From: Pseudomonadota bacterium
GTDB lineage: Bacteria > Pseudomonadota > Gammaproteobacteria > Burkholderiales > Rhodocyclaceae
Length of the DNA stretch: 64,000 nucleotides
Direction of reading: 5' to 3'
Assembly (NCBI GenBank): GCA_018241725.1
Contig: JAFEDI010000124.1
Coordinates: forward strand, 124,001-188,000
Shown: positions 1-64,000 of the stretch, one piece after another
Layout of the letters: every line of letters begins with the position of its first letter
How positions within the stretch are numbered: the stretch's first letter is position 1
Notes under the pieces: model-generated
The model's input: the letters and a program-made list of their open reading frames with translations, nothing else
Told to the model about the DNA's origin: nothing
The model's database searches: none
Translations under genes and position numbers: made by a program

Positions 1-198
1 GCCCACATGGTGTCCGAGATCTCCGACGCAATCCGCGAACAGGGTGCAGCCAGCACCAACATCGCCGTGCAGATCGAGCGCATCGCGCAGATGGCCGAAG
101 AGGCGGCGGCCGCAGCGGAACAGTCTTCCAGCACCGCCCGCCGCCTCGACGAACAGGCCCAGCGCCAGATCGCCACGCTGCAGCTGTACAAGGTCTAA
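1..198 (+). CDS. Methyl-accepting chemotaxis protein, C-terminal fragment
   Basis: This is the last 65 codons of a chemoreceptor whose start lies before the window. The visible part is a helical signalling-domain tail: VSEISDAIREQGAASTNIA, then IERIAQMAEE and a Ser/Ala-rich stretch. This is the usual end of the antiparallel coiled coil that contacts CheA and CheW. It closely resembles the same regions of the two complete receptors in this window (22303 and 52514). Ligand domain and topology cannot be judged. No CheR/CheB pentapeptide tether is visible at the end (the protein stops at LQLYKV). Confidence 0.85.
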   Translation, partial: AHMVSEISDAIREQGAASTNIAVQIERIAQMAEEAAAAAEQSSSTARRLDEQAQRQIATLQLYKV

Positions 199-282
199 GC
201 CTCCGGCGGCGTCCATTCGGCGCCCTGCCCGCGGACAGGATGAGTGCTAGACTGCCTTCCTCCTACCGCGATGGAGGCGCCG

Positions 283-915
283 ATGAACAGCAAACCCCTC
301 GAATTCTGGTTCGAATTCGCCAGTTCATATTCCTACCTGAGCGTGATGCGCATCGAGGCGCTGGCAAAGGAGGCTGGCATCAGGCTGGCGTGGCGGCCCT
401 TCCTGCTCGGGCCGGTATTCCTGTCCCTGGGTTGGAACGACTCACCGTTCAACATCTATCCCCCCAAGGGCCGCTACATGTGGCGCGACCTGGCCCGGTT
501 GTCGGCCCGTTACGGCCTGCCGTTCCAGGTTCCGTCGCGTTTTCCACGCAACGGCCTGTTGGCTGCCCGGGTTGCGCTGGCCGGAGCCGACCAGCCGTGG
601 ATCGGCGACTTCACCCGTGCGACGATGCAGGCCAATTTCGCCGAAGACCGGGACATTGCCGATCCGGCGGTGATCCGCGCCATTCTCGAAAGACTGGCGC
701 TGCCAGCCGACGCGATCCTCACCGAAGCGGAAAGCCCCGAAAACAAGCTGGCCCTGCGCAGCCAGACCGAACAGGCGGCCGAACGGGGCCTGTTTGGCGC
801 CCCGAGCTTCATCACGCCGGACGGGGAGCTGTTCTGGGGCAACGACCGACTGGAGGACGCGCTGGCCTGGGCGGCATCTCCCCCACTCCGCCCCGACTCA
901 GCGACCGGGCACTAA
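283..915 (+). CDS. 2-hydroxychromene-2-carboxylate isomerase / DsbA-fold family protein
   Basis: A 210-residue protein of the thioredoxin-fold kappa-GST/HCCA isomerase family. It starts with the typical LEFWFEFASSYSYL, where the Ser replaces the redox Cys of DsbA. The C-terminal GLFGAPSFITPDGELFWGND holds the family cis-Pro loop (GAPSF). Such enzymes use glutathione in aromatic (naphthalene-type) degradation, but many members have no known substrate, and no aromatic pathway genes are nearby. The start at 283 is chosen because GGAGG at 273-277 sits 5 bases before it. In-frame ATG 271 and an earlier codon at 244 lack such a site. Confidence 0.8.
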   Translation: MNSKPLEFWFEFASSYSYLSVMRIEALAKEAGIRLAWRPFLLGPVFLSLGWNDSPFNIYPPKGRYMWRDLARLSARYGLPFQVPSRFPRNGLLAARVALAGADQPWIGDFTRATMQANFAEDRDIADPAVIRAILERLALPADAILTEAESPENKLALRSQTEQAAERGLFGAPSFITPDGELFWGNDRLEDALAWAASPPLRPDSATGH

Positions 916-1632
916 GGGCTCGGCGGCTTTCGCCGGAGTATTGGCCCCTTCGGTCTGCTTGAGCTTTTCCGCCTTCTCGGCGCGCTTCTCCGCGGCCTTG
1001 GCAGCCCGCTCCTTGTAGGCGCGGCGGTCGCTCTCCGCCTGACTGGCACGCTGTGCCGCCGCCGCGGCCTCGGCGGCCCGGCGCCGTGCATCGGCGGCTT
1101 CCTTGGACTGACGGGCCTCGGCCTCGTGCAGCGCACGGGACTTGCCTTCCTGCTCGCGCTCGATGCGCTCGGCGTCCTTGTCCGCCAGAGCGCGCAGGCG
1201 CGCTTCGCTGTCGGCCCGATTGCGCGCCTCCTGCTCGGCCTTCTCGACAGCCTTCTGCGGCGCCTGCTCGGCCTGCCCGGCCATACGCTCAGCGTAACGA
1301 CGGTTCTTTTCTGCCAGCTCGACGCGCCCCGCCTCCAGGTCGAGGGCCCGCGCCTGACGGATGTCCTCCACGTGGCGCTGACGCACCCGGTCGATGCAGC
1401 GGTTAACCAGGAAACGTTCGTAGCAGGCGATCTCGTCCGCCTTGAAGCGTGCCTCCGCGGCTTCGCGCAAGGCCTTCGCCTCGTCGCGCATCTTCTCCGC
1501 ACGAGCCTTTTCCGCGCCTTCATCGACAGGGGGCTCCTGGGCCTGCACGGTCCCCTGGCACAACAGCGCCAACAGCAACACGGACAGACTGGCGGAAAGG
1601 GACGATCGGCTGAACAGACGGCTTCGATGCAT
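898..1632 (-). CDS. Exported Ala/Lys/Glu-rich coiled-coil protein of unknown function
   Basis: A 244-residue protein. The first ~32 residues form a signal peptide (Arg-rich start, then LSVLLLALLCQG, cleavage near VQAQ), so the mature part is periplasmic or surface. The remainder is almost wholly charged helix with repeated Ala-Glu-Lys-Arg heptads, apart from a short section with two cysteines (IACYERFLVNRCIDRV) that could form a disulfide. The start at 1632 is chosen because it opens the signal peptide; the frame stays open to 1824 with no sensible leader. It diverges from the ABC-F gene at 1706 and its 3' end overlaps the 3' end of the isomerase gene. Function is not recognisable. Confidence 0.65.
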   Translation of the reverse strand: MHRSRLFSRSSLSASLSVLLLALLCQGTVQAQEPPVDEGAEKARAEKMRDEAKALREAAEARFKADEIACYERFLVNRCIDRVRQRHVEDIRQARALDLEAGRVELAEKNRRYAERMAGQAEQAPQKAVEKAEQEARNRADSEARLRALADKDAERIEREQEGKSRALHEAEARQSKEAADARRRAAEAAAAAQRASQAESDRRAYKERAAKAAEKRAEKAEKLKQTEGANTPAKAAEPLVPGR

Positions 1633-1705
1633 GGGACGACAGGGCTGGACACGACGGAACTGCTTACAATACCGGATTTCCTGCCCGCTTACCGCTTCCG
1701 CTGCC

Positions 1706-3616
1706 GTGATCCAGTTCCGCAATCTCCGCCTCGCCCGGGGCGTCAAGACTCTCATCGAAGGCGCCAGCCTGCAGATCCACCCTGGCTGGAAGGTCGGCCT
1801 CACCGGTGCCAACGGCTGCGGCAAGTCCAGCCTGTTCGGCCTCTTGCGCGGCGAACTTCACCAGGACTCCGGCGATCTGGAGATGCCGGCATCGTGGACC
1901 ATCGCCCACGTGGCGCAGGAAACCCCGGCCCTGCCGCGCCCGGCCATCGAATACGTGCTCGACGGCGACGCCGAGCTGCGTCGCATCGAAGTCGCGCTGG
2001 AGCAGGCCGAAGCCGCTCACGACGGCGAGGAGATCGGCCACCTCCACGGCCGCCTGCAGGAGATCGGCGGCTACGCGGCCCGCGCCCGCGCCGCCGCGCT
2101 GATGGATGGCCTCGGTTTCAAGGGCTCCGAGCTGGAGCGGCCGGTGGCCGACTTCTCCGGCGGCTGGCGCATGCGCCTCAACCTGGCCCAGGCGCTGATG
2201 TGCCGCTCCGACCTGCTGCTGCTCGACGAACCCACCAACCACCTCGACCTGGACGCCGTCATCTGGCTGGAACAGTGGCTCACCGACTACCGCGGCACGC
2301 TGGTGCTGATCTCCCATGACCGGGACTTCCTCGACGCGGTGGTGAACCAGATCGCCCACATCGAGAACCAGCAACTCACCCTGTACACCGGCGGCTACTC
2401 CAACTTCGAACGCCAGCGCGCCGAGCGCCTGTCCCAGCAGCAGGCGATGTTCGAGAAGCAGCAGCGCGAGCGTGCCCACCTGCAGAAATACGTGGACCGC
2501 TTCCGCGCCCAGGCCACCAAGGCCCGCCAGGCCCAGAGCCGCATCAAGGCGCTGGAGCGGATGGAGGTCATCGCCGCCGCCCACATCGACAACCCTTTCA
2601 GCTTCAGCTTCCGCGACTGCACCGCCGCCCCCGATCCGCTGCTGCAGATCGAGGACGCCGCCGCCGGCTACGTAGACAAGCCGATCCTGGCGGACATGAA
2701 GCTGACCATCCGCCCCGGCGAGCGCATCGGCCTGCTCGGCCGCAACGGCGCGGGTAAATCGACACTGATCAAGCTGCTGTCCGGCAGCCTGCAGCCCACC
2801 GCCGGCGTACGTCGGGAAGGCAAGGGCCTGCAGCTCGGCTATTTTGCCCAGCACGCGCTGGAAAGCCTGCGCCCCGACGAATCGCCGCTGCAGCACATGT
2901 TGCGCCTCGACCCGCAGACCCGCGAGCAGGAGCTGCGCAACTACCTGGGCGGCTTCGACTTCAACGGCGACATGGCTACCACGCCCTGCGGCCCGTTCTC
3001 CGGCGGCGAAAAATCCCGCCTGGCGCTGGCCATCCTGATCTGGAACCAACCCAACCTGCTGCTGCTCGACGAGCCAACCAACCACCTCGACCTGGAAATG
3101 CGCCACGCCCTCACGCTGGCCCTGCAGGACTACGAAGGCGGCATGGTCATCGTGTCCCACGACCGGGCCCTGCTGCGCGCCACCTGCGACCGCTTTCTGC
3201 TCGTCGATAGCGGCCGCCTGACGCCCTTCGACGGAGATCTGGACGACTACAAGAACTGGCTGGCCCAGCAGCGCGCGGCCGACGCCGCTGCCGGCCAGTG
3301 CCCGGACAAGGCCGCCGACAAAGCCAGCCGCAAGGCCGACCGGGAAGCCGCCGCCGCCGAACGCCAGGCCCGCCTGGCGGCCCGCCGGCCGCTGGTCAAG
3401 GAGCTCGAACAGCTCGACAAGAAGCTCACCCCGTGGAACGCCGAAAAGGCCAAGCTCGACGAGCGCCTCGCCGACCCCGACCTGTATACCGGCCCCGACG
3501 CCGGCGAGGTTCCCAAGCTGCTCAAGCGCCAGGCCGAACTCAGCGAGAAGATCGACGAAGCCGAACTACGCTGGCTCGAACTGCATGAAGCCCTCGATGC
3601 CATTCCGGCTGACTAG
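1706..3616 (+). CDS. ABC-F family ATPase, YheS-like ribosome-associated factor
   Basis: A 636-residue soluble protein with two ABC ATPase domains and no membrane segments, which defines ABC-F. Domain 1 has Walker A GANGCGKSS, signature SGGWRMRLNLA and Walker [15 protein letters not shown]. Domain 2 has GRNGAGKST, SGGEKSRLALA and [15 protein letters not shown] charged linker joins them, and the C-terminus is an Ala/Lys/Arg-rich coiled coil. E. coli YheS has nearly the same length. ABC-F proteins bind the ribosomal E site and act in translation. The start is GTG 1706 (VIQFRNLRLARGV); codons upstream in the same frame do not resemble the family. It diverges from the coiled-coil gene with a 73-bp gap that must hold both promoters. 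Confidence 0.9.
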   Translation: MIQFRNLRLARGVKTLIEGASLQIHPGWKVGLTGANGCGKSSLFGLLRGELHQDSGDLEMPASWTIAHVAQETPALPRPAIEYVLDGDAELRRIEVALEQAEAAHDGEEIGHLHGRLQEIGGYAARARAAALMDGLGFKGSELERPVADFSGGWRMRLNLAQALMCRSDLLLLDEPTNHLDLDAVIWLEQWLTDYRGTLVLISHDRDFLDAVVNQIAHIENQQLTLYTGGYSNFERQRAERLSQQQAMFEKQQRERAHLQKYVDRFRAQATKARQAQSRIKALERMEVIAAAHIDNPFSFSFRDCTAAPDPLLQIEDAAAGYVDKPILADMKLTIRPGERIGLLGRNGAGKSTLIKLLSGSLQPTAGVRREGKGLQLGYFAQHALESLRPDESPLQHMLRLDPQTREQELRNYLGGFDFNGDMATTPCGPFSGGEKSRLALAILIWNQPNLLLLDEPTNHLDLEMRHALTLALQDYEGGMVIVSHDRALLRATCDRFLLVDSGRLTPFDGDLDDYKNWLAQQRAADAAAGQCPDKAADKASRKADREAAAAERQARLAARRPLVKELEQLDKKLTPWNAEKAKLDERLADPDLYTGPDAGEVPKLLKRQAELSEKIDEAELRWLELHEALDAIPAD

Positions 3617-3722
3617 ACCGGCCGGCTCGACACTCACCACGCAATCCCGCTGAAGCCGTCACAGTCTCTTTGCTAGAATCACGGATTCGCCAAATCAACC
3701 GCCGTAACCTGGAGCTTTTGCC

Positions 3723-4331
3723 GTGCAACTCGTCTGTCTCGACCTCGAAGGTGTTCTCGTCCCCGAAATCTGGATCGAATTCGCGGAGCGCACCGGCATT
3801 CCCGAACTGCGTCGCACCACCCGCGACGAGCCGGACTACGACAAGCTCATGAAGTACCGCCTGGACCTGCTCAAGCAGCACAAGCTGGGCCTGCCGGACA
3901 TCCAGAAGGTGATCTCCGAGATGGGCCCCGAACCCGGCGCCAAGGACTTCCTCGACGCGCTGCGCAAGGACTTCCAGGTCATCATCCTGTCCGACACCTT
4001 CTACGAATTCGCGATGCCGCTGATGGAACAGCTCGGCATGCCGACCCTGTTCTGCCACAGGCTCGAGGCCGATGCCGAGGGCTACCTGGTGAACTACCAC
4101 CTGCGCATGGCCAACCAGAAGAAGGAAGCGGTGCAGCGCTTCAAGGAAATCAACTTCAAGGTCATCGCCGCTGGCGACTCCTACAACGACACCGCGATGC
4201 TCAAGGAAGCCCACGCCGGCATCCTGTTCCGCGCGCCGGACAACGTCATTGCCGAGTTCCCGCAATTCCCGGTTGAACGCGAGTACAGCGGCCTGGCCGC
4301 CCAGATCCGCGCCGCCTCTGCCCGCATCTGA
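3723..4331 (+). CDS. thrH: ThrH: phosphoserine phosphatase / homoserine phosphotransferase
   Basis: A 202-residue HAD-superfamily protein matching ThrH in length and motifs. Motif I is LDLEGVLVPEIW, with DLE in place of the usual DxD of SerB and the EGVLVPE signature typical of ThrH. IILSDTFYEF is motif II, and GDSYNDTAML is motif III with its two metal-binding Asp residues. ThrH from Pseudomonas dephosphorylates phosphoserine and can transfer phosphate to homoserine. It therefore links serine and threonine synthesis. The start is GTG 3723, after a GGAGC site 8 bases upstream. purU follows 57 bp downstream in the same direction, fitting a one-carbon/serine metabolism pair. Confidence 0.9.
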   Translation: MQLVCLDLEGVLVPEIWIEFAERTGIPELRRTTRDEPDYDKLMKYRLDLLKQHKLGLPDIQKVISEMGPEPGAKDFLDALRKDFQVIILSDTFYEFAMPLMEQLGMPTLFCHRLEADAEGYLVNYHLRMANQKKEAVQRFKEINFKVIAAGDSYNDTAMLKEAHAGILFRAPDNVIAEFPQFPVEREYSGLAAQIRAASARI

Positions 4332-4388
4332 CCCCATCCGATACGCCGGTCGCGGCCCCGTGGCCGGCGGCCGGTGCCTGAGCCCATC

Positions 4389-5264
<876 letters not shown>

Positions 5265-5289
5265 GCGTCAGCCCAGCCTGTAAAACGAC

Positions 5290-5315
5290 AAAAGCCGGCG
5301 TATCGCCGGCTTTTT
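5290..5315. terminator. Bidirectional rho-independent terminator after purU
   Basis: A 10-bp perfect stem, AAAGCCGGCG / CGCCGGCTTT, with loop TAT, flanked by A and T runs. It lies between the convergent purU and the hypothetical gene ending at 5332 and can serve both strands. Confidence 0.85.
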
Positions 5316-5331
5316 CACGCCTGCCGCGTAG

Positions 5332-6348
5332 CTACAGCAAGCGCATCCCCGCCGCGAAATCCAGCCTCCTCTCCACCACCGCATCCCTGGCGAAACTGGC
5401 CAGGAAAGCGCTGCGCCGGGTCCCGATGGCCGTCGGGGTCGAGAACTCGATCAGCGGGATGCTCAACGCATCGTCCTTGCCCGCGTCGACCAGCACGTTC
5501 ATAGGATTCACGCACAGCACCAGGCGCCGGGCATGGATCACCCGCTCCGCCGCAAGCAGGGTCTCGATCACCGCGGCCAACACCATCTCCAGACCTGCGC
5601 CGGAGGCGCTCCTTTTGACCAGAGCAGCTTCATTGTCGGCCAGTTGACGCCGCAGTCCATCCAGATCGCGGCCGCGCCAGGAATGGCATTCCAGCGCATC
5701 CAGGCCCGGCCGGCTCCGCTCCAGCAGGCTGAGGCGCGTCTGCAGCAGCTGATGATCGAAGGGCAGCCGGTCGCTCTGCCGCTGCCGCACGGCAATCTCC
5801 TGCAGCGCGGCCATCACCAGACCTTCGAGCACCAGTTCGTGAATGCGCCGGAACAGCGCCGCCTCATCCGCGGCAAACGCGAACAGCCGGAAATGCTGGA
5901 AGCTGACCGTGGTCTGCGGCACATCCTGACGCAGCTGGTCGCCCTCCAGCGCAATGCCCAGCACGTTCTGCTCGACCCGCGTCGCGGCCACCATGCAGCA
6001 GATGCGCTCGAGCCCAACCGCCGCCGGCGAAGCCAGGAAGTCCTGGAGATCCACACTGGCCGACAGCGTCTCCGCCACATCCGCCGGCCGGGCAAAGACG
6101 GCGCGCAACACGGGGTTCTGTGACCAGGCCAGGGAATTCATATCCACGCATGGCGGAATGCACGCCACCACCTGATCCGCATACTTCAGCGCATGGGTCA
6201 CTGCCGGGCACAGCCGAGAGGAGACGTCATCCAGAAACTGCAAACGCGGATCGACGCTGCCGATAACCCGCGCTACGGCCGCCTGGAGGCGCTCGTCGCC
6301 GGCACAGGATGCCGAACGCCCGCCCAGCAACCAGTCAAAAAAACCCAT
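5332..6348 (-). CDS. Conserved hypothetical cytoplasmic protein
   Basis: A 338-residue protein with no signal peptide or clear membrane segment. It begins GFFDWLLGGRSASC and is rich in Leu, Ala and Arg, with helices throughout. I see no catalytic motif. The ATG at 6348 is chosen over the open frame to 6390 because the extra codons overlap the amtB terminator region. It faces purU tail to tail and follows amtB in the same direction, but the amtB terminator at 6386-6414 separates it from that operon. Function not recognised. Confidence 0.6.
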   Translation of the reverse strand: MGFFDWLLGGRSASCAGDERLQAAVARVIGSVDPRLQFLDDVSSRLCPAVTHALKYADQVVACIPPCVDMNSLAWSQNPVLRAVFARPADVAETLSASVDLQDFLASPAAVGLERICCMVAATRVEQNVLGIALEGDQLRQDVPQTTVSFQHFRLFAFAADEAALFRRIHELVLEGLVMAALQEIAVRQRQSDRLPFDHQLLQTRLSLLERSRPGLDALECHSWRGRDLDGLRRQLADNEAALVKRSASGAGLEMVLAAVIETLLAAERVIHARRLVLCVNPMNVLVDAGKDDALSIPLIEFSTPTAIGTRRSAFLASFARDAVVERRLDFAAGMRLL

Positions 6349-6385
6349 ACTTTCAATCCTCGATGACGCCAGCGGCAAGCATACA

Positions 6386-6414
6386 AACAAAAACGGGCGC
6401 CGCAGCGCCCGTTT
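6386..6414 (-). terminator. Rho-independent terminator of the glnK-amtB operon
   Basis: Read on the minus strand, the 10-bp stem AAACGGGCGC / GCGCCCGTTT with a 4-base loop is followed by TTGTTTG. It lies 24 bp after the amtB stop codon. Confidence 0.85.
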
Positions 6415-6438
6415 CGTGGTGAAGCCGACTTACCAGAA

Positions 6439-7977
6439 TTACTGGTGGTAAGCGGTTTCGCCGTGGGAGGTGATGTCCAGACCTTCGCGCTCTTCGTCTT
6501 CCGGCACGCGCAGGCCGATGAACATGTCGACCAGCTTGTAGGAAATGAAGGCCACGACGGCGGACCATACAACGGTAGTGCCGACAGCGGTCAGCTGGAC
6601 GATGACCTGGTCGCTGATGGAGTAGGTATCGGCAGCCTTGTTGGCCACGTAATCCCAGATGCCGACGCCGCCCAGGGACGGGGAGGCGAACACACCGGTC
6701 AGGATGGCACCGAGGATGCCACCGACGCCATGCACGCCGAACACATCCAGGGAGTCGTCAGCGCCCAGCATACGCTTCAGGCCATTGACGCCCCACAGGC
6801 AGACCACTCCAGCCAGCAGGCCGATCACGATCGCGCCGACGACACCGACGAAACCGCAGGCCGGGGTGATTGCAACGAGGCCAGCCACAGCGCCGGACGC
6901 AGCGCCCAGACCGGACGGCTTGCCCTTGATGATCCATTCAGCCAGCAGCCAGGCAACAGCGGCAGCAGCGGTGGCAACCCAGGTATTCACGAAGGCCAGC
7001 GCGGCAGAACCGTTGGCTTCCAGCGCAGAGCCGGCGTTGAAGCCGAACCAGCCCACCCACAGCAGGGAGGCGCCGACGATGGTCAGGGTCAGGCTGTGCG
7101 GAGCGAAGGATTCGCGACCGAAACCGACGCGCTTGCCAACCAGGAAAGCACCCACCAGGCCAGCCACGGCGGCGTTGATGTGCACCACGGTGCCACCAGC
7201 GAAGTCGAGGGCGCCCTTCTGGAACAGGAAGCCAGCAGTCGCGTTGGCAGCATCGGCCGCTTCAGCGGTGGTGTAGGCATCCGGACCCGCCCAGTACCAG
7301 ACCATGTGAGCCATCGGCAGGTAGCTGAAGGTAAACCACAGCACGGAGAACAGCAGCACGGCGGAGAACTTGATGCGCTCGGCGAAGGCGCCGAGGATCA
7401 GGGCCACGGTGATGGCGGCAAAGGCACCCTGGAAGGCCACGTAGATGAACTCGGAGATGACGACACCCTTCGAGAAGGTGGCGGCGACCGAATCCGGCGT
7501 AATGCCCTTCAGCAGAACCTTGTCGAGACCACCGAAGAAGGCGCTGCCCTCGGTAAAGGCGATCGAGTAGCCGTACAGGACCCACAGCACGCTGATCAGC
7601 GAAAATACCGTGAACACCTGCAGCAGCACGGACAGCATGTTCTTGGTACGAACCAGGCCACCGTAGAACAGGGCCAGGCCGGGAACAGACATCATGATGA
7701 CAAGGGCGGTAGCCACGATCAGCCAGGCGTTGTCACCCTTGTTGGGCACCGGAGCCGGTGCGGCAGCGGCGGCTTCAGCCGGTTTGGCTTCAGCAGCGGC
7801 AGCCGGTGCGGCGGCAACAGGTGCTTCGGCCGGCTTGGCGGTAGCAGCCGCCTCTGCGGGGGCGGTCACCGCGGGAGCGGCGGTCGGCGCGGCCGGAGCG
7901 TCCTTGTCCTGGGCCAGCGCATGGCCCGCAAATCCGACCGTCAGCGTCGTCAGCAGGGCAGCGAAGATTTTTTTCAT
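6439..7977 (-). CDS. amtB: Ammonium transporter AmtB
   Basis: A 512-residue inner membrane protein that conducts ammonium (Amt/MEP/Rh family). After a signal peptide (MKKIFAALLTTLTVGFAGHA) comes an unusual ~55-residue Ala/Pro/Glu/Lys-rich segment, then eleven predicted membrane helices starting at NAWLIVATALVIMMSVPGLA. Family marks include LALFYGGLVRTKN, PMAHMVWYW, FAGGTVVHINAAVAGL with the first twin His, and GVHGVGGILGAILTG with the second. The C-terminal tail ends in a short cytoplasmic segment that GlnK can contact. glnK lies 14 bp upstream, so the two are co-transcribed and probably induced under nitrogen limitation from the sigma-54 promoter at 9179. Confidence 0.95.
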   Translation of the reverse strand: MKKIFAALLTTLTVGFAGHALAQDKDAPAAPTAAPAVTAPAEAAATAKPAEAPVAAAPAAAAEAKPAEAAAAAPAPVPNKGDNAWLIVATALVIMMSVPGLALFYGGLVRTKNMLSVLLQVFTVFSLISVLWVLYGYSIAFTEGSAFFGGLDKVLLKGITPDSVAATFSKGVVISEFIYVAFQGAFAAITVALILGAFAERIKFSAVLLFSVLWFTFSYLPMAHMVWYWAGPDAYTTAEAADAANATAGFLFQKGALDFAGGTVVHINAAVAGLVGAFLVGKRVGFGRESFAPHSLTLTIVGASLLWVGWFGFNAGSALEANGSAALAFVNTWVATAAAAVAWLLAEWIIKGKPSGLGAASGAVAGLVAITPACGFVGVVGAIVIGLLAGVVCLWGVNGLKRMLGADDSLDVFGVHGVGGILGAILTGVFASPSLGGVGIWDYVANKAADTYSISDQVIVQLTAVGTTVVWSAVVAFISYKLVDMFIGLRVPEDEEREGLDITSHGETAYHQ

Positions 7978-7991
7978 GGTGGGAAGCTCCC

Positions 7992-8387
<396 letters not shown>

Positions 8388-9137
8388 TTAGAACGTACGG
8401 GTGATGGTCAGCTGCACGCGGTCCTTGCCCAGGTCCTTGCCGAAGGCGTTGGTGTAGAAGGCCTGGCTGGCGTTGGTGTTGATGTAGTTCAGGCCGACAA
8501 CGACACCCGCCGCGATGTCCTTGGTCACGCCCAGCTTGTAGTCCGTGTAGGAGGCGCCGCTGTTGTCGCCGTGGATCTTCTGGCGACCGACGTGGCCGAT
8601 CACGTTGAGGCCCGGGGCCAGCTCGTAGGTGGCGGTGAGATCGAGATAGCCGGAGTTCTTGGAGTCGGTCCAGCCGAACAGGTCGCTGAAGGAGTGGGAG
8701 TACTTCAGGGTCAGGAAGGTCCAGGAACCGGCGATGTAGCCTTCAATGGTGTTCGGGTTGTTGCCGTAGCCGGAACCCGGGTAGAAGTACTGCAGCAGAC
8801 CCACGTCATAGCCGAAGTCGCCGACGGTGTTCTTGAAGCCGCCGTAGAAGTCCATCTCGATGCTGTTGCTGACCGTCGGGCTGCCATCGGTCAGCCAGGA
8901 CACGTTGGACGCCCAGGTACCGACATACAGGCCGCTGGAATGCGCATAGTCGAAACCACCCTGGATGGCCGGCTTGCGATTGGTCTGACCGATACCGCGG
9001 TAGATGTACTCCGACGCCAGCGTGACATTGCTGGTGAAGGTGTGCTCCGGAGCGGGAGCGGCATCTTCAGCGCTCGCCAAGGACGGCAGAGCGGCACAGG
9101 CTGCGATCAGGGCGGAAGCGATAACGGTCTTGCGCAT
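8388..9137 (-). CDS. TorF-family putative outer membrane porin (TIGR02001-like)
   Basis: A 249-residue protein with a clear signal peptide (MRKTVIASALIAACAALPSLASA). The remainder is beta-strand rich: FTSNVTLASEYIYRGIGQT, GGFDYAHSSGLYVGTWASNV, and a C-terminal VQLTITRTF ending in Phe, the usual signal for outer membrane barrel assembly. The TLASEYIYRG start is the mark of this porin family. It is the first gene after a sigma-54 promoter and is followed by glnK and amtB. Outer membrane passage of a nitrogen compound under nitrogen limitation is therefore a reasonable inference, but the substrate is unknown. Confidence 0.8.
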   Translation of the reverse strand: MRKTVIASALIAACAALPSLASAEDAAPAPEHTFTSNVTLASEYIYRGIGQTNRKPAIQGGFDYAHSSGLYVGTWASNVSWLTDGSPTVSNSIEMDFYGGFKNTVGDFGYDVGLLQYFYPGSGYGNNPNTIEGYIAGSWTFLTLKYSHSFSDLFGWTDSKNSGYLDLTATYELAPGLNVIGHVGRQKIHGDNSGASYTDYKLGVTKDIAAGVVVGLNYINTNASQAFYTNAFGKDLGKDRVQLTITRTF

Positions 9138-9178
9138 GATTGGGTTCTCCTAGTATTGAAAGTTGGCTCACGTGCTTT

Positions 9179-9195
9179 AGCAACCACTATGCCAG
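9179..9195 (-). promoter_or_regulatory. Sigma-54 (RpoN) promoter of porin-glnK-amtB
   Basis: On the minus strand the sequence reads CTGGCAT-AGTGG-TTGCT, matching the -24/-12 consensus TGGCAC-N5-TTGCW with one mismatch and exact spacing. Predicted transcription start is near 9168, about 30 bases before the porin start codon. Confidence 0.8.
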
Positions 9196-9269
9196 TTTTA
9201 AAAACACTATTATTTCAATAAGTTGATATGAGAAAGTGGCTGTTGCTGCAGCGCAGGAAAAAATCATTC

Positions 9270-9317
9270 CGCACCACTTTGGGAACACGCACCAATCGAG
9301 GGCGCCGTGTTGGTGCA
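9270..9317 (-). promoter_or_regulatory. Two NtrC-like enhancer sites
   Basis: Against TGCACCA-N3-TGGTGCA, 9301-9317 matches 11 of 14 bases (right half perfect) and 9270-9286 matches 9 of 14 (left half nearly perfect). Their centres lie about 141 and 110 bp upstream of the predicted start, three helical turns apart. This is the arrangement known for the NtrC sites of enteric glnA. A weaker half site lies at 9289. Confidence 0.55.
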
Positions 9318-9402
9318 TGAGGTGCGGCAACGGCCGCCGGGCTCCGATGCTAAACTTGAATACAACTTGGATTTTTCCCTTTTTCCCGTGAGGAACGCTG
9401 CC

Positions 9403-9663
9403 ATGGCCAATCCCAAAATCCTCGATGAAATCGGTTCGAAGGTTTCCGAACTCCTCGCCAACAGCCCCGCCAAAGATCTCGAAAAGAATGCCCGCGCACT
9501 GCTCGCCAGCGGTTTTTCCAAGCTCGATCTGGTGACCCGTGAGGAATTCGACCTGCAGAAGGAAACCCTCGCCCGCTACCGCGAAAAGCTGATCGAACTT
9601 GAACACCGGGTTGCCCAGCTGGAGTCGGAGCTGGCATCGCGTCCGCCGGCAGAGGCGGGTTGA
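9403..9663 (+). CDS. ubiK: Ubiquinone biosynthesis accessory factor UbiK (YqiC family)
   Basis: An 86-residue protein of the BMFP/YqiC family. The start ANPKILDEIGSKVSELL leads into an amphipathic helix, and residues ~45-80 form a trimeric coiled coil (EEFDLQKETLARYREKLIEL). UbiK helps assemble the soluble Ubi metabolon with UbiJ in Proteobacteria. ATG 9403 is chosen because it gives the family's usual length and start; the frame is open to 9307. A terminator follows at 9692. Confidence 0.85.
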   Translation: MANPKILDEIGSKVSELLANSPAKDLEKNARALLASGFSKLDLVTREEFDLQKETLARYREKLIELEHRVAQLESELASRPPAEAG

Positions 9664-9691
9664 ACCTTCCCGCCGTTCTGGCGGTCACTGC

Positions 9692-9715
9692 AAGGGCGCC
9701 CAGGCGCCCTTTTTC
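9692..9715 (+). terminator. Rho-independent terminator after ubiK
   Basis: A 9-bp stem, AAGGGCGCC / GGCGCCCTT, with a 2-base loop and a following T run, 29 bp after the ubiK stop. Confidence 0.85.
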
Positions 9716-9769
9716 ATGCCGGCTTCAAGCCAATTACAACTCACCATTTCGGACTCCCGGAGACCTCCC

Positions 9770-10336
9770 TTGAAGAAGCTGCTCGCCCTGCTGGCCATCG
9801 CCAGCGCCCCGGCATTTGCCGCCCCGGTCAGTTACACGATCGACTCCAACCACACCTACCCGCTGTTCGAAACGGACCACCTCGGCTTCTCGACCCAGCG
9901 CGGGCGCTTCAACAAGACCAGCGGCAAGATCGTCCTCGACACCGCCGCCCACCGCGGTTCGGTGGAGGTCAGCATCGACGCGAGCTCCATCGACATGGGC
10001 TTCGCCAAATGGAACGAGAACATGCGTGGCGAGGGCTTCTTCAACACCGACGCCTACCCGACGATCAGCTTCAAGGCCGAGCGCTTCAACTTCGACGGCG
10101 ACAAGCCGGTGACGGCCGAAGGCAGCCTGACCCTGCTCGGCATCACCAAACCGCTGATGCTCACGCTATCGCGCTTCCACTGTGCGCCGCACCCGCTCAA
10201 CAAGCGCGAGACCTGTGGTGCCGACATCACCGCCCGCCTGAAGCGTTCGGACTTCGGCATGACCAAGAACATCCCGTCGGTCAGCGACGAGGTGCGCCTA
10301 GTGATCTCGGTCGAAGCCTACCGCGATTCACAATGA
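9770..10336 (+). CDS. YceI family periplasmic lipid-binding protein
   Basis: A 188-residue protein with a signal peptide (KKLLALLAIASAPAFAAP). The lipocalin-like YceI barrel shows YTIDSNHTYPLFETDHLGFS, GKIVLD, FNTDAYPTISFKAERF, GSLTLLGITKPL and FGMTKNIPSVSDEVRLVI. YceI proteins bind polyisoprenoids such as quinone precursors, and the gene lies just after ubiK, although a terminator separates them. The start is probably TTG 9770: it begins the signal peptide and has GGAGACC upstream. No ATG fits. Confidence 0.88.
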   Translation: MKKLLALLAIASAPAFAAPVSYTIDSNHTYPLFETDHLGFSTQRGRFNKTSGKIVLDTAAHRGSVEVSIDASSIDMGFAKWNENMRGEGFFNTDAYPTISFKAERFNFDGDKPVTAEGSLTLLGITKPLMLTLSRFHCAPHPLNKRETCGADITARLKRSDFGMTKNIPSVSDEVRLVISVEAYRDSQ

Positions 10337-10399
10337 CAATGAACTGAACCCGAGGCAACACCTGGGCTAGACTGCCGGTTTATTCCAAAAAGATACGCC

Positions 10400-11899
10400 G
10401 TGAGTATAGCCCTTGTGACAAGCCGCGCTCTCGTCGGCCTGCTCGCCCCGGAGGTCACCGTCGAAGTGCATCTGGCCAACGGCCTGCCCGCCTTCGCGCT
10501 GGTCGGGCTGCCCGATGCGGAGGTCCGCGAAGCCCGCGACCGCGTGCGCGCCGCACTGCAGACCGGGCAATTCGAGTTCCCGCAACGGCGCATCACCGTC
10601 AACCTGGCGCCGGCCGACCTGCCGAAGGAAGGCGGCTGTTTCGACCTGCCGATCGCCCTGGGCATCCTCGCCGCTTCCGGCCAGATCCCCGCCAGCAAGC
10701 TGGACCGCTACGAGTTTGCCGGGGAGCTCTCCCTCACTGGCGAATTGCGGCCGGTACGTGGCGCGCTGGCGCTGGCCCGGCAGGCCGCCCACCGCGGACG
10801 CACGCTGATTCTGCCGATTGCCAACGCCCCCGAAGCGGCGCTGGTGCAAAACGTGCAAATGCTGCCGGCGCGCAGCCTGTCGGCCGTCGCCGCCCACCTG
10901 TGCGGGCACACGCTCCTCGCCCCCCACGACGGCGAGACGCTGGCATCGCCGGCAGCCTACCCCGATCTGACCGACGTGAAAGGCCAGGCCCATGCCCGCC
11001 GGGCGCTGGAGGTCGCAGCCAGCGGCCAGCATTCCCTGCTGCTGTACGGCCCGCCGGGCACCGGCAAATCCATGCTGGCCCAGCGCCTGCCCGGCCTGCT
11101 GCCGCCGATGGATGACCAGGAAGCACTGGAAAGCGCAGTCGTACAGTCCATCGAAGGCAGCTTTCGCCCCGAGCGGTGGGGCCAGCGTCCACTCAGAACG
11201 CCCCATCACACTTCTTCGACGGCGGCCTTGGTCGGTGGCGGTGGCACGCCCCGTCCAGGCGAGATCAGCCTCGCGCACAACGGCGTGCTGTACCTCGACG
11301 AACTGCCCGAGTTCGACCGGCGCGTACTCGAAGCCCTGCGCGAACCGCTGGAAAGCGGCCACATCACGATCTCCCGTGCCGCCCGCCGGGCGGAATTTCC
11401 GGCCCGCTTCCAGCTCGTCGCCGCGATGAATCCCTGCCCCTGTGGCTACCACGGCCATCCCGACGGCCGTTGCCGATGTACGCCGGAGCAGGTCCGGCGC
11501 TATCGCCAGCGCCTGTCCGGCCCGCTGCTGGACCGCATCGACCTGGTGCTGGAAGTGCCGGCCCTGTCTGTTTCCGAGCTGCAAACTACGGCCGTCGGCG
11601 AAAGCTCTGCGGTGGTGCGGGAACGGGTCGCCCGGGCCTGGGCCATCCAGCAGGCCCGCCAGGGCATGCCCAATGCGCGCCTCGACGCGGCCGGCGTCGA
11701 CCGCTGGTGCCGGCCGGATATCGCCGGCGACGCGCTGCTGCGCACAGCTATCGAACGCCTGGGCCTGTCGGCACGCGCCTACCATCGCATCCTGAAAGTG
11801 GCGCGTACAATCGCCGACATGAACGGCACCGACAATATCGGCGCCCCCCACGTGGCCGAAGCCGTACAGAGCCGTCGCGGCCCGGGGGAATTCAGCTGA
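10400..11899 (+). CDS. comM: ComM/YifB family Mg-chelatase-like AAA+ ATPase
   Basis: A 499-residue protein with an N-terminal ChlI-like domain (ALVTSRALVGLLAPEVTVEV), a AAA+ module with Walker A GPPGTGKSM at about residue 217 and Walker B VLYLDELPEF at about 296, and a C-terminal Mg_chelatase_C helical region (SARAYHRILKVARTIADM). A CPCGYHG...CRCTPEQ cysteine cluster typical of ComM is present. ComM is a hexameric helicase that promotes branch migration during natural transformation. The start is GTG 10400. No other competence genes are nearby. Confidence 0.92.
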   Translation: MSIALVTSRALVGLLAPEVTVEVHLANGLPAFALVGLPDAEVREARDRVRAALQTGQFEFPQRRITVNLAPADLPKEGGCFDLPIALGILAASGQIPASKLDRYEFAGELSLTGELRPVRGALALARQAAHRGRTLILPIANAPEAALVQNVQMLPARSLSAVAAHLCGHTLLAPHDGETLASPAAYPDLTDVKGQAHARRALEVAASGQHSLLLYGPPGTGKSMLAQRLPGLLPPMDDQEALESAVVQSIEGSFRPERWGQRPLRTPHHTSSTAALVGGGGTPRPGEISLAHNGVLYLDELPEFDRRVLEALREPLESGHITISRAARRAEFPARFQLVAAMNPCPCGYHGHPDGRCRCTPEQVRRYRQRLSGPLLDRIDLVLEVPALSVSELQTTAVGESSAVVRERVARAWAIQQARQGMPNARLDAAGVDRWCRPDIAGDALLRTAIERLGLSARAYHRILKVARTIADMNGTDNIGAPHVAEAVQSRRGPGEFS

Positions 11900-11918
11900 A
11901 CACGAACAGGAGCCTCCC

Positions 11919-12314
11919 GTGGCATCGACCCTCTCTTCCGGCCTCCCCCGCGCCAAGAACTGGCGCCTGTGGCTCGCCGGCTTCTTCATCCTGATTGCTG
12001 CACTGGCCGCGGGCTACACCTGGCTGACCCTCAACTGGAGCTATTCCTCGGGCGAACGGGCCGGCTACGTGCAGAAGTTCTCCCAGAAGGGCTGGCTGTG
12101 CAAGACCTGGGAAGGCGAACTGGCCATCGTCGCGATTCCCGGCAGCCTGCCGGAGATCTTCAAGTTCACCGTGCGCGACGACAACGTCGCCACCGCCATC
12201 AACACCGAGATGGGCAAGCGAGTCGCGCTATCCTACGAACAGCACGTGGGCATCCCGTCCACCTGCTTCGGTGAAACCGGTTACTACGTCACCAAAATCC
12301 ACGCCGTCGAGTAA
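11919..12314 (+). CDS. Small single-span membrane protein of unknown function
   Basis: A 131-residue protein. Residues ~18-40 form one membrane helix (LWLAGFFILIAALAAGYTWL) and the rest lies outside, beginning NWSYSSGERAGYVQKFSQKG and holding two cysteines (WLCKTWEGELA and PSTCFGETG). Similar proteins are widespread and are sometimes mislabelled as 6-phosphogluconate dehydrogenase; nothing here supports that activity. The start is GTG 11919 with AGGAG upstream. It sits 19 bp after comM and 13 bp before the MFS gene, so the three may be co-transcribed. Confidence 0.75.
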   Translation: MASTLSSGLPRAKNWRLWLAGFFILIAALAAGYTWLTLNWSYSSGERAGYVQKFSQKGWLCKTWEGELAIVAIPGSLPEIFKFTVRDDNVATAINTEMGKRVALSYEQHVGIPSTCFGETGYYVTKIHAVE

Positions 12315-12327
12315 AGCACCTCATTCC

Positions 12328-13560
12328 ATGCCCTATGCCCAGTTGGCGGCGCTGCTCGCAGCGCTCGCCACTGTCGGTCCGTTCTCGATCGACACCTATC
12401 TCCCGGCCCTACAAGCCATCGGCGCCGACCTGCATGTCAGCCCCGTCGAAGTCCAGCAGACCCTCACCGCCTACATGCTGCCGATGGGTGCGATGGTGCT
12501 GTGGCACGGCGCCCTGTCCGACGCCTACGGGCGCAAGCGCGTGATCGTCATCTCGATGCTGCTGTTCACGCTGGCCTCGCTGGTCTGCGTGTTTGCCGGC
12601 GGCATCCAGACCCTGCTGCTCGGCCGCGGCCTGCAGGGCATCAGCGCCGGCGCCGGCATGGTCGTCGGCCGTGCGGTGGTGCGCGACCTGATGGAAGGCC
12701 CCCGCGCCCAGCGCATGATGAGCCATGTCAGCATGGCCTTCGCCCTCGGCCCCGCCATTGCGCCCATTCTCGGCGGCTGGATCTACAGCACTTTCGGGTG
12801 GCGCGCGGTGTTCGTCTTCCTGGCCCTGCTGGGCCTCGTGCTGGCCAGCCTGTGTGCGTGGAAGCTGCCGGAAACCCATCCGCCGGCAGCCCGCCATCCG
12901 CTCCATCCCGGCCCGCTGGCGCGGCGCTATGCGCAGGTCTTCCGCACGCCGGGCTTCCTGCTGCTGACCTTCGCCGTTGGCCTCAACTTCAACGGTTTCT
13001 TCATCTACGTACTGTCGGCACCGGTGTTCCTGATGCGCCACCTGCACTTGCCGGAAACCGGGTTCGGATGGTTCTTCATCCCCTGTGTGCTGGGCATGAT
13101 GGGCGGCTCGGCGCTGTCGGCGCGGCTGGCCGGGAGGCTGTCGCAGGCGCGCACCATCGCCCTCGGCTATGGAGTGATGATTACCGCTGCCGTGTTCAAC
13201 CTGGGGATGTCCTTCCTGATGCCCGCCGGCCTGCCCCACTCGGTGCTGCCGATCGCCCTCTACAACTTCGGCATGGCCATCGCCATGCCCAGCCTGACAC
13301 TGCTGGCGCTGGAGCACTTCCCCGCCCAACGCGGTGTTGCGTCGAGTTGCCAAAGCTTCCTGCAGATGCTGGTCAGCGCCGGTGCCGCTGGCGCGCTGGC
13401 TCCCGCCCTATGGGACACGGTGCCGGGGCTGGCACGCGGCGCGACAGGCTGTCTACTGCTCGGGATGGTCTGTTTCCTGTTGTGGTGGCATTTCTACCAT
13501 CGCAGCAGCCGGCCGGCCACGGACCAGCGGATCGAAGCGCCGGCCTCCGACGAGCCCTGA
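12328..13560 (+). CDS. Bcr/CflA family multidrug efflux MFS transporter
   Basis: A 410-residue membrane protein with twelve predicted helices. The first-helix signature GPFSIDTYLPALQAIGADL is typical of the DHA1 Bcr/CflA group, the MFS motif A loop is GALSDAYGRKRVI, and RGLQGISAGAGMVVGRAVVRD matches helix 4-5 motif B/C. Family members export drugs such as bicyclomycin, chloramphenicol or sulfonamides by proton antiport. ATG 12328 is chosen as the point where helix 1 starts. It faces the nudix gene tail to tail with 14 bp between. Confidence 0.88.
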   Translation: MPYAQLAALLAALATVGPFSIDTYLPALQAIGADLHVSPVEVQQTLTAYMLPMGAMVLWHGALSDAYGRKRVIVISMLLFTLASLVCVFAGGIQTLLLGRGLQGISAGAGMVVGRAVVRDLMEGPRAQRMMSHVSMAFALGPAIAPILGGWIYSTFGWRAVFVFLALLGLVLASLCAWKLPETHPPAARHPLHPGPLARRYAQVFRTPGFLLLTFAVGLNFNGFFIYVLSAPVFLMRHLHLPETGFGWFFIPCVLGMMGGSALSARLAGRLSQARTIALGYGVMITAAVFNLGMSFLMPAGLPHSVLPIALYNFGMAIAMPSLTLLALEHFPAQRGVASSCQSFLQMLVSAGAAGALAPALWDTVPGLARGATGCLLLGMVCFLLWWHFYHRSSRPATDQRIEAPASDEP

Positions 13561-13574
13561 CCGACGCGGCGCGA

Positions 13575-14120
13575 TCAGCCCTTCTGCAGCGCCCGCTCGG
13601 CCCAGAACAGTGCGGTGATGGTCTTCGCGTCGGTGATGCGGCCATCGAAGACCGCCTCGCGGGCCTCCTCCATGCTGAGGGTCAGGATTTCCAGGAATTC
13701 CCCGTCATCCCAGGCGTGGCCGACATGCTCCAGGCCAGTGGCCAGGAAAATCTCGATGCGCTCGTTGGAATAGCCAATGCACGGGTGCATCACGCCCAGA
13801 TAGCGCCACTGCTCGGTGACGTAGCCGGTTTCCTCCTGCAGTTCGCGCCGGGCGCAGTCGAGGATGTCCTCGTCCGGATCGAGCTTGCCGGCCGGCAATT
13901 CAAGGAAGGCCCGCCCCACCGGGTAGCGGAACTGGCGCTCGAAAACCAGGCGGCCGTCCGCCAGTACCGGGATCACCACCACAGCCCCCGGATGCTTGAT
14001 GTACTCGCGCACCCCGTCCTTGCCGTCAGGCAGACGCACCTGGTCCCGGTAAACCTTCAGCAAGCGTCCCTCGAACACCACCTCCGACGACAACTGCGCC
14101 TCGTGCAGCGGATCCGTCAT
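13575..14120 (-). CDS. NUDIX hydrolase, ADP-ribose pyrophosphatase type
   Basis: A 181-residue protein with a complete Nudix box from residue ~82: GKLDPDEDILDCARRELQEE followed by TGY, matching G-x5-E-x7-REUxEExGU. The N-terminal VVFEGRLLKVYRDQVRLPDG and the later MHPCIGYSNERIEIFLA are typical of NudF-like ADP-ribose pyrophosphatases, which cleave ADP-ribose to AMP and ribose 5-phosphate. The frame is open far upstream, but ATG 14120 with GGAGAA before it gives the family's length. Confidence 0.87.
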   Translation of the reverse strand: MTDPLHEAQLSSEVVFEGRLLKVYRDQVRLPDGKDGVREYIKHPGAVVVIPVLADGRLVFERQFRYPVGRAFLELPAGKLDPDEDILDCARRELQEETGYVTEQWRYLGVMHPCIGYSNERIEIFLATGLEHVGHAWDDGEFLEILTLSMEEAREAVFDGRITDAKTITALFWAERALQKG

Positions 14121-14237
14121 CCCGTTCTCCTTCTCGCTCAAGCAGATTCGATAAAGGCCGAAGCATCGCATCCCGGACATGGGGCTGACCAGCCCATCCG
14201 GCATAATCGGGGCCTGTTCGCTCGTCACGCCCTCCCC

Positions 14238-14993
14238 GTGCCCGCTTCCTTTCCCCGCCTGCGCGACCACCTGCTCGATCCCAGCGGCGGCCTGGTCTAT
14301 CACTTGCGCGCACGGCTGCAACGCGGGCGCTGGGCAGCCTTCCACGCTGCCGTGGCCAGTTGGCTCGACACTTGGCAAGTCGTGGAGCAGGAACTGGTCA
14401 TCGTCGGCCCCAATGCGGGCTACGCACTGCCGGACGGCTTCCTGGGCCGCTTCGATGGCATCTTCGCGCTGGAACCCGACCCCCTCGCCCGCCGCCTGCT
14501 GGCCCGCCGCCGCGACGCGACGACACTGCGCTTCGACCGACTGGACTGCCTGCGCACACCGGACGGCCTGGCATGGCTGGCCGCACGCTTCCCGCACGCG
14601 GCCTTCCTGTTCTCCAACGTACTCGGCCAGATCAGTGCGCCGGCAGGGGACTGGTCCACACTGCTCCGGCACCACCTGGCCGGACGCACATGGGCGAGCT
14701 ACCACGACGTGATCTCGACCCTCGCCACGCCAGGCTGCCGGGATGCCCTGACGATCATGGAAGCGGAAAGCCTGGAAACGACGCTGGCGCGCTTCTGGCC
14801 GGGCCAGGCCCTCACGGTGACGGACCATGCCACCTTCCACCTCGGCGGCACGGGCCCCTTCGCCTATGCACCGTGGCCGATAGCCGGCGCCCGCTGGCAC
14901 CTCGTCGAATGGGTCGCCCATCGGGCGCAGGATCAGGCCCAGGTATTGACGCGGCTGCCCGACGACGCCTGCCCGTCGGCGACGCTCAGGTAG
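14238..14993 (+). CDS. Conserved hypothetical protein
   Basis: A 251-residue soluble protein. Helical N-terminus (FPRLRDHLLDPSGGLVYHL), then hydrophobic strands such as QELVIVGPNAGYALPDGFL and FLFSNVLGQIS. The GPNAGYALP region and alternating strand/helix pattern could suit a Rossmann-like, methyltransferase-type fold, but no defining motif is present. The start is uncertain; GTG 14238 is the first codon clear of the divergent nudix gene. Its last 61 bp overlap the convergent SprA-type gene. Confidence 0.55.
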   Translation: MPASFPRLRDHLLDPSGGLVYHLRARLQRGRWAAFHAAVASWLDTWQVVEQELVIVGPNAGYALPDGFLGRFDGIFALEPDPLARRLLARRRDATTLRFDRLDCLRTPDGLAWLAARFPHAAFLFSNVLGQISAPAGDWSTLLRHHLAGRTWASYHDVISTLATPGCRDALTIMEAESLETTLARFWPGQALTVTDHATFHLGGTGPFAYAPWPIAGARWHLVEWVAHRAQDQAQVLTRLPDDACPSATLR

Positions 14994-15511
14994 AGGGCAC
15001 TGGCCGGGTCGTCGTTGCTGCCACTGCTCGTCGTGCCGCGGCTCTTCTGGGCGGACGCATCGGCCAGCTCGATGCGCGCCTCGGTCGCCATCTGCTCGGC
15101 CCGCGCAGCGACGCTGCGGTCCTGCGCCGATGGGTCGGCAGGCGCCAGCGCCGATGCACGGATCTGCTCGGCCTTGCGCAGGGTGTCCTGCGGCGTGCGC
15201 CCTGGCGAGACGTCGATGCTGACCTCGCCGCCGTTGGCGTAGCGCTTGCCGTCCGGTCCGGTCTCGTAGGTATAGCTGGCACCGCTGGTGACGACGCCGG
15301 CCCCGGCGGCAATATGGGCCAACTCGTGGGCGCGCACGGCCCGGTCCTGCTGCTGCAGCTTGGCCACGACGCGCTGGTCCGACTCACTGAGCTTGCCGTT
15401 GGCACCCGTCGAGGCTCTGGAGGAGGACGCACTAGCCCGCGCCTTGGCCTGGGCCGCCAGGGCCTGGCTGAGGATGGCAAAAGAGGACGAACCGATGGAC
15501 GGAACGGACAT
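14933..15511 (-). CDS. SprA-related putative metalloprotease
   Basis: A 192-residue protein. At its centre is a short zinc-protease motif, RAHELAHIAAGAGV (HExxH form HELAH), followed by YTYETGPDGKRYANGGEVSI. This pairing marks the SprA-related family. The flanks are low-complexity Ser/Ala/Asn sequence, and there is no signal peptide. Function in bacteria is undefined. The 3' end overlaps the 3' end of the convergent hypothetical gene by 61 bp, so the C-terminal tail (DGQASSGSRVNTWA) is coded on both strands. Confidence 0.8.
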   Translation of the reverse strand: MSVPSIGSSSFAILSQALAAQAKARASASSSRASTGANGKLSESDQRVVAKLQQQDRAVRAHELAHIAAGAGVVTSGASYTYETGPDGKRYANGGEVSIDVSPGRTPQDTLRKAEQIRASALAPADPSAQDRSVAARAEQMATEARIELADASAQKSRGTTSSGSNDDPASALYLSVADGQASSGSRVNTWA

Positions 15512-15579
15512 GGGTGACGCGAATGGAACCCCGTCTCCAAAGACTAGACGGCAAAGCCCTCCACGTCAGCCCCTATCCT

Positions 15580-16305
15580 TCACTCCCCCAGATAGGCGGC
15601 GCGTACCTTGGGATCCGCGAGCAAGTCGGCCCCCGAACCGCTGAGGGTGATGCGTCCCGACTCCATCACGTAGGCCCGCTGGGAGAACTCCAGCGCCAGG
15701 TTGGCGTTCTGTTCGACCAGCAGGATGGTGACGCCCTCGGCGGCCACCGAGCGGATCACCTCGAAGATCTTCTCCACCACCAGCGGCGCCAGGCCCATCG
15801 ACGGCTCGTCGAGGAGCAACAGCTTGGGCCGCGACAGCAGCGCGCGGCCGATGGCCACCATCTGCTGTTCGCCGCCGGACAGGGTGCCGGCCACTTGGGC
15901 CAGGCGCTCCTTGACCCGCGGCAACATGCCGAAGATGCGCTCCATGTCGGCCTCGACGGCGTCAGTGTCGCGCCGGCAGTAGGCGCCCATGCGCAGGTTC
16001 TCCTCGACGGTCAGGCGCGTGAAGATGCCGCGCCCTTCCGGCACCAGGGCCAGCCCTTTGCGCAGGCGCTTGTGGGCCGGCAGCTTGTCGATAGCCTCGC
16101 CGGCGTAGCGGATCTCGCCGCCGGCGGTGCCGAGGGTGCCGGCGATGGCGTTCAGCGTGGTGGTCTTGCCGGCGCCGTTGGCACCGATCAGGGACACCAG
16201 TTCGCCCTTTGCCAATTCCAGGCTGATGCCCTTCACCGCCTCGATGGCCCCGTAGGCCACCTTGGTGTCGCGCAATTGGAGGATCGGCGTGTTCACGTCG
16301 CTCAT
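15580..16305 (-). CDS. livF: Branched-chain amino acid ABC transporter, ATP-binding protein LivF
   Basis: A 241-residue ABC ATPase. Walker A is GANGAGKTT, the signature is LSGGEQQMVAIGRAL, and Walker B is LLLLDEPSMGLAPLVV, the SMGLAP form being typical of LivF. With LivG it powers the LivHM permease. Its ATG overlaps the livG stop by 4 bp, which indicates translational coupling. It is the last gene of the liv operon. Confidence 0.93.
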   Translation of the reverse strand: MSDVNTPILQLRDTKVAYGAIEAVKGISLELAKGELVSLIGANGAGKTTTLNAIAGTLGTAGGEIRYAGEAIDKLPAHKRLRKGLALVPEGRGIFTRLTVEENLRMGAYCRRDTDAVEADMERIFGMLPRVKERLAQVAGTLSGGEQQMVAIGRALLSRPKLLLLDEPSMGLAPLVVEKIFEVIRSVAAEGVTILLVEQNANLALEFSQRAYVMESGRITLSGSGADLLADPKVRAAYLGE

Positions 16306-17086
16306 GCCGCCGCTCCTGCCTTGTGGTTACCGTGCCCGCCCAGATAGGCAGAAATCACGGCGTCGTTCTTCTGCACCTCGGCCGGCACGTCCTCGGCTAT
16401 CTTCTTGCCGAAGTCGAGCACCGCGAGGCGGTCGCACAGGCCCATCACCAGCTTCACGTCGTGTTCGATGAGCAGCACCGTGACGCCGTCGTGGCGGATG
16501 GTCTGCACCAGTTCGCGCAGCTTGGCGGTCTCGGTGGCGTTCATGCCCGCCGCCGGCTCGTCGAGGGCCAAGAGCTGCGGCTCGGTGGCCAGCGCGCGTG
16601 CGATCTCCAGGCGGCGCTGGTCACCATAAGAAAGGTTCTTCGACACGGTGTCGGCAAAGCGCTCGATGCCCACGTAGCGCAGCAGCTCGTAGGCACGCTC
16701 GGTGATCAAGCGCTCCTCCTCCCTGGCCTGGCGGGTCTGCAGCAGGATCGCGAACGGGTTGGCGCGGGAACGGATGTGGTGCCCCGCCATCACGTTCTCC
16801 AATGCCGTCATGTCGCGGAACAGGCGGATGTTCTGGAAAGTACGGGCTATGCCGGCCTCCACCACCTGATGCGGCTTGCCGGAGGGCAGTTCGGTGCCGT
16901 TGAAGACCAGCTCGCCGCCGTCCGGCACGTAGGCGCCGGTCAACACGTTGAAGAAGGTCGTCTTGCCTGCGCCATTGGGGCCGATCAAGCCATACACCTC
17001 GCCCTTGCGGATGGTCAGGGACACGTCGGACAGCGCAGTGAGGCCGCCAAAGCGCTTGGTGATGCCGCGTGCTTCAAGCAGGGTGA

Positions 17087-17090
<4 letters not shown>
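16302..17090 (-). CDS. livG: Branched-chain amino acid ABC transporter, ATP-binding protein LivG
   Basis: A 262-residue ABC ATPase with Walker A GPNGAGKTT, signature LSYGDQRRLEIARAL and Walker B LLALDEPAAGMNATET. The AAGMNxxE form after Walker B is typical of LivG. The C-terminal GKKIAEDVPAEVQKNDAVISA is the usual LivG tail. It overlaps livM by 4 bp upstream and livF by 4 bp downstream. Confidence 0.94.
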
Positions 17091-18187
<1,097 letters not shown>

Positions 18188-18203
18188 TTTTTAGACTCCC
18201 CTG

Positions 18204-19136
18204 CTACGCTCGATCAGCCACGCGCTCGCCCAGCAGGCCGGTGGGCCGGAAGATGAGCACGATGCCGAGGATCATGAAGGCGAAAATGTCCTGGTAGCTG
18301 GAATTGAGGAAGCCGAAGCTCATGTCCTCGATGTAGCCGGCACCGATGGATTCGACCAGGCCCAGCACCAGCCCGCCGAGCATCGCCCCGCCCAGGTTGC
18401 CGATGCCGCCCAGCACCGCCGCGGTGAAGGCCTTGAGGCCCGGCATGAAGCCCATCGCGTAGTGAGCGATGCCGTAGTTGGACGAGAACATCACGCCGGC
18501 AACCGCCGCCAGCGCGGAACCGATGATGAAGGTGGCGGCGATGATCTTGTTGGTGTCCACCCCCATCAGGCTGGCCACCTTGTGGTTCTCGGCGGTGGCA
18601 CGCATCGCGCGGCCGAGGCGTGTTTTATTGACGAGCAGCATCAGGGCCACCATCAGCGCTGCAGACACCACCAGGATGGCGATCTGCACCGGCGTGATGA
18701 AGACGCCGGCCACCGGCTCCAGCGGCGTGGTGGATACCAGTTGCGGGAAGGTATGGTAGTTGCGGCCCCAGATGATCATCGCGATCGTCTGCAGCAGGAA
18801 GGACACGCCGATGGCGGTGATCAGCGGTGCCAGCCGCGGCGCGTTGCGCAGGCGGCGGTAGGCGGTGCGCTCGATGGTGTAGCCGAGCACCATGCACACC
18901 AGCACGGAAGCGGCCAGGCCGCCGAGCAGCGTCGGCACCAGGCCGAGCTCGGGCGCATGGGTCTGGATCAGGCGGATCGCCTCGAGGGCAACCAGCGCGC
19001 CGACCATCAACACATCACCGTGGGCGAAATTGATCAGCCCGAGAATGCCGTAGACCATCGTGTAGCCGAGGGCGACCAGCGCGTACACGCTACCCACTAC
19101 GAGGCCATTCACGGTTTGTTGGAGGAGGGTTTCCAT
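18204..19136 (-). CDS. livH: Branched-chain amino acid ABC transporter permease LivH
   Basis: A 310-residue permease with about eight membrane helices. It starts METLLQQTVNGLVVGSVYAL, then has MVYGILGLINFAHGDVLMVG, the coupling loop RAMRATAENHKVASLMGVD, and the C-terminal VLGGIGNLGGAMLGGLVLGL. These are standard LivH marks. It lies between the substrate-binding protein genes (143-bp gap holding a stem-loop) and livM. Confidence 0.94.
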   Translation of the reverse strand: METLLQQTVNGLVVGSVYALVALGYTMVYGILGLINFAHGDVLMVGALVALEAIRLIQTHAPELGLVPTLLGGLAASVLVCMVLGYTIERTAYRRLRNAPRLAPLITAIGVSFLLQTIAMIIWGRNYHTFPQLVSTTPLEPVAGVFITPVQIAILVVSAALMVALMLLVNKTRLGRAMRATAENHKVASLMGVDTNKIIAATFIIGSALAAVAGVMFSSNYGIAHYAMGFMPGLKAFTAAVLGGIGNLGGAMLGGLVLGLVESIGAGYIEDMSFGFLNSSYQDIFAFMILGIVLIFRPTGLLGERVADRA

Positions 19137-19213
19137 TGATTGCGATACACCGCAGAGTGAAGAGAGGGAAAAACCCCGGTTGGGGCAAACTCGATCGCCC
19201 CCGGAGATACAAC

Positions 19214-19253
19214 AATGGGCGCCAGTCGCCTGAAAGTCGACTCCGCGCCCATT
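19214..19253 (-). promoter_or_regulatory. Stem-loop between liv binding-protein and permease genes
   Basis: A 9-bp outer stem, AATGGGCGC / GCGCCCATT, encloses an inner AGTCG / CGACT stem. No T run follows, so this is more likely an mRNA-stabilising or attenuating hairpin than a full terminator. It would let binding protein be made in excess over permease. Confidence 0.5.
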
Positions 19254-19279
19254 CGAGCCCCTGAGGGCCGGCTATCGGA

Positions 19280-20392
19280 TTACTGCACGGCCTCCCACTT
19301 GCCGGCCTTGAACTGGTAGACGGTGACTGCACCGTCCTTGATGTCACCCTTGGCGTCGAAGGCCACGGTGCCGATCACGCCAGGGAAATGCACCTTCGAG
19401 ATGAAGGGACCGTACTTGGCCGGGTCGGAACTGTTGGCAGCCTTCATCGCCTCGATGATCGCCGCGGCGGCGTCGTAGGAATACGGGGCATAGATCTGCA
19501 CGTCGGTGTTGAAACGCTTCTTGAAGCGGGCGTTGAAATCCTTGCCGCCCGGCATCTTCTCGAGCGGCAGGCCGGGCTGGGTGCAGAAGGCGTTGGCGCC
19601 GATCGCGTCGCCGGCCAGCTTGGCGATCTCGCCGGTGCAGCCGCCGTCGCCGGTGATGAACTTGGCGGTGATGCCCAGCTGCTTGATCTGCTTGAGCATC
19701 GGACCGCCCTGGGTGTCCATGCCGCTATAGACGATCACGTCCGGGTTCTGGGACTTGATGCGGGTCAGGATGGCCAGGAAGTCGGTGGCCTTGTCGCTGG
19801 TGAATTCGCGCCCGGTCAGCGTACCCCCGGCGGCCTTGACGGCCTTGTCCACCTCGTCGGCGAGGCCCTGGCCGTAGGCCGTGCGGTCGTCGATCAGCGC
19901 AATCCGCTTGCCCAGCTTGGTGGCGGCGTAACGGCCGATGGCCTGGCCCTGCTGCACATCGTTGGCGATGGTGCGGAAAGCGCCCTTGAAGCCCTGCTGG
20001 GTCAGCTTGGGGTTGGTGGAGGCCGGCGACACCTGCGGCAGGCCGGCTTCGTTGTAGATCCGCGAGGCGGGGATGGAGGCACCGGAATTGAGGTGGCCGA
20101 TGACGCCCTTCACACCGCTGTCGGCCAGGCGCTGAGCCACCGTGGTGGCCGTCTTCGGATCGGCCTGGTCATCCTCGGCCTGTACCTCGAACTTCACCTT
20201 CTTGCCGCCGAGGGTCACGCCCTTGGCGTTGTACTCCTCGATGGCCAGGCGCACGCCGTTCTCGATGTCCTTGCCCAGATGTGCCTGGGTGCCGGTCAGT
20301 GGCGCGGCGGTGCCGAGCTTGACGACTTCCTGGGCGTAAGCGCCGGATGCACCAAGACCGAGCACGGCGAGGGCGACAAGGGTGTGTTTCAT
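19280..20392 (-). CDS. Branched-chain amino acid ABC transporter substrate-binding protein (second copy)
   Basis: A 370-residue periplasmic protein of the Leu/Ile/Val-binding (LivJ/K) family. Signal peptide MKHTLVALAVLGLGASGAYA, then VVKLGTAAPLTGTQAHLGKD, AQRLADSGVKGVIGHLNSGA, SPASTNPKLTQQ and YGQGLADEV, all standard for this type I binding fold. It delivers branched-chain amino acids to LivHM. It follows a paralogue with 56 bp between; the two are clearly related, so the operon carries a tandem duplication of the binding protein. The start at 20392 opens the signal peptide and follows a GAGGAGAA site. Confidence 0.93.
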   Translation of the reverse strand: MKHTLVALAVLGLGASGAYAQEVVKLGTAAPLTGTQAHLGKDIENGVRLAIEEYNAKGVTLGGKKVKFEVQAEDDQADPKTATTVAQRLADSGVKGVIGHLNSGASIPASRIYNEAGLPQVSPASTNPKLTQQGFKGAFRTIANDVQQGQAIGRYAATKLGKRIALIDDRTAYGQGLADEVDKAVKAAGGTLTGREFTSDKATDFLAILTRIKSQNPDVIVYSGMDTQGGPMLKQIKQLGITAKFITGDGGCTGEIAKLAGDAIGANAFCTQPGLPLEKMPGGKDFNARFKKRFNTDVQIYAPYSYDAAAAIIEAMKAANSSDPAKYGPFISKVHFPGVIGTVAFDAKGDIKDGAVTVYQFKAGKWEAVQ

Positions 20393-20448
20393 GCGGTTTT
20401 CTCCTCGGATTTGTAAAGTGTGAAGCAGGCAAGCAACTTCGGGGCCGT

Positions 20449-21573
20449 TCAGTTGCGGGGCTCCCACTGGCCGGCCTTGAACTGGTACAGGGACACGCCG
20501 CCTTCGCGGCTATCGCCGTTGGCATCGAAGGCGATGTTGCCGGTGATGCCCTTGAACGCCACTTTCTGCAAGAAAGGCAGATAACGGGCGGGCTCGGTCG
20601 AATTAGCCAGCTTCATCGCTTCGATGAGTGCCATCGTGGCATCGTAGCTGTAGGGCGCATAGAGCTGCACCGGCACCTTGAAACGCGCCTTGAAGCGCTC
20701 GTTGAACTGCTTGCCGCCGGGCATCTTCTCCATCGCGATACCGGCCTTGGTGCAATACACGTCCTCGCTCATCGCCGCGCCGGCGATCTTGATCATCTCG
20801 GTGGTGCACGCCCCGTCGCCGCCCAGGTACTTGGCGCCAATGCCGAGCTGCTTCATCTGCTTGAGCAGCGGTGCCCCCTGGGCGTCCATGCCACCGTAGA
20901 AGATCGCATCCGGCTGGGCCGCCTTCAGCTTTGTCAGGATGGACGCAAAATCGGTGGCCTTGTCGGACGTGAACTCCCGCCCGACCGGCGCCAGGCCACG
21001 ACGCTTGAGGCTGTCCACCACCGCGTCGGCCAGCCCCTGGCCGTAGGCCGTGCGGTCGTCGATGACGGCGATGCGCTTGGCCTTCAGCACGTCGGCAGCG
21101 AAGCCGACCATCGCCGCGCCTTGCTGGGTGTCGTTGGCAATGACCCGGTAGGTCGTGCGGTAGCGCTGCTGGGTCAGCTTGGGACTGGTGGACGACGGGG
21201 TGACCGCCGGGATTCCGGCCTGCTCATAGATGCGCGAAGCGGGAATCGACGCACCGGAGGTGACGTGCCCGACCACCCCCTTAACGCCCGCGTCGGCGAG
21301 ACGCTGGGCCACTGTGGTGGCGGTGCGCGGATCGCCCTGATCATCCTCGGACAGCAGCTCGAAACGCAGCTTCTGCCCCCCAAGCACCACGCCCTTCGCG
21401 TTGGTGTCGTCGAGGGCCAGCTGGGCACCGTACTGCTCGTCCTTGCCCACGTGGGCGATCGGCCCGGTCAGAGGTCCTGCAAAACCGATCTTCACGATCA
21501 CGTCGGCCCATGCCGCGGTACCGCCAAACATCATCACGCCCGCCAGGGCCAGCACCTTCATGTCGTGTTTCAC
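20449..21573 (-). CDS. Branched-chain amino acid ABC transporter substrate-binding protein (first copy)
   Basis: A 374-residue paralogue of the downstream binding protein. Signal peptide (KVLALAGVMMFGGTAAWA) then VIVKIGFAGPLTGPIAHVGK, TSGASIPASRIYEQAGIPAV and DDRTAYGQGLADAV. Differences from the second copy in the binding-cleft stretches suggest a different ligand preference, which cannot be read from sequence. GTG 21573 is preferred because GGAGG lies 8 bases upstream; ATG 21561 four codons later is possible. It is the first gene of the operon and diverges from a lipoprotein gene. Confidence 0.9.
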   Translation of the reverse strand: MKHDMKVLALAGVMMFGGTAAWADVIVKIGFAGPLTGPIAHVGKDEQYGAQLALDDTNAKGVVLGGQKLRFELLSEDDQGDPRTATTVAQRLADAGVKGVVGHVTSGASIPASRIYEQAGIPAVTPSSTSPKLTQQRYRTTYRVIANDTQQGAAMVGFAADVLKAKRIAVIDDRTAYGQGLADAVVDSLKRRGLAPVGREFTSDKATDFASILTKLKAAQPDAIFYGGMDAQGAPLLKQMKQLGIGAKYLGGDGACTTEMIKIAGAAMSEDVYCTKAGIAMEKMPGGKQFNERFKARFKVPVQLYAPYSYDATMALIEAMKLANSTEPARYLPFLQKVAFKGITGNIAFDANGDSREGGVSLYQFKAGQWEPRN

Positions 21574-21696
21574 CTGTCCGTCCTCCGCCAAGTGGGTTCG
21601 TGCCAGAATCGACCGTGAAAGCCCCGGTCCTGCCGGGGGTGGATTGTAACCAAGCCCGGCCGCTTTGACCGGAAACGGGTAGATATGGAGCTCCCG

Positions 21697-22179
21697 ATGC
21701 GCCAACTGATCGCCCTCCTGCTCGGCGCCCTGACCGCCCTCGGTCTGGCCGGCTGCGACGCCGCAAACATGCAAGACCTCAAGCCCGGCGTGTCCACCGG
21801 CTACGACGTGCGCACCAAACTCGGCCAGCCCGGTATCGAATGGCGCAACGAGGACGGCAGCGTGACCTGGGAATACACGCGCCAACCCGAGGGCACCGAG
21901 TGCTTCATGGCCACCATCGGCCCCGACAACATCCTGCGCAGCCTGGAAAACGTGCTGACCCCGGAGAACTTCGCCCGCGTCCAGCCCGGCTGGACCCGCG
22001 ATCAGGTCCGCCGCCTGCTCGGCAAACCGCGCAGCATCCAGAAATTCGCGCTGAAAAGGGAAGAAGTCTGGGACTGGCGCCTGCCTCCCGAATTCAACGC
22101 GGCCCTATTCTTCAATATCCATTTCGACCAGAACGGCGTCGTCACGGGTACCAGTCGCAGCACCGAAATACGCGGATAA
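21697..22179 (+). CDS. BamE/SmpA-like outer membrane lipoprotein
   Basis: A 160-residue lipoprotein. The signal peptide MRQLIALLLGALTALGLAGC ends in the lipobox LAGC. Two copies of the SmpA/OmlA (BamE-like) element follow: LKPGVSTGYDVRTKLGQPG and VQPGWTRDQVRRLLGKPRS, each with the G-x-S/T-x-xxVxxxLGxP pattern. BamE itself is about 110 residues with a single repeat, so this is a double-repeat relative and not necessarily part of the BAM complex. ATG 21697 has GGAG 5 bases upstream; in-frame ATG 21685 lacks one. A terminator follows. Confidence 0.8.
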   Translation: MRQLIALLLGALTALGLAGCDAANMQDLKPGVSTGYDVRTKLGQPGIEWRNEDGSVTWEYTRQPEGTECFMATIGPDNILRSLENVLTPENFARVQPGWTRDQVRRLLGKPRSIQKFALKREEVWDWRLPPEFNAALFFNIHFDQNGVVTGTSRSTEIRG

Positions 22180-22183
22180 CGAT

Positions 22184-22210
22184 AAAACCATATAAAAATA
22201 ATGGTTTTTT
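22184..22210 (+). terminator. Rho-independent terminator after the BamE-like lipoprotein
   Basis: An A/T-rich 8-bp stem, AAAACCAT / ATGGTTTT, with a 9-base loop and following T residues, just after the lipoprotein stop. Confidence 0.65.
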
Positions 22211-22302
22211 GTAAAAAGTCCGTCCGCATGATGCGAATAGCCCTTCAGCATCGAGGGTTTAATCCGTTATAAACGCGCACCGACCCTGCCCCGGAGCCCC
22301 CC

Positions 22303-24129
22303 GTGCGCAACAACCAGCCTGTCAGCCAGAACGAATATGTCATCCCGGATGGCGCGGCAATCATCAGCCGCACCGACCAGGACGGGAAGATCACCGACTG
22401 CAACAGCGAATTCCTCGCCGCCAGCGGCTTCACCTACGATGAACTCATCGGTCAGCCTCACAATATCGTCCGCCACCCCGACATGCCGTCGGAAGCCTAT
22501 CGGGACATGTGGGACACCCTGTTACGCGGCCGCCCATGGAGCGGCGTCGTCAAAAACCGCCGCAAGAACGGCGACTTCTACTGGGTCAACGCCACCGCCA
22601 CGCCCCTTCCCGACGGTTCCGGTTACATGTCCGTGCGCATCAAGGCCACGCGCAGCGAGATCAGCGGCGCCGAAGCCCTCTATGCGCAGATGCGGCGCGA
22701 TCCGAGCATCCTGTTGCAGGAAGGACGTCTCGCCCCCCGCGGCATCGCCGCGCTGGCACAACGGATCGTTCCAGCCCTCAGCATCGGCACCCGCATCTAT
22801 CTGCTCACAGCCTTCGTGGCAGCCATCGGTGCCGGTTTCGGTATCGTCGGGCTCAACGACGCGGCACAGGCCCGCGATGCACTGAAACAACACCAGGGCG
22901 CACAAGCCGGACTCGTGCAACAGGTCGCCTCCCTGAGCACCCAATTGCGGGCCAACGGCAGCCTCGACGCAGGCGGGCTGGACCAGCTCGGTGAAACGCT
23001 GCGCCACCAGGGAGACGTGGCCCAGGCCGAATACGCCCGTGCCGAAGCCCACTACCAGGACTTCCTGCAGTTGTTCATCGGACTCGGCGCAATCGGCCTG
23101 CTCGCCGCTGCACTGGGGTCCGCGGCACTGGCTCACCGCCTGCGTCAGTCCGTTGACGCTGGCAAGGGTGTTGCCGAGGCCATTGCCAGCGGCAACCTGC
23201 TGCAACCGCTCCCCCAGGCCGGATACGATGAACTGGGTGCCCTGATCATCCACCTGGCGGTCATGCGCAACAACCTGCACGAGCTGATCGCATCGATCCG
23301 CAACCAGGTCACCGCGCTGCTCACCAACGCCCGCCAGCTCAGCCAGACCGCCAGCGACACTCACCGGCTCGCCGAAGATCAGTCCGAATCGGCGTCGGCG
23401 ATGGCCGCGGCCGTGGAGCAACTGTCGGTCTCCATCGACCACATCGGCGACCACGCCCGTGAATCACGGGAACTCTCGGAAGGCTCGGGCAGCCAGGCCA
23501 GCAGCGGTGCCAGAGTCATCACCGCGGCGGCCGGCGAGATGCGCGCCATCGCCGAATCGGTAAACGAGTCGGCCAACTCCGTACGCGATCTCGAAAGCCT
23601 GTCCGGTGACATCTCGATGATCGTCGGCGTGATCCGCGACATCGCCGACCAGACCAACCTGCTCGCCCTCAACGCCGCCATTGAGGCAGCCCGCGCCGGC
23701 GAATCGGGACGTGGCTTCGCCGTCGTTGCCGATGAAGTGCGCAAGCTGGCCGAGCGAACCACCAACTCCACCGCCGAGATCACCACGATGATCGAACGCA
23801 TCCAGAGTGCGACCCGTGGCGCGGCCGACGACATGGAGGCCGGCGTCACGCGGGTGGCCCGCGGCGTCTCGCTGGCCGCCGAGGCCGGCGCCACGGTCGG
23901 CAGCATCCAGGACAGTACCCAGCGGGTGCTTGCCTCGGTGGCCGGCATCACGCTGGGTCTCGAGGAACAATCGACCGCCGCCCGGGACATCGCGCAGCGG
24001 GTCGAACGCATTGCCGGCACCTCCGAATCCAACGCCGCCAGCGCCGCCACACTGACCCGCGCGGCCAGCGAACTGGCCGAACTGTCCCGCCAGCTGGAAG
24101 TCGTATCCGGACGCTTTCGCATCGCCTGA
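22303..24129 (+). CDS. PAS-domain (Aer-like) methyl-accepting chemotaxis protein
   Basis: A 608-residue receptor. Residues ~10-125 form a PAS domain with the Aer-type features [37 protein letters not shown] and [17 protein letters not shown]. The NxVRHPDMP motif is shared with FAD-binding Aer, so energy or redox taxis is likely. Two membrane helices follow ([20 protein letters not shown] and [20 protein letters not shown]), with a ~60-residue loop between. The signalling tip is [20 protein letters not shown]. The start is GTG 22303 with GGAG upstream. Confidence 0.9.
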
Positions 24130-24137
24130 TGCAACGC

Positions 24138-24173
24138 CAGGTGCTCCATCGTGCACTTCGCATGGAGCACCTG
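24138..24173. promoter_or_regulatory. Perfect 12-bp inverted repeat upstream of the aldehyde dehydrogenase
   Basis: CAGGTGCTCCAT and ATGGAGCACCTG are exact inverted repeats separated by 12 bases. It lies 8 bp after the chemoreceptor stop but has no T run. It is centred about 160 bp upstream of the predicted sigma-54 start, a usual distance for an enhancer-binding activator. It could also act as a terminator hairpin. Confidence 0.5.
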
Positions 24174-24287
24174 TATCGAAATTAAACACTTCATCAGCCC
24201 GGTCATTGCGCTGCACAAAATTTGGACAACTCCGCCAAACCACTGATAAACAAGACGTTTGAATCCATAACCAGACCTGATCCGATA

Positions 24288-24304
24288 CTGGCATGCCCCC
24301 TGCT
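24288..24304 (+). promoter_or_regulatory. Sigma-54 (RpoN) promoter of the aldehyde dehydrogenase gene
   Basis: CTGGCAT-GCCCC-CTGCT matches the TGGCAC-N5-TTGCW consensus at all invariant GG and GC positions, with correct spacing. The predicted start near 24315 gives a 47-base leader to ATG 24362. The Ralstonia eutropha acoD gene is likewise sigma-54 dependent. Confidence 0.7.
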
Positions 24305-24361
24305 GAATAAGGTTCAGCGCTGCACGAAGCGTTTTCGAACCGACACCTGGAGGAGATACCC

Positions 24362-25882
24362 ATGCTGTACGCATTGCCCGGCTCTGCCGACGCCAAAGTC
24401 CAATACAAGTCCAAGTACGACAACTTCATCGGCGGCAAGTGGGTCGCTCCGGTCAAGGGCGAGTACTTCGACGTCGTCACCCCGATCACCGGCAAGCCCT
24501 ACACCCAGGCTGCCCGCTCCGGCGCCGAAGACGTCGAGCTGGCCCTCGACGCCGCCCACGCCGCCGCCGACAAGTTCGGCCGCACCCCGGCTGCCGAGCG
24601 TGCCAACCTGCTGCTGAAGATCGCCGACCGCCTCGAAGCCAACATCGAGAAGCTGGCTTACGCCGAAACCGTTGATAACGGCAAGGCCATCCGCGAAACC
24701 CTGAACGCCGACATCCCGCTGGCTGTCGACCATTTCCGCTACTTCGCCGGTTGCCTGCGCGCCCAGGAAGGCGGCATCTCCGAGATCGACGAAAACACCG
24801 TCGCCTACCACTTCCATGAGCCCCTGGGCGTCGTCGGCCAGATCATCCCCTGGAACTTCCCGATCCTGATGGCCGCCTGGAAGCTGGCTCCCGCCATCGG
24901 CGCCGGCAACTGCGTGGTCCTGAAGCCGGCCGAGTCGACCCCGATCTCCATCCTGATCCTGACCGAGCTGATCGCCGACCTGCTGCCGCCGGGCGTGCTG
25001 AACATCGTCAATGGCTACGGCCGCGAAGCCGGCATGCCGCTGGCCACCAGCCGCCGCATCGCCAAGATTGCCTTCACCGGCTCCACCGCCACCGGCCGCG
25101 TGATCGCCCAGGCCGCTGCCACCAGCCTGATTCCCGCCACGCTGGAACTGGGTGGCAAGTCCCCCAACATCTTCTTCGAAGACATCATGGCGGCCGACGA
25201 CGCCTTCCTCGACAAGGCTGTCGAAGGCATGGTGCTGTTCGCCTTCAATCAGGGCGAAGTGTGCACCTGCCCGTCCCGCGCCCTGATCCAGGAGTCGATC
25301 TACGACCGCTTCATGGAAAAGGTGCTGGCCCGCGTCAAGGCCATCAAGCAACTCAGCCCGCTCGACACCGACAGCATGATGGGTGCCCAGGCCTCCCAGG
25401 ACCAGCTGAACAAGATCATGTCCTACATGGAAATCGGTCGCCAGGAAGGCGCCGAGTGCCTGATCGGTGGCGATCGCACCCATATGAACGGTGATCTGGC
25501 CGGCGGCTACTACATCCAGCCGACCCTCTTCAAGGGCCACAACAAGATGCGCGTGTTCCAGGAAGAGATCTTCGGACCGGTGCTGGCTGTGACCACCTTC
25601 AAGGACGAAGCCGAAGCCCTGGAAATCGCCAACGACACCCCCTACGGTCTCGGCGCCGGTGTGTGGAGCCGCGACGGCAGCCGTGCCTACCGCATGGGCC
25701 GCAACATCAAGGCCGGTCGCGTATGGACCAACTGCTACCATGCTTACCCGGCCCACGCCACCTTCGGCGGCTACAAGGAATCCGGCATCGGCCGCGAAAC
25801 CCACAAGATGATGCTCGACCACTATCAGCAGACCAAGAACCTGCTGGTCAGCTACAGCCCGAACGCGCTGGGCTTCTTCTGA
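24362..25882 (+). CDS. NAD-dependent acetaldehyde dehydrogenase, AcoD/ExaC type
   Basis: A 506-residue soluble aldehyde dehydrogenase, the same length as R. eutropha AcoD and P. aeruginosa ExaC. It shows [19 protein letters not shown] at the start, the NAD site [20 protein letters not shown], general-base Glu in [14 protein letters not shown], and catalytic Cys in [14 protein letters not shown]. The double Cys in GEVCTCPSR is typical of this subgroup. It oxidises acetaldehyde and similar short aldehydes from ethanol or acetoin use. A sigma-54 promoter lies upstream, and a terminator then a DUF779 gene lie downstream, a common pairing. Confidence 0.93.
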
Positions 25883-25913
25883 TCCAGGCATTTCACGAGT
25901 AAGGCAAGGTGTT

Positions 25914-25942
25914 ACGGGGCGGGTTTCTCGCCCCGTTTTTTT
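25914..25942 (+). terminator. Rho-independent terminator between aldehyde dehydrogenase and DUF779 genes
   Basis: An 8-bp stem, ACGGGGCG / CGCCCCGT, with a 7-base loop and a T7 run. It lies 31 bp after the dehydrogenase stop and 21 bp before the DUF779 gene. The latter must depend on read-through or a promoter of its own. Confidence 0.85.
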
Positions 25943-25963
25943 CGCCCTCAGGAAAGCGCGAAC

Positions 25964-26332
25964 ATGACCGAACGCATCGTGGCCACCGAAGCGGCCAATC
26001 AGTACATCGACGAACTGCGCGCCGAGCATGGCCCGCTGATGTTCCTGCTGTCCGGCGGCTGCTGCGACGGCAGCGTGCCCAACTGCTACAAGCTCGGCGA
26101 GGTGCTTCCCGGCCAGACCATGCTCAAGCTGGGCACGATCAATGGCGCGGATTTCTACCTGGGGCATCAGGAGTTCCAGTACTACGAGAACAGCCAGCTG
26201 ACCCTCGACGTAAAACCGGGCAACGGCGGCGACTTCTCCCTCGACTGCGGCCGCGGCAAGGCCTTCTTCACCCACTCCCGCCCGTTCACCGACGACGAGC
26301 TGCCGAGCGTGTGTCCCGTCAGCGCGGGCTGA
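25964..26332 (+). CDS. DUF779 family protein
   Basis: A 122-residue protein with the family's cysteine cluster LLSGGCCDGSVPNCYKLGE, followed by GADFYLGHQEFQYYENSQLT, LDCGRGKAFFTHSRPF and a late Cys (SVCPVSAG). The pattern of conserved Cys suggests metal or redox chemistry, but the role is unknown. DUF779 genes are very often next to acetaldehyde dehydrogenase genes of this type, as here, so a supporting role for that enzyme is inferred. ATG 25964 has GGAAAG upstream. Confidence 0.85.
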   Translation: MTERIVATEAANQYIDELRAEHGPLMFLLSGGCCDGSVPNCYKLGEVLPGQTMLKLGTINGADFYLGHQEFQYYENSQLTLDVKPGNGGDFSLDCGRGKAFFTHSRPFTDDELPSVCPVSAG

Positions 26333-26341
26333 AGGTAGCGA

Positions 26342-26371
26342 CAAAAAAAGCGCCCCCGCCAGCGGGAGCGC
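26342..26371 (-). terminator. Rho-independent terminator of the Sel1/TolQ/ExbD-like operon
   Basis: Read on the minus strand, GCGCTCCCGC / GCGGGGGCGC with a 2-base loop is followed by T7. It lies 14 bp after the stop of the ExbD-like gene. Confidence 0.8.
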
Positions 26372-26384
26372 GCAGATCAGCAGA

Positions 26385-26699
26385 TCATTCCGGAACGTAG
26401 ACCAGCGAACCGTCCGGCATCCGGTAGGCGATGCCGGCCTTGACGCCCTGGCCGGCCGACGCCGCGGCGCCATCGCCGCGGAAACGCTCGATCTTCTTCC
26501 CGTTCTTGACGACGATCTCCATGTCCGGCGTACCGGCATCGCGGATCACCGTCACCTGCCCGGCATCGAAGACATTCACCGGGCTGCGGGCCACCGCCAG
26601 CAACAGCGCGGCGATCAGCACCAGGAAGACGTCTACCAGATTGACCACCGACAGCAGCGGATCGTCGTCCTCGCCGGCATCGTGCAGACGCCATTTCAT
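26385..26699 (-). CDS. DUF2149 / ExbD-like single-span membrane protein
   Basis: A 104-residue protein. A short N-terminal tail is followed by one membrane helix carrying an acidic residue near its start (LLSVVNLVDVFLVLIAALLL), as in ExbD, TolR and MotB. A small periplasmic domain (VTVIRDAGTPDMEIVVKNGK) follows. The Asp in the helix suggests a proton path together with the TolQ-like partner encoded just upstream (4-bp overlap). It lacks the longer peptidoglycan- or TonB-binding domains of MotB and ExbD. The start at 26699 has GGAGG upstream. Confidence 0.75.
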   Translation of the reverse strand: MKWRLHDAGEDDDPLLSVVNLVDVFLVLIAALLLAVARSPVNVFDAGQVTVIRDAGTPDMEIVVKNGKKIERFRGDGAAASAGQGVKAGIAYRMPDGSLVYVPE

Positions 26700-27208
26700 C
26701 GCGCCACCTCCATGGCTGCCGGACCGTCCGCGGGCAGGCCCTTCTCGACCGCCAGCAGATCCGTCGCATACCAGCGCCGCCGCACGCTGTGCGCCCAGAA
26801 GGTGAGCGCCGCCGCGATGAGGGCCAGGATCACCGCCGAGAAGGCCACCATCAGGCTGTGCGACACATCGGCCAGCTGCCCGTCGCCGAGCGCCTTGAGG
26901 GCCGGCCCCATCGGAATCATCGTCGCCACCAGGCCGAGCATCGGCGCCACCCGTGTAGCGATGCGGGAGACCTCCAGACGCTGGCTGGCTGCCGCCTCCA
27001 GCTCGGCGATGTCGAGCGCGGGATTGGCGCGGTGCAATTCGACCAGCTCGAAGCCGGCATCCACGCCCAGCCGCCGTTGCCAGGCCTGCCACAGGAAGGC
27101 CCCGCAGGCGTGGAAGGCGTACAGGAACAACGCCGCGATGGCGAGCAGTACCGGCACCAGGAAGAGCTGGCTGGCGTCGTACATCAGGATTTCAAGATTG
27201 GCATTCAT
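26696..27208 (-). CDS. MotA/TolQ/ExbB-type proton channel family protein
   Basis: A 170-residue membrane protein with three predicted helices: VPVLLAIAALFLYAFHACGA, RVAPMLGLVATMIPMGPAL and LMVAFSAVILALIAAALTFW. The order, the Pro-Met-x-G-P-x-L at the end of helix 2, and the cytoplasmic segment between helices 1 and 2 fit the ExbB/TolQ family. Together with the downstream ExbD-like protein it could form a proton-driven 5:2 motor. The frame is open far upstream, but ATG 27208 gives the family architecture. It starts 5 bp after the Sel1-protein gene. Confidence 0.8.
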   Translation of the reverse strand: MNANLEILMYDASQLFLVPVLLAIAALFLYAFHACGAFLWQAWQRRLGVDAGFELVELHRANPALDIAELEAAASQRLEVSRIATRVAPMLGLVATMIPMGPALKALGDGQLADVSHSLMVAFSAVILALIAAALTFWAHSVRRRWYATDLLAVEKGLPADGPAAMEVAR

Positions 27209-27212
27209 CGTT

Positions 27213-28133
27213 TCAGGCCCGGGAAAGGAAAAGTGAGCGGCGCGCCGTCGGCGCACGCAGGGACTGGCGCAGGGCGCCCGACAGGAGCAGCACGCCGAAC
27301 AGCGCGGCCAGCCCGCCCGACGCGGAACCCACGGGCTGCACCACGGGTTCGGCCAGCTTCGCCAGATGCTGCCCGGCGACCGGAGCGGATACGGGCGCCG
27401 TGGCGGGCGGTGGCGGGCTGACAGGCGGCGCATCATCCAGCAGACGCCGTGCGCTGGCCCCACGCACCTCCTGGGCAGGCCGTGGGGGTGCTTTTGGTTG
27501 TGCGGCCTCGAACAGCTCCCCCGGCAAAGGCGGCGTCGGGCCCACCGGCACCGGGGGCGGCGGCGTGCCGGTGCCCCGCGCCTGCCCGTCCCGGTCACCC
27601 ACGTGGTAGCCGGTGCGCAGGAACTCGATGGCATCCGGATTACCGTCGCGCGCCGCCGCCTCGAACCACTTGCGCGCCTCCACCTCGTCCTTTGGCACGC
27701 CGCGTCCCTCCTGCAAGGCGCTCGCGTAGTGGAGCTTGCCCAAGGTCGCATACGGGGAATCGCCGGCCAGCGCCGCCCGGTGCATCAGCTCGGCGGCGGC
27801 CGGCAGATCCGGTCGCACGCCGCCCGCCCCGTCCTGCAGCATCAAGGCCTTCCAGATCATCGCGCCGATGTAGCCGGCGGCGATGCACTTGTCGAAGACC
27901 TTGCGGGCGTTGTCGTGGTCGCCGCATTTTTCCAGCAGATAGCCCTTGCTGCACACCATCAGGCTGGCCGGCTGATCCACGATGTATTCAAGGGTCTGGT
28001 CGCCGACCACGTGGGCCAGGTCGGTGGGCTCCCCGGTCTGCGGCACCGGCCCACCGCAGAAGCGGTTGTCCGCAGCCACTGCGGAGGTGGTGAAAAACAG
28101 GGCCAGCATGGCGGCCCCGGTCGATCTGCGCAT
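27213..28133 (-). CDS. Sel1-repeat protein with Pro-rich linker and C-terminal membrane anchor
   Basis: A 306-residue protein with a signal peptide (TGAAMLALFFTTSAVAADN). Two or three Sel1-like repeats span residues ~75-180 (EKCGDHDNARKVFDKCIAAG, ASALQEGRGVPKDEVEARKW, EAAARDGNPDAIEFL). A Pro-rich region follows (TPPPPVPVGPTPPLPG), then a C-terminal hydrophobic helix (ASGGLAALFGVLLLSGALR) and a basic tail. It is probably a periplasmic scaffold anchored at the inner membrane. It leads the operon with the proton-channel pair, so it may be the effector of that motor. ATG 28133 is chosen; ATG 28139 is also possible. Confidence 0.7.
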   Translation of the reverse strand: MRRSTGAAMLALFFTTSAVAADNRFCGGPVPQTGEPTDLAHVVGDQTLEYIVDQPASLMVCSKGYLLEKCGDHDNARKVFDKCIAAGYIGAMIWKALMLQDGAGGVRPDLPAAAELMHRAALAGDSPYATLGKLHYASALQEGRGVPKDEVEARKWFEAAARDGNPDAIEFLRTGYHVGDRDGQARGTGTPPPPVPVGPTPPLPGELFEAAQPKAPPRPAQEVRGASARRLLDDAPPVSPPPPATAPVSAPVAGQHLAKLAEPVVQPVGSASGGLAALFGVLLLSGALRQSLRAPTARRSLFLSRA

Positions 28134-28232
28134 CGGCATCCCCGTCGAGTCATGGCGGGAACCCGTGCCCCGCCTCACTCCGACTCTAGGCCTGGGGACG
28201 AACCGGGGCATCGGCATCCTGCCCGGATGCCG

Positions 28233-28285
28233 GTGGGCAAATTGCCCGACCATCAGACCTCATCTGCATCGGGAAGATTGCCCAC
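28233..28285. promoter_or_regulatory. Two copies of a 17-bp palindromic motif (GGGCAAATTGCCC core)
   Basis: 28233-28249 reads GTGGGCAAATTGCCCGA. An inverted copy at 28269-28285 matches 14 of 17 bases. They lie in the divergent region between the Sel1 operon and the cupin gene. An exact 17-bp copy occurs at 30974-30990. Confidence 0.6.
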
Positions 28286-28376
28286 CCTTTTCCGGGCAGG
28301 CTGACCTCACGGCGGAGCAACCCGCCAGGGTCTACTGGCAGCGGCCATCCGGCCTCGACAACCAGGAGACAAACCC

Positions 28377-28832
28377 ATGCCCCACCACTTTGACGAACGC
28401 GTCATCCGCTGGCAGCCCTTCGGCGACTTTCCCCATTTCGTCTATGCGATCCTCCAGGTGGACATGCAGCAGCGCATCGCCGATGTGCTGTTCAAGTTCG
28501 CCGCGGGTCAGCAGATCGTCCTGCACCGCCACAAGGCCCTCAACCACACCTTCGTCGTGCAGGGAGAGCATCGCCTTTACGAACTGGACGGCCGCCTGCG
28601 GGAAGTACGCCCGACCGGCAGCTACACGGTGTCGCCGCCCAGCGAAACACCGCACCGGGAAGGCGGCGGCGCCGAAGACTGCATCGTGCTGTTCAGCATG
28701 CGCCCGCAGCCCGGCGAGTTGCTGTACGAAATCCTCGACGATTCCGGCGAGACGATCGCCGAACTGAGCCTGGAAACCCTGCAGGCCCTCTTCGAGGCCG
28801 CTGCCGCCGAAGCGGAGGCGGAGACGGCCTGA
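28377..28832 (+). CDS. Cupin-domain protein
   Basis: A 151-residue single-domain cupin. FAAGQQIVLHRHKALNHTFV holds a His-x-His metal pair and a further His, and GEHRLYELDG with PSETPHREGGG give the second cupin motif with one more His. The C-terminal helix is Ala/Glu-rich. The substrate or ligand is unknown. It lies between a palindromic motif pair upstream and the convergent response regulator gene (3 bp away). If the motif is the regulator's binding site, this gene is a likely target. Confidence 0.75.
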   Translation: MPHHFDERVIRWQPFGDFPHFVYAILQVDMQQRIADVLFKFAAGQQIVLHRHKALNHTFVVQGEHRLYELDGRLREVRPTGSYTVSPPSETPHREGGGAEDCIVLFSMRPQPGELLYEILDDSGETIAELSLETLQALFEAAAAEAEAETA

Positions 28833-28835
28833 GCC

Positions 28836-29471
28836 TCAGATCAGCCCGAGACGCAGCGCCAGCCGGGTCAGTTCGATATCGCTGCGCACGCCGAGCTTGC
28901 TCTTGATCTGGTAGTGACAGTTCTGCACCGTTTTCGAGGAGATCGACAAACGCTCTCCGATCTCCTCGGCACTGCAGCCGTCGAGGAGCAGTCGCAGGAT
29001 CTCGAACTCCCGCGGAGCCAGCTCGGCGAGCGGCTCCCGCGGGCGGTCGACGAGCGCCAGGGCCAGCTCCGGGGCGATGTCAGGGCTGATTACCTGACGC
29101 CGTGCGGCCACCGTGTAAACCGCCTCCACCAGCACCGTCGGCGGGCTGCTCTTGGTTACGTAGCCAAGGGCGCCGGCACGCAGCGCCTGGGTCGCGAACA
29201 AGGGCTCCCGGTGCATGGTGAAGACCAGGATGCGCACGCGGTCGTCACGCTGCACGAGGCGTCGGATCAGCTCCACGCCGCCCATGTCGGGCAAACCCAG
29301 ATCGAGGACCAGCACGTCGGGCTCAAGCGCCCGGAACTGTTCCAGCGCGTCGCGGGCCGTGCCCGCCTCGCCGACGATGCGCAGATCCGGCCGCATCTCG
29401 AGCAGACGGCGATAGCCTTCGCGCACGATGGCATGGTCATCCACCAGCAGCAGGCGAGTGATGTCAGACAT
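28836..29471 (-). CDS. NarL/LuxR-family response regulator
   Basis: A 211-residue regulator. The receiver domain has RLLLVDDHAIVREGYRRLLE, phospho-acceptor Asp in DVLVLDLGLPDMGG, and Lys in GALGYVTKSSPP. The C-terminal LuxR-type helix-turn-helix is LAPREFEILRLLLDGCSAEE followed by IGERLSISSKTVQNCHYQIK. It is paired with the histidine kinase encoded 3 bp upstream. Candidate binding sites are the palindromes at 28233 and 30974 that flank the pair (inference). Confidence 0.92.
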   Translation of the reverse strand: MSDITRLLLVDDHAIVREGYRRLLEMRPDLRIVGEAGTARDALEQFRALEPDVLVLDLGLPDMGGVELIRRLVQRDDRVRILVFTMHREPLFATQALRAGALGYVTKSSPPTVLVEAVYTVAARRQVISPDIAPELALALVDRPREPLAELAPREFEILRLLLDGCSAEEIGERLSISSKTVQNCHYQIKSKLGVRSDIELTRLALRLGLI

Positions 29472-29474
29472 GGG

Positions 29475-30875
29475 CTACCCTTCCTCGTGGCAGGCATCGG
29501 GCGGAAAGATCGCACTCACCCGCATGCCCCGCGGCGCGACCGGCTCCAGCGCGAAGCGCCCGCCGAGGGCTTCAACCCGCTCGTGCATGCCCAGCACCCC
29601 GAGGCCACTGCCGGCCGTATCGCCCTCGCGCGGCGCGCCGTCATCCTCAACCCACAGGCGGCAGCCAGCCGCGTCCAGCTGCAGGCGCACCGCCACCTTT
29701 TCCGGATCGCCGTGGCGCAATGCATTGGTGAGGCTCTCCTGCACGATACGATATAGGCTGACCGTGAGGCCGTCGGGCAGATCGTCCACTGCCCCGTCAA
29801 TGTCCAGCGTGAAAGCGCAGTCAGGCCGCCGACGGCGCCAGCCTGCCAGCAACTGCTCAAGCGCCGCCTGCAGACCGAACTCCTCCAGCCCCACGGGCCG
29901 CAGCTGGTGCAGGATGCCCTGCAGGCTCTCCATCATGTGGCCGGTGACCGATGCGATAGCCTGGGCGGCAGGCAGCAGATCCGGACGGGAGTTCTCCACC
30001 GCGGCGCTGACATAGGCGGCCTCGGCGCCGATGGAGGCCAGGCACTGGCCGAACTCGTCATGGAGCTCCCGCGCCAGGTGGCGGCGCTCCTCTTCCCGCA
30101 CCGTCAGCAGACGCAGGGCCAGCTGACGCTGGCCGGCCAGGGTCTGCTGCAGGCGTGCCACCAGGTGATCGAAGCCGCTGGCGATAAGGCGCAGCTCCAC
30201 CAGCCGCGGGCGCGGCATGCGCGCCGCCAGGTCACCGGCCTGCAGACGCCCGAGCACTGCCAGGATCTCCTGCGCCGGCCCCAGCGCACGGCGTACCGGC
30301 AGGTAGACCAGCAGGTTCAGCACCAGGATGCCGATGGTCATGCCCAGCACGGTGCGGATCTGGTCCCACACCGCGTTTGCCTCGCTATCCAGGTTGGGGG
30401 TGACGACGAACTCGCCTACCTTCACGCCCGGATACTGGCCGATCACCCCACGGAACGCGATGTCCGGCCCGGTCAAGGCTGCCAGCAAGCCGCGCAGCAG
30501 GATCGGCGCCTCCGCCCCGTCGCCGAAGCAGCGGTGCACCACCGGCCGCTTGTAGATGTCCTCCACTGCCACGCAGATACCCAGCAGCGGCCCGATGCCG
30601 TCGAGGGACGAGAGGTCCAGGCCGTCCAGGCTACGCCGGAATACATCCCGCGGCTGCGCCGCCTCGCTGGCCAGCAGGCGCTCCACGGCACCACCCGCCC
30701 GCTCGATATGGGCCCGCATGCGCGCCTCGGCCCGCTGCAGCACCACCGCGCTGGCCAGCAGCCCGATCACCACCGCGAACAGACTGACCCGCAGCAACAG
30801 CGTGCGCTTCAGGTCCACGCTGTGCTCATGCCCCTCGTCCATCGCCACGGCCGGACGGCCCATATACGTCTCCAT
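29475..30875 (-). CDS. NarX/UhpB-type sensor histidine kinase
   Basis: A 466-residue inner membrane kinase. One helix near residue 30 ([20 protein letters not shown]) and one near 180 ([17 protein letters not shown]) flank a ~125-residue periplasmic domain with two Cys ([10 protein letters not shown] and VVHRCFGDG). A HAMP domain follows, then the HisKA_3 box [17 protein letters not shown] with the phospho-His, and an HATPase domain ([34 protein letters not shown]). It signals to the NarL-type regulator 3 bp downstream. The signal is unknown. Confidence 0.92.
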
Positions 30876-30973
30876 CCTTCCCCTCAGGCCTGCGCAGCCA
30901 TACCATAGTGAAACAGTCGGATTTTATAAAACACGTGGCCCGAGCCGCGGTCCCGCAGATTACCCGAACCCCC

Positions 30974-30990
30974 GTGGGCAAATTGCCCGA
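30974..30990. promoter_or_regulatory. 17-bp palindromic motif upstream of selO and the kinase gene
   Basis: GTGGGCAAATTGCCCGA, identical over 17 bases to 28233-28249. It sits 9 bp before the selO start codon, in the divergent region shared with the histidine kinase gene. Here it would block or overlap the selO ribosome-binding region, which suggests repression or a leader element. Confidence 0.6.
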
Positions 30991-30999
30991 ACAGAGACC

Positions 31000-32496
31000 A
31001 TGCACACCCTCGAGACCCTGCCCTTCGACAACGCCTTCGCGCGGCTGCCCGCCGCCTTCTACACACGCCTGCCGCCGCAGCCGCTGCCCGATCCCTATCT
31101 GGTCGCCGCAAGCCCGTCCGCGGCCACACTGATCGGCCTCTCGGAGGGCGAACTGGCACGCCCCGAGTTCGCCGAGTTCTTCGCCGGCAACCGCCTGCTG
31201 CCTGGCAGTGAGCCCCTCGCCGCGGTGTATTCCGGCCACCAGTTCGGCGTATGGGCCGGCCAGCTCGGCGACGGCCGCGCCCACCTGCTCGGCGAAGTGG
31301 CCATTGGCCTGACAGACACCGCCAGCGGCTGGGAGATCCAGCTCAAGGGCGCCGGCCAGACGCCCTACTCCCGCTTCGCCGACGGACGCGCAGTGCTGCG
31401 TTCGAGCATCCGCGAGTTCCTCTGTTCGGAGGCCATGGCCGGCCTCGGCATCCCCACCACGCGCGCGCTGGCGGTGGTCGGCTCGAACGCGCCGGTGCGC
31501 CGGGAAAGCATCGAAACCGCCGCCGTGGTGACGCGGCTGGCGCCGAGCTTCATCCGCTTCGGCTCCTTCGAGCACTGGGCCGCCAACCGCAAACTGGACG
31601 AACTGCGCCAGCTCGCCGACTACGTGATCGACCGCTTCCGCCCCGAATGCCGGGACGCCGCCAATCCCTACGAAGCCCTGCTGCGCGACGTCGGCCGGCG
31701 CACCGGCGAGCTGATCGCCCGCTGGCAGACGGTGGGCTTCATGCACGGAGTGATGAACACCGACAACATGTCCATCCTCGGCCTGACCCTCGACTACGGC
31801 CCCTTCGGCTTCATGGACGCCTTCGACGCCAACCACATCTGCAACCATTCCGACGATCACGGCCGCTACAGCTACAAGGCGCAGCCGCAGATCGGCCACT
31901 GGAACCTCTACGCCCTCGGCCGCGCGCTGGCCCCACTGATCGGCGAGGCCGCCGCAGTGCAGGCCGCCATCGAGGAGAGCTACACACCGGTGTTCGAGCA
32001 GCAGTTCTTCGCGCAGTTCGGCGCCAAGCTGGGCTTCGCCGAAATCCGCCCGGGCGACGAAGACTTCATCGGCGACACCTTCCAGCTGCTCCAGCAGCAG
32101 CACCCGGATTTCACGCTGTTCTTCCGCAATCTGGGCCGCCTGCCGGCTCAGGTGGACGAAGCCGGGCGGGCCGCCGCCGACGCGCCGCTGCGTGACCTGC
32201 TGATCGATAGGGATGCCGGCGACGCGTGGATCGCCCAATGGCGGGCGCGCATCGCCGCCGACGGACGCCCCGACGCCGAACGCCAGGCCGCCATGGACGC
32301 CGTCAATCCCAAGTACGTGCTGCGCAACTGGATCGCCGAAGGGGCGATCCGTGCCGCGCAGGCCGGCGATTTCAGCGAAGTGCGCAGCGTACTGGCCTGC
32401 CTGTCGCGCCCCTTCGACGCTCAGCCGGAATACGAACGTTTCGCCGCGCCGCCGCCGGACTGGGCGGAAGGTCTGGCGGTGAGCTGTTCGAGCTGA
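31000..32496 (+). CDS. selO: Protein adenylyltransferase SelO (YdiU family)
   Basis: A 498-residue pseudokinase-fold enzyme that AMPylates proteins, known to act in redox stress. Visible marks are [40 protein letters not shown], the metal-binding [13 protein letters not shown], and [20 protein letters not shown]. It ends in Cys-Ser-Ser (AVSCSS); in animal SelO the equivalent Cys is selenocysteine, and bacterial forms use Cys. ATG 31000 fits the family start ([14 protein letters not shown]). It is divergent from the two-component system, with a palindromic motif just upstream. Confidence 0.93.
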
Positions 32497-32502
32497 CCCC
32501 GA

Positions 32503-32997
32503 TCAGACCGGGAAGACCCAGCCGCCGTGGCTGCCCGCCACGGCGCCGAGCACCACGATCAAGCTCACGCTCAGGAGCACCACGTGCACGCGCTGGATGC
32601 GTGCCATCGTGCCCAGCGGGTCGCGCCGGGCACTTGCCCGGAAAGCCTTGTGCAGCACGAAGGGTTCGAGGATGAAGAGCATCGCCGCGAACAGGGTCCA
32701 CACGATCACCATGCCGTGCATCCACCACCAATTGGCCGGGTCGGCAAAGCGCGAACCGACACCCAGCCGCCATACCAGCCAGGCCCCCGACGCACCGGCC
32801 AGCAGCACGCTCCAGCGGGCGATCCCGGCGAAACGGTGCTCCAGCCGCTCGAACAGTTCGAGCTGGGCCTGCGGCTCGGCCAGAGCCCGGCAGGCTGGCA
32901 GCAGCACCAGCGTCACAAAGGCCACACCGCCGATCCACAGTAGTACCGCCAGCACGTGCAGCGCACGGGCGATGGCGAAATCGTTGAAGCCACTCAC
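32503..32997 (-). CDS. CopD-like four-helix integral membrane protein
   Basis: A 164-residue protein with four membrane helices (ARALHVLAVLLWIGGVAFVT, WSVLLAGASGAWLVW, MHGMVIVWTLFAAMLFILEP, VVLLSVSLIVVLGAVAGS). Conserved His residues in helices 1 and 3 (LHVL and WWWMHGM) could bind heme or copper, as in CopD/cytochrome b-like families. Its ATG overlaps the ferredoxin gene's stop by 4 bp, so it belongs to that three-gene module. Confidence 0.7.
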   Translation of the reverse strand: MSGFNDFAIARALHVLAVLLWIGGVAFVTLVLLPACRALAEPQAQLELFERLEHRFAGIARWSVLLAGASGAWLVWRLGVGSRFADPANWWWMHGMVIVWTLFAAMLFILEPFVLHKAFRASARRDPLGTMARIQRVHVVLLSVSLIVVLGAVAGSHGGWVFPV

Positions 32998-33986
32998 AGG
33001 TTCTTCCTTTCCGGTTTCGGCGCGCTGAAGGCCGCCTCGTTATGCCGTGCCGCCTCGCCGCTGACCCATTGCAGCAAGGGGCCGCGGGGGTTGTCGCGCT
33101 GGGTCGTCTCACAAGCGCTGACGCACTGGGCGCACTGGGTGCAGGTGAACATCGCGCGCTTGATGTTGCGCGGCTTCAGGCGCATCGGGCAGACATGGTC
33201 GCAGGCGCTGTAGCAGCTCGCGCAGTCGGCGGCCCGCTCGCGCTCGAAGCCGACCACCATCGCCGCCTTGTTGCCCATCCAGGCCAGGCTCTGGAACAGG
33301 CCGACCGCGCAGGCATAGCGGCAGAACAGATGGCGCGCGAACAGGAACTCCGCCGACAGTACCAGCGTGCCGGCGGTGATGAAGATGAATTCGTTGCGGC
33401 TCGGCGCCAGTACCAGCAAGTGTCCGTACACCTGGAAAGGCGGCAGCAGGTAGGTGAGCAGTACCACCGCCCACACGAAGGCGAAGCCCACCGCCAGCGG
33501 CACGGTCACCAGCCACCACAGGCGGTCGTAGCGGACCGGCGTGCCGTCTGGTTCCCACGGGGGCAGCTCACGAGCCTCCCACACGCTGGGGCGACCGATG
33601 GCGCGGCGCATGAAGCCATTGATGGTTTCCACCACCGAGAAATGCGGACACAACCAGCCGCAGTACAGCCGCCCCCAGCGCCAGGCCACGCCGATCAGCA
33701 CAGCACCGACAGCGAGGATCGGCAGCAACACCCGCCCGATGACCCGCAGCACCACCCCCAGCGCATCGACGTGGCCAGCCGAGAAATCTTCCAGGCCGGC
33801 GTGCCACTCAAAGCCAAAGAGCCAGGCGTGCCCCGCCACCAGGTCATAGCGCAGCAGATTGAACACCGGAGCCAGCACGAACAGCACGAAGAAGCCGCCT
33901 TGGGCCCAGCGCCGCAGACGCTGTCGGCCTCCGTCTGGCCGCACCGTGCTGACCGGGTGGATCGGGATCACACGAGGCGTTGCCAT
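32994..33986 (-). CDS. NapH/NosR-like membrane-bound 4Fe-4S protein
   Basis: A 330-residue protein with about five membrane helices and a C-terminal double ferredoxin motif: CASCYSACDHVCPMRLKP and CTQCAQCVSACETTQ. Two further CxxxCP-like sites lie after membrane helices (YCGWLCPHFSVVE and CRYACAVGLFQSL), as in NapH, NosR and CcoG, which pass electrons between the quinone pool and periplasmic or cytoplasmic partners. No nap, nos or cco genes are near, so the partner is unknown. ATG 33986 shares one base with the upstream gene's stop. Confidence 0.82.
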   Translation of the reverse strand: MATPRVIPIHPVSTVRPDGGRQRLRRWAQGGFFVLFVLAPVFNLLRYDLVAGHAWLFGFEWHAGLEDFSAGHVDALGVVLRVIGRVLLPILAVGAVLIGVAWRWGRLYCGWLCPHFSVVETINGFMRRAIGRPSVWEARELPPWEPDGTPVRYDRLWWLVTVPLAVGFAFVWAVVLLTYLLPPFQVYGHLLVLAPSRNEFIFITAGTLVLSAEFLFARHLFCRYACAVGLFQSLAWMGNKAAMVVGFERERAADCASCYSACDHVCPMRLKPRNIKRAMFTCTQCAQCVSACETTQRDNPRGPLLQWVSGEAARHNEAAFSAPKPERKNL

Positions 33987-34375
33987 CAACGGGGGCCGAT
34001 CAGGGGAAAACGGAAGGGTTTGCCCGCCAGCGCCTTGGCGAGGCCAATGGCCCCACAGAAGATCAGCGTGGAATGGCAGGTCGTGAAATAGAGGATCACG
34101 ATCACCCAGGTGGCCGGCGAACCGTAGCCGCCGGCGAGGATGATCGCCCCGTTGGCGACCACCAGCAGCACGCCGGCCCACAGGCTGGCGGCCACGGTCT
34201 GGCTCAGGTGCCCACGGGCCAGCTCGGGCGCCCGCCGATGCTCACGGAACCACAGCGCCAGCAGCGCGATGAAAGCAATGCCCGGCACGATCATCAGATT
34301 GGCCAGGTACAGAGCCTCTGCCGCGACGGCGATCTCGCGGCCTGGGATATTGAAGTCGAGCTCGGAACTGGCCAT
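33986..34375 (-). CDS. Four-helix membrane protein of the ferredoxin module
   Basis: A 129-residue membrane protein with four helices (LANLMIVPGIAFIALLAL, VAASLWAGVLLVVANGAIIL, TWVIVILYFTTCHSTLIFCG are the clearest) and a basic cytoplasmic loop (REHRRAPELARGH). I do not recognise the family. It leads a tightly packed operon with the NapH-like ferredoxin and CopD-like proteins, so it probably forms part of the same membrane electron-transfer complex. Confidence 0.65.
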   Translation of the reverse strand: MASSELDFNIPGREIAVAAEALYLANLMIVPGIAFIALLALWFREHRRAPELARGHLSQTVAASLWAGVLLVVANGAIILAGGYGSPATWVIVILYFTTCHSTLIFCGAIGLAKALAGKPFRFPLIGPR

Positions 34376-34443
34376 GGCATCCTCAGCTTAGCCATCCCCT
34401 GCCGCCGCGTACTTGATGCGGCGCAAGTGCGGTTGCGCCCGCC

Positions 34444-34953
34444 TCAGATCACCTCGAGCAGCAGGCGGCGCAGTTGTTCGGCCTCCCGCCGGCCGTCGCG
34501 GGAGCTGACGATGGCGTAATACCACTCATCGAACAGCTCGCGCAGTGCGGCCGGACTGGCGGCCGCGTCGATACGGTTCTGCAGCGAACTGGTCCCCACC
34601 GCGCCAATGAAGGTATTGAGGGTGTTGACCATGAAGTTGCGGGCTTTTCTGAAACGCTGCGGGTCATCCCCCGGGGGATGCAGGCGAAAGGCCGTCAGTG
34701 GAGGTTGCTGTGGTGGCGGGGCCTGGCGCACGCCGTCCGGCCCGATGGCCTCCACCATCCCGATGTAGCCCTCTTCCTCGAGCATGCCGAGGGTGTGCTC
34801 CAGATCGTCCGACTGCAGCAGGCCGCGCAGGTCCTCGACCGTACGCTTCCCATCCACGAAGATCAGCAGACGACGCACCCGTGGGCTGAAGCCGGCAGCC
34901 CGGCGCTCGATCTCCTCGTACCCCTTCAGGGTCTTGGCAAAAATGACGCTCAT
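34444..34953 (-). CDS. Conserved hypothetical protein
   Basis: A 169-residue soluble protein. The N-terminal ~75 residues (KGYEEIERRAAGFSPRVRRL, LIFVDGKRTVEDL, LEHTLGMLEEEGYIGMVEAI) look like a winged-helix-type module. A Pro/Gln-rich hinge (APPPQQPPLTAF) leads to a helical C-terminal domain (FMVNTLNTFIGAVGTSSLQN). The function is unknown. The start at 34953 has GGAGGAGAT just upstream. It stands alone between the ferredoxin module and the ADP-ribosylglycohydrolase gene. Confidence 0.65.
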   Translation of the reverse strand: MSVIFAKTLKGYEEIERRAAGFSPRVRRLLIFVDGKRTVEDLRGLLQSDDLEHTLGMLEEEGYIGMVEAIGPDGVRQAPPPQQPPLTAFRLHPPGDDPQRFRKARNFMVNTLNTFIGAVGTSSLQNRIDAAASPAALRELFDEWYYAIVSSRDGRREAEQLRRLLLEVI

Positions 34954-35105
34954 CCCTATCTCCTCCACATGGCCCGCGTATCCCGGGCCTTCATGTCCGA
35001 TCCGCGCAGCATTGTAACGACATTGGAATGAGCCGGGCAGCCGGCCCTCACCGGGGACGTCCGCCGAGAGCCGGAATATGCGGGGCATACGCCGGACATA
35101 CGCGG

Positions 35106-36191
35106 CTAAGTCCCCACGATGACCTGAACGGCCAGGCGGCGGGCCTGCTCGAGCAGCTCGGTCCCGTTCTCCAGGCCGTCGATGAAGCGCTGGGGAATGC
35201 CCGACAAGCCGCTCTGGGCGCCGGCCAGAGCACCGGTGAGGATGGCTCGGGCCTGGTTCTGGCCACCGCCGTTCACCGCATGCAGCACCGCCGATTCGAA
35301 ATCGTCCGGAAAGCGGGCGGCCAGGTAATAGGCGGCAGGGAACTGGTGATACACCGCGCAAGGCAATCCATAGACCAGCGACACCTTCCACGCAGGCTCG
35401 ATGCGGATGGACGGATCACGTGCGGCCCGCGCGGTGTCGGACGGCCCGAGCAGGGCGTCCGGGGACGGGAAGCGTCCGGCCACCGGCGCCTCCTCGGCAT
35501 CCGGATGAGGCGCCTGCAGCGCGCCGCGGGTCACCGAGTGGAATGGCAGCAACCCGTTCTTCACGCGGGCCATCAGGCGGCCCGACAGCTGTTCGTCCAG
35601 CGCATAGCCTTCGACGAGCATGCCGAGCACGGCCCCGAAAGCCACGGTCATCGCCACCACGGTGCCATCGGTCTGCGTCAGTACGGTGTTGCGCGTCACC
35701 GCCGACGCCAGTTCGGCAGGCCGCAACGCATAGCGTACGGCGATCGCCAGCGTCCGCTCAGCCGCCTCGGTGGTATCCGCATTGCCGCCGCAATGGCCCC
35801 ACGCCAGCCCCTGCCCGACGCGCCGGCGCCAGGCCTCGCGGATCGACTGGCTGGTATAGCCGCCAGGGCCGTGCATCGGCGTACCATCGATCAGCGGGAA
35901 GAAATCCTCATCCATGCGCCGGCAGAAGTCGGCTTCGTCATACCCACCCCTCTCCACCAGCGAATCCAGCGTCAGCGCCAGCAACACCCCGGCCTGGGAT
36001 GGCTGGCCGGCCGCCAGCCCGGCGTGATAGCGGCCGGGGCGCGGCGTCGTGTAGGTATCGATCCAGTTGCCATAGTCTGCACGCAGGGCATCCAGGTCGT
36101 AGTACCAGTGAGGGCCGAGAGCCAGTGCATCGCCGATGAAGGCCCCCATCAGGGCTCCGACGGCACGATCCTGCAGGGATTGAGCGGACAT
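35106..36191 (-). CDS. ADP-ribosylglycohydrolase family protein
   Basis: A 361-residue protein of the ARH/DraG superfamily. The opening RAVGALMGAFIGDALALGPH and a late VNGGGQNQARAILTGALAGA are the two metal-site regions; in active DraG-type enzymes the second reads GGDTDT/NA, here GGQNQARA, so the di-metal site is altered. Another mark is GPGGYTSQSIREAW. It may cleave ADP-ribose from proteins or small molecules, or may be a divergent member with another substrate. No nif or draT genes are present. Confidence 0.75.
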   Translation of the reverse strand: MSAQSLQDRAVGALMGAFIGDALALGPHWYYDLDALRADYGNWIDTYTTPRPGRYHAGLAAGQPSQAGVLLALTLDSLVERGGYDEADFCRRMDEDFFPLIDGTPMHGPGGYTSQSIREAWRRRVGQGLAWGHCGGNADTTEAAERTLAIAVRYALRPAELASAVTRNTVLTQTDGTVVAMTVAFGAVLGMLVEGYALDEQLSGRLMARVKNGLLPFHSVTRGALQAPHPDAEEAPVAGRFPSPDALLGPSDTARAARDPSIRIEPAWKVSLVYGLPCAVYHQFPAAYYLAARFPDDFESAVLHAVNGGGQNQARAILTGALAGAQSGLSGIPQRFIDGLENGTELLEQARRLAVQVIVGT

Positions 36192-36320
36192 GCGAACCTC
36201 CGGAAGAATTGACGCAGATCATTCGGGCGCCGGGAAAAGCGAAGCGCGTGCAATTCGATGATGGCCGGCGCGCAGTGGAGTGATTATGCTAGCGGCAGCG
36301 CATGACACAAGGCCCGCCCG

Positions 36321-38741
36321 ATGACTTCGCTGCATCCCCTGCCACCGGATGTTCTCTACACCGCCTGCATTCCGGCCGATCTCCCCTTCGAAACCAGTGC
36401 CGAGTTGCCCGACCTGGATGCCGCGCAGATCCACGGCCGGGCCATCGAAGCGATCCATCTCGGGCTGGAAATCCGTCACGACGGCTACAACCTGTTCCTT
36501 CTCGGCGAGACCGGTAGTGGCCGCCACGCCATCATCCGCCAGCTTCTGGAAGCCGAGAGCCACAGTGGCGATGCACCGGCCGATTGGTGTTACGTCTTCA
36601 ACTTCGGTGACGCGGACAGGCCACGTCTTCTGCGTCTGCCCTGCGGCCGCGGCGCCCGCCTGCGGGACGACATGCAGCACTTTGTCGAGGAACTGATTCC
36701 AGCCATCAATGCCGCCTTTCAGAGCGACGACTACCGGGGCCGCCTGGAATCCATGCAGGAGGAAGAGAAGCTGCGCGAGGAAACCGCGTTACAGACCCTC
36801 GGCCGCGATGCGGGAGAACTGGGCGTGGCCCTTTTGCGCACGCCCCATGGCTTTGCCTTCGTGCCAATGAAGAATGGCGAGGCCACGCTGACGCCGGAAG
36901 AATTCGCCGAACTGCCGGAAGCCCGCCAGCACGAGTTGGAGGAGCACATCAAGGGCTTGCGTGAGCGCCTGCACAAGCTGACGAACGACTTCCCGCGCTG
37001 GCGCCGGGAACTTCAGAACCGGATCAGGCAGGCCGGTAGCGAAGCCCTGCAAGTCACCGTGACCCATCTGGTGGACGATCTCAAACCGGACTACGCCGAC
37101 CTGCCGGATGTCATCGCCTATTTGGACGAGCTTCTGCGCGACGTCACGGAGAGTGGCGAATCCCTGCGCGAATCCACGCGCGGCGACGAGGAGAGCGAAA
37201 CCACCACCTACTCCGGCATGATCGCCGTGCAGCGCTACCTGGTGAACCTGTTGGTGGAGAACCCATCCGGTGGCCAGCGGCCTGTGGTGTATGAGGACCA
37301 TCCGACCCTGCAGAACCTCGTCGGGCGCATCGAGCACATGGTTCACATGGGCACACTGATGAGCAATTTCACACTGATCCGCGCCGGCGCACTGCAGAGG
37401 GCCAATGGCGGCTTCCTGGTCCTCGACGCGCTGCGCGTACTGAACCAGCCCTACGCCTGGGAAGGCCTCAAGCGCTGCCTGAAGGCTGGAGTGGTGCGCA
37501 TCGAGTCCCTGTCCGATCTGATCGGCTTGGGCAGCACCGTCCAGTTGGAGCCGGAGCCGATGCCGCTGAACCTGAAGGTAGTGCTCGTCGGCGAACGGCT
37601 GGTGTATTACCTGTTGTCGCAGTACGACCCGGAGTTTCCGTCCCTGTTCAAGATCAACGCCGACATGGAAAGCGAGATCGTCCGCACACCGGAGAACACC
37701 GCGACCTATGCCCACCTGATCGCCACGCTGGCCCGCCAGGCCAAGTTGCGCCCGCTGTCGGCCCCATCGGTGGCACGGATCATCGAGCATGCGGCACGGC
37801 TGGCCGGCGATGCAGAACACCTGAGCACCCACACCCAACCCATTGACGACCTTCTGCGCCAGGCCAACCATTTCGCTGCCAGCGCGGAAGCCGACACCAT
37901 CGGCCGCGAGCACGTGGAAGCCGCCCTTACCGCCCAGCGGCACCGCAACGAGCGCCTGCGCCTGCGCTACCGGGACGAAATGCTGCGCAACCAGCTGCTG
38001 ATCGCCAGTGCGGGCCAGCACGTCGGCCAGGTCAACGGCCTGGCGGTGATCCAGCTGGGGGAAAGCACGTTTGCGCACCCGGCCCGTATCACCGCCACGG
38101 TGCGGGTCGGCGACGGGGAGATCATCGACATCGAACGGGAAGTGAAACTCGGCGGGCCGATCCACTCCAAGGGCGTACTGATCCTGTCGTCCTTCGTCGG
38201 CGCCCGCTTCGGCCTCGGCACGCCGCTGTCCCTGAAGGCCAGCCTGGTCTTCGAACAGTCTTACGGCGGCGTGGAGGGCGACAGCGCGTCTCTGGCGGAG
38301 TTGTGCGCGCTGCTGTCGGCCGTGGCCAAACTGCCGCTGAGCCAATCGCTGGCCGTCAGCGGATCGGTGAACCAATTCGGCATCGTGCAGCCTGTCGGCG
38401 GCATCAACGAAAAGATCGAAGGCTTCTTCGAGCTCTGCGCGGCCCGTGGCCTGACCGGCGAACAGGGGGTGCTGATCCCCAGCGCCAACGTGTGCCACCT
38501 GATGCTCGCCAGCGAGGTGGTCGATGCCGTTCGTAGCGGGCACTTCCACATCTGGGCGGTCAATAGTGTGGACGAGGCGCTGACACTGCTCACCGGGCTG
38601 CCAGCCGGCCAGGCCGACACCGATGGCAATTGGCCGGATGGTTCGGTCAATGGCCGCATCGCAGCGGGCCTGCAGGAGCTGGCCCGCCTGCGCCAGGCCT
38701 TCATCCATCCGAAGAAGGACGACAAGACCCACGACGCGTAA
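36321..38741 (+). CDS. Lon-like (LonB-related) ATP-dependent protease
   Basis: An 806-residue protein with an N-terminal AAA-type ATPase region (PF13654-like, residues ~1-540) interrupted by a coiled-coil insertion (~130-240), and a C-terminal S16 Lon protease domain. The catalytic Ser is in GVEGDSASLAELCALL and the Lys is in QPVGGINEKIEGFFELC. The P-loop reads LLGETGSGRHAI, with Arg-His replacing the usual Lys-Ser/Thr, so nucleotide use may differ from Lon. It lies alone between a divergent gene and a strong terminator. Confidence 0.87.
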   Translation: MTSLHPLPPDVLYTACIPADLPFETSAELPDLDAAQIHGRAIEAIHLGLEIRHDGYNLFLLGETGSGRHAIIRQLLEAESHSGDAPADWCYVFNFGDADRPRLLRLPCGRGARLRDDMQHFVEELIPAINAAFQSDDYRGRLESMQEEEKLREETALQTLGRDAGELGVALLRTPHGFAFVPMKNGEATLTPEEFAELPEARQHELEEHIKGLRERLHKLTNDFPRWRRELQNRIRQAGSEALQVTVTHLVDDLKPDYADLPDVIAYLDELLRDVTESGESLRESTRGDEESETTTYSGMIAVQRYLVNLLVENPSGGQRPVVYEDHPTLQNLVGRIEHMVHMGTLMSNFTLIRAGALQRANGGFLVLDALRVLNQPYAWEGLKRCLKAGVVRIESLSDLIGLGSTVQLEPEPMPLNLKVVLVGERLVYYLLSQYDPEFPSLFKINADMESEIVRTPENTATYAHLIATLARQAKLRPLSAPSVARIIEHAARLAGDAEHLSTHTQPIDDLLRQANHFAASAEADTIGREHVEAALTAQRHRNERLRLRYRDEMLRNQLLIASAGQHVGQVNGLAVIQLGESTFAHPARITATVRVGDGEIIDIEREVKLGGPIHSKGVLILSSFVGARFGLGTPLSLKASLVFEQSYGGVEGDSASLAELCALLSAVAKLPLSQSLAVSGSVNQFGIVQPVGGINEKIEGFFELCAARGLTGEQGVLIPSANVCHLMLASEVVDAVRSGHFHIWAVNSVDEALTLLTGLPAGQADTDGNWPDGSVNGRIAAGLQELARLRQAFIHPKKDDKTHDA

Positions 38742-38742
38742 A

Positions 38743-38774
38743 CGACGAAAGGGCCCCGAAGGGCCCTTTCGTCG
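38743..38774. terminator. Bidirectional terminator between Lon-like and phasin genes
   Basis: A perfect 14-bp stem, CGACGAAAGGGCCC / GGGCCCTTTCGTCG, with loop CGAA between two convergent genes. The stem itself supplies the A and T tracts. Confidence 0.8.
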
Positions 38775-38808
38775 GACGCTATGAACGCGCGGCGCGAGCC
38801 GCGGACGA

Positions 38809-39387
38809 TCAGGCGACCTTCAGAGCGGAAGCGGCAGCCTTGGTGCCCTTGTCGACGCTCTCGACGGCAACCAGGGTGGCCTTCTCGACGCTGGCCTGGG
38901 CGGCTGCGGCAACTTGCTTGGCAGCCTTGGTGGCGCCTTCGTAAGCGCTGCTGGCGTTGGCCAGGGCGGTCTTCACGGCCTTGATGGCGGGCTCGGAACC
39001 GGCCGGGGCGTTCTTGAAGAAGCCGTCCAGCGCGACGTCGATGTTCTTGGACAGAACAGCGGCTTCAGCTTCGATCAGCTTGGTCAGCTCTTCCTGGGTA
39101 TCGCCACCGATGTCGGACAGGCTGCGGCCGTAGGCCACGGACTTCTCGACGGCCGGGGTGATGGCGCCCAGTTGCAGGGCAGCCAGGGCCTGCGGATCCT
39201 TGGCGGCGAGCACAGCCTTGGAGAAAGCCAGGCTGTCGTCAAAAGCACCACGGGCGGTGGCCAGGTTCAGGCTGGCAATGCGCTCGACAGCGGTGAAGAG
39301 GGTGGTGGCGAAGCTGGTGGCGGTCTTCAGACCGGCTTCGACGTTGGCCTTGGAAGTGGCCACGAACTGTTCGGGGCTGACGGACAT
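38809..39387 (-). CDS. phaP: Phasin family protein (PHB granule-associated)
   Basis: A 192-residue Ala/Lys-rich helical protein of the Phasin_2 family: SPEQFVATSKANVEAGLKTA, FTAVERIASLNLATARGAFD, LLAAKDPQALAALQ-like LAAKDPQALAALQLG. The C-terminus is an Ala/Lys/Val-rich repeat (KAAKQVAAAAQASVEKATL). Phasins coat polyhydroxybutyrate granules and set their number and size. The start at 39387 follows GAGGAGAA. An inverted-repeat operator lies 54 bp upstream. No phaC or phaR is in the window. Confidence 0.92.
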   Translation of the reverse strand: MSVSPEQFVATSKANVEAGLKTATSFATTLFTAVERIASLNLATARGAFDDSLAFSKAVLAAKDPQALAALQLGAITPAVEKSVAYGRSLSDIGGDTQEELTKLIEAEAAVLSKNIDVALDGFFKNAPAGSEPAIKAVKTALANASSAYEGATKAAKQVAAAAQASVEKATLVAVESVDKGTKAAASALKVA

Positions 39388-39440
39388 GGTGTTCTCCTCG
39401 AAGTGGGTTGCGGTCACCGAATCGTTTCGGTATGGCGCTA

Positions 39441-39489
39441 TGTTGCATCGCACAAAGAGAGAATGCAAGCGTTTTTGTGCAATGCAACA
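39441..39489 (-). promoter_or_regulatory. Inverted-repeat operator upstream of the phasin gene (PhaR-like)
   Basis: TGTTGCATCGCACAAA (39441-39456) and TTTGTGCAATGCAACA (39474-39489) are inverted repeats with one mismatch, 17 bp apart. PhaR is known to repress phaP through TGC/GCA-rich sites in several PHB producers, so this is the probable operator. Confidence 0.6.
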
Positions 39490-39532
39490 AAAAATTCTTT
39501 CGCGCCCTGGGCATCCCGGAAAACTGCCCATG

Positions 39533-40138
39533 TCATCCCGTCGTGGAAACCTCCAGGGCTTCGCCCGTGGCGAAGAACTGCCCACCGGAAACGTAATGGA
39601 GAGAGCGCCGCTCGTCCGCCGAAAAATGCCAACGCCCGTCGGAGAACTCGGCCGGATCGGCCCACGCAGCCAACACCTCGCCGAGGAACAGATCGTAGGT
39701 GTGCTGGATCCCCGGCTCGTCGATGACCCGGCATTCGAGCCAGGCAATACAGCCCACCGGAAGCGGTGCTGCCACGTGGCTGGCCGGAAAAGTCTCGAAT
39801 TCGAGTGCGGCGAATTTGTCGCCGTCACGGCCGCTCGACCGCCCTGCAGCCAGGGTCTGCTCGGCGATGGCGCGGCATGGCACCGCGAGCACGAACTCAC
39901 CGGACGCATCGACCAACTCACGGGTCAGCGTTGCCCGGTCGAGCACTACGGCGACCTTCGGCGGATCGAAATCGAGCGGCATGCTCCAGGACGCGGCCAT
40001 GATGTTACGGCGCGTCCCATGGGCGGAAGACACCAGGACCGTGGGACCATGGTTGAGCAGTCGATAGGCCTGGGCCAGGGGAACGGGCTGGGGAACGGAC
40101 AGGGCATTCATGATGCGGGACGGTGACACACTCGACAT
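39533..40138 (-). CDS. Flavin reductase domain (FMN-binding split barrel) protein
   Basis: A 201-residue protein with the flavin reductase fold: LLNHGPTVLVSSAHGTRRNI, MAASWSMPLDFDPPKVAVVL, EFVLAVPCRAIAEQTL and GCIAWLECRVIDE. These are the flavin phosphate-binding and isoalloxazine-side segments of the family. It likely binds FMN, with an unknown reductant or partner. The start at 40138 has GGGGC before it; ATG 40111 (NALSVPQPVPLAQAY) is an alternative. It precedes the phasin gene in the same direction, with the operator in between. Confidence 0.8.
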   Translation of the reverse strand: MSSVSPSRIMNALSVPQPVPLAQAYRLLNHGPTVLVSSAHGTRRNIMAASWSMPLDFDPPKVAVVLDRATLTRELVDASGEFVLAVPCRAIAEQTLAAGRSSGRDGDKFAALEFETFPASHVAAPLPVGCIAWLECRVIDEPGIQHTYDLFLGEVLAAWADPAEFSDGRWHFSADERRSLHYVSGGQFFATGEALEVSTTG

Positions 40139-40242
40139 GCCCCGAGTTTAGCCGCTGACGCACAGCGCGCCCGTGACCGAATAGCGACTCGACATCAGAT
40201 GACAACGACTGGCCCCCCAATCCGCACCAGCGACGGGAGCGG

Positions 40243-40671
40243 TCAGCGCACAAGCACGTTCAGGCCCGCTTTCACATCGCCCTTCATGTCGGCCTCATCC
40301 ACGTATCCGACGGCACCGGGCGTGGCCCCAACCCGCCGGATCATCTCCGCCGTCGTCGGCACCTGGGATGGCGGTACCCCCTTGCCCACATAACGGCGTA
40401 CGGTCCAGTAGGCCGAATAGCGCTCCTCGTCCCGATCCAGCCAACGAGCCAGGAAGCGCCCCCGCAAAGGATGACCCGCTACGAGATCGAGCGGCGTGAC
40501 ACGCACGCCCCCAACTTCGACGATCTTTCCGGTGTAGATACGCTCGACCATCACGCTGTCCAGACGGGGCACGGAAGGATGGGCGATCACCACCACGTCG
40601 CCGGCAAACGCATGGCCGCTCACCATGTTCCCGCACAGGAACAGGATCAGGCCGGCGCGACGGATTCCCAT
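40243..40671 (-). CDS. Small PstS-like periplasmic binding protein
   Basis: A 142-residue protein with a signal peptide (GLILFLCGNMVSGHAFA). The body resembles the first lobe of phosphate-binding PstS: DVVVIAHPSVPRLDSVMVER, IYTGKI, a basic stretch (RGRFLARWLDRDEERYSAYW), and a C-terminal VGATPGAVGYVDEADMK. Such one-domain versions are often encoded with hybrid kinases. It lies 8 bp after the porin gene and is last in an operon with porin and hybrid kinase, suggesting a sensory ligand-presenting role. The ligand is unknown. Confidence 0.75.
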   Translation of the reverse strand: MGIRRAGLILFLCGNMVSGHAFAGDVVVIAHPSVPRLDSVMVERIYTGKIVEVGGVRVTPLDLVAGHPLRGRFLARWLDRDEERYSAYWTVRRYVGKGVPPSQVPTTAEMIRRVGATPGAVGYVDEADMKGDVKAGLNVLVR

Positions 40672-40679
40672 GACGCGCC

Positions 40680-41960
40680 TCAAAAGGTGAAGTTGTACGA
40701 CATGGACAGGACATCCACCGCGCGATGCCCGCTGTTCTCCCCGGCCGGCGCATCCAGGAAGTCCGATGCGCTGCCGGTACGGGTGTGCAACCACTCGACC
40801 TTCAGTTTCTGCTGGGGAGTCAGTGTGTAGGACGTCCCCACTGCGATGGAGCGCTGGTCAACGACATTGAGGGAATCGACACCTGCCCGCTGGGTGGGGT
40901 TGATGATCTCCACTCCGGCGACCGACGCAGGCAGCAGGTTTCCGTTGACATCGGTGTAGAGCCGCCGTGCGCCCGACGATGACAGGATTCTTGCAATATA
41001 CACATAGGGCGTCCAGGACCCGATCCGCCGTTGCAGTGCCGCATAGGCCGCCCACGAGTCGGTACCGAGCGTGGCACGCGTGACCCGCCGGCGCACCGCC
41101 TCGCCGGTAAAGATGAAGTCGTGGGACAGCGCAAGCTCGACACTGGCCGTGAACGTATAGTTAAGCACCCGATTGACGGTTGGCACGCCCGGGCCCGGCA
41201 GGGCATCGGTGACTTGATAGTAGCCGCCGCTCGCCACCGGCACGAAGGGATAGGTCACCGGAATCGGGCCATCGGCGCGCTTGACATCGCTGCGATGAAC
41301 ACTCAGGCGCAGCCGGTCATCCCCGTCCCGCACCGTCAGCAGCGCGCCGGTCAGCCACATGTCTATATGTTCGAACCATGCCCCCCGGGGGCGGGATCCG
41401 GGCACCGCATCTCGGCGGAAGAAGCGCCAGTAGGAGTCGGCAGAGCCTACGTAGCCCTCCAGGCTCACCTCCCTGTCCTCGTCCAGCCAGTTCCGCGCCA
41501 CCGCCAAGCCGGTCACGTCGGCGGTGGGGGCCAGCGAATAGACCTCGACCGGCAGACGGGCGAAATTGAAGGTCGTCCCCACGTCCAGGGTTTCCGAGAA
41601 ACGCAGCAGCGGCAGACGCAGCTTGCCGGCCCGCAGCAACCAGTCGTTGTCCGGCCTCCAGGAGACGAAGGCCCAGGGCAGGGTCAGATCCCATTGCCGG
41701 TCGCAGTCCGGCGCAGGCGCTAGCGCTGCCTGCACGGTGGCGCTCCACTCCGGCGTCAGGCTGGCGTCGAGTTGTACGCCGAGGCGCGAGTCCCGCTGCA
41801 AGGTCCCACCGCTGTCGATGAACCGCTGATAGCGATAGGAGCGGTTGGACTGGGCATACCCCAGCGTACCGAAGCCCGACAGGCTGATCTCCTGAGCCGC
41901 GGTCAGCGACGGCACCAGGAGAGCTGTACATCCGGCGAGAATCGGCAACAGGTGTTTCAT
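40680..41960 (-). CDS. Outer membrane porin-like beta-barrel protein
   Basis: A 426-residue protein with a signal peptide ([22 protein letters not shown]). The rest alternates short aromatic-rich strands: EISLSGFGTLGYAQS, RLGVQLDASLTPEWSATVQA, YTFTASVELALSHDFIFTGE, and the final VLSMSYNFTF ending in Phe. This fits a ~16-strand barrel of the DcaP/phosphate-selective porin kind. It overlaps the hybrid kinase gene by 4 bp (translational coupling) and is followed by the PstS-like gene. Confidence 0.8.
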   Translation of the reverse strand: MKHLLPILAGCTALLVPSLTAAQEISLSGFGTLGYAQSNRSYRYQRFIDSGGTLQRDSRLGVQLDASLTPEWSATVQAALAPAPDCDRQWDLTLPWAFVSWRPDNDWLLRAGKLRLPLLRFSETLDVGTTFNFARLPVEVYSLAPTADVTGLAVARNWLDEDREVSLEGYVGSADSYWRFFRRDAVPGSRPRGAWFEHIDMWLTGALLTVRDGDDRLRLSVHRSDVKRADGPIPVTYPFVPVASGGYYQVTDALPGPGVPTVNRVLNYTFTASVELALSHDFIFTGEAVRRRVTRATLGTDSWAAYAALQRRIGSWTPYVYIARILSSSGARRLYTDVNGNLLPASVAGVEIINPTQRAGVDSLNVVDQRSIAVGTSYTLTPQQKLKVEWLHTRTGSASDFLDAPAGENSGHRAVDVLSMSYNFTF

Positions 41961-44947
41961 TGAACCAGCTCCGGAGGATTTGCGCCGGCGGCTGACGACG
42001 CGGGCGGAGTTTCGTTACTCGTTTCCAGCATGGGCAGGATCTGCCCCAGCCCCTTGACGATCGGGCGCAACTGCTCTTCCAGCGCCCGGAGTGCCGCCCG
42101 CGCGCGTCCGCTGTCACGGGCCCGTGCTGCGGCTTCCAGACGTCCGGCGATAGCAGAAATTTCGATCATGCCCAGCAGCCCGGCCCGGCCCCGGAGGGTA
42201 TGGGCGAAAGGCACCACCCGCTCCCAGGCCCGGTTTTCCACATCGATGCGCAGGCGTTGCGGACCATCGGCGAACTGATCGCGGAACTTGGCCAGCAGGC
42301 GGGGATACAAGGTCGGGCTGACGCCGGTGTCGTTGATCGCACAACGCGGGTCGATACCCGGAATGCCGGCCAGCCCCGTCACTGCCTCCAGACCGGACTG
42401 GAGCTGCGGTGTCGGCTCGGGCTGCACCGGCCCGCGATAGTGCTTGCGCAACACCGCATAGAGCTCTCCGGGCTCATAGGGCTTGGCGAGGCAGCCGTTC
42501 ATGCCAACCGCCAGACAACGCGTCAGCGCAGTGCGCCCACCATGAGCCGACAAGGCATAGATCGGCAGGCTGTCGAAGGCGGATTGCGCACGGATGCGAC
42601 GCACAGCCTCGTAGCCATCCATCATCGGCATCTGCAGATCCATGAATACCAGGTCGTAGCAGTCGGGAGGCTGGGCGGCGAGCTGGGCCAAGGCATCCCG
42701 GCCGTCGGCGGCGCTGTCCGTCTCCACCCCCCAGCGCCCCATCAGGGCTACAGCCACGTCGCGACTGGTGGAGTTGTCCTCGACCAGCAGCACGCGCATG
42801 CCGTCCAGCGCCCCCTCAGGGCTCCGCCCTCCGCCCTCCACCTCCCGGCGACCGAAGATCACGTCACCGAGACGTTTCAATGCAGCGGGCAGCAGGGGCT
42901 TCTCGCAGACGTGCAGGCCACCGGGAAGAATCTCGTGGATACGCGCATCCAGCGCGCGCGGCGTGGTCATCAGCGCGATGTGCCGTGGCACCAGCTCCGT
43001 CCGGCTGCGCAGACACTCCAGCAGCGCACCGCCGTCCCGATCCGGGAGCGTCCAGTCGAGGAACAGCAGATCGTAGGGCACGCAATCCCGCTGGGCCGCC
43101 TGCAGGCACTCAAGCACCTCGGCCGCGCTGGTCGCCGCATCCACCGCCTCGATGCCCTGCTGGTTGAGCAGGTCGATCAAGGACAGCCGTGCTTCCGGAT
43201 AATCGTCGGCCACCAGCACCCGCAGCCCCTCCCAGGGAAGCGGCGCAGCGGGCAGCGCGTCGTGGTCATCGCCAAGGACCAGCGGCAGACGTACCTGGAA
43301 CACACTACCGCGCCGGGGCTCGCTGCTGACCCGCACCTCGCCCTCCATCGCCTCCACCAGGCGCCGCACGATGGCCAGTCCCAGGCCAGTGCCGCCGTAC
43401 TGGCGGGTGGTGGCGCCGTCGGCCTGCACAAAGTCCTCGAAGATGTGTTCGATCTGCACTGCACGCATACCGATGCCGGTGTCCTCTACACTGAAGCTGA
43501 CCGGCAGGACCCCAGCGGCGGCCGGCCCGGCCCCGACGCGCAGGGCAACATGTCCGGCGGGGGTGAACTTCACGGCGTTGGAGAGCAGATTGCCAAGCAC
43601 CTGACCGATGCGCAGCGGGTCGCCGAGGAGCGGAGCTTCGAGCGCCCGAGAGCAGTTCGGCCCAACCTCGAAGATCAGTTCGATCCCCTTTTCGCGAGCC
43701 GCCCCCTCGACCATCTGGAGCGCATTGGCAACGACCTGCTCCAGACGGAACGGAATATCCTCGAGCTCCAGGCGGCCCGCTTCGATCTTGGAAAAATCGA
43801 GTATGTCGTTCAATGTGTCGAGCAGCGACCGGCCGGCGCTACGGATCTTCTCCGCATACTCGCGCTGGCGTGGCAGCAAGCGGCTGTGCAGAATCAACTC
43901 CGCCATGCCGATCACTGCATTGAGGGGAGTACGGATCTCATGACTCATGTTGGCCAGGAACATCGACTTCGCTTGCGTGGCCTGTTCCGCCCTGGCGCGG
44001 GCCTGCTGCAGCTCCCGGCCGATCGCCTCGCGCTCACGGATGTCGGTCTCGATGGCCCGGGCCATCGAATTGAGGGTCGTACTCAGCGCCTGCACTTCCT
44101 CCACCCCGTTCGCGCAGCCCAAGCGCACGTCGTACTGGCCCCGGGCCAGCTGACCGGTCACTGCGCACATGTCGGCGAGCGGCTGCAGCACCTTCCTGTG
44201 GGTGGTGCGGAAGGCCAGCAGGACCAGCAGGGCCGTCATGCCCATACTGACCACCGACGCGATGATCCATGCCCCCAGCCGCTCGCGGGCCTCGGTGACC
44301 TCGGCGCCGGTGCGCTGGTCCACCCGCTGCATCAGCTCGGTGACCGCGGTGGCCACGCGGAACCGCTGGCGGTCGTAGTCCGACCCGAAAACCAGTTTCA
44401 CTGCCACGTCGGGCCGCGGCACCCCCTCTGAGACGATCATGCGGGTATGGGGATCGTACAGTCCCTGGGTGGCCGCGAAGGCCACTTGCTCGATGGCCTT
44501 CAGCCCTTCCGTCTCCACCAGCACCTTTTCCAGCGTCGCCAGCTCCGGGCCCTCGAAACCCAGCGCCACCATGCGGGAGCGCATCGATACGCGCGGCCCG
44601 GCTCCGCCGGGCACATAGCGGGCCTGCCCGGCGATCACCCGCTCCCAGAACGTCGCGTCATCACCGTCCACGATCGCCGGCGCTTCACCCTCGCGGATAG
44701 CCAGGATCGCGTAGTAATAAGTGAGGTAGCGGGTTTCACCAGTCGCTGCATAGGCCCGTACGAGGCGCGACAGGGTATCGGTCTCGCGGCGCAGTTCCTC
44801 GACCACCCGCAGAGCGTCAACGCGATGATCCTGGACCGCTTGGGCCTGGTCGAAGGCGCGCAGCACGAGCATCGAGATCGAGCCATTGATACCGACGATC
44901 AACAACAACGCAGCCGAGAACAGGAGGGAAAGCTTGCTGAGCTTCAT
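41957..44947 (-). CDS. Hybrid sensor histidine kinase with two receiver domains and HPt
   Basis: A 996-residue multidomain kinase. An N-terminal membrane helix ([20 protein letters not shown]), a ~190-residue periplasmic domain and a second helix ([20 protein letters not shown]) lead to HAMP and HisKA ([18 protein letters not shown]). The ATPase has [19 protein letters not shown] and [17 protein letters not shown]. Receiver 1 has [14 protein letters not shown] and receiver 2 has [18 protein letters not shown]. The HPt domain shows [13 protein letters not shown]. This is BarA/TorS-like phosphorelay architecture. Its output regulator is not encoded nearby. It heads an operon with a porin and a small binding protein. 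Confidence 0.93.
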
Positions 44948-44976
44948 GCACGGGCAAGAACGGGCGACGACCCGAA

Positions 44977-45627
44977 TTATGCCGTACGCAATCGCCGGCG
45001 GGGGTGCGCGGCATCACTGAGAAGATCGAGAACGCAATAGAAGGCGCCAGCGGCCAGGGGCGGATTGGTCACCGGCCAGCCCAGGCCTGGAGCAAAGGCC
45101 CGCCAACTCCAGCAGCCCAGCCAGGTTCCCCACAGTTCCATCAGCAGGGACAGCAGGAACATCGTCACGTACAAGGCCGGCGCCGGCCCACGTCGTACAC
45201 AGAGCAGGAACAACAGCACCAGCGGTGGCCCCAGCCAGTCCAGGCCGGCCAGCGCCAGCACCGACACCGCAACGACTGCCAGCCGTGGGCCCCACACCAG
45301 CAGCCAGACCGGTAGTCGCACAGCCAGGAATAGGCCCAGCCAGTACAGGAGCACATGGCCAGGAGGTACGAACAGCGGCAGGTTGCCGAGGCGGTAGTCA
45401 TACAGCTCCCACCACAGCGACAACACCATTTCCCCAGCCGTTGCAATCACGAGGCAGGCGAGCAGGCGTGGCCTCAGCTCCCGCTCCCGCCACAGCAGCC
45501 AGCCGAACAGCGCCCACACCCACAGGCTGACCAGCGGCTGCCCCCAGCTACCGGCCAGGCTGTCGGCCAGCAGGCCGCCGGCGATGGTGACGACGATCAG
45601 GAAGGCCAGGCGCGGGGCGGACGACAT
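44977..45627 (-). CDS. Polytopic membrane protein of unknown function
   Basis: A 216-residue protein, almost entirely membrane helices (about six or seven), e.g. LAFLIVVTIAGGLLADSLAG, LLACLVIATAGEMVLSLWWE and VVAVSVLALAGLDWLGPPLV. Polar residues in helices such as SLWWELYDYRLGNLPLFVPP and MELWGTWLGCWSWR suggest an enzyme or carrier, but I do not recognise the family. It lies 29 bp upstream of the hybrid kinase gene in the same direction and could be co-transcribed. Confidence 0.65.
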   Translation of the reverse strand: MSSAPRLAFLIVVTIAGGLLADSLAGSWGQPLVSLWVWALFGWLLWRERELRPRLLACLVIATAGEMVLSLWWELYDYRLGNLPLFVPPGHVLLYWLGLFLAVRLPVWLLVWGPRLAVVAVSVLALAGLDWLGPPLVLLFLLCVRRGPAPALYVTMFLLSLLMELWGTWLGCWSWRAFAPGLGWPVTNPPLAAGAFYCVLDLLSDAAHPRRRLRTA

Positions 45628-45660
45628 ACCGGAACCCCTCGCCTGACCGATGGCTGTGGC

Positions 45661-47292
45661 TTACTCGATGCCCTGGCTGGCCAGGTATTCCTCGTAGGTG
45701 CCGCGGTAATCGATGATTTCGCCCGGCCCGCGGATCTCGAGGATGCGGGTGGCGATGGAGGACACGAAGGCCCGGTCATGGGACACGAAGAACAGCGTGC
45801 CGGTGAAGTCCGCGATGCCCGAGTTGAGGGACTCGATGGACTCCATGTCCATGTGGTTGGTCGGCTCGTCGAGGAGCAGCACGTTCTTGCGCTGCAGCAT
45901 CAGCTTGCCGAACAGCATCCGGCCTTGCTCGCCGCCGGAGATCACCTTGACCGACTTCTTCACGTCGTCGCCCTTGAACAGCAGACGACCCAGCGTGCCG
46001 CGGATCAGGGTCTCCGCATCGTCGCCCTCATAGCCACCTTCACGCACATAGCCGCTGATCCAGTCGGTGAGGTTCTCGCCACCGGCAAAATCCTCGGCGT
46101 GGTCCTGAGCGTAATAGCCGAGCTTGGCCTTCTCGGCCCACTTGATGGTGCCGAACTGGGGTGTCAGGCCGTGCAGCTCGGAACCGACCAGCAGCTTCAG
46201 CAGCGTCGTCTTGCCGATACCGTTCTCACCGATGATCGCGATGCGGTCGTTGGCGTCGGCGGTGAAAGTGAAGTTCTTGATGATCGGGTTGGCCGGATCG
46301 TAGCCGAAGGTGAGGTTCTCGATCTCGACGGCCTGGCGGTGCAGCTTCTCCTTCTCGTCGTAGTCGAAACGGATCCACGGGTACTGGCGGCTGGACGGCT
46401 TGAATTCCTCGATCTTGATCTTCTCGATCTGCTTGGCGCGGCTGGTCGCCTGGCGGGCCTTGGACTTGTTGGCCGAGAAGCGGCGCACGAACTCCTGCAG
46501 CTCCTGAACCTTTTCCTTGGCCTTCTGGTTGGCCGCCGACTGGCGCTCGCGGGCCTGCGTGGACGCCTCGATGTAGTCGTCCCAGGTACCGGGCCAGACC
46601 TGGATGCGGCCGTAGTCGAGGTCGGCCATGTGCGTACACACCTGGTTCAGGAAGTGCCGGTCGTGGGAGATGATGATCATCGTGGAGTTGCGCTCGTTGA
46701 GCACGTTCTCCAGCCAGCGGATGGTGTTGATGTCGAGGTTGTTGGTCGGTTCGTCGAGCAGCAGGATGTCCGGGTTGGCGAACAGGGCCTGGGCCAGCAG
46801 CACCCGCAGCTTCCAGCCGGGGGCGACCTCGCGCATCGGGCCGTTGTGCTGCTCGGTGGGGATGCCGACGCCGTGCAGCAGTTCGCCCGCACGCGCCTCG
46901 GCGGTGTAGCCGTCGTACTCGGCGAAGTGGCCTTCCAGCTCGGCCGCCTTCATGTAGTCCTCTTCGGTGGCTTCCGGATTGGCGTAGATGGCGTCCTTCT
47001 CCTGCATGCAGGCCCACATCTCGGCATGGCCCATCATCACCACGTCGATCACCCGTACGTCTTCATAGGCGAACTGGTCCTGCTTCAGGAAGGCCATGCG
47101 CTCGCCGCTGTCGATGGCGACGTTGCCGGCGGTCGGCTCGAGCACGCCGGCCAGGATCTTCATGAAGGTGGACTTGCCGGCCCCGTTGGCGCCGATCAGG
47201 CCATAGCGGTTGCCGTCACCGAACTTGACGGAGACGTTCTCGAACAGGGGCTTGGCCCCGAATTGCATCGTGATGTTATTGGCGATGAGCAC
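45661..47292 (-). CDS. ABC-F family ATPase, YbiT-like
   Basis: A 543-residue soluble twin-ATPase. Domain 1 has Walker [10 protein letters not shown] and [16 protein letters not shown]; domain 2 has [25 protein letters not shown] and [16 protein letters not shown]. The [12 protein letters not shown] form and total length match YbiT. The linker is Lys/Arg/Glu-rich ([20 protein letters not shown]). ABC-F proteins act on the ribosome. The start is GTG 47292 ([20 protein letters not shown]); no ATG fits. This is the second ABC-F protein in the window. Confidence 0.92.
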
Positions 47293-47351
47293 GGCAGGTA
47301 TTCCTTGAGTCCGCCGAGGGAGCGGCGCGACAGCAAAACGGAAAAGGAAAA

Positions 47352-47370
47352 CGCCGGCCAGCGGCCGGCG
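47352..47370 (-). terminator. Rho-independent terminator after the PilZ gene
   Basis: Minus strand: an 8-bp stem, CGCCGGCC / GGCCGGCG, with a 3-base loop, followed by TTTTCCTTTTC. It lies between the PilZ stop and the ABC-F start. Confidence 0.7.
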
Positions 47371-47429
47371 AAGCTGTTGCAAATTTTACCGATGTTTCAA
47401 GCACCTGGGCAAATATCTCGCCCCGGCGC

Positions 47430-47852
47430 TCAGACCAGCGAAGGGCCGGCTACGATGGCCGCCGCCTCCTGCTCGGAAATGCGCACCGAAGCGGAGGCGA
47501 TTACATGCACGGTCAGCCAATCGTGCAGCCGCAGAGCGCCATCCTCTTCGAAGGAAGTGAAGCGGCAACCGAGTTGCCCACCCTCCGGCGTGGCGAGAAA
47601 ATTCACCGTCGTCGCCTCACCGCGGATCTGATCGGGAATGCCATCCAGATGCAGCACAAAGGGGAAGCTGCGCGGCTCCGCCGGCGGCGCACTTGCCGGC
47701 ACGCCGAAGCCCTCGAGGGACAGGTCGTTCAGCGGCAACCGGAGCCCATCGATCGACACCCAGAAACAGGTGCTACCCCAGCGCCGCGCCACGAAACGCT
47801 GACGCTTTCGGCGCTCCGCATGTTGCCCTGCGTCCAATCCATCCTCCGCCAT
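47430..47852 (-). CDS. PilZ-domain protein
   Basis: A 140-residue protein with the two c-di-GMP-binding PilZ elements: an RxxxR-type stretch (ERRKRQRFVARRW) and a D/NxSxxG-type stretch (LPLNDLSLEGFGVPAS). A beta barrel body follows (FPFVLHLDGI, GQLGCRFTSFEED). It would bind cyclic di-GMP and link it to motility or surface traits. It has no fused partner domain. ATG 47852 fits, but GTG/ATG alternatives near the Arg-rich stretch cannot be excluded. Confidence 0.75.
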   Translation of the reverse strand: MAEDGLDAGQHAERRKRQRFVARRWGSTCFWVSIDGLRLPLNDLSLEGFGVPASAPPAEPRSFPFVLHLDGIPDQIRGEATTVNFLATPEGGQLGCRFTSFEEDGALRLHDWLTVHVIASASVRISEQEAAAIVAGPSLV

Positions 47853-48027
47853 CGCCTCAACCTTTCCACTCTTGCCATCCAGATCTCGATTCTATCCTCT
47901 TCCCATAGCTTCATCCCATTGCCGTTTGAAAGCGGCATAGCCACGGCCAACCATGGCCGAAGCCGGACGAATATGTCCCTGCATTGCGGATGGACAGGCA
48001 CCGTTGCCTCGCGTAGCATCGCGGCCG

Positions 48028-48166
48028 TCATTGGGGAGTAGCCTCCTTTCTCTCGAAAGGGCCTGCGTCAACATACTTGGCTTCGCGGCCATGGCGCAGG
48101 CGGTCCCAAACTTGGCAAGACCTTTGACCACCCGCCTCCGGATTTGGCCGGAGAGGCGCGTGGTCA
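48028..48166 (+). ncRNA. yybP-ykoY (Mn2+) riboswitch with downstream hairpin
   Basis: The leader carries conserved aptamer elements: TTGGGGAGTAGCC (48031-48043), GTCAACATACTTGG (48067-48080), a GCGCAGGC-type strand near 48095, and GCAAGACCTTTGACC (48115-48129). These match the manganese-sensing yybP-ykoY class. A strong hairpin with an outer TGACCAC / GTGGTCA stem and inner CGCCTCCGG pairing follows at 48125-48166; its 5' arm overlaps the aptamer's 3' end, so the two can compete. The downstream gene encodes a TMEM165/GDT1 protein, a manganese exporter family. Confidence 0.85.
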
Positions 48167-48195
48167 TTCGTCTCTATCCGGCCAAGGGATTTCAC

Positions 48196-48771
48196 ATGGA
48201 AGCTTTCCTCGTCTCCACGGGCATCGTCGCCCTCGCCGAAATCGGCGACAAGACCCAATTGCTGGCCTTCATCCTGGCCGCCAAATTCCGCAAGCCGGTG
48301 CCGATCATCATCGGCATCCTCATCGCCACGCTGGTCAATCACGGCTTCGCCGGTGCCGTCGGTACCTGGGTCACGACCCTGCTCGGCCCGACCACGCTAC
48401 GCTGGGTGCTCGGCGTGTCCTTCATCGCAATGGCGATCTGGACGCTGATCCCCGACAAGTTCGACGAGGACGACGCCAAGCTGGCCCACTTCGGCGTCTT
48501 CGGCACCACGCTGGTGGCCTTCTTCCTCGCAGAAATGGGCGACAAGACGCAAGTGGCGACCATCGCGCTGGCCGCCCAGTACCAGAATCTGGCGGTCGTC
48601 GTGGCCGGCACCACCCTCGGCATGATGATCGCCAACGTGCCGGCGGTGCTGCTCGGCGACCGCATCGCGCACGCGATCCCGGTCCGCCTGGTGCATGGCA
48701 TCGCCGCTGCGATCTTCGCCGTGCTCGGCGTCGCCACGCTGCTCGGTGCCGGCGAGAGCCTCGGTTTCTGA
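48196..48771 (+). CDS. TMEM165/GDT1 (UPF0016) family manganese exporter
   Basis: A 191-residue membrane protein with six helices and the two family motifs: ALAEIGDKTQLLAF near residue 15 and FLAEMGDKTQVATI near residue 110 (E-x-G-D-K-T-Q). These acidic repeats bind the cation. Bacterial members such as MneA export Mn2+, which agrees with the Mn riboswitch just upstream. ATG 48196 has AGGGA 7 bases upstream and follows the riboswitch leader. Confidence 0.9.
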   Translation: MEAFLVSTGIVALAEIGDKTQLLAFILAAKFRKPVPIIIGILIATLVNHGFAGAVGTWVTTLLGPTTLRWVLGVSFIAMAIWTLIPDKFDEDDAKLAHFGVFGTTLVAFFLAEMGDKTQVATIALAAQYQNLAVVVAGTTLGMMIANVPAVLLGDRIAHAIPVRLVHGIAAAIFAVLGVATLLGAGESLGF

Positions 48772-48849
48772 ATCCGGCTGCCTGCGTAACACGGCGCCCC
48801 TATTCTCCCCCGGCGGGCAGCAACCCGCCGGCCCTTTGGAGATGACCGC

Positions 48850-49572
48850 ATGACCCTGCAAGCGATCGAGAACATCAACCTCGTATCCCTCCTCGACACC
48901 CTGTTGAGCCTGGTGACGGCCTTCGTGCTCGGCGGGCTGATCGGTTACGAGCGCCAGTACCGGCAGCGTACCGCCGGGCTGCGCACCAACGTTCTGGTGG
49001 CGGTGGGGGCGGCGATCTTCGTGGACATGGCCAACCACCTGGGCGGCCACGAGGGCGCCGAGCACGTGGTGGCCTATGTGGTGTCGGGCATCGGTTTCCT
49101 CGGCGCCGGCGTGATCATGCGCGAGGAGGGCAACGTGCGCGGCCTCAACACCGCCGCAACGCTGTGGGGCTCGGCTGCGGTCGGCGCCTGTGCCGGCGCC
49201 GACCTGCTGCCCGAGGCCGCCCTCGGCGCGCTGTTCGTGCTGGCGGCCAACACGCTGCTGAGGCCGGTGGTAGACCGCATCAACCGGGAGCCCATCGACA
49301 CGCTGGCAGTGGAGGTCACCAACACCGTCTACGTGATCGCCCCACGCGAACGCCAGAAGGAAGCTCTGCGCCTGCTCGAAGCCGCACTGGAAGCCGCCGA
49401 CCACACGGCCCGCGACCTCGTCGTACATGCCTTCGGCGACGATGCGGTGGAAATCGAGGCTGTGCTGATGGCCACCGCCGTGGACGGCGACGAACTGGAC
49501 CAGCTGACCCGCCGGCTCGCCGAGCAGCCTGGCATCAGCCAGGCCTTCTGGAGCCCCAGCACCACCGAATAG
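48850..49572 (+). CDS. MgtC/SapB family protein
   Basis: A 240-residue protein. The N-terminal ~150 residues are membrane helices with MgtC marks ([60 protein letters not shown]). The C-terminal ~90 residues form a cytoplasmic ACT-like domain ([20 protein letters not shown]). MgtC proteins are tied to growth at low Mg2+ and virulence; they are not simple Mg transporters. It lies 78 bp after the Mn exporter gene, possibly in the same transcript, and has GGAG before its ATG. Confidence 0.9.
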
Positions 49573-49584
49573 ATGCCACGCCCT

Positions 49585-50160
49585 TTACTCCCGCTCCGTT
49601 CGGCGCAACATCTCGTCGAGCATCGCGGAGAACTGCTCGGCGGTCTCGTGGCGTACCAGCGACGGGCCGATCATCGGCGGAAACCAGAAACCCGGCTGGG
49701 CTTCGGCGTGGTAACTGAGGCGGGTGCCGCTCCCCTCCGGCTCCAGACGCATCAGGCTCTCCATGCGCTGGACGTTGCCCCCCAGGCCATGGGCACGGAT
49801 CTCGCTGCAGGGCGTCAAACGGATTTCCCGCAGGGACTCGAAGTTCGCGGAAAACAAGCCGTAGCGGGCTACACCCTGCTGAAGCACCTTCAACACGCCC
49901 TCGCCACGCTCAAGGACGCGGCTGCTCTTCAGGTTCGGCACAAAAGACGCCATGTGCTCAAAGTCGGTCAGCACCGCCCAGGCCAGAGCGGGCCGCGCCG
50001 ACGTGTGCATCACCACATCCACCACGAAACCGCCGTTGGCACGCTCCACATGCACATCCTGCTCGAGCAGCAGCGACCCCATGGCCAGACACCCCGGAGG
50101 CGAGGCCAGCAGAGCCGTAGCGAGCACCACGGGAAATGAACGAAGCGCAATCCGCGACAT
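49585..50160 (-). CDS. Secreted START/SRPBCC-fold protein
   Basis: A 191-residue protein with a signal peptide (SRIALRSFPVVLATALLASP, cleavage near CLAMG). The body fits the polyketide cyclase/START fold: ERANGGFVVDVVMHTSARPA, WAVLTDFEHMASFVPNLKSS, GTRLSYHAEAQPGFWFPP and a long C-terminal helix. A periplasmic lipid or hydrophobic ligand is likely, but not identified. ATG 50160 is chosen because it opens the signal peptide; TTG 50181 is the in-frame alternative. Confidence 0.75.
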   Translation of the reverse strand: MSRIALRSFPVVLATALLASPPGCLAMGSLLLEQDVHVERANGGFVVDVVMHTSARPALAWAVLTDFEHMASFVPNLKSSRVLERGEGVLKVLQQGVARYGLFSANFESLREIRLTPCSEIRAHGLGGNVQRMESLMRLEPEGSGTRLSYHAEAQPGFWFPPMIGPSLVRHETAEQFSAMLDEMLRRTERE

Positions 50161-50247
50161 AGCATGGGCAGTTTGGAACAACTGCTACCAGTCTGCCACT
50201 TCAAGCTGTCAACTGGCTTCCCGAACGCATACGCATTGTGACTGCTG

Positions 50248-51174
50248 TCAGCGCCCCCGTCCGTAACGCTCCCACGGCGGCTCGGGGCTCAGCCAGGCCT
50301 GGAACTCGCTCAGGAAAGCCCGCACCGCCGGCAGGCGCCCACGGCTGGGCAGATAGCAAGCGTACAGATTGCGACCGAAATCTACTTGCGGCTCGTAGGC
50401 GTCGAGCAATGTTTCCAGTTCGCCACGCGCCAGCCCATCGCCGCACAGGTAGGTGGGCAGGATCGCGATGCCCTGCCCGGCGCGCACCGCGTCCAGCGTA
50501 CTGCCGATGTCATTGAAGCGCAGGCGGCTGTGGATCGGTACGCCGATTTCGTCGCCCTGGGCATCCCGCAGTCGCCACACGCCGCCGTCGCTGAGCAGGT
50601 GGCTGAAGCACTGGTGCACCGCCAGGTCGGCCGGCAACCGGGGCCGACCGTGGGCTTCCAGATAAGCCGGTGACGCGCAGATCACGCGCCGCAACACCAG
50701 CAGCAGGCGCGACACCACGTCCTCCGGCGGGGACTTGGTCATGCGCAGCGCCAGATCGATGCTCGCATCGGCGAAGTCCACCCGCTCGTCGCTGAGGATC
50801 AACTCGCACTCCAGTTCCGGATAGCGTGCCAGCAGGCGCGGTACGAAGGGCGCCACACATTGACGCCCGAACACCGCCGAGGCGCCGATGCGCAGCACGC
50901 CGCGCGGTACCTCGTCCACGTTGCGTACCGCCAGTTCGGCGCCATCCACCGCATCGAGGGCCTGCAGCGCGTGGCGGTGGAAGATCTCGCCGGACGGCGT
51001 CAGCACCAGCTTGCGGGTGGAGCGCTCGAACAGGCGCACACCAAAGGCCTGCTCCAGTTCGCCGACCTGTTTGCTGACCTGGGCCCGCGTGCAGTCCAGG
51101 CGCCGGGCCGCGGCGGCCATGCTGCCTTCCTCGACGACGCGGACGAAACTCTCCCAACTGGCCAGCCAGCGCAT
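50248..51174 (-). CDS. LysR-family transcriptional regulator
   Basis: A 308-residue regulator. The N-terminal helix-turn-helix is FVRVVEEGSMAAAARRLDCT then RAQVSKQVGELEQAFGVRLF. The C-terminal two-lobed effector domain includes GVLRIGASAVFGRQCVAPFV and RVDFADASIDLALRM. It is divergent from the MFS gene at 51276, and the 101-bp gap carries a perfect 13-bp palindrome, so it probably regulates that transporter. The effector is unknown. Confidence 0.9.
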   Translation of the reverse strand: MRWLASWESFVRVVEEGSMAAAARRLDCTRAQVSKQVGELEQAFGVRLFERSTRKLVLTPSGEIFHRHALQALDAVDGAELAVRNVDEVPRGVLRIGASAVFGRQCVAPFVPRLLARYPELECELILSDERVDFADASIDLALRMTKSPPEDVVSRLLLVLRRVICASPAYLEAHGRPRLPADLAVHQCFSHLLSDGGVWRLRDAQGDEIGVPIHSRLRFNDIGSTLDAVRAGQGIAILPTYLCGDGLARGELETLLDAYEPQVDFGRNLYACYLPSRGRLPAVRAFLSEFQAWLSPEPPWERYGRGR

Positions 51175-51201
51175 TTGTCAATGATCCGTTGACGCACTGG
51201 T

Positions 51202-51214
51202 GACGATTATCGTC
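51202..51214. promoter_or_regulatory. Perfect palindrome in the lysR/MFS divergent region
   Basis: GACGAT-T-ATCGTC is a 13-bp perfect palindrome with the T-N11-A form of LysR boxes just around it (TGACGATTATCGTC). It is 28 bp before the lysR start and 62 bp before the MFS start. Confidence 0.55.
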
Positions 51215-51275
51215 TTTTTCAGAGCTTATGCGAAACCTATAGTCGATCCATCCCCTGCTCACCCGGATCGGCATC

Positions 51276-52496
51276 ATGTTCCATACCTTGCGCAAGCCCG
51301 ACGTCCTGCTCACCACGCTGGCCGCCGCCGGCATCCTGTTGGTCACCATGGGCGCCCGCCAATCCATCGGGCTGTTCGTCAGCCCGCTGAACACTTCCAC
51401 AGGCCTGGGTATCGCCACCATCAGCCTGGCACTGGCGATCGGCCAGTTCAGCTGGGGCGCCATCCAGCCCATCGCCGGCGCCATAGCCGACCACCATGGG
51501 CCGCGCCCGGTGCTGATCGGCGGAGTGCTGCTGCTGGCCGTCGGAAGCGCGCTGACGCCCTTCGTGGACTCCGCCTTTGGCCTGGTGCTGACCCTGGGCC
51601 TGCTGTCGGCAATGGGCTCCGGCGCCGGCAGCTTCTCCGTACTGATCGGCGCCGCCGCCCAGCGCATGCCGACGGAGGCCCGCGGCGCGGCGTCCGGCGT
51701 CATAAACGCCGGCGGCTCCTTCGGCCAGTTCGTCTTCGCGCCGGTGCTGCAGGCCTTGATCCAGGCCCTCGGGTGGATGGGCGCGATGTGGTCGTTGGCG
51801 CTCATGACCCTCGGCGCACTACCCCTGGTAAACAAGCTCACCGACCGGCCCGTCACCCAGCCCCACCACGCCAATGCGACCGCCGACGGCGGCCTGCGCC
51901 AGGCCATCGGCACGGCGCTGCACAACCGGGACTACCTGCTACTGCACGCCGGCTTCTTCACCTGCGGCTTCCACATCGCCTTCCTGGTCACCCACCTGCC
52001 CGGCGAGGTGAACCTGTGCGGCCTGCCCGCATCGGTGGCGAGTTGGTCGCTGGCGATCATCGGCCTCTCCAACGTGGTCGGCAGCCTGTACGCCGGCGCC
52101 TGCATCTCGCGCTATCGCAGCAAGCACGTTCTGGCGGTGATGTACGCATCGCGCGCGGCACTTATCGGCTGGTACCTGCTGGCGCCGCACACGACGATGA
52201 CCTTCTACCTGTTCGCCGCCGGCCTCGGCCTCACCTGGCTGGCCACCGTACCCCCCACCGCCAGCATCGTCGGCAAACTGTTCGGCATCCGCTACCTGGC
52301 CACGCTGTTCGGGCTGACCCTGCTGTCCCATCAGATCGGCGGCTTCCTCGGCGCCTGGCTGGGCGGCCTGACCCTGGCCCACTTCGGTGACTACGGCTGG
52401 ATGTGGTACGCCGACATGGCGCTGGCGGTGTTCGCCGCGCTGGTCAACCTGCCGATCCGCGAAGCGCCGGTGGCCCGCAAGCTGGCCACTGCCTGA
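51276..52496 (+). CDS. MFS transporter
   Basis: A 406-residue membrane protein with twelve helices. The first helix (LTTLAAAGILLVTMGARQSI), SWGAIQPIAGAIADHHGPRP in the A motif loop, and GGSFGQFVFAPVLQALIQAL in helix 5 suggest the monocarboxylate/oxalate-formate-like branch of MFS. The substrate is unknown. It is divergently paired with the LysR regulator, which probably controls it. Confidence 0.87.
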   Translation: MFHTLRKPDVLLTTLAAAGILLVTMGARQSIGLFVSPLNTSTGLGIATISLALAIGQFSWGAIQPIAGAIADHHGPRPVLIGGVLLLAVGSALTPFVDSAFGLVLTLGLLSAMGSGAGSFSVLIGAAAQRMPTEARGAASGVINAGGSFGQFVFAPVLQALIQALGWMGAMWSLALMTLGALPLVNKLTDRPVTQPHHANATADGGLRQAIGTALHNRDYLLLHAGFFTCGFHIAFLVTHLPGEVNLCGLPASVASWSLAIIGLSNVVGSLYAGACISRYRSKHVLAVMYASRAALIGWYLLAPHTTMTFYLFAAGLGLTWLATVPPTASIVGKLFGIRYLATLFGLTLLSHQIGGFLGAWLGGLTLAHFGDYGWMWYADMALAVFAALVNLPIREAPVARKLATA

Positions 52497-52513
52497 GCGC
52501 AGCAAGCCCGCGC

Positions 52514-54541
52514 TCAGGGCAGGCGGAAACGGGCGATGTCCTGTTCCAGATGACCGGCTAGCGCCTTCAGCTGATGGGCGGTCTGTTCCGTCTCGCTGGA
52601 ATTGAGGCTGTTGCGCTCGGCCATCTGCGCAATACCCTCGACACGGCGGGCGATCTCGGTACTGGCGGCGCTCTGCTCGCGCAGGGCGTCGCTGATCTCG
52701 TTGATGGCCTGCACGGTCCGCCCCGAACCGTCGCGGATCTCGGCAATCGCACCGCCAGCCTGACCGGCCCGCTCCACGCCCTCGCCGACCCGGCCGACGC
52801 CCTCTTCCATGGCCTGCACCGCATCCCGCGTGCTGTCCTGGATCGCCTTGACCATCGCAGCGATCTCCTGGGTCGACTGACCGGTACGCTCGGCCAGCTT
52901 GCGCACCTCGTCGGCCACCACCGCAAAACCGCGCCCCTGCTCGCCGGCCCGGGCTGCTTCGATGGCTGCGTTGAGGGCCAGCAGATTGGTCTGGTCGGCG
53001 ATCTCCTTGATCGTGCCGACGATGGCCGAAATCTGCGTCGAGCGCTCGCCAAGACCGCCAACGATGCCGGCAGTGCGCTGCACAACCTCGGAAATCCGGT
53101 TGATGTCATCGATGGTCCGTCGCACCACGTCGCCTCCCTCCACCGCCAGCTGACCGGCGTGGGTCGCTTCACCCTGGGCATCCTGCGCATTGGATGAGAT
53201 GTGGTTGATGCCCACCGTCATCTGCTCGACCGCCGCCGCCATCGCCGACGCTGCGTCGCTCTGGCCGCACGAACTCTGCGCCACCTCGCCGGAGGCCACC
53301 ACCAGGCGATCCGCCGCCGTCGACAGATCGTCCGCGGTCTGGCGCGCCCCGCGCAGCAGAGTGGCGATCGACCCGCTCATCCGATTGAAGGCCTGGGCCA
53401 CCCGCTGCAACTCGTCCCGGCAGACCAGATCGACCTTCACCGTGAGGTCACCATCGGCGACCCGCTCGGCACTGGTCGCCAGGCTCGCCACCGCCCCACC
53501 GATCGCCGATGACACTGCGGCCAGCAGGTAGATGATGAGCAAGGACACGCCGCTGGCGACCGCTACGGTAATTGCGAAGGTCTGCAGCAAATGGCTCTCG
53601 CGGGCCGCGAGCAGACCTTCCAGTTCCGGCAGGAATTGCGTAAAGACATGCCCGTACAGGGCGTCGATGGTGGCCGTCGTGCGCTGCACCCAATCGGCCG
53701 CCGGCGTCTCGTAGCGGCCGGCCAGGATGTCGCGCCGGACCACATCGGTTAGCGCCTTCAACTGCGGACCGGCCTCGCCCTCAAGACGCGCCACCGCGGC
53801 GGCCAGCGCCGGCCGCTCCGCACTGGCCTTCTTCAGCTCCTTGACGACACTTTGATAACGCGCATCGCTGACCGCCAGCAGTGTAGCCAGGTCTTCCCGA
53901 TCCTTGTCGGTGGCGCTCTTCTGGGTGAGCAATTGATTGCCCATCGCGCGCATCTTGCCGATCCGCTCCATCACGTCAGGAAGGCGGACCAGCACGGCAT
54001 CGACGAGATAGAAGCCATCCGCCTCCCGGTCGAGCAGCAGGCCCGACACCGTCACCACATCATCGAGGTAATCCAGCAGGTGCTCGATCAGCTCGCGGTG
54101 GGCCATGCGATTGGCAGTGGCGTCCATGCTGCCGCCAGTGGCGACCAGCCGCGACCACTCCTCCCGTACGGCCTGCCACTTCGAGCGGGTCGGCTGCAGC
54201 ACCGGCGCAGCCTTCAGCACTTCGTCCACCTGATCCATCCAGCGCCCAACCTGGACGGAAGTCTCGTCGGCCCGCCCTTTTGCGTCAGCCTGGCCGGACA
54301 GCACGCTGATCATCGCGGCCCTGTGCTTCTGCGCGTCCTGCAAGGCATGCAGGGCCGGAGCCAGAAGCCGCATGCCGGCCTGCTCGGCACGGGTCGCCTG
54401 CACCTCGCCCCACAGATTGAAGCCCAGCAGGCTCCCGAGGCCCGCCAGCGCACACACCACGCAGGCGCTGATCACCGCGAACTTGCCGCGAAAACCCAGA
54501 CGATTAAGGAAGGCCACGGCCGGGGCGAGAAAGACGTTCAT
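52514..54541 (-). CDS. Methyl-accepting chemotaxis protein
   Basis: A 675-residue receptor. A membrane helix at ~20-40 ([20 protein letters not shown]), a long ~265-residue helical periplasmic domain, a second helix near 310-335 ([20 protein letters not shown]) and HAMP lead to the signalling domain. Its tip is [20 protein letters not shown] and it ends [18 protein letters not shown]. The periplasmic domain resembles a nitrate/nitrite-sensing-like four-helix bundle in its helical pattern only. The start at 54541 gives the conserved membrane-anchor start; the frame is open to 54709. Confidence 0.92.
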
Positions 54542-54703
54542 GGTGACACCTGCATTCAGTGCGTTGACTTCCTGCCCATCATCACTGGCTGGGGACTCCC
54601 TATCATTGATGGACAACAAGAAACGCGAACGATTGTCAAGCCCTCCGCATGCTGCCCCACGGCGGCCATGTGCAACGAAATGCACCGAAAAGCACAAAAA
54701 ACT

Positions 54704-54732
54704 TGCCAACCACGAAACTGGTTGATACTATG
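54704..54732 (+). promoter_or_regulatory. Sigma-70 promoter of the tRNA-Gly/tRNA-Thr operon
   Basis: TTGCCA (54704-54709), a 17-bp spacer, and TACTAT (54727-54732). The predicted start is near 54739, giving a leader of about 88 bases before tRNA-Gly. The leader includes a hairpin at 54781-54812 (CAAAGAG-T-CCAA / TTGG-G-CTCTTTG). Confidence 0.65.
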
Positions 54733-54826
54733 CGCCCGCTTTTTGCAGTTGCCGAAACATTCGCAACCCACCCGATTTCGCAAAGAGTCCAATCGTCCGG
54801 TTGGGCTCTTTGTTTTCAGGTAGTAC

Positions 54827-54902
54827 GCGGCAGTAGCTCAGTTGGTAGAGCGCAACCTTGCCAAGGTTGAGGTCGAGAGTTCGAGACTCTTCTGCCGCTC
54901 CA
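54827..54902 (+). tRNA. tRNA-Gly (anticodon GCC)
   Basis: A 76-base cloverleaf. Acceptor GCGGCAG / CTGCCGC, D arm GCTCAGTTGGTAGAGC, anticodon stem CAACC / GGTTG around TTGCCAA (anticodon GCC), TpsiC arm GAGAG-TTCGAGA-CTCTT, and an encoded CCA at 54900-54902. Confidence 0.97.
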
Positions 54903-54975
54903 GTCAAAAGCGCGGCGCCCGTCACATGGCGTTTCGTTGTCACCGGGCCTTCTGGCCTGCGACATGCCGGTTCCG

Positions 54976-55050
54976 GCTCATGTAGCTCAGTGGCAGAGCA
55001 CTCCCTTGGTAAGGGAGAGGTCGGCAGTTCAATCCTGCCCATGAGCACCA
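54976..55050 (+). tRNA. tRNA-Thr (anticodon GGT)
   Basis: A 75-base cloverleaf. Acceptor GCTCATG / CATGAGC, D arm GCTCAGTGGCAGAGC, anticodon stem CTCCC / GGGAG around TTGGTAA (anticodon GGT), TpsiC arm with GTTCAATCC, and an encoded CCA. It is 73 bases after tRNA-Gly, in the same operon. Confidence 0.97.
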
Positions 55051-55058
55051 GCACTTGC

Positions 55059-55092
55059 CACAAAGGCCGACCTCCGGGTCGGCCTTTGTGCT
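55059..55092 (+). terminator. Rho-independent terminator of the tRNA operon
   Basis: A perfect 14-bp stem, CACAAAGGCCGACC / GGTCGGCCTTTGTG, with loop TCCG, 8 bases after the tRNA-Thr CCA. The trailing T run is short. Confidence 0.75.
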
Positions 55093-55228
55093 TTCCGCTC
55101 CTCTCCCACGCGGCTCCCGCCAACCGCTTCCGCGGCCGGACGACCATCTTTCGCCCGTTCATCGGGCTGACGCCTCCGCGAACTATCCTGTGACCTGAAC
55201 AGCGACACACCACAACGGCAATTGGCCT

Positions 55229-55257
55229 TTGATGCATCGCAACAGGGACGCTATCCT
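55229..55257 (+). promoter_or_regulatory. Possible sigma-70 promoter of the acetate kinase fusion gene
   Basis: TTGATG (55229-55234), a 17-bp spacer, and TATCCT (55252-55257), with a predicted start near 55264. If real, translation must begin downstream, at GTG 55304 and not at the in-frame TTG or ATG at 55229/55232. Confidence 0.45.
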
Positions 55258-55303
55258 GTCTCTATCCTTTCATTCGGCTCCACTCTTTCAAGCGAGACAC
55301 AGC

Positions 55304-57613
55304 GTGAGCGACATCGATCTGAAACGCTTCTTCCTGGAACAGGTGCGCCTGTTCGAGCATTTCCCGGCCGACAAGGTCGAGGAGATCGTTGCCAGCGGGC
55401 GGCTGGCCACCTACGAAGGCAACGAGGCCATCCTGGAAACCGGCGACGAGGGCCAGTACCTCGGCGTGCTGATCACCGGCCACGCGGAGATCTCGGTCAC
55501 CGACAACACCGGCACCCGCACAGTGCTGACCCAACTCGGGCCGGGCGAGGTGTTCGGTGTGATGTCCACCCTGACCGGCGACCGCGTCACCGCCGACGTG
55601 ATCGCCGGCAACCGCTGCTACGTGTTGCTGATCCCGCTGGAGACCTTCAACACCCACATCCTCACCAACCCGAAGGCCATCGGCTACCTGTCGCGGATGC
55701 TCCTCGAACGCATGCGCAGCATGTCGCTGGACATCGTGTCGGCCAAGTCCTCCGCCGCGTCGGTGCTGTCACTGCACTCCGCACGCCCGGGCAAGGTAAT
55801 CGCCCTCAACGTGGGCCTCAGCCAGATCCACTTCGGCATTTACGACACCCGCGACCTCGGCTCCGACGTCCACGGCATCATCGACAACACCGACGAGTAC
55901 GTGTCGCGCATCAGCGTGATGGTCGGCCCGCAGGTCAAGACCATCACCCGCGACCCCTTCCCCCTGTCCGAGCTGTTCCCGGTCATGCAGGACGCCGCCC
56001 GCCAACTCGGCGACGCCTTCGCCTTCGAACTCGATGAAATCTGCGCCGTCGGCCACCGGGTCGTCCATGGCGGCAACCGCTTCGCCGCTGCGGCCGTCAT
56101 CACGCCGACGGTCATCGCCGACATCGAGGCGCTGTCGGTCTTTGCCCCGCTGCACAACCCGGTGAACGTGGCGGGCATCCGCGAAGCCCTCAAACAGCTG
56201 CCCGACGTGCCCCACGTGGCGGTCTTCGACACCGCCTTCCATCAGACCCTGCCGCCCTATGCCTACCTGTACGGTCTGCCCTACGACCTCTACAAGCAGG
56301 ACGGCATCCGCCGCTACGGCTTCCACGGCACTTCCCACCGCTACGTGTCGCTGAAGTCGGCCGAGGTGCTGAAGCGCCCCCTGGGCGAACTGGAGATCGT
56401 GTCCTGCCACCTGGGCATCGGCGCCTCCGTGTGTGCCATCGACCACGGCCGCTCGGTAGACACCTCGATGGGGATGACGCCCACCGATGGGCTGATCATG
56501 CCCAGCCGTTCCGGCAGCATCGACCCGGCGGTCATGGTGCACCTGATGGAACGCCAACAGATGTCGCCGGAGGCCCTGTCCACGCTGATCAACACCGAGA
56601 GCGGCCTGAAGGGCATCTCCGGCATCTCCAGCAACATCCACGACATCGAAACCGCCGCCGGCAACGGCCACCACCGCGCACTGCTGGCCCACAAGGCCTT
56701 CTGCTACCAGATCCGCAAGAACATCGGCGCCTATATCGCGGCGATGGGCGGCATCGACGTGCTGGCCTTCACCGGCGACATCGGCGAGACCAGCGCCGCG
56801 GTGCGCAGCCTGGCCTGCCAGGGCCTCGCCTACATGGGCATCAAGCTCGACGAAGAAAAGAACCGCAACCTCGGCAAGGTGGACGACTTCGCAATCATCT
56901 CCACCGACGACTCGCCGGTGACCATCCTCGTCATCAACAATGACGACGAGCGCCTGGTGGCCTGGGAAACCCTGCGCGCCATCGAAAGGGACGAACTGAT
57001 CCGCGAGGCCAAGGCCGAGGAAAAGGCGCCGATGCCGATCCCCGTCGAGATCTCGGCCCACCACGTGCACCTTTCGCAGGCCGACGTCGAAAAACTGTTC
57101 GGCCCCGGCCACCAGCTCACGCCGGAACACGAACTGTCCCAGCCAGGCCAGTTCGCCTGCGCCGAGAAGGTGCACCTGGTCGGCCCCAAGGGGCGCATCG
57201 CCAACGTGCGCGTGCTCGGCCCGACCCGCAAGGAAACCCAGGTCGAAATTGCGATGACCGAGCAGTTCAAGGTCGGCCTGCAGCCGCCGATCCGCGAATC
57301 CGGCGACCTCGCCAACACGCCGGGCATCACCCTCGAAGGCCCGGCCGGCAGCACCACCATCGAACGCGGCGTGATCTGCGCCCAGCGTCACATCCACATG
57401 ACGCCGGAAGACGCGCGCCGCCTGCGGGTGCGCGACAAGTACGTGGTGCGCGTGCGGGTCGAGGGCGAGCGCGAGCTGATCTTCGGCGACGTGATCGTGC
57501 GGGTCAGCCCGAGCTACCGGCTGGCAATGCACATCGACACCGACGAGGGCAACGCCGCCAACATCCGCACCGGCATGCTCGGCTACATCGAGGAAATCCA
57601 GAGCCGCCATTGA
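55304..57613 (+). CDS. Trifunctional fusion: cNMP-binding domain + acetate kinase + PduL phosphotransacylase
   Basis: A 769-residue cytoplasmic protein. Residues ~10-140 form a Crp-type cyclic nucleotide-binding fold (GEVFGVMSTLTGDRVTADVI) with no helix-turn-helix. Residues ~163-555 are acetate kinase: Arg252 (GHRVVHGG), His284 (APLHNP), Asp309 (VFDTAFHQ), His341 (GFHGTSH), His369, Arg402 and Glu495 (GDIGETS) are kept. The phosphate loop is NVGLSQIHF in place of NxGSSSLKF, and HLGNG is HLGIG. Residues ~578-769 are PduL, with metal-binding SAHHVHLS, CAQRHIHM and AMHIDTDEGNAA. Together they would convert acyl-CoA to acyl phosphate and then acid plus ATP. GTG 55304 is the likely start; ATG 55232 is possible. 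Confidence 0.88.
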   Translation: MSDIDLKRFFLEQVRLFEHFPADKVEEIVASGRLATYEGNEAILETGDEGQYLGVLITGHAEISVTDNTGTRTVLTQLGPGEVFGVMSTLTGDRVTADVIAGNRCYVLLIPLETFNTHILTNPKAIGYLSRMLLERMRSMSLDIVSAKSSAASVLSLHSARPGKVIALNVGLSQIHFGIYDTRDLGSDVHGIIDNTDEYVSRISVMVGPQVKTITRDPFPLSELFPVMQDAARQLGDAFAFELDEICAVGHRVVHGGNRFAAAAVITPTVIADIEALSVFAPLHNPVNVAGIREALKQLPDVPHVAVFDTAFHQTLPPYAYLYGLPYDLYKQDGIRRYGFHGTSHRYVSLKSAEVLKRPLGELEIVSCHLGIGASVCAIDHGRSVDTSMGMTPTDGLIMPSRSGSIDPAVMVHLMERQQMSPEALSTLINTESGLKGISGISSNIHDIETAAGNGHHRALLAHKAFCYQIRKNIGAYIAAMGGIDVLAFTGDIGETSAAVRSLACQGLAYMGIKLDEEKNRNLGKVDDFAIISTDDSPVTILVINNDDERLVAWETLRAIERDELIREAKAEEKAPMPIPVEISAHHVHLSQADVEKLFGPGHQLTPEHELSQPGQFACAEKVHLVGPKGRIANVRVLGPTRKETQVEIAMTEQFKVGLQPPIRESGDLANTPGITLEGPAGSTTIERGVICAQRHIHMTPEDARRLRVRDKYVVRVRVEGERELIFGDVIVRVSPSYRLAMHIDTDEGNAANIRTGMLGYIEEIQSRH

Positions 57614-57655
57614 GCCCCGTGGGTCGGGCTGTGCCCAGCCCGACCACCGTGAAAA

Positions 57656-57688
57656 CCAGGAAGCCCGGCATGGCCCGGCGTTTCCTGG
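57656..57688 (-). terminator. Probable terminator of the RiPP/sigma-factor operon
   Basis: On the minus strand an imperfect stem starts CCAGGAAACGCCGGGCC and closes with CGGGCTTCCTGG, followed by TTTTCAC. It lies 34 bp after the stop of the zinc-finger gene. A second hairpin without a T run (GGTCGGGCT / AGCCCGACC, 57622-57645) serves the opposite strand. Confidence 0.55.
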
Positions 57689-57721
57689 CACGCCGCGGCA
57701 GACAGCTCGAACGTCGGCGCG

Positions 57722-57901
57722 CTAATCGTTCCGTTCGAGAAAGCGCCGGGTCGCCAGGCGCAGAAAATCCATCTGCTGGCGGAAGGCCCGGCAACCACGG
57801 CAGAACAGCAGGTGCAGTCTCAGGCGCAGCCGCTCGCCATGACTGAGCGGGCGGTCCAGCGCCTCGGACATCAAATGGGTGGCGTCCTTGCAATTCATCA
57901 T
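57722..57901 (-). CDS. Small zinc-finger (zf-HC2-like) putative anti-sigma factor
   Basis: A 59-residue soluble protein. Cys4 ([19 protein letters not shown]) and the HLLFCRGC element (His-x3-Cys-x2-Cys) are the ZAS zinc-binding pattern of anti-sigma factors. It has no membrane helix, unlike most zf-HC2 anti-sigma proteins. Its ATG overlaps the sigma-factor stop in an ATGA, so it should be made in step with the sigma factor and probably binds it. Loss of zinc or binding of another metal to the Cys/His set would be a simple sensing route (inference). Confidence 0.75.
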   Translation of the reverse strand: MMNCKDATHLMSEALDRPLSHGERLRLRLHLLFCRGCRAFRQQMDFLRLATRRFLERND

Positions 57902-58485
57902 GATGCCCGGCCCTCCTCGCCGAACCAGCCGTGGCTGAGACACTGCCGCAGCGCCGCGCGGGCCCGGTGCAGGATCACATTGCAGTTATTGGCAGTAAGC
58001 GCCAGCGTGGCGCAGATCTCGTCGGTCTCGAAACCGAGGAATTCGCGCATCATGAAAACCCGCGCGGTGCGCGCCGGCAGCACCTCCAGGCAGGTCTCGA
58101 AGACCTGCCAGAACTGGCGCTGGGCCAGCGCCTCTTCCGGGTCGCCCCAGGCCTGCGGACGCCCCTGCGGGCTCCAGTGTTCGTTTTCCTTGAAGAGCTT
58201 GTCGAAGGCCTCGTCGAGTTCGCCCTCGTCATGCTCGAAGCTGGAAATCTGCACCGTGCGGCCGCGCTCCCGCAGGGTGTCGATGATCTTGTGGCGCAGG
58301 ATCGTGAAGATCCAGGTCTTCAGCGCCGAGCGCCCGGCGAAACGGTCAATGCCGAGCAATGCCGACTCGATGGCTTCCTGCACCGCGTCGTCGGCGGCTG
58401 CCTCATCGTGTAGTTGCAGGCGTGCGAATTTCAGCATCTGCGGGCGAAAGCCCGAAATGAGGTCGGCATTCCCGGAGTCGATCAT
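57898..58485 (-). CDS. ECF-type RNA polymerase sigma factor
   Basis: A 195-residue sigma-70-family factor. Region 2 is [40 protein letters not shown]; region 4 is [20 protein letters not shown] then [21 protein letters not shown] longer-than-usual linker ([20 protein letters not shown]) matches the TIGR02943-like group found beside DUF692/DUF2063 genes, such as RpoQ next to gigPABT in Cupriavidus metallidurans. It overlaps DoxX upstream and the zinc-finger gene downstream by 4 bp each. It probably drives its own operon from the promoter at 61088. Confidence 0.88.
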
Positions 58486-59036
58486 GTCTGGCGAATGGGT
58501 TGCAGGGCGGCTCTCCCGTACGGTCCGCCATGCAGCCACCGACGGATCCACGCATCCATGCTCAGCCGCCCCGGCCCAAGCAGGATCAGTGGCATGAGCA
58601 TAGCAAGGAAGAGCAGCGGCAACTTGAAATTGCCGTGGCCATCGTCGGTGATCGCATAGCCCAACCACAGCTCGCCGAACCCGGCCCACTCCGCCGGCCA
58701 ATGCACGGCAGCGATCGCCACCACCGTCAGCACTGCCAGTGCCACGCTGAAGAAGCGTGTCGCCAACCCCAGCAGCAAAGCCACGCCGCCGATCAACTCG
58801 ATCCACGTGGCGAGCTGCCAGCTGATCTCCGGCGGAACCACGTCAAAGGGAAACGGAAACTGGTCCTGGATGTCGGCGAACCAGTTGTGACCGAAAAATT
58901 TTTCCCGTCCCGAATCGAAGAACTCCCAGGCCAGCAGAGCCCGCAGGCCGAGCAGGGCAACCCACTGGCCAAAGCTATCCAGGTGGCCGAGGCCGCCATC
59001 GAGACAGGCCGATACCTGGCTGCGGATCGTATTCAT
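58482..59036 (-). CDS. DoxX family membrane protein of the RiPP operon
   Basis: A 184-residue protein with four membrane helices, starting at [20 protein letters not shown]. DoxX marks include the [20 protein letters not shown] stretch after helix 1, [20 protein letters not shown] and [20 protein letters not shown]. The protein corresponds to GigT/HvfD-position genes in related clusters, where DoxX membrane proteins accompany DUF692/DUF2063 pairs. A redox or quinone-linked role is inferred. It overlaps the DUF2063 and sigma-factor genes by 4 bp each. Confidence 0.85.
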
Positions 59037-59794
59037 GTGCGTTCTCCCAGTAAAACGCCGTGGTGGCGCAACTCGGCCAGGTTATGCCGGCCAAAATCGA
59101 TGAAAGCGGTGTCGGCCGGTCGTCCCAGCTCCGCCGCCAGGGTTTCGAAGGCGATCCGCCCGCTGCACTCGCCATCGAGCAAGCTCAACAGGCGCGCCGT
59201 AGCCGGGCTCAATGCCATGAAGCACACCGCGTCCAGCGCATTCCGATACACCGCCAGGTGAACCGGTTCGGGCTGGCGCGGCCGGAAATCCGGGCCGATG
59301 CGCTGCACCGGCCATGCGAAGGCCAGGGACAGCAGGGCCGGGTTGACCAGCGGCACGCCGTCGACCAGGTCACCATCCGGACGGTGCGGCGGCACCGCCA
59401 CCTCCATCACATCCACCGCCAGCTCGGCCCATTCATAGCGCAATAGTTCACCGAACCAACGCGGCAACCGCTGGCGGCAGGCGCCGCTGTCAAGGTAAGC
59501 CAGCAGCTCTTGCGGAATCTCGCGGAACCATGGCGTCACGCAGTCCCAGTCGCGCAGGAAGGCGCGGCAAAGGCGAGTCCACCGCGCTTCGCCCAGGGTG
59601 GCCCGCGCCACCGGAAAGCAGCGATCCAGGAAACCTCTCAGACGCTGGAACACGAGCCTCTCATACACCGCCATGCGCGCGGCGGGCACGCCTGCCGGAC
59701 AGGCGGCGCGCCGGCCATGACGCAGACGCCGGCCGAAGGCAGCCTGCCAGGCCTGCAGCGTCCCTGGCACAGCCAGATCAGCGGGCCGGCTCAT
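59033..59794 (-). CDS. hvfC: HvfC/BufC-like DUF2063 protein (RiPP maturation partner)
   Basis: A 253-residue protein. The N-terminal DUF2063 domain shows [35 protein letters not shown] and [13 protein letters not shown]-terminal domain follows ([43 protein letters not shown]). In the Haemophilus HvfABC and methanobactin-like MbnBC systems, this partner binds the precursor and holds it for the DUF692 oxygenase. The gene overlaps hvfB upstream and doxX downstream by 4 bp each. ATG 59794 lies in an ATGA with the hvfB stop. Confidence 0.85.
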
Positions 59795-60636
59795 GCCACC
59801 ACCTCGGCCGTGCGCCGCGCGCAAGCCTGGCGGGCGACGATCTGCGCAACCTCAGCCCCCAGCGCGGCCAGGGGCGGAAAGTTGAAATCCCGCTCCAGGC
59901 AGGTCGGCAAGGGTCCAGTACGTGCATAGGCGGCATCGAGCAGCGCCCACACCGGATCGATCACATCCGCGCCGTGGGTGTCGATGCGCAGCCCGTCCGG
60001 CTCCACGTCATGCCCCGCCACATGAATGTAGCAACAGCGCTCCAGCGGCAGCCCGTGCAGAAAGTCGTAAGGGTCGAAGCCAAAGTTGGCCGCATTGACG
60101 AGAATGTTGTTCACGTCCAGATGCAGGCAGCAGTCTGCCTCCTCCACCACGGCGCGGATGAATTCCGCCTCGCTCATTTCGGCACCCGGAGGGGCGACGT
60201 AGTAGGAGGCATTCTCTATGCCGATGCGCATGCCCAGCATGTCCTGGGCCTGACGGATGCGCGCGGCAACCCAGCGCACCGCGTCACCGGTACAGGGCAG
60301 CGGGAACAGGTCATAGAGCTGGCCGGCATCGCCGCACCAGGACAGATGCTCGGTGTACAGACCGATGCCGTGCTCAAGCATGAAAGCACGGATGCGCGCC
60401 AGCAGCTCCATGTCGAGGGGCTGGGGGCCGCCGAGATTCAGCGACAGTCCATGGCAGACGAAGGGATAACGCTCGGTGAAGGCACGCAACTGGCGGGCCG
60501 AACGGCCGCCCATGGCGGCCCAGTTTTCAGGCGCCAGCTCGAAGAAATTCACCGCGGCGGGCACGCCGGCCTCCAGCTCGGCCAGCAGTTCGCGGCGAAA
60601 GCCGAGCCCGGCCCCGTGGGGAATGCATCCTGACAT
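59791..60636 (-). CDS. hvfB: HvfB/BufB/MbnB-like DUF692 iron enzyme (RiPP cysteine modification)
   Basis: A 281-residue TIM-barrel protein of the DUF692 family. Metal-ligand and active-site marks: GAGLGFRRELLAELEA, FFELAPENWAAMGG, HGLSLNLGG, YTEHLSWCGD, GIENASYYV, HLDVNNILVNAANFGF, CYIHVAGH, IDTHGADV and CLERDFNFPP. The family uses two or three irons and O2 to rework cysteines of small peptides, giving oxazolone/thioamide groups in MbnB and HvfB. The start at 60636 has GGGAGAG 6 bases upstream. The precursor gene lies 60 bp upstream, beyond a strong hairpin. Confidence 0.9.
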   Translation of the reverse strand: MSGCIPHGAGLGFRRELLAELEAGVPAAVNFFELAPENWAAMGGRSARQLRAFTERYPFVCHGLSLNLGGPQPLDMELLARIRAFMLEHGIGLYTEHLSWCGDAGQLYDLFPLPCTGDAVRWVAARIRQAQDMLGMRIGIENASYYVAPPGAEMSEAEFIRAVVEEADCCLHLDVNNILVNAANFGFDPYDFLHGLPLERCCYIHVAGHDVEPDGLRIDTHGADVIDPVWALLDAAYARTGPLPTCLERDFNFPPLAALGAEVAQIVARQACARRTAEVVA

Positions 60637-60654
60637 GTCGAACTCTCCCTTGAG

Positions 60655-60685
60655 GGCCGGGGAAGGGCGTCTGCCCGCCCCGGCC
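60655..60685 (-). promoter_or_regulatory. Strong hairpin between precursor gene and modification genes
   Basis: GGCCGGGG / CCCCGGCC is an 8-bp perfect stem with an inner GGGC / GCCC stem. There is no T run. It lies 12 bp after the precursor stop and 19 bp before the hvfB start. It is placed to stabilise or attenuate, so that precursor outnumbers enzyme. Confidence 0.6.
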
Positions 60686-60696
60686 ATTCCGCCCGA

Positions 60697-61008
60697 TTAC
60701 TTCTTCTTGTCGGCACCGCAGCTGCCGTCAGCCTTCTTGTCGGCGCCACAGCTGCCATCGGCTTTCTTGTCCATCGCCATCTTGTCGTTCATTTTCGCTT
60801 CGGCCTTGTGCGCGGACTTCCTCGCGGCCTTTTTGTCGGCACCGCATTTGCCTTCGCCGCACTTGCCGTCCTGCATCTTGGTGTCGGCCTGGGCCAGCTG
60901 GTAGCCGGCAGCCAGCGGCTTGGCGGCAAAGGGGTTGTCGGCGGCATGGGCGGCGCCGAAGGCGACGGAAGCGGCGAGAGCAGCGGTGAGAGCGGTAGCC
61001 TTGTTCAT
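60697..61008 (-). CDS. hvfA: HvfA/bufferin-like RiPP precursor, secreted Cys-Gly repeat peptide
   Basis: A 103-residue precursor. Residues 1-22 form a signal peptide (NKATALTAALAASVAFGAAHA). After a short neutral stretch the core has four cysteines, all in Cys-Gly: QDGKCGEGKCGADKK (Cys50, Cys55), and ADGSCGADKKADGSCGADKK (Cys87, Cys97), separated by a Lys/Ala/Met-rich segment. The GKCGEGKCG unit is the HvfA motif, whose cysteines are changed by HvfB/HvfC to copper-binding groups. The last two units are a 30-bp tandem repeat with Ser in place of Lys. AGGAGA lies 6 bases before ATG 61008. Confidence 0.88.
   Translation of the reverse strand: MNKATALTAALAASVAFGAAHAADNPFAAKPLAAGYQLAQADTKMQDGKCGEGKCGADKKAARKSAHKAEAKMNDKMAMDKKADGSCGADKKADGSCGADKKK
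60704..60763 (-). repeat. Two 30-bp tandem repeats in the RiPP precursor gene
   Basis: Two direct repeats (60704-60733 and 60734-60763) each code for a ten-residue unit of the ADGSCGADKK type. The copies differ at a few, mostly synonymous, positions, so the duplication is not very recent and the peptide sequence has been kept by selection. Confidence 0.8.
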
Positions 61009-61087
61009 TGCGAATCTCCTAGAGGGGTTGAAAGCAGACCTGCCGGACGCCAACGTGGCGCCCCGAATTATCAGGTACTGGCGATTG

Positions 61088-61113
61088 GACGGAGATGCCC
61101 CCCGCGTTCTTAC
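61088..61113 (-). promoter_or_regulatory. Candidate ECF sigma promoter of the RiPP operon
   Basis: On the minus strand, GTAAGA, a 16-bp spacer, then CGTC. This resembles ECF promoters of the GTAACC-N16-CGAA/CGTC kind. It lies about 80 bp before the hvfA start codon. Confidence 0.45.
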
Positions 61114-61135
61114 ACGCCTGGAGAAAATAATTTGG

Positions 61136-61163
61136 CGCAAAAAAACGCCGGCATGCGCCGGCG
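61136..61163 (-). terminator. Rho-independent terminator after the AhpD-like gene
   Basis: Minus strand: CGCCGGC / GCCGGCG with a 4-base loop followed by T7. It separates the AhpD-like gene from the RiPP operon, which runs in the same direction. Confidence 0.8.
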
Positions 61164-61216
61164 GGTAAAGGGCCGGACTAGCGGCCGAGAGGGAAAGGAA
61201 AAACGGTGTCGGGCGC

Positions 61217-61798
61217 TCAGCTCTTCGGCAGGCGGCCCATGAGGTAGAACTCGTCGTTGGGGCGCAGGGAGATCAGGTTGGCGAGCCGGTTGCTCATCGC
61301 GAAGAAGGCGGTGATCGCACCGATGTCCCAGATCGCCTCGTCGTCGAAACCGTGATCATTGAGCGCCGCGATGTCGGCATCGCCGACGCTGGCCGAGTCG
61401 AGGGACAGCTTCAGTGCGAAGTCGAGCATGGCCTGCTGGCGCGGGCTGATCTCGGCCTTGCGGTAGTTGGTGGCCAGCTGGTCGGCGACGCGCGGGCTCT
61501 TGGCCCGGATGCGCAGGATCGCCCCGTGGGCGACCACACAGTACAGGCACTGGTTGGCGCCGGAGGTGGCGACGACGATCATCTCCCGCTCGGCCTTGCT
61601 GAGGCCGGCATCCTTCTCCATCAGCGCGTCGTGGTAGGCGAAGAAGGCGCGGAATTCCTCCGGGCGGTGGGCCAGCGCAAGGAACACATTGGGCACGAAA
61701 CCGGCCTTCTCCTGCACGGCCAGGATGCGGGCACGCACATCCTCGGGCAGGTCGGCGAGTTCGGGAACGGGGTAGCGGCTGATCGGCAGATCGGACAT
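61217..61798 (-). CDS. AhpD-like / carboxymuconolactone decarboxylase family peroxidase-related protein
   Basis: A 193-residue all-helical protein. The catalytic region is SGANQCLYCVVAHGAILR, with the CxxC-x3-H of alkylhydroperoxidase AhpD, after LSKAEREMIVVATS. The start (ISRYPVPELADLPEDVRARI) and FVPNVFLALAHRPEEFRAFF match the peroxidase-related TIGR01926 group. It probably reduces peroxides with thiols; the electron donor is unknown. It lies upstream of the RiPP operon in the same direction but ends at its own terminator. Confidence 0.9.
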   Translation of the reverse strand: MSDLPISRYPVPELADLPEDVRARILAVQEKAGFVPNVFLALAHRPEEFRAFFAYHDALMEKDAGLSKAEREMIVVATSGANQCLYCVVAHGAILRIRAKSPRVADQLATNYRKAEISPRQQAMLDFALKLSLDSASVGDADIAALNDHGFDDEAIWDIGAITAFFAMSNRLANLISLRPNDEFYLMGRLPKS

Positions 61799-62047
61799 GG
61801 CTTGTCTCCTGGAATCTTGTTATGGCTTAGCGCGGGGTGCGCGGAGGCAGTGTAGCCGGCCCGCCGCAGCCCACGGCGCGGGCCGGCTCAGATCGTCGGA
61901 AAGTACAAACGAATTGGCGGAAAGCGCATGACGGCGGCCACCGGGCCAATACCGGCGGTATGCACAGAACTGCTGCCTGCAGCACTTATCGCCACCGCCC
62001 CACTCCCCTAAGATCAGCCCGACATCATCGAAACGAGGAACACGGCC

Positions 62048-62398
62048 ATGCGCATCCGGATTGCCTGGGACCACGGGGAAGTCTTTGCCCGCCTGGACGA
62101 CACGCCGGGCAGCCGCGCGATGCTGGCTGTGCTGCCGCTGCAATCCACCGCAGCGAGCCGCGGCGATGAGCTCGTCCTCAGCGTTCCGCTGCGCGTCCGC
62201 GCTGGCAGCAAGACCCGTAACAACCTGGAGCCGGGCACCGTGTGCTACTGGCCAGCCGGCGCGTCCATCGCCCTGCCCTTCGGCTCGTCGGCGGTCCACC
62301 ACAATAGCGGCTGCCAGGTGCTCGGCCGCCTGGAGGACGACCCGCGCCTGCTGCGCCAGGTGCGCAGCGGCCACCTGCTGACGGTAACGCTGGCCTGA
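62048..62398 (+). CDS. Cyclophilin-like fold protein (DUF369/cyclophil_like type)
   Basis: A 116-residue protein. The beta-rich sequence RIRIAWDHGEVFARLDDTPG, SRAMLAVLPLQSTA, LEPGTVCYWPAGASIALPFG and GSSAVHHNSGCQVLGRL matches the small cyclophilin-like family related to TM1367. These have a cyclophilin barrel without a proven isomerase activity. It stands alone, divergent from the AhpD-like gene; the 249-bp gap shows no other gene. Confidence 0.8.
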   Translation: MRIRIAWDHGEVFARLDDTPGSRAMLAVLPLQSTAASRGDELVLSVPLRVRAGSKTRNNLEPGTVCYWPAGASIALPFGSSAVHHNSGCQVLGRLEDDPRLLRQVRSGHLLTVTLA

Positions 62399-62423
62399 TG
62401 GACACGCAGCACCTGGGCTGCCC

Positions 62424-63329
62424 TCAGCGTTCCCAGTAGCCCGGCTCGGCATAGATGCGCTTGAGGTAGTCCATGAAGACGCGCACCTTGGCCGGCAGGT
62501 AGCGCTGCTGCGGATAGACCGCCTGGATCGCGTAGGCCGGCGCGGCGAAGTCGTCAAGCACGGTGACCAGCTCGCCGCGCTTCAGCTCACCTTCGATCTC
62601 CCACGTCGACCGCCAGCCGATGCCGAGGCCCTGCTTGACCCAGCTGTAGAGCAGCTCGCCATCGTTGCAGTCGAGGTTGCCGCTGACCTTCACCGCCACC
62701 ATCTTGCCGTCCTGCAGGAAGGACCAGCCACGCTGCTGGCCGCCCTGCAGGTTGAAGGCCAGGCAGTTGTGGTGGGCCAGGTCGTCCAGCGTGCGCGGCA
62801 CGCCGTGACGCTCGAAATAGGCTGGCGTGCCGCACACCACCCGCCGGTTTCCGGCCAGCCTGACCGCCACGTAGTTGGGGTCGATCACCTCGCCGATGCG
62901 GATCGACATGTCGTAGCCCTCGCGCACCAGGTCCACCACGCTGTCGGTCAGGTTGAAGGACAGCTTGAGGTCCGGATACAGGGCCTGGAAGGTCGGCCCG
63001 TGGGGCGCCACATGGCGCCGCCCGAAGGCCGCTGGCGCCGACACCACCAGGTGGCCGCGCACCGTGTTGCGGCCAGCAGTGATCGCCGACTCCACGTCGT
63101 CGAAGTCCTTGAGCAGCTGGCGCGCCTGTTCGAGGAAACGCTCCCCCAGCTCGGTAAGGTGCAGACCGCGGGTCGAACGGTGCATCAGCTTCACGCCGAG
63201 GCGCCCCTCCAGCGCATCCAGGCGTCGCCCCATGACCACCGGCGTGACCTGCTCGACCAGCGCCGCCGCCGCGAAGCTGCCCTTTTCCGCCACCAGCACG
63301 AAGCTCCTCAGCTCGGTGTAACGATCCAT
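62424..63329 (-). CDS. LysR-family transcriptional regulator
   Basis: A 301-residue regulator of the CrgA/DsdC-like LysR group. The helix-turn-helix is FVLVAEKGSFAAAALVEQVT then PVVMGRRLDALEGRLGVKLM. The effector domain begins GHLVVSAPAAFGRRHVAPHG and continues with VDLVREGYDMSIRIGEV. Its target is not clear: pyruvate kinase lies upstream in the same direction, and the cyclophilin-like gene is convergent, so no divergent partner is present. Confidence 0.9.
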   Translation of the reverse strand: MDRYTELRSFVLVAEKGSFAAAALVEQVTPVVMGRRLDALEGRLGVKLMHRSTRGLHLTELGERFLEQARQLLKDFDDVESAITAGRNTVRGHLVVSAPAAFGRRHVAPHGPTFQALYPDLKLSFNLTDSVVDLVREGYDMSIRIGEVIDPNYVAVRLAGNRRVVCGTPAYFERHGVPRTLDDLAHHNCLAFNLQGGQQRGWSFLQDGKMVAVKVSGNLDCNDGELLYSWVKQGLGIGWRSTWEIEGELKRGELVTVLDDFAAPAYAIQAVYPQQRYLPAKVRVFMDYLKRIYAEPGYWER

Positions 63330-63366
63330 GCGGACCCCTCCTGCGCGGACAGCAGCCGGCCGTCCA

Positions 63367-64000
63367 TCAGGCCCCCGGCACGCGGGCCACGTGCAGCAGG
63401 TTGGTGCTGCCCTGCTGGCCGAAGGGCAGGCCGGCGATGACCACCACCGTGTCGCCCGGCTGTGCCACGCCCTCGCGCAGGGCCGCGGCGGTGGCGTGCT
63501 CGATCATCTCGACCACGTCATGCACCTCGTCGAAGGGCACCGGATGCACGCCCCAGGCGATGGCCAGGCGGCGCGCCGTGGCCTGCCGCGGGGTCAGCGC
63601 CAGGATCGGCGTCACCGGGCGTTCCCGGCTGGCCCGCAGGGCGCTGAAGCCGGAGCTGGTGAAGGCCACCGTGGCGGCCGGTTCGAGCAGGCCGGCGATG
63701 CGGCGCAGCGCGCAGCAGATGGCGTCCGGCGTGGTCGCCGCGGCCGGCGTGTGGCTGGCCTCCAGCTCGCCGCGCCAGGCCGGGTCCTGCTCCACCTCGC
63801 CGATGATGCGGTCCATGATGGCCACCGCCTCCACCGGGTACTGGCCGGAGGCCGACTCGGCGGACAGCATCACCGCGTCGGCACCTTCATATACCGCGGT
63901 GGCCACGTCGGAGGCTTCGGCGCGGGTCGGCACCGGCGCGCTGATCATCGACTCGAGCATCTGCGTCGCCACCACCACCGGCCGGCCGGCGGCCCGCGCG
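63367..64000 (-). CDS. pyk: Pyruvate kinase, C-terminal part (start beyond window)
   Basis: At least 210 residues of pyruvate kinase, open at the window edge. The visible start has [14 protein letters not shown] and [20 protein letters not shown], then [16 protein letters not shown], standard end-of-barrel sequence. The C-terminal regulatory domain ([40 protein letters not shown]) ends [16 protein letters not shown]. It makes pyruvate and ATP from PEP and ADP. The N-terminal catalytic part is missing because it lies outside the window. Confidence 0.95.

Follow-up and report, generated by a model that had tools for sequence, protein, structure and literature searches.

A probable self-regulated captophorin operon with its own ECF sigma factor and ZAS anti-sigma factor in Zoogloea

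Results

Gene content and organisation of the locus

A six-gene unit occupies the minus strand from 61008 to 57722 of the window (the whole 64,000-nt stretch of DNA analysed), where ORF reading and profile searches found every gene at its place (Table 1). It opens with an HvfA-type precursor, followed by HvfB (DUF692/MNIO), HvfC (DUF2063), HvfX (DoxX), an ECF sigma factor and finally a ZAS anti-sigma protein. Genes two to six are linked by 4-bp ATGA overlaps at four junctions: hvfB/hvfC, hvfC/hvfX, hvfX/sigma and sigma/anti-sigma. The initial annotation had described an HvfABC-type operon carrying its own ECF sigma factor, with these overlaps, a precursor with four Cys-Gly units and an anti-sigma protein encoded last, and in all of this it agrees with our gene calls: all genes are present, and their families score over the NCBIfam cut-offs except for the precursor equivalog.

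Table 1. Features of the operon and its flanks in window coordinates.
Feature	Position	Strand	Description	Basis
Intrinsic terminator	61146..61163	-	CGCCGGC-GCAT-GCCGGCG-T7	terminator scan, direct reading
UP-like element	61124..61133	-	AT-rich, AAATTATTTT, upstream of -35	sequence, AT profile
Promoter of the ECF sigma	61114-61084	-	-35 TGTAAGAACG, 13-nt spacer, -10 CGTCCAAT	conservation, matrix
hvfA	61008-60697	-	precursor, 103 aa	ORF reading, NCBIfam
Hairpin between hvfA and hvfB	60655..60685	-	GC-rich, no T-run	folding against shuffles
hvfB	60636-59791	-	MNIO (DUF692) enzyme	NCBIfam, residues
hvfC	59794-59033	-	DUF2063/RRE partner (PME1)	Pfam, NCBIfam
hvfX	59036-58482	-	DoxX-type membrane protein	Pfam, NCBIfam
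ECF sigma factor	58485-57898	-	TIGR02943 family	Pfam, NCBIfam
ZAS anti-sigma	57901-57722	-	59 aa, C4/H30/C34/C37	Pfam, NCBIfam, motif

The precursor has an N-terminus that looks signal-like by eye, and its units read DGKCG, EGKCG, DGSCG and DGSCG, with the cysteines at positions 50, 55, 87 and 97 as annotated. It passes the model of the KCGExKCG domain (NF050137, 24.7, cut-off 19.5) and stays far under that of the full equivalog (NF050188, 26.3, cut-off 95). Such repeated EGKCG-type units in a secreted precursor are those of HvfA/captophorin RiPP operons, and the remaining genes match this type. HvfB, for which we prefer the ATG at 60636 (281 aa, preceded by a GGGAGAG ribosome site identified by eye) to a second in-frame ATG at 60687, exceeds NF003818 (387.9, cut-off 360) and has the gating residues of Lys-Cys enzymes, FRR and ERDF, both of which occur in 29 of the 35 HvfB rows of hvf type, whereas none of nine Buf-type rows has the two together. 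The DUF2063/RRE partner, related in sequence to the gonococcal protein of structure 3DEE, scores 243.4 against NF050145 (cut-off 142), and HvfX scores 143 against NF050144 (cut-off 80). Assignment to bufferin 1 (DUF2282) was rejected: the precursor lacks a Pfam match, and HvfB reaches 244.7 against NF050167, under the cut-off of 310.

The regulatory genes form an ECF sigma factor followed by a short ZAS protein, the arrangement of the Neisseria sigmaE/MseR unit. The sigma factor scores 259.9 against its family model (cut-off 162.2) and the anti-sigma protein 80.2 against NF052368 (cut-off 50), with zf-HC2 as its sole Pfam domain. The motif of the latter, C4 with H30-x3-C34-x2-C37, has the same numbering as Neisseria MseR; it is found in 78 of 80 relatives, the first cysteine being at position 4 in 76 of these 78.

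A conserved dedicated promoter precedes hvfA

Aligning the hvfA upstream regions of relatives yielded a promoter motif that is present in strict form in 29 of 32 regions and as variants in the remaining three. The window promoter has 13 of 17 positions as in the published consensus, which is that of Neisseria sigmaE, and this sigmaE-type promoter comes with the 13-nt spacer and an AT-rich UP element. Across 32 promoters (the window and 31 relatives), the AT content is 80-81% at positions -20 to -11 upstream of the -35 and 26-42% at the remaining positions from -40 to -1. With a matrix that was built from 25 relatives and excludes the window together with its three closest relatives, the site scores 25.0 bits, against 10.0 for the runner-up in the 64 kb; 20 random Markov controls gave a mean of 12.4 and a maximum of 20.4. 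The comparison thus upholds the promoter first placed near 61088. Sites above 20 bits also occur in 32 of 52 sigma loci that were absent from matrix building (27 of 44 without an hvf operon and 5 of 8 with one), and in none of the 52 when the sequence is reversed.

Searches of 23 Zoogloea genomes returned 22 sites, against one for the reversed pattern: 15 ahead of hvf operons, five ahead of thioredoxin genes and two elsewhere. The genome of the window has a single one, and pattern searches with up to two mismatches found no equally good second site there (2 matches against 7 in the control with a spacer of 13, and 4 against 7 with a spacer of 12). A wider pattern gave 3 matches against 5 in its control. 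Early patterns with CGTC in the -10 were discarded; they gave mostly chance matches (38 in the genome, 146 reversed) because most relatives have CGAC. With no other site as good in the genome, the sigma factor seems private to its operon, and it looks as if it would recognise the hvfA promoter and nothing else in this genome. A methionine sulfoxide reductase, the second target in Neisseria-type units, was sought through MsrB: the one MsrB gene found, on contig C95, a contig without a promoter-pattern site, gives no sign of it; this second target is a feature of the regulon that the operon type does not need. A sigma-70 scan of 57500-61900 gave no site, a result of little weight where chance alone predicts just 0.3. 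Self-regulation of the operon, as initially annotated, is well supported at the sequence level by this conserved dedicated promoter.

Upstream, the terminator scan found nine sites in the region, against 2.9 expected, and the one before the operon, with the longest G-C stem followed by seven T, should insulate it from the AhpD-like gene upstream. The hairpin between hvfA and hvfB might possibly act on mRNA stability or stoichiometry, to judge from a folding z-score of -2.28 on 64 nt (6 of 200 shuffles equally good) that becomes -0.89 on 57 nt. Of the 20 rows whose spacer reaches 40 nt or more, nine have a z below -1.5; the spacer is shorter than this or absent in 8 of 28 rows, and an alignment of ten spacers looked too poor for counting base pairs.

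HvfX and thioredoxin-DsbD alternate among Zoogloea

Neighbouring genes of the relatives were called with a codon-usage gene finder. Sigma loci of relatives include thioredoxin genes in 10 of 80 cases, with DsbD and AhpC/TSA genes in some. Among the 23 Zoogloea genomes, seven have a match to HvfX and ten a secreted thioredoxin-DsbD pair behind the same type of promoter; none has both and six have neither. Both HvfX and thioredoxin are present at one locus outside Zoogloea (L081). Fisher's test on the 15 of 23 genomes that could be matched to a named hvf locus gives 0.007, ignoring kinship and scoring the hvfX remnant of G405 as absent. A tree of these 15 and of L054, L058 and L104, whose thioredoxin status was taken from the locus alone, contains four independent pairs, on average 2.8 of them opposite and none going the same way; with just four pairs, 0.05 is out of reach. 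Against a replacement of one by the other, L033/G405 has lost most of hvfX and is without thioredoxin, and hvfX of G094 carries an in-frame TAG; L081 with both and the six genomes with neither also count against it. The pattern suggests that HvfX may supply thiol or electron chemistry to the peptide.

Discussion

The closest known system is the autoregulated sigmaE/MseR operon of Neisseria and not gig-RpoQ of Cupriavidus. The Neisseria operon (NMB2140-2145, sigmaE/Ecf-MseR) is autoregulated and repressed by MseR. In one unit, autoregulated in Neisseria and apparently so here, both systems have a DoxX gene, the gene of an ECF sigma factor and that of a ZAS protein with Cys4, 34 and 37, and both share the form of the promoter, the AT-rich UP element and the placing of sigma and anti-sigma genes last. 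Also in common are three genes called hypothetical in Neisseria; their homologues in Haemophilus are a periplasmic protein, a COG3220 (DUF692) protein and a DUF2063 protein. The systems differ in that the Neisseria DoxX gene comes first and msrAB is a second target, whereas here HvfX takes the fourth place and the searches gave no second target. The gonococcal ngo cluster, with the product gonophorin, is probably the ecf operon, judging by domain content; the gonococcal product carries 5-thiooxazole and binds Cu. Since the Neisseria operon is already described, the kind of operon is known; ours extends its design to Zoogloea, a wastewater genus, and the new part is the comparative pattern of HvfX and thioredoxin-DsbD.

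Other relatives share the peptide chemistry. The Haemophilus influenzae hvfABCX (oxazolin) system with RpoE2-HrsE has the same set of peptide enzymes; by its domain content, the DoxX-COG3220-DUF2063 cluster of Haemophilus would be hvf. This cluster is reported to need RpoE2 for induction by hypochlorite (HOCl); RpoE2 is a related sigma factor, assigned to ECF group 13 and paired with a ZAS protein. In that system the genes for sigma and anti-sigma are located away from the cluster, with msrAB and others as further targets, whereas here both lie inside the operon. Fontiphorin and other captophorins have in common with our system the Lys-Cys MNIO (FRR, ERDF), the DUF2063 partner and the EGKCG/DGKCG units; here, in contrast, two of the four units are DGSCG, and many Zoogloea precursors have Cys-Ala or Cys-Ser.

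In Cupriavidus, gigABT encode DUF692, DUF2063 and DoxX proteins. The gig-RpoQ system, which the initial annotation had put forward as the parallel, is a poor one. As far as the available portion of the gig-RpoQ work goes, gigPABT is likewise a four-gene operon led by a small periplasmic protein, with an ECF sigma gene adjoining, but rpoQ-rsqA is divergent from it, the anti-sigma is predicted to be membrane-bound, and RpoQ-dependent transcription of gig is not reported. Here the regulators are co-directional and ATGA-linked, and the anti-sigma has 59 aa; neither a divergent sigma operon nor a membrane anti-sigma was found, and we rejected the gig-RpoQ type on this architecture.

We consider it probable, taking identity and mechanism together, that the unit is a captophorin operon (HvfA/oxazolin-type) of a Zoogloea species in a closed sigma/anti-sigma loop with an oxidant as its trigger. 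The single promoter, which is conserved, would drive the peptide, the enzymes, the sigma factor and lastly the ZAS protein that would restrain it. HvfB and HvfC would, as in their families, convert cysteines of exported HvfA into Cu-binding 5-thiooxazoles, and HvfX may serve the peptide at the membrane. Each thiooxazole formed lowers the mass of a peptide by 4 Da, hence the 8 Da published for two. A low basal transcript could keep the sigma/anti-sigma pair present; if the zinc-thiol site that C4, C34 and C37 form in the anti-sigma were oxidised or lost its metal, the sigma factor would be freed and would amplify its own operon until fresh anti-sigma closed the loop. Most likely the trigger is an oxidant stress directed at thiols (reactive chlorine, disulfide stress, or copper via thiol oxidation) rather than copper or gold in themselves. 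The copper or gold stress of the initial annotation is unsupported as inducer, though not refuted, and the sequence does not bear on the inducer. The need for RpoE2 in Haemophilus hypochlorite induction and the Neisseria precedent make an oxidant, by analogy, at least as likely as a metal; the gonococcal ecf operon is upregulated on exposure to neutrophils. The rpoE and msrAB transcripts of N. meningitidis did not respond to H2O2, diamide, singlet oxygen or SDS-EDTA, which casts doubt on a simple redox switch like that of RsrA. Since the regulon seemingly consists of one promoter, the operon is a clean model for what MseR-type anti-sigma factors sense.

A broader reading, which we hold only tentatively and as a whole, is that the sigma/ZAS pair acts as a private and portable controller: it would join different thiooxazole-peptide operons and tend to bring the peptide together with a periplasmic source of thiols or electrons, be it HvfX, a thioredoxin-DsbD relay or a protein resembling peroxiredoxins. 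HvfX and thioredoxin-DsbD would then be non-homologous stand-ins for each other, either of them keeping the thiooxazole thiols, or their copper, in the reduced state, and the peptide a rechargeable redox/copper buffer in the oxidant response. If true, this gives the DoxX partner a testable role; the alternation of the two under the same type of promoter is a genetic handle on that role in a very common class of peptides.

A true metal switch, in which Cu(I), Au or Zn present in excess in the periplasm or cytoplasm displaces the ZAS zinc and frees the sigma factor while the peptide solely buffers metal, seems to us rather unlikely. Reaction of soft metals with a zinc-thiol site is possible in principle, and flavin reductases adjoining the sigma gene at two loci (L097, L108) match a mercuric reductase model, under its cut-off. 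Captophorins bind Cu, their operons are reported to be induced by excess Cu, gold and oxidative stress, and gig by Cu and Au. On the other hand, Pfam searches of nine window proteins and 20 from relatives, a small share of the neighbours, found no copper-resistance or metal-transport family, whereas sigma loci repeatedly include thioredoxin, DsbD and AhpC/TSA proteins; moreover, the Haemophilus homologue responds to HOCl and the gig-RpoQ architecture differs.

It is improbable that the peptide is instead a secreted pool of thiols that is sacrificed to oxidants such as HOCl and thereby absorbs them, is recharged via HvfX or thioredoxin-DsbD and is not mainly a metallophore. The same type of promoter precedes periplasmic thiol-relay genes, an AhpC/TSA-like gene adjoins hvfB in some relatives, and the HOCl induction in Haemophilus would fit, but HvfB retains the residues linked to cysteine modification, FonBC is published to tolerate small changes around the cysteine, and the known products bind Cu. 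Autoregulation does not follow from cotranscription alone, yet it is very improbable that the sigma factor is a passenger, acting on genes elsewhere while a housekeeping promoter drives the operon, given that the conserved site directly before hvfA is the best match in the genome and accompanies the sigma gene across different operons.

The operon and its promoter

All six genes named in the initial annotation (secreted precursor, DUF692, DUF2063, DoxX, ECF sigma factor and ZAS protein) were found, all encoded by the minus strand, at 61008-57722, and the ATGA overlaps reported to follow the precursor are present at all four junctions from hvfB through the last gene. The host genus is Zoogloea, the most similar named record to the sigma factor being that of Zoogloea sp. 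LCSB751 (95%). A terminator parts the operon from the upstream AhpD-like gene, and the downstream gene is in convergent orientation. A hairpin seen by eye separates two convergent genes, and a nearby 794-aa frame is an unusual-looking three-part fusion.

Features of the operon and its borders
Feature	Position	Strand	Description
AhpD-like peroxidase-related enzyme (TIGR01926)	61217-61798	-	directly upstream of the operon, beyond the terminator
Terminator	61163-61146		perfect 7-bp stem and seven T
Sigma-type promoter	61114-61084	-	TGTAAGAACG-N13-CGTCCAAT, upstream of hvfA
hvfA	begins 61008	-	103 aa
hvfB	from ATG 60636	-	281 aa
hvfC		-	253 aa
hvfX		-	184 aa
ECF sigma factor gene		-	195 aa
Zinc-finger protein gene, last in operon	ends 57722	-	59 aa
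Hairpin	57622-57645		perfect 9-bp, without T-run
794-aa frame	55229-57613	+	cyclic-nucleotide-binding domain, acetate kinase, phosphate propanoyltransferase (PTAC) domain

Relatives were retrieved with the sigma protein, the sample being the best 80 of 398, named. Their sigma loci contain hvf-type genes in 36 cases; in 33 these share the strand of the sigma gene and in 3 they are divergent. A script located the precursor in 31 of these 36, L036, L051, L059, L079 and L081 being omitted from the upstream set. A strict promoter pattern is found in 29 of 32 hvfA upstream regions (31 relatives and the window), with close variants in L058, L078 and L088, a count that is descriptive because the pattern was composed with the sequences already in view. 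Two matrix tests are less circular. With a matrix built on 25 relatives, from which the window had been excluded together with its three closest relatives, the window site scores 25.0 bits, against 10.0 for the runner-up anywhere in the 64 kb and a mean of 12.4 (top 20.4) in 20 Markov controls. When a matrix of all 29 sites was applied to the other 52 sigma loci, 32 of them (27/44 without and 5/8 with hvf genes) had a site above 20 bits, versus 0/52 reversed sequences. The operons of these 52 loci include bufferin-type, thioredoxin-DsbD, pyridine-nucleotide reductase and other types; the site accompanies varied operons, and the promoter therefore tracks the sigma factor, not hvfA. The -35 is preceded, at a distance of 11-20 bases, by an AT-rich block, and the Neisseria sigmaE promoter likewise has an AT-rich UP sequence (excerpts of PMC2893595).

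In the window's genome, the strict form occurs only at the hvf promoter. A scan of 23 Zoogloea genomes gave 22 strict sites, spread over 18 genomes, versus 1 for the reversed pattern: 15 precede hvf operons, 5 a secreted thioredoxin gene, and 2 lie elsewhere. One strict site (L196, reverse strand, Zoogloea genome G409) stands directly 5' of a frame resembling, by eye, glyceraldehyde-3-phosphate dehydrogenase.

A putative self-regulated switch

The operon arrangement is already known from Neisseria. The sigma factor scores over the TIGR02943 cut-off and the last protein over that of NF052368. The latter has Cys4, His30, Cys34 and Cys37 at numbers identical to those of MseR, in which Cys34 is essential, Cys4 and Cys37 are important and His30 is dispensable (sections of PMC2893595). 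An MseR-like small protein occurs at the end of the sigma gene in 78 of the best 80 of 398 relatives; by the residue pattern used, none was found there in L105 and L110.

Gene content, overlaps, a conserved private promoter and MseR-type residues are thus established at the sequence level. In our working model, the sigma factor would drive its own operon, the anti-sigma would restrain it until thiol or zinc chemistry released it, HvfBC would produce copper-binding thiooxazoles, and HvfX would serve the peptide. Papers on relatives support several of these steps. The N. meningitidis sigma operon is autoregulated and repressed by MseR; a counter-result in the same species is that H2O2, diamide and singlet oxygen gave no response (both from portions of PMC2893595). 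The gonococcal ngo product bears thiooxazoles and binds copper. Parts of two further papers report that the gonococcal ecf operon is induced by neutrophils (PMC11257400) and that HOCl induction of a Haemophilus DoxX cluster depends on RpoE2 (PMC7907618). From domain content, we infer that the ngo cluster is the ecf operon and the Haemophilus cluster hvf.

The peptide and its modification

The N-terminus of HvfA looks signal-like by eye. The protein also carries the stretch NPFAAKPLAAGYQLAQAD, which recurs in several versions among relatives, as well as four Cys-Gly units, one DGKCG, one EGKCG and two DGSCG. In the NCBIfam profile comparison, it passes the cut-off of the KCGExKCG domain model and not that of the full HvfA model. 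The modification assigned to HvfA is now 5-thiooxazole, superseding oxazolone/thioamide. HvfB has FRR and ERDF, residues that work on captophorins associates with Lys-Cys substrates; in that work FonBC fully modifies DGKCG, accepts Ala, Arg or Thr for the Lys preceding Cys, and among the double changes tried tolerated only Ala after Cys (available text of PMC13097082). Judged by this analogy, modification is very likely at Cys50 and Cys55 and probable at Cys87 and Cys97, both preceded by Ser. In 16 Zoogloea precursors, the window's included, the 77 cysteines past the NPF motif are followed by Gly (43), Ala (29) or Ser (5), a natural series for substrate tests. The precursors of L037-L043, Zoogloea relatives, have Ala or Ser rather than Gly after most cysteines; for that of L039, a comparison with the NCBIfam models at E 0.001 gave no match.

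An apparent alternation of HvfX and thioredoxin-DsbD

A thioredoxin gene followed by one for a DsbD-type membrane protein was found in 10 of 23 Zoogloea genomes (thioredoxin E up to 1e-15) and an HvfX match in 7 (E up to 1e-5); none has both and 6 have neither. A sigma-type site precedes the thioredoxin in all 10 (19.9 to 32.7 bits), with 0 sites above 18 bits across 474 kb of reversed sequence. The HvfX match of G405, the genome of the close relative L033, is a remnant (about 4789-5001 in L033), and hvfX of G094 is interrupted by an in-frame TAG; both may be decay or assembly error. Each trait requires 4 changes on the HvfB, HvfC and sigma tree, and the swap therefore occurred repeatedly, the independent pairs being too few for the alternation to reach significance. 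In a Burkholderiaceae/Comamonadaceae group, L058 has thioredoxin-DsbD without HvfX in the locus, and L054 and L104 have HvfX without a thioredoxin in theirs; L083, L084 and L090 have thioredoxin and DsbD without HvfX in the locus. Counter to the pattern, L081 has both HvfX and thioredoxin. An AhpC/TSA protein (Pfam) adjoins hvfB in L058, L081 and L083, and a similar-looking, peroxiredoxin-like gene does so by eye in L084 and L090; wherever these five loci include hvfA, the gene sits between hvfA and hvfB.

A 2025 survey names Buf1 clusters with sigma genes; its oxazolin section, as far as available, describes none, and the words thioredoxin, DsbD, AhpC and peroxiredoxin are absent from its main text (PMC12452194). 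Among the literature matches listed, whose coverage mostly excludes subscription journals, no paper treats the HvfX-thioredoxin alternation or a Zoogloea member of this peptide class.

Evolution of the sigma cassette

In a sigma tree of 81 rows, built by a quick method, operon type switches repeatedly; 7 changes are required for the hvf label, at least 4 of these forced by well-supported branches. The sigma factors of Zoogloea itself fall into two clades. One goes with hvf operons; the other comprises L068 (Z. ramigera; DUF2282 and BufB genes next to the sigma gene), L091 (a BufB-like gene) and L103 (contig beginning at the sigma gene). In L049, L072, L077 and L097, the sigma/ZAS pair comes after DUF3047, glycosyltransferase, DUF2064, pyridine-nucleotide reductase or HD_5 genes, so the role of the pair extends beyond peptides. 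One of the pyridine-nucleotide reductases in these four loci is fused to a VTT domain.
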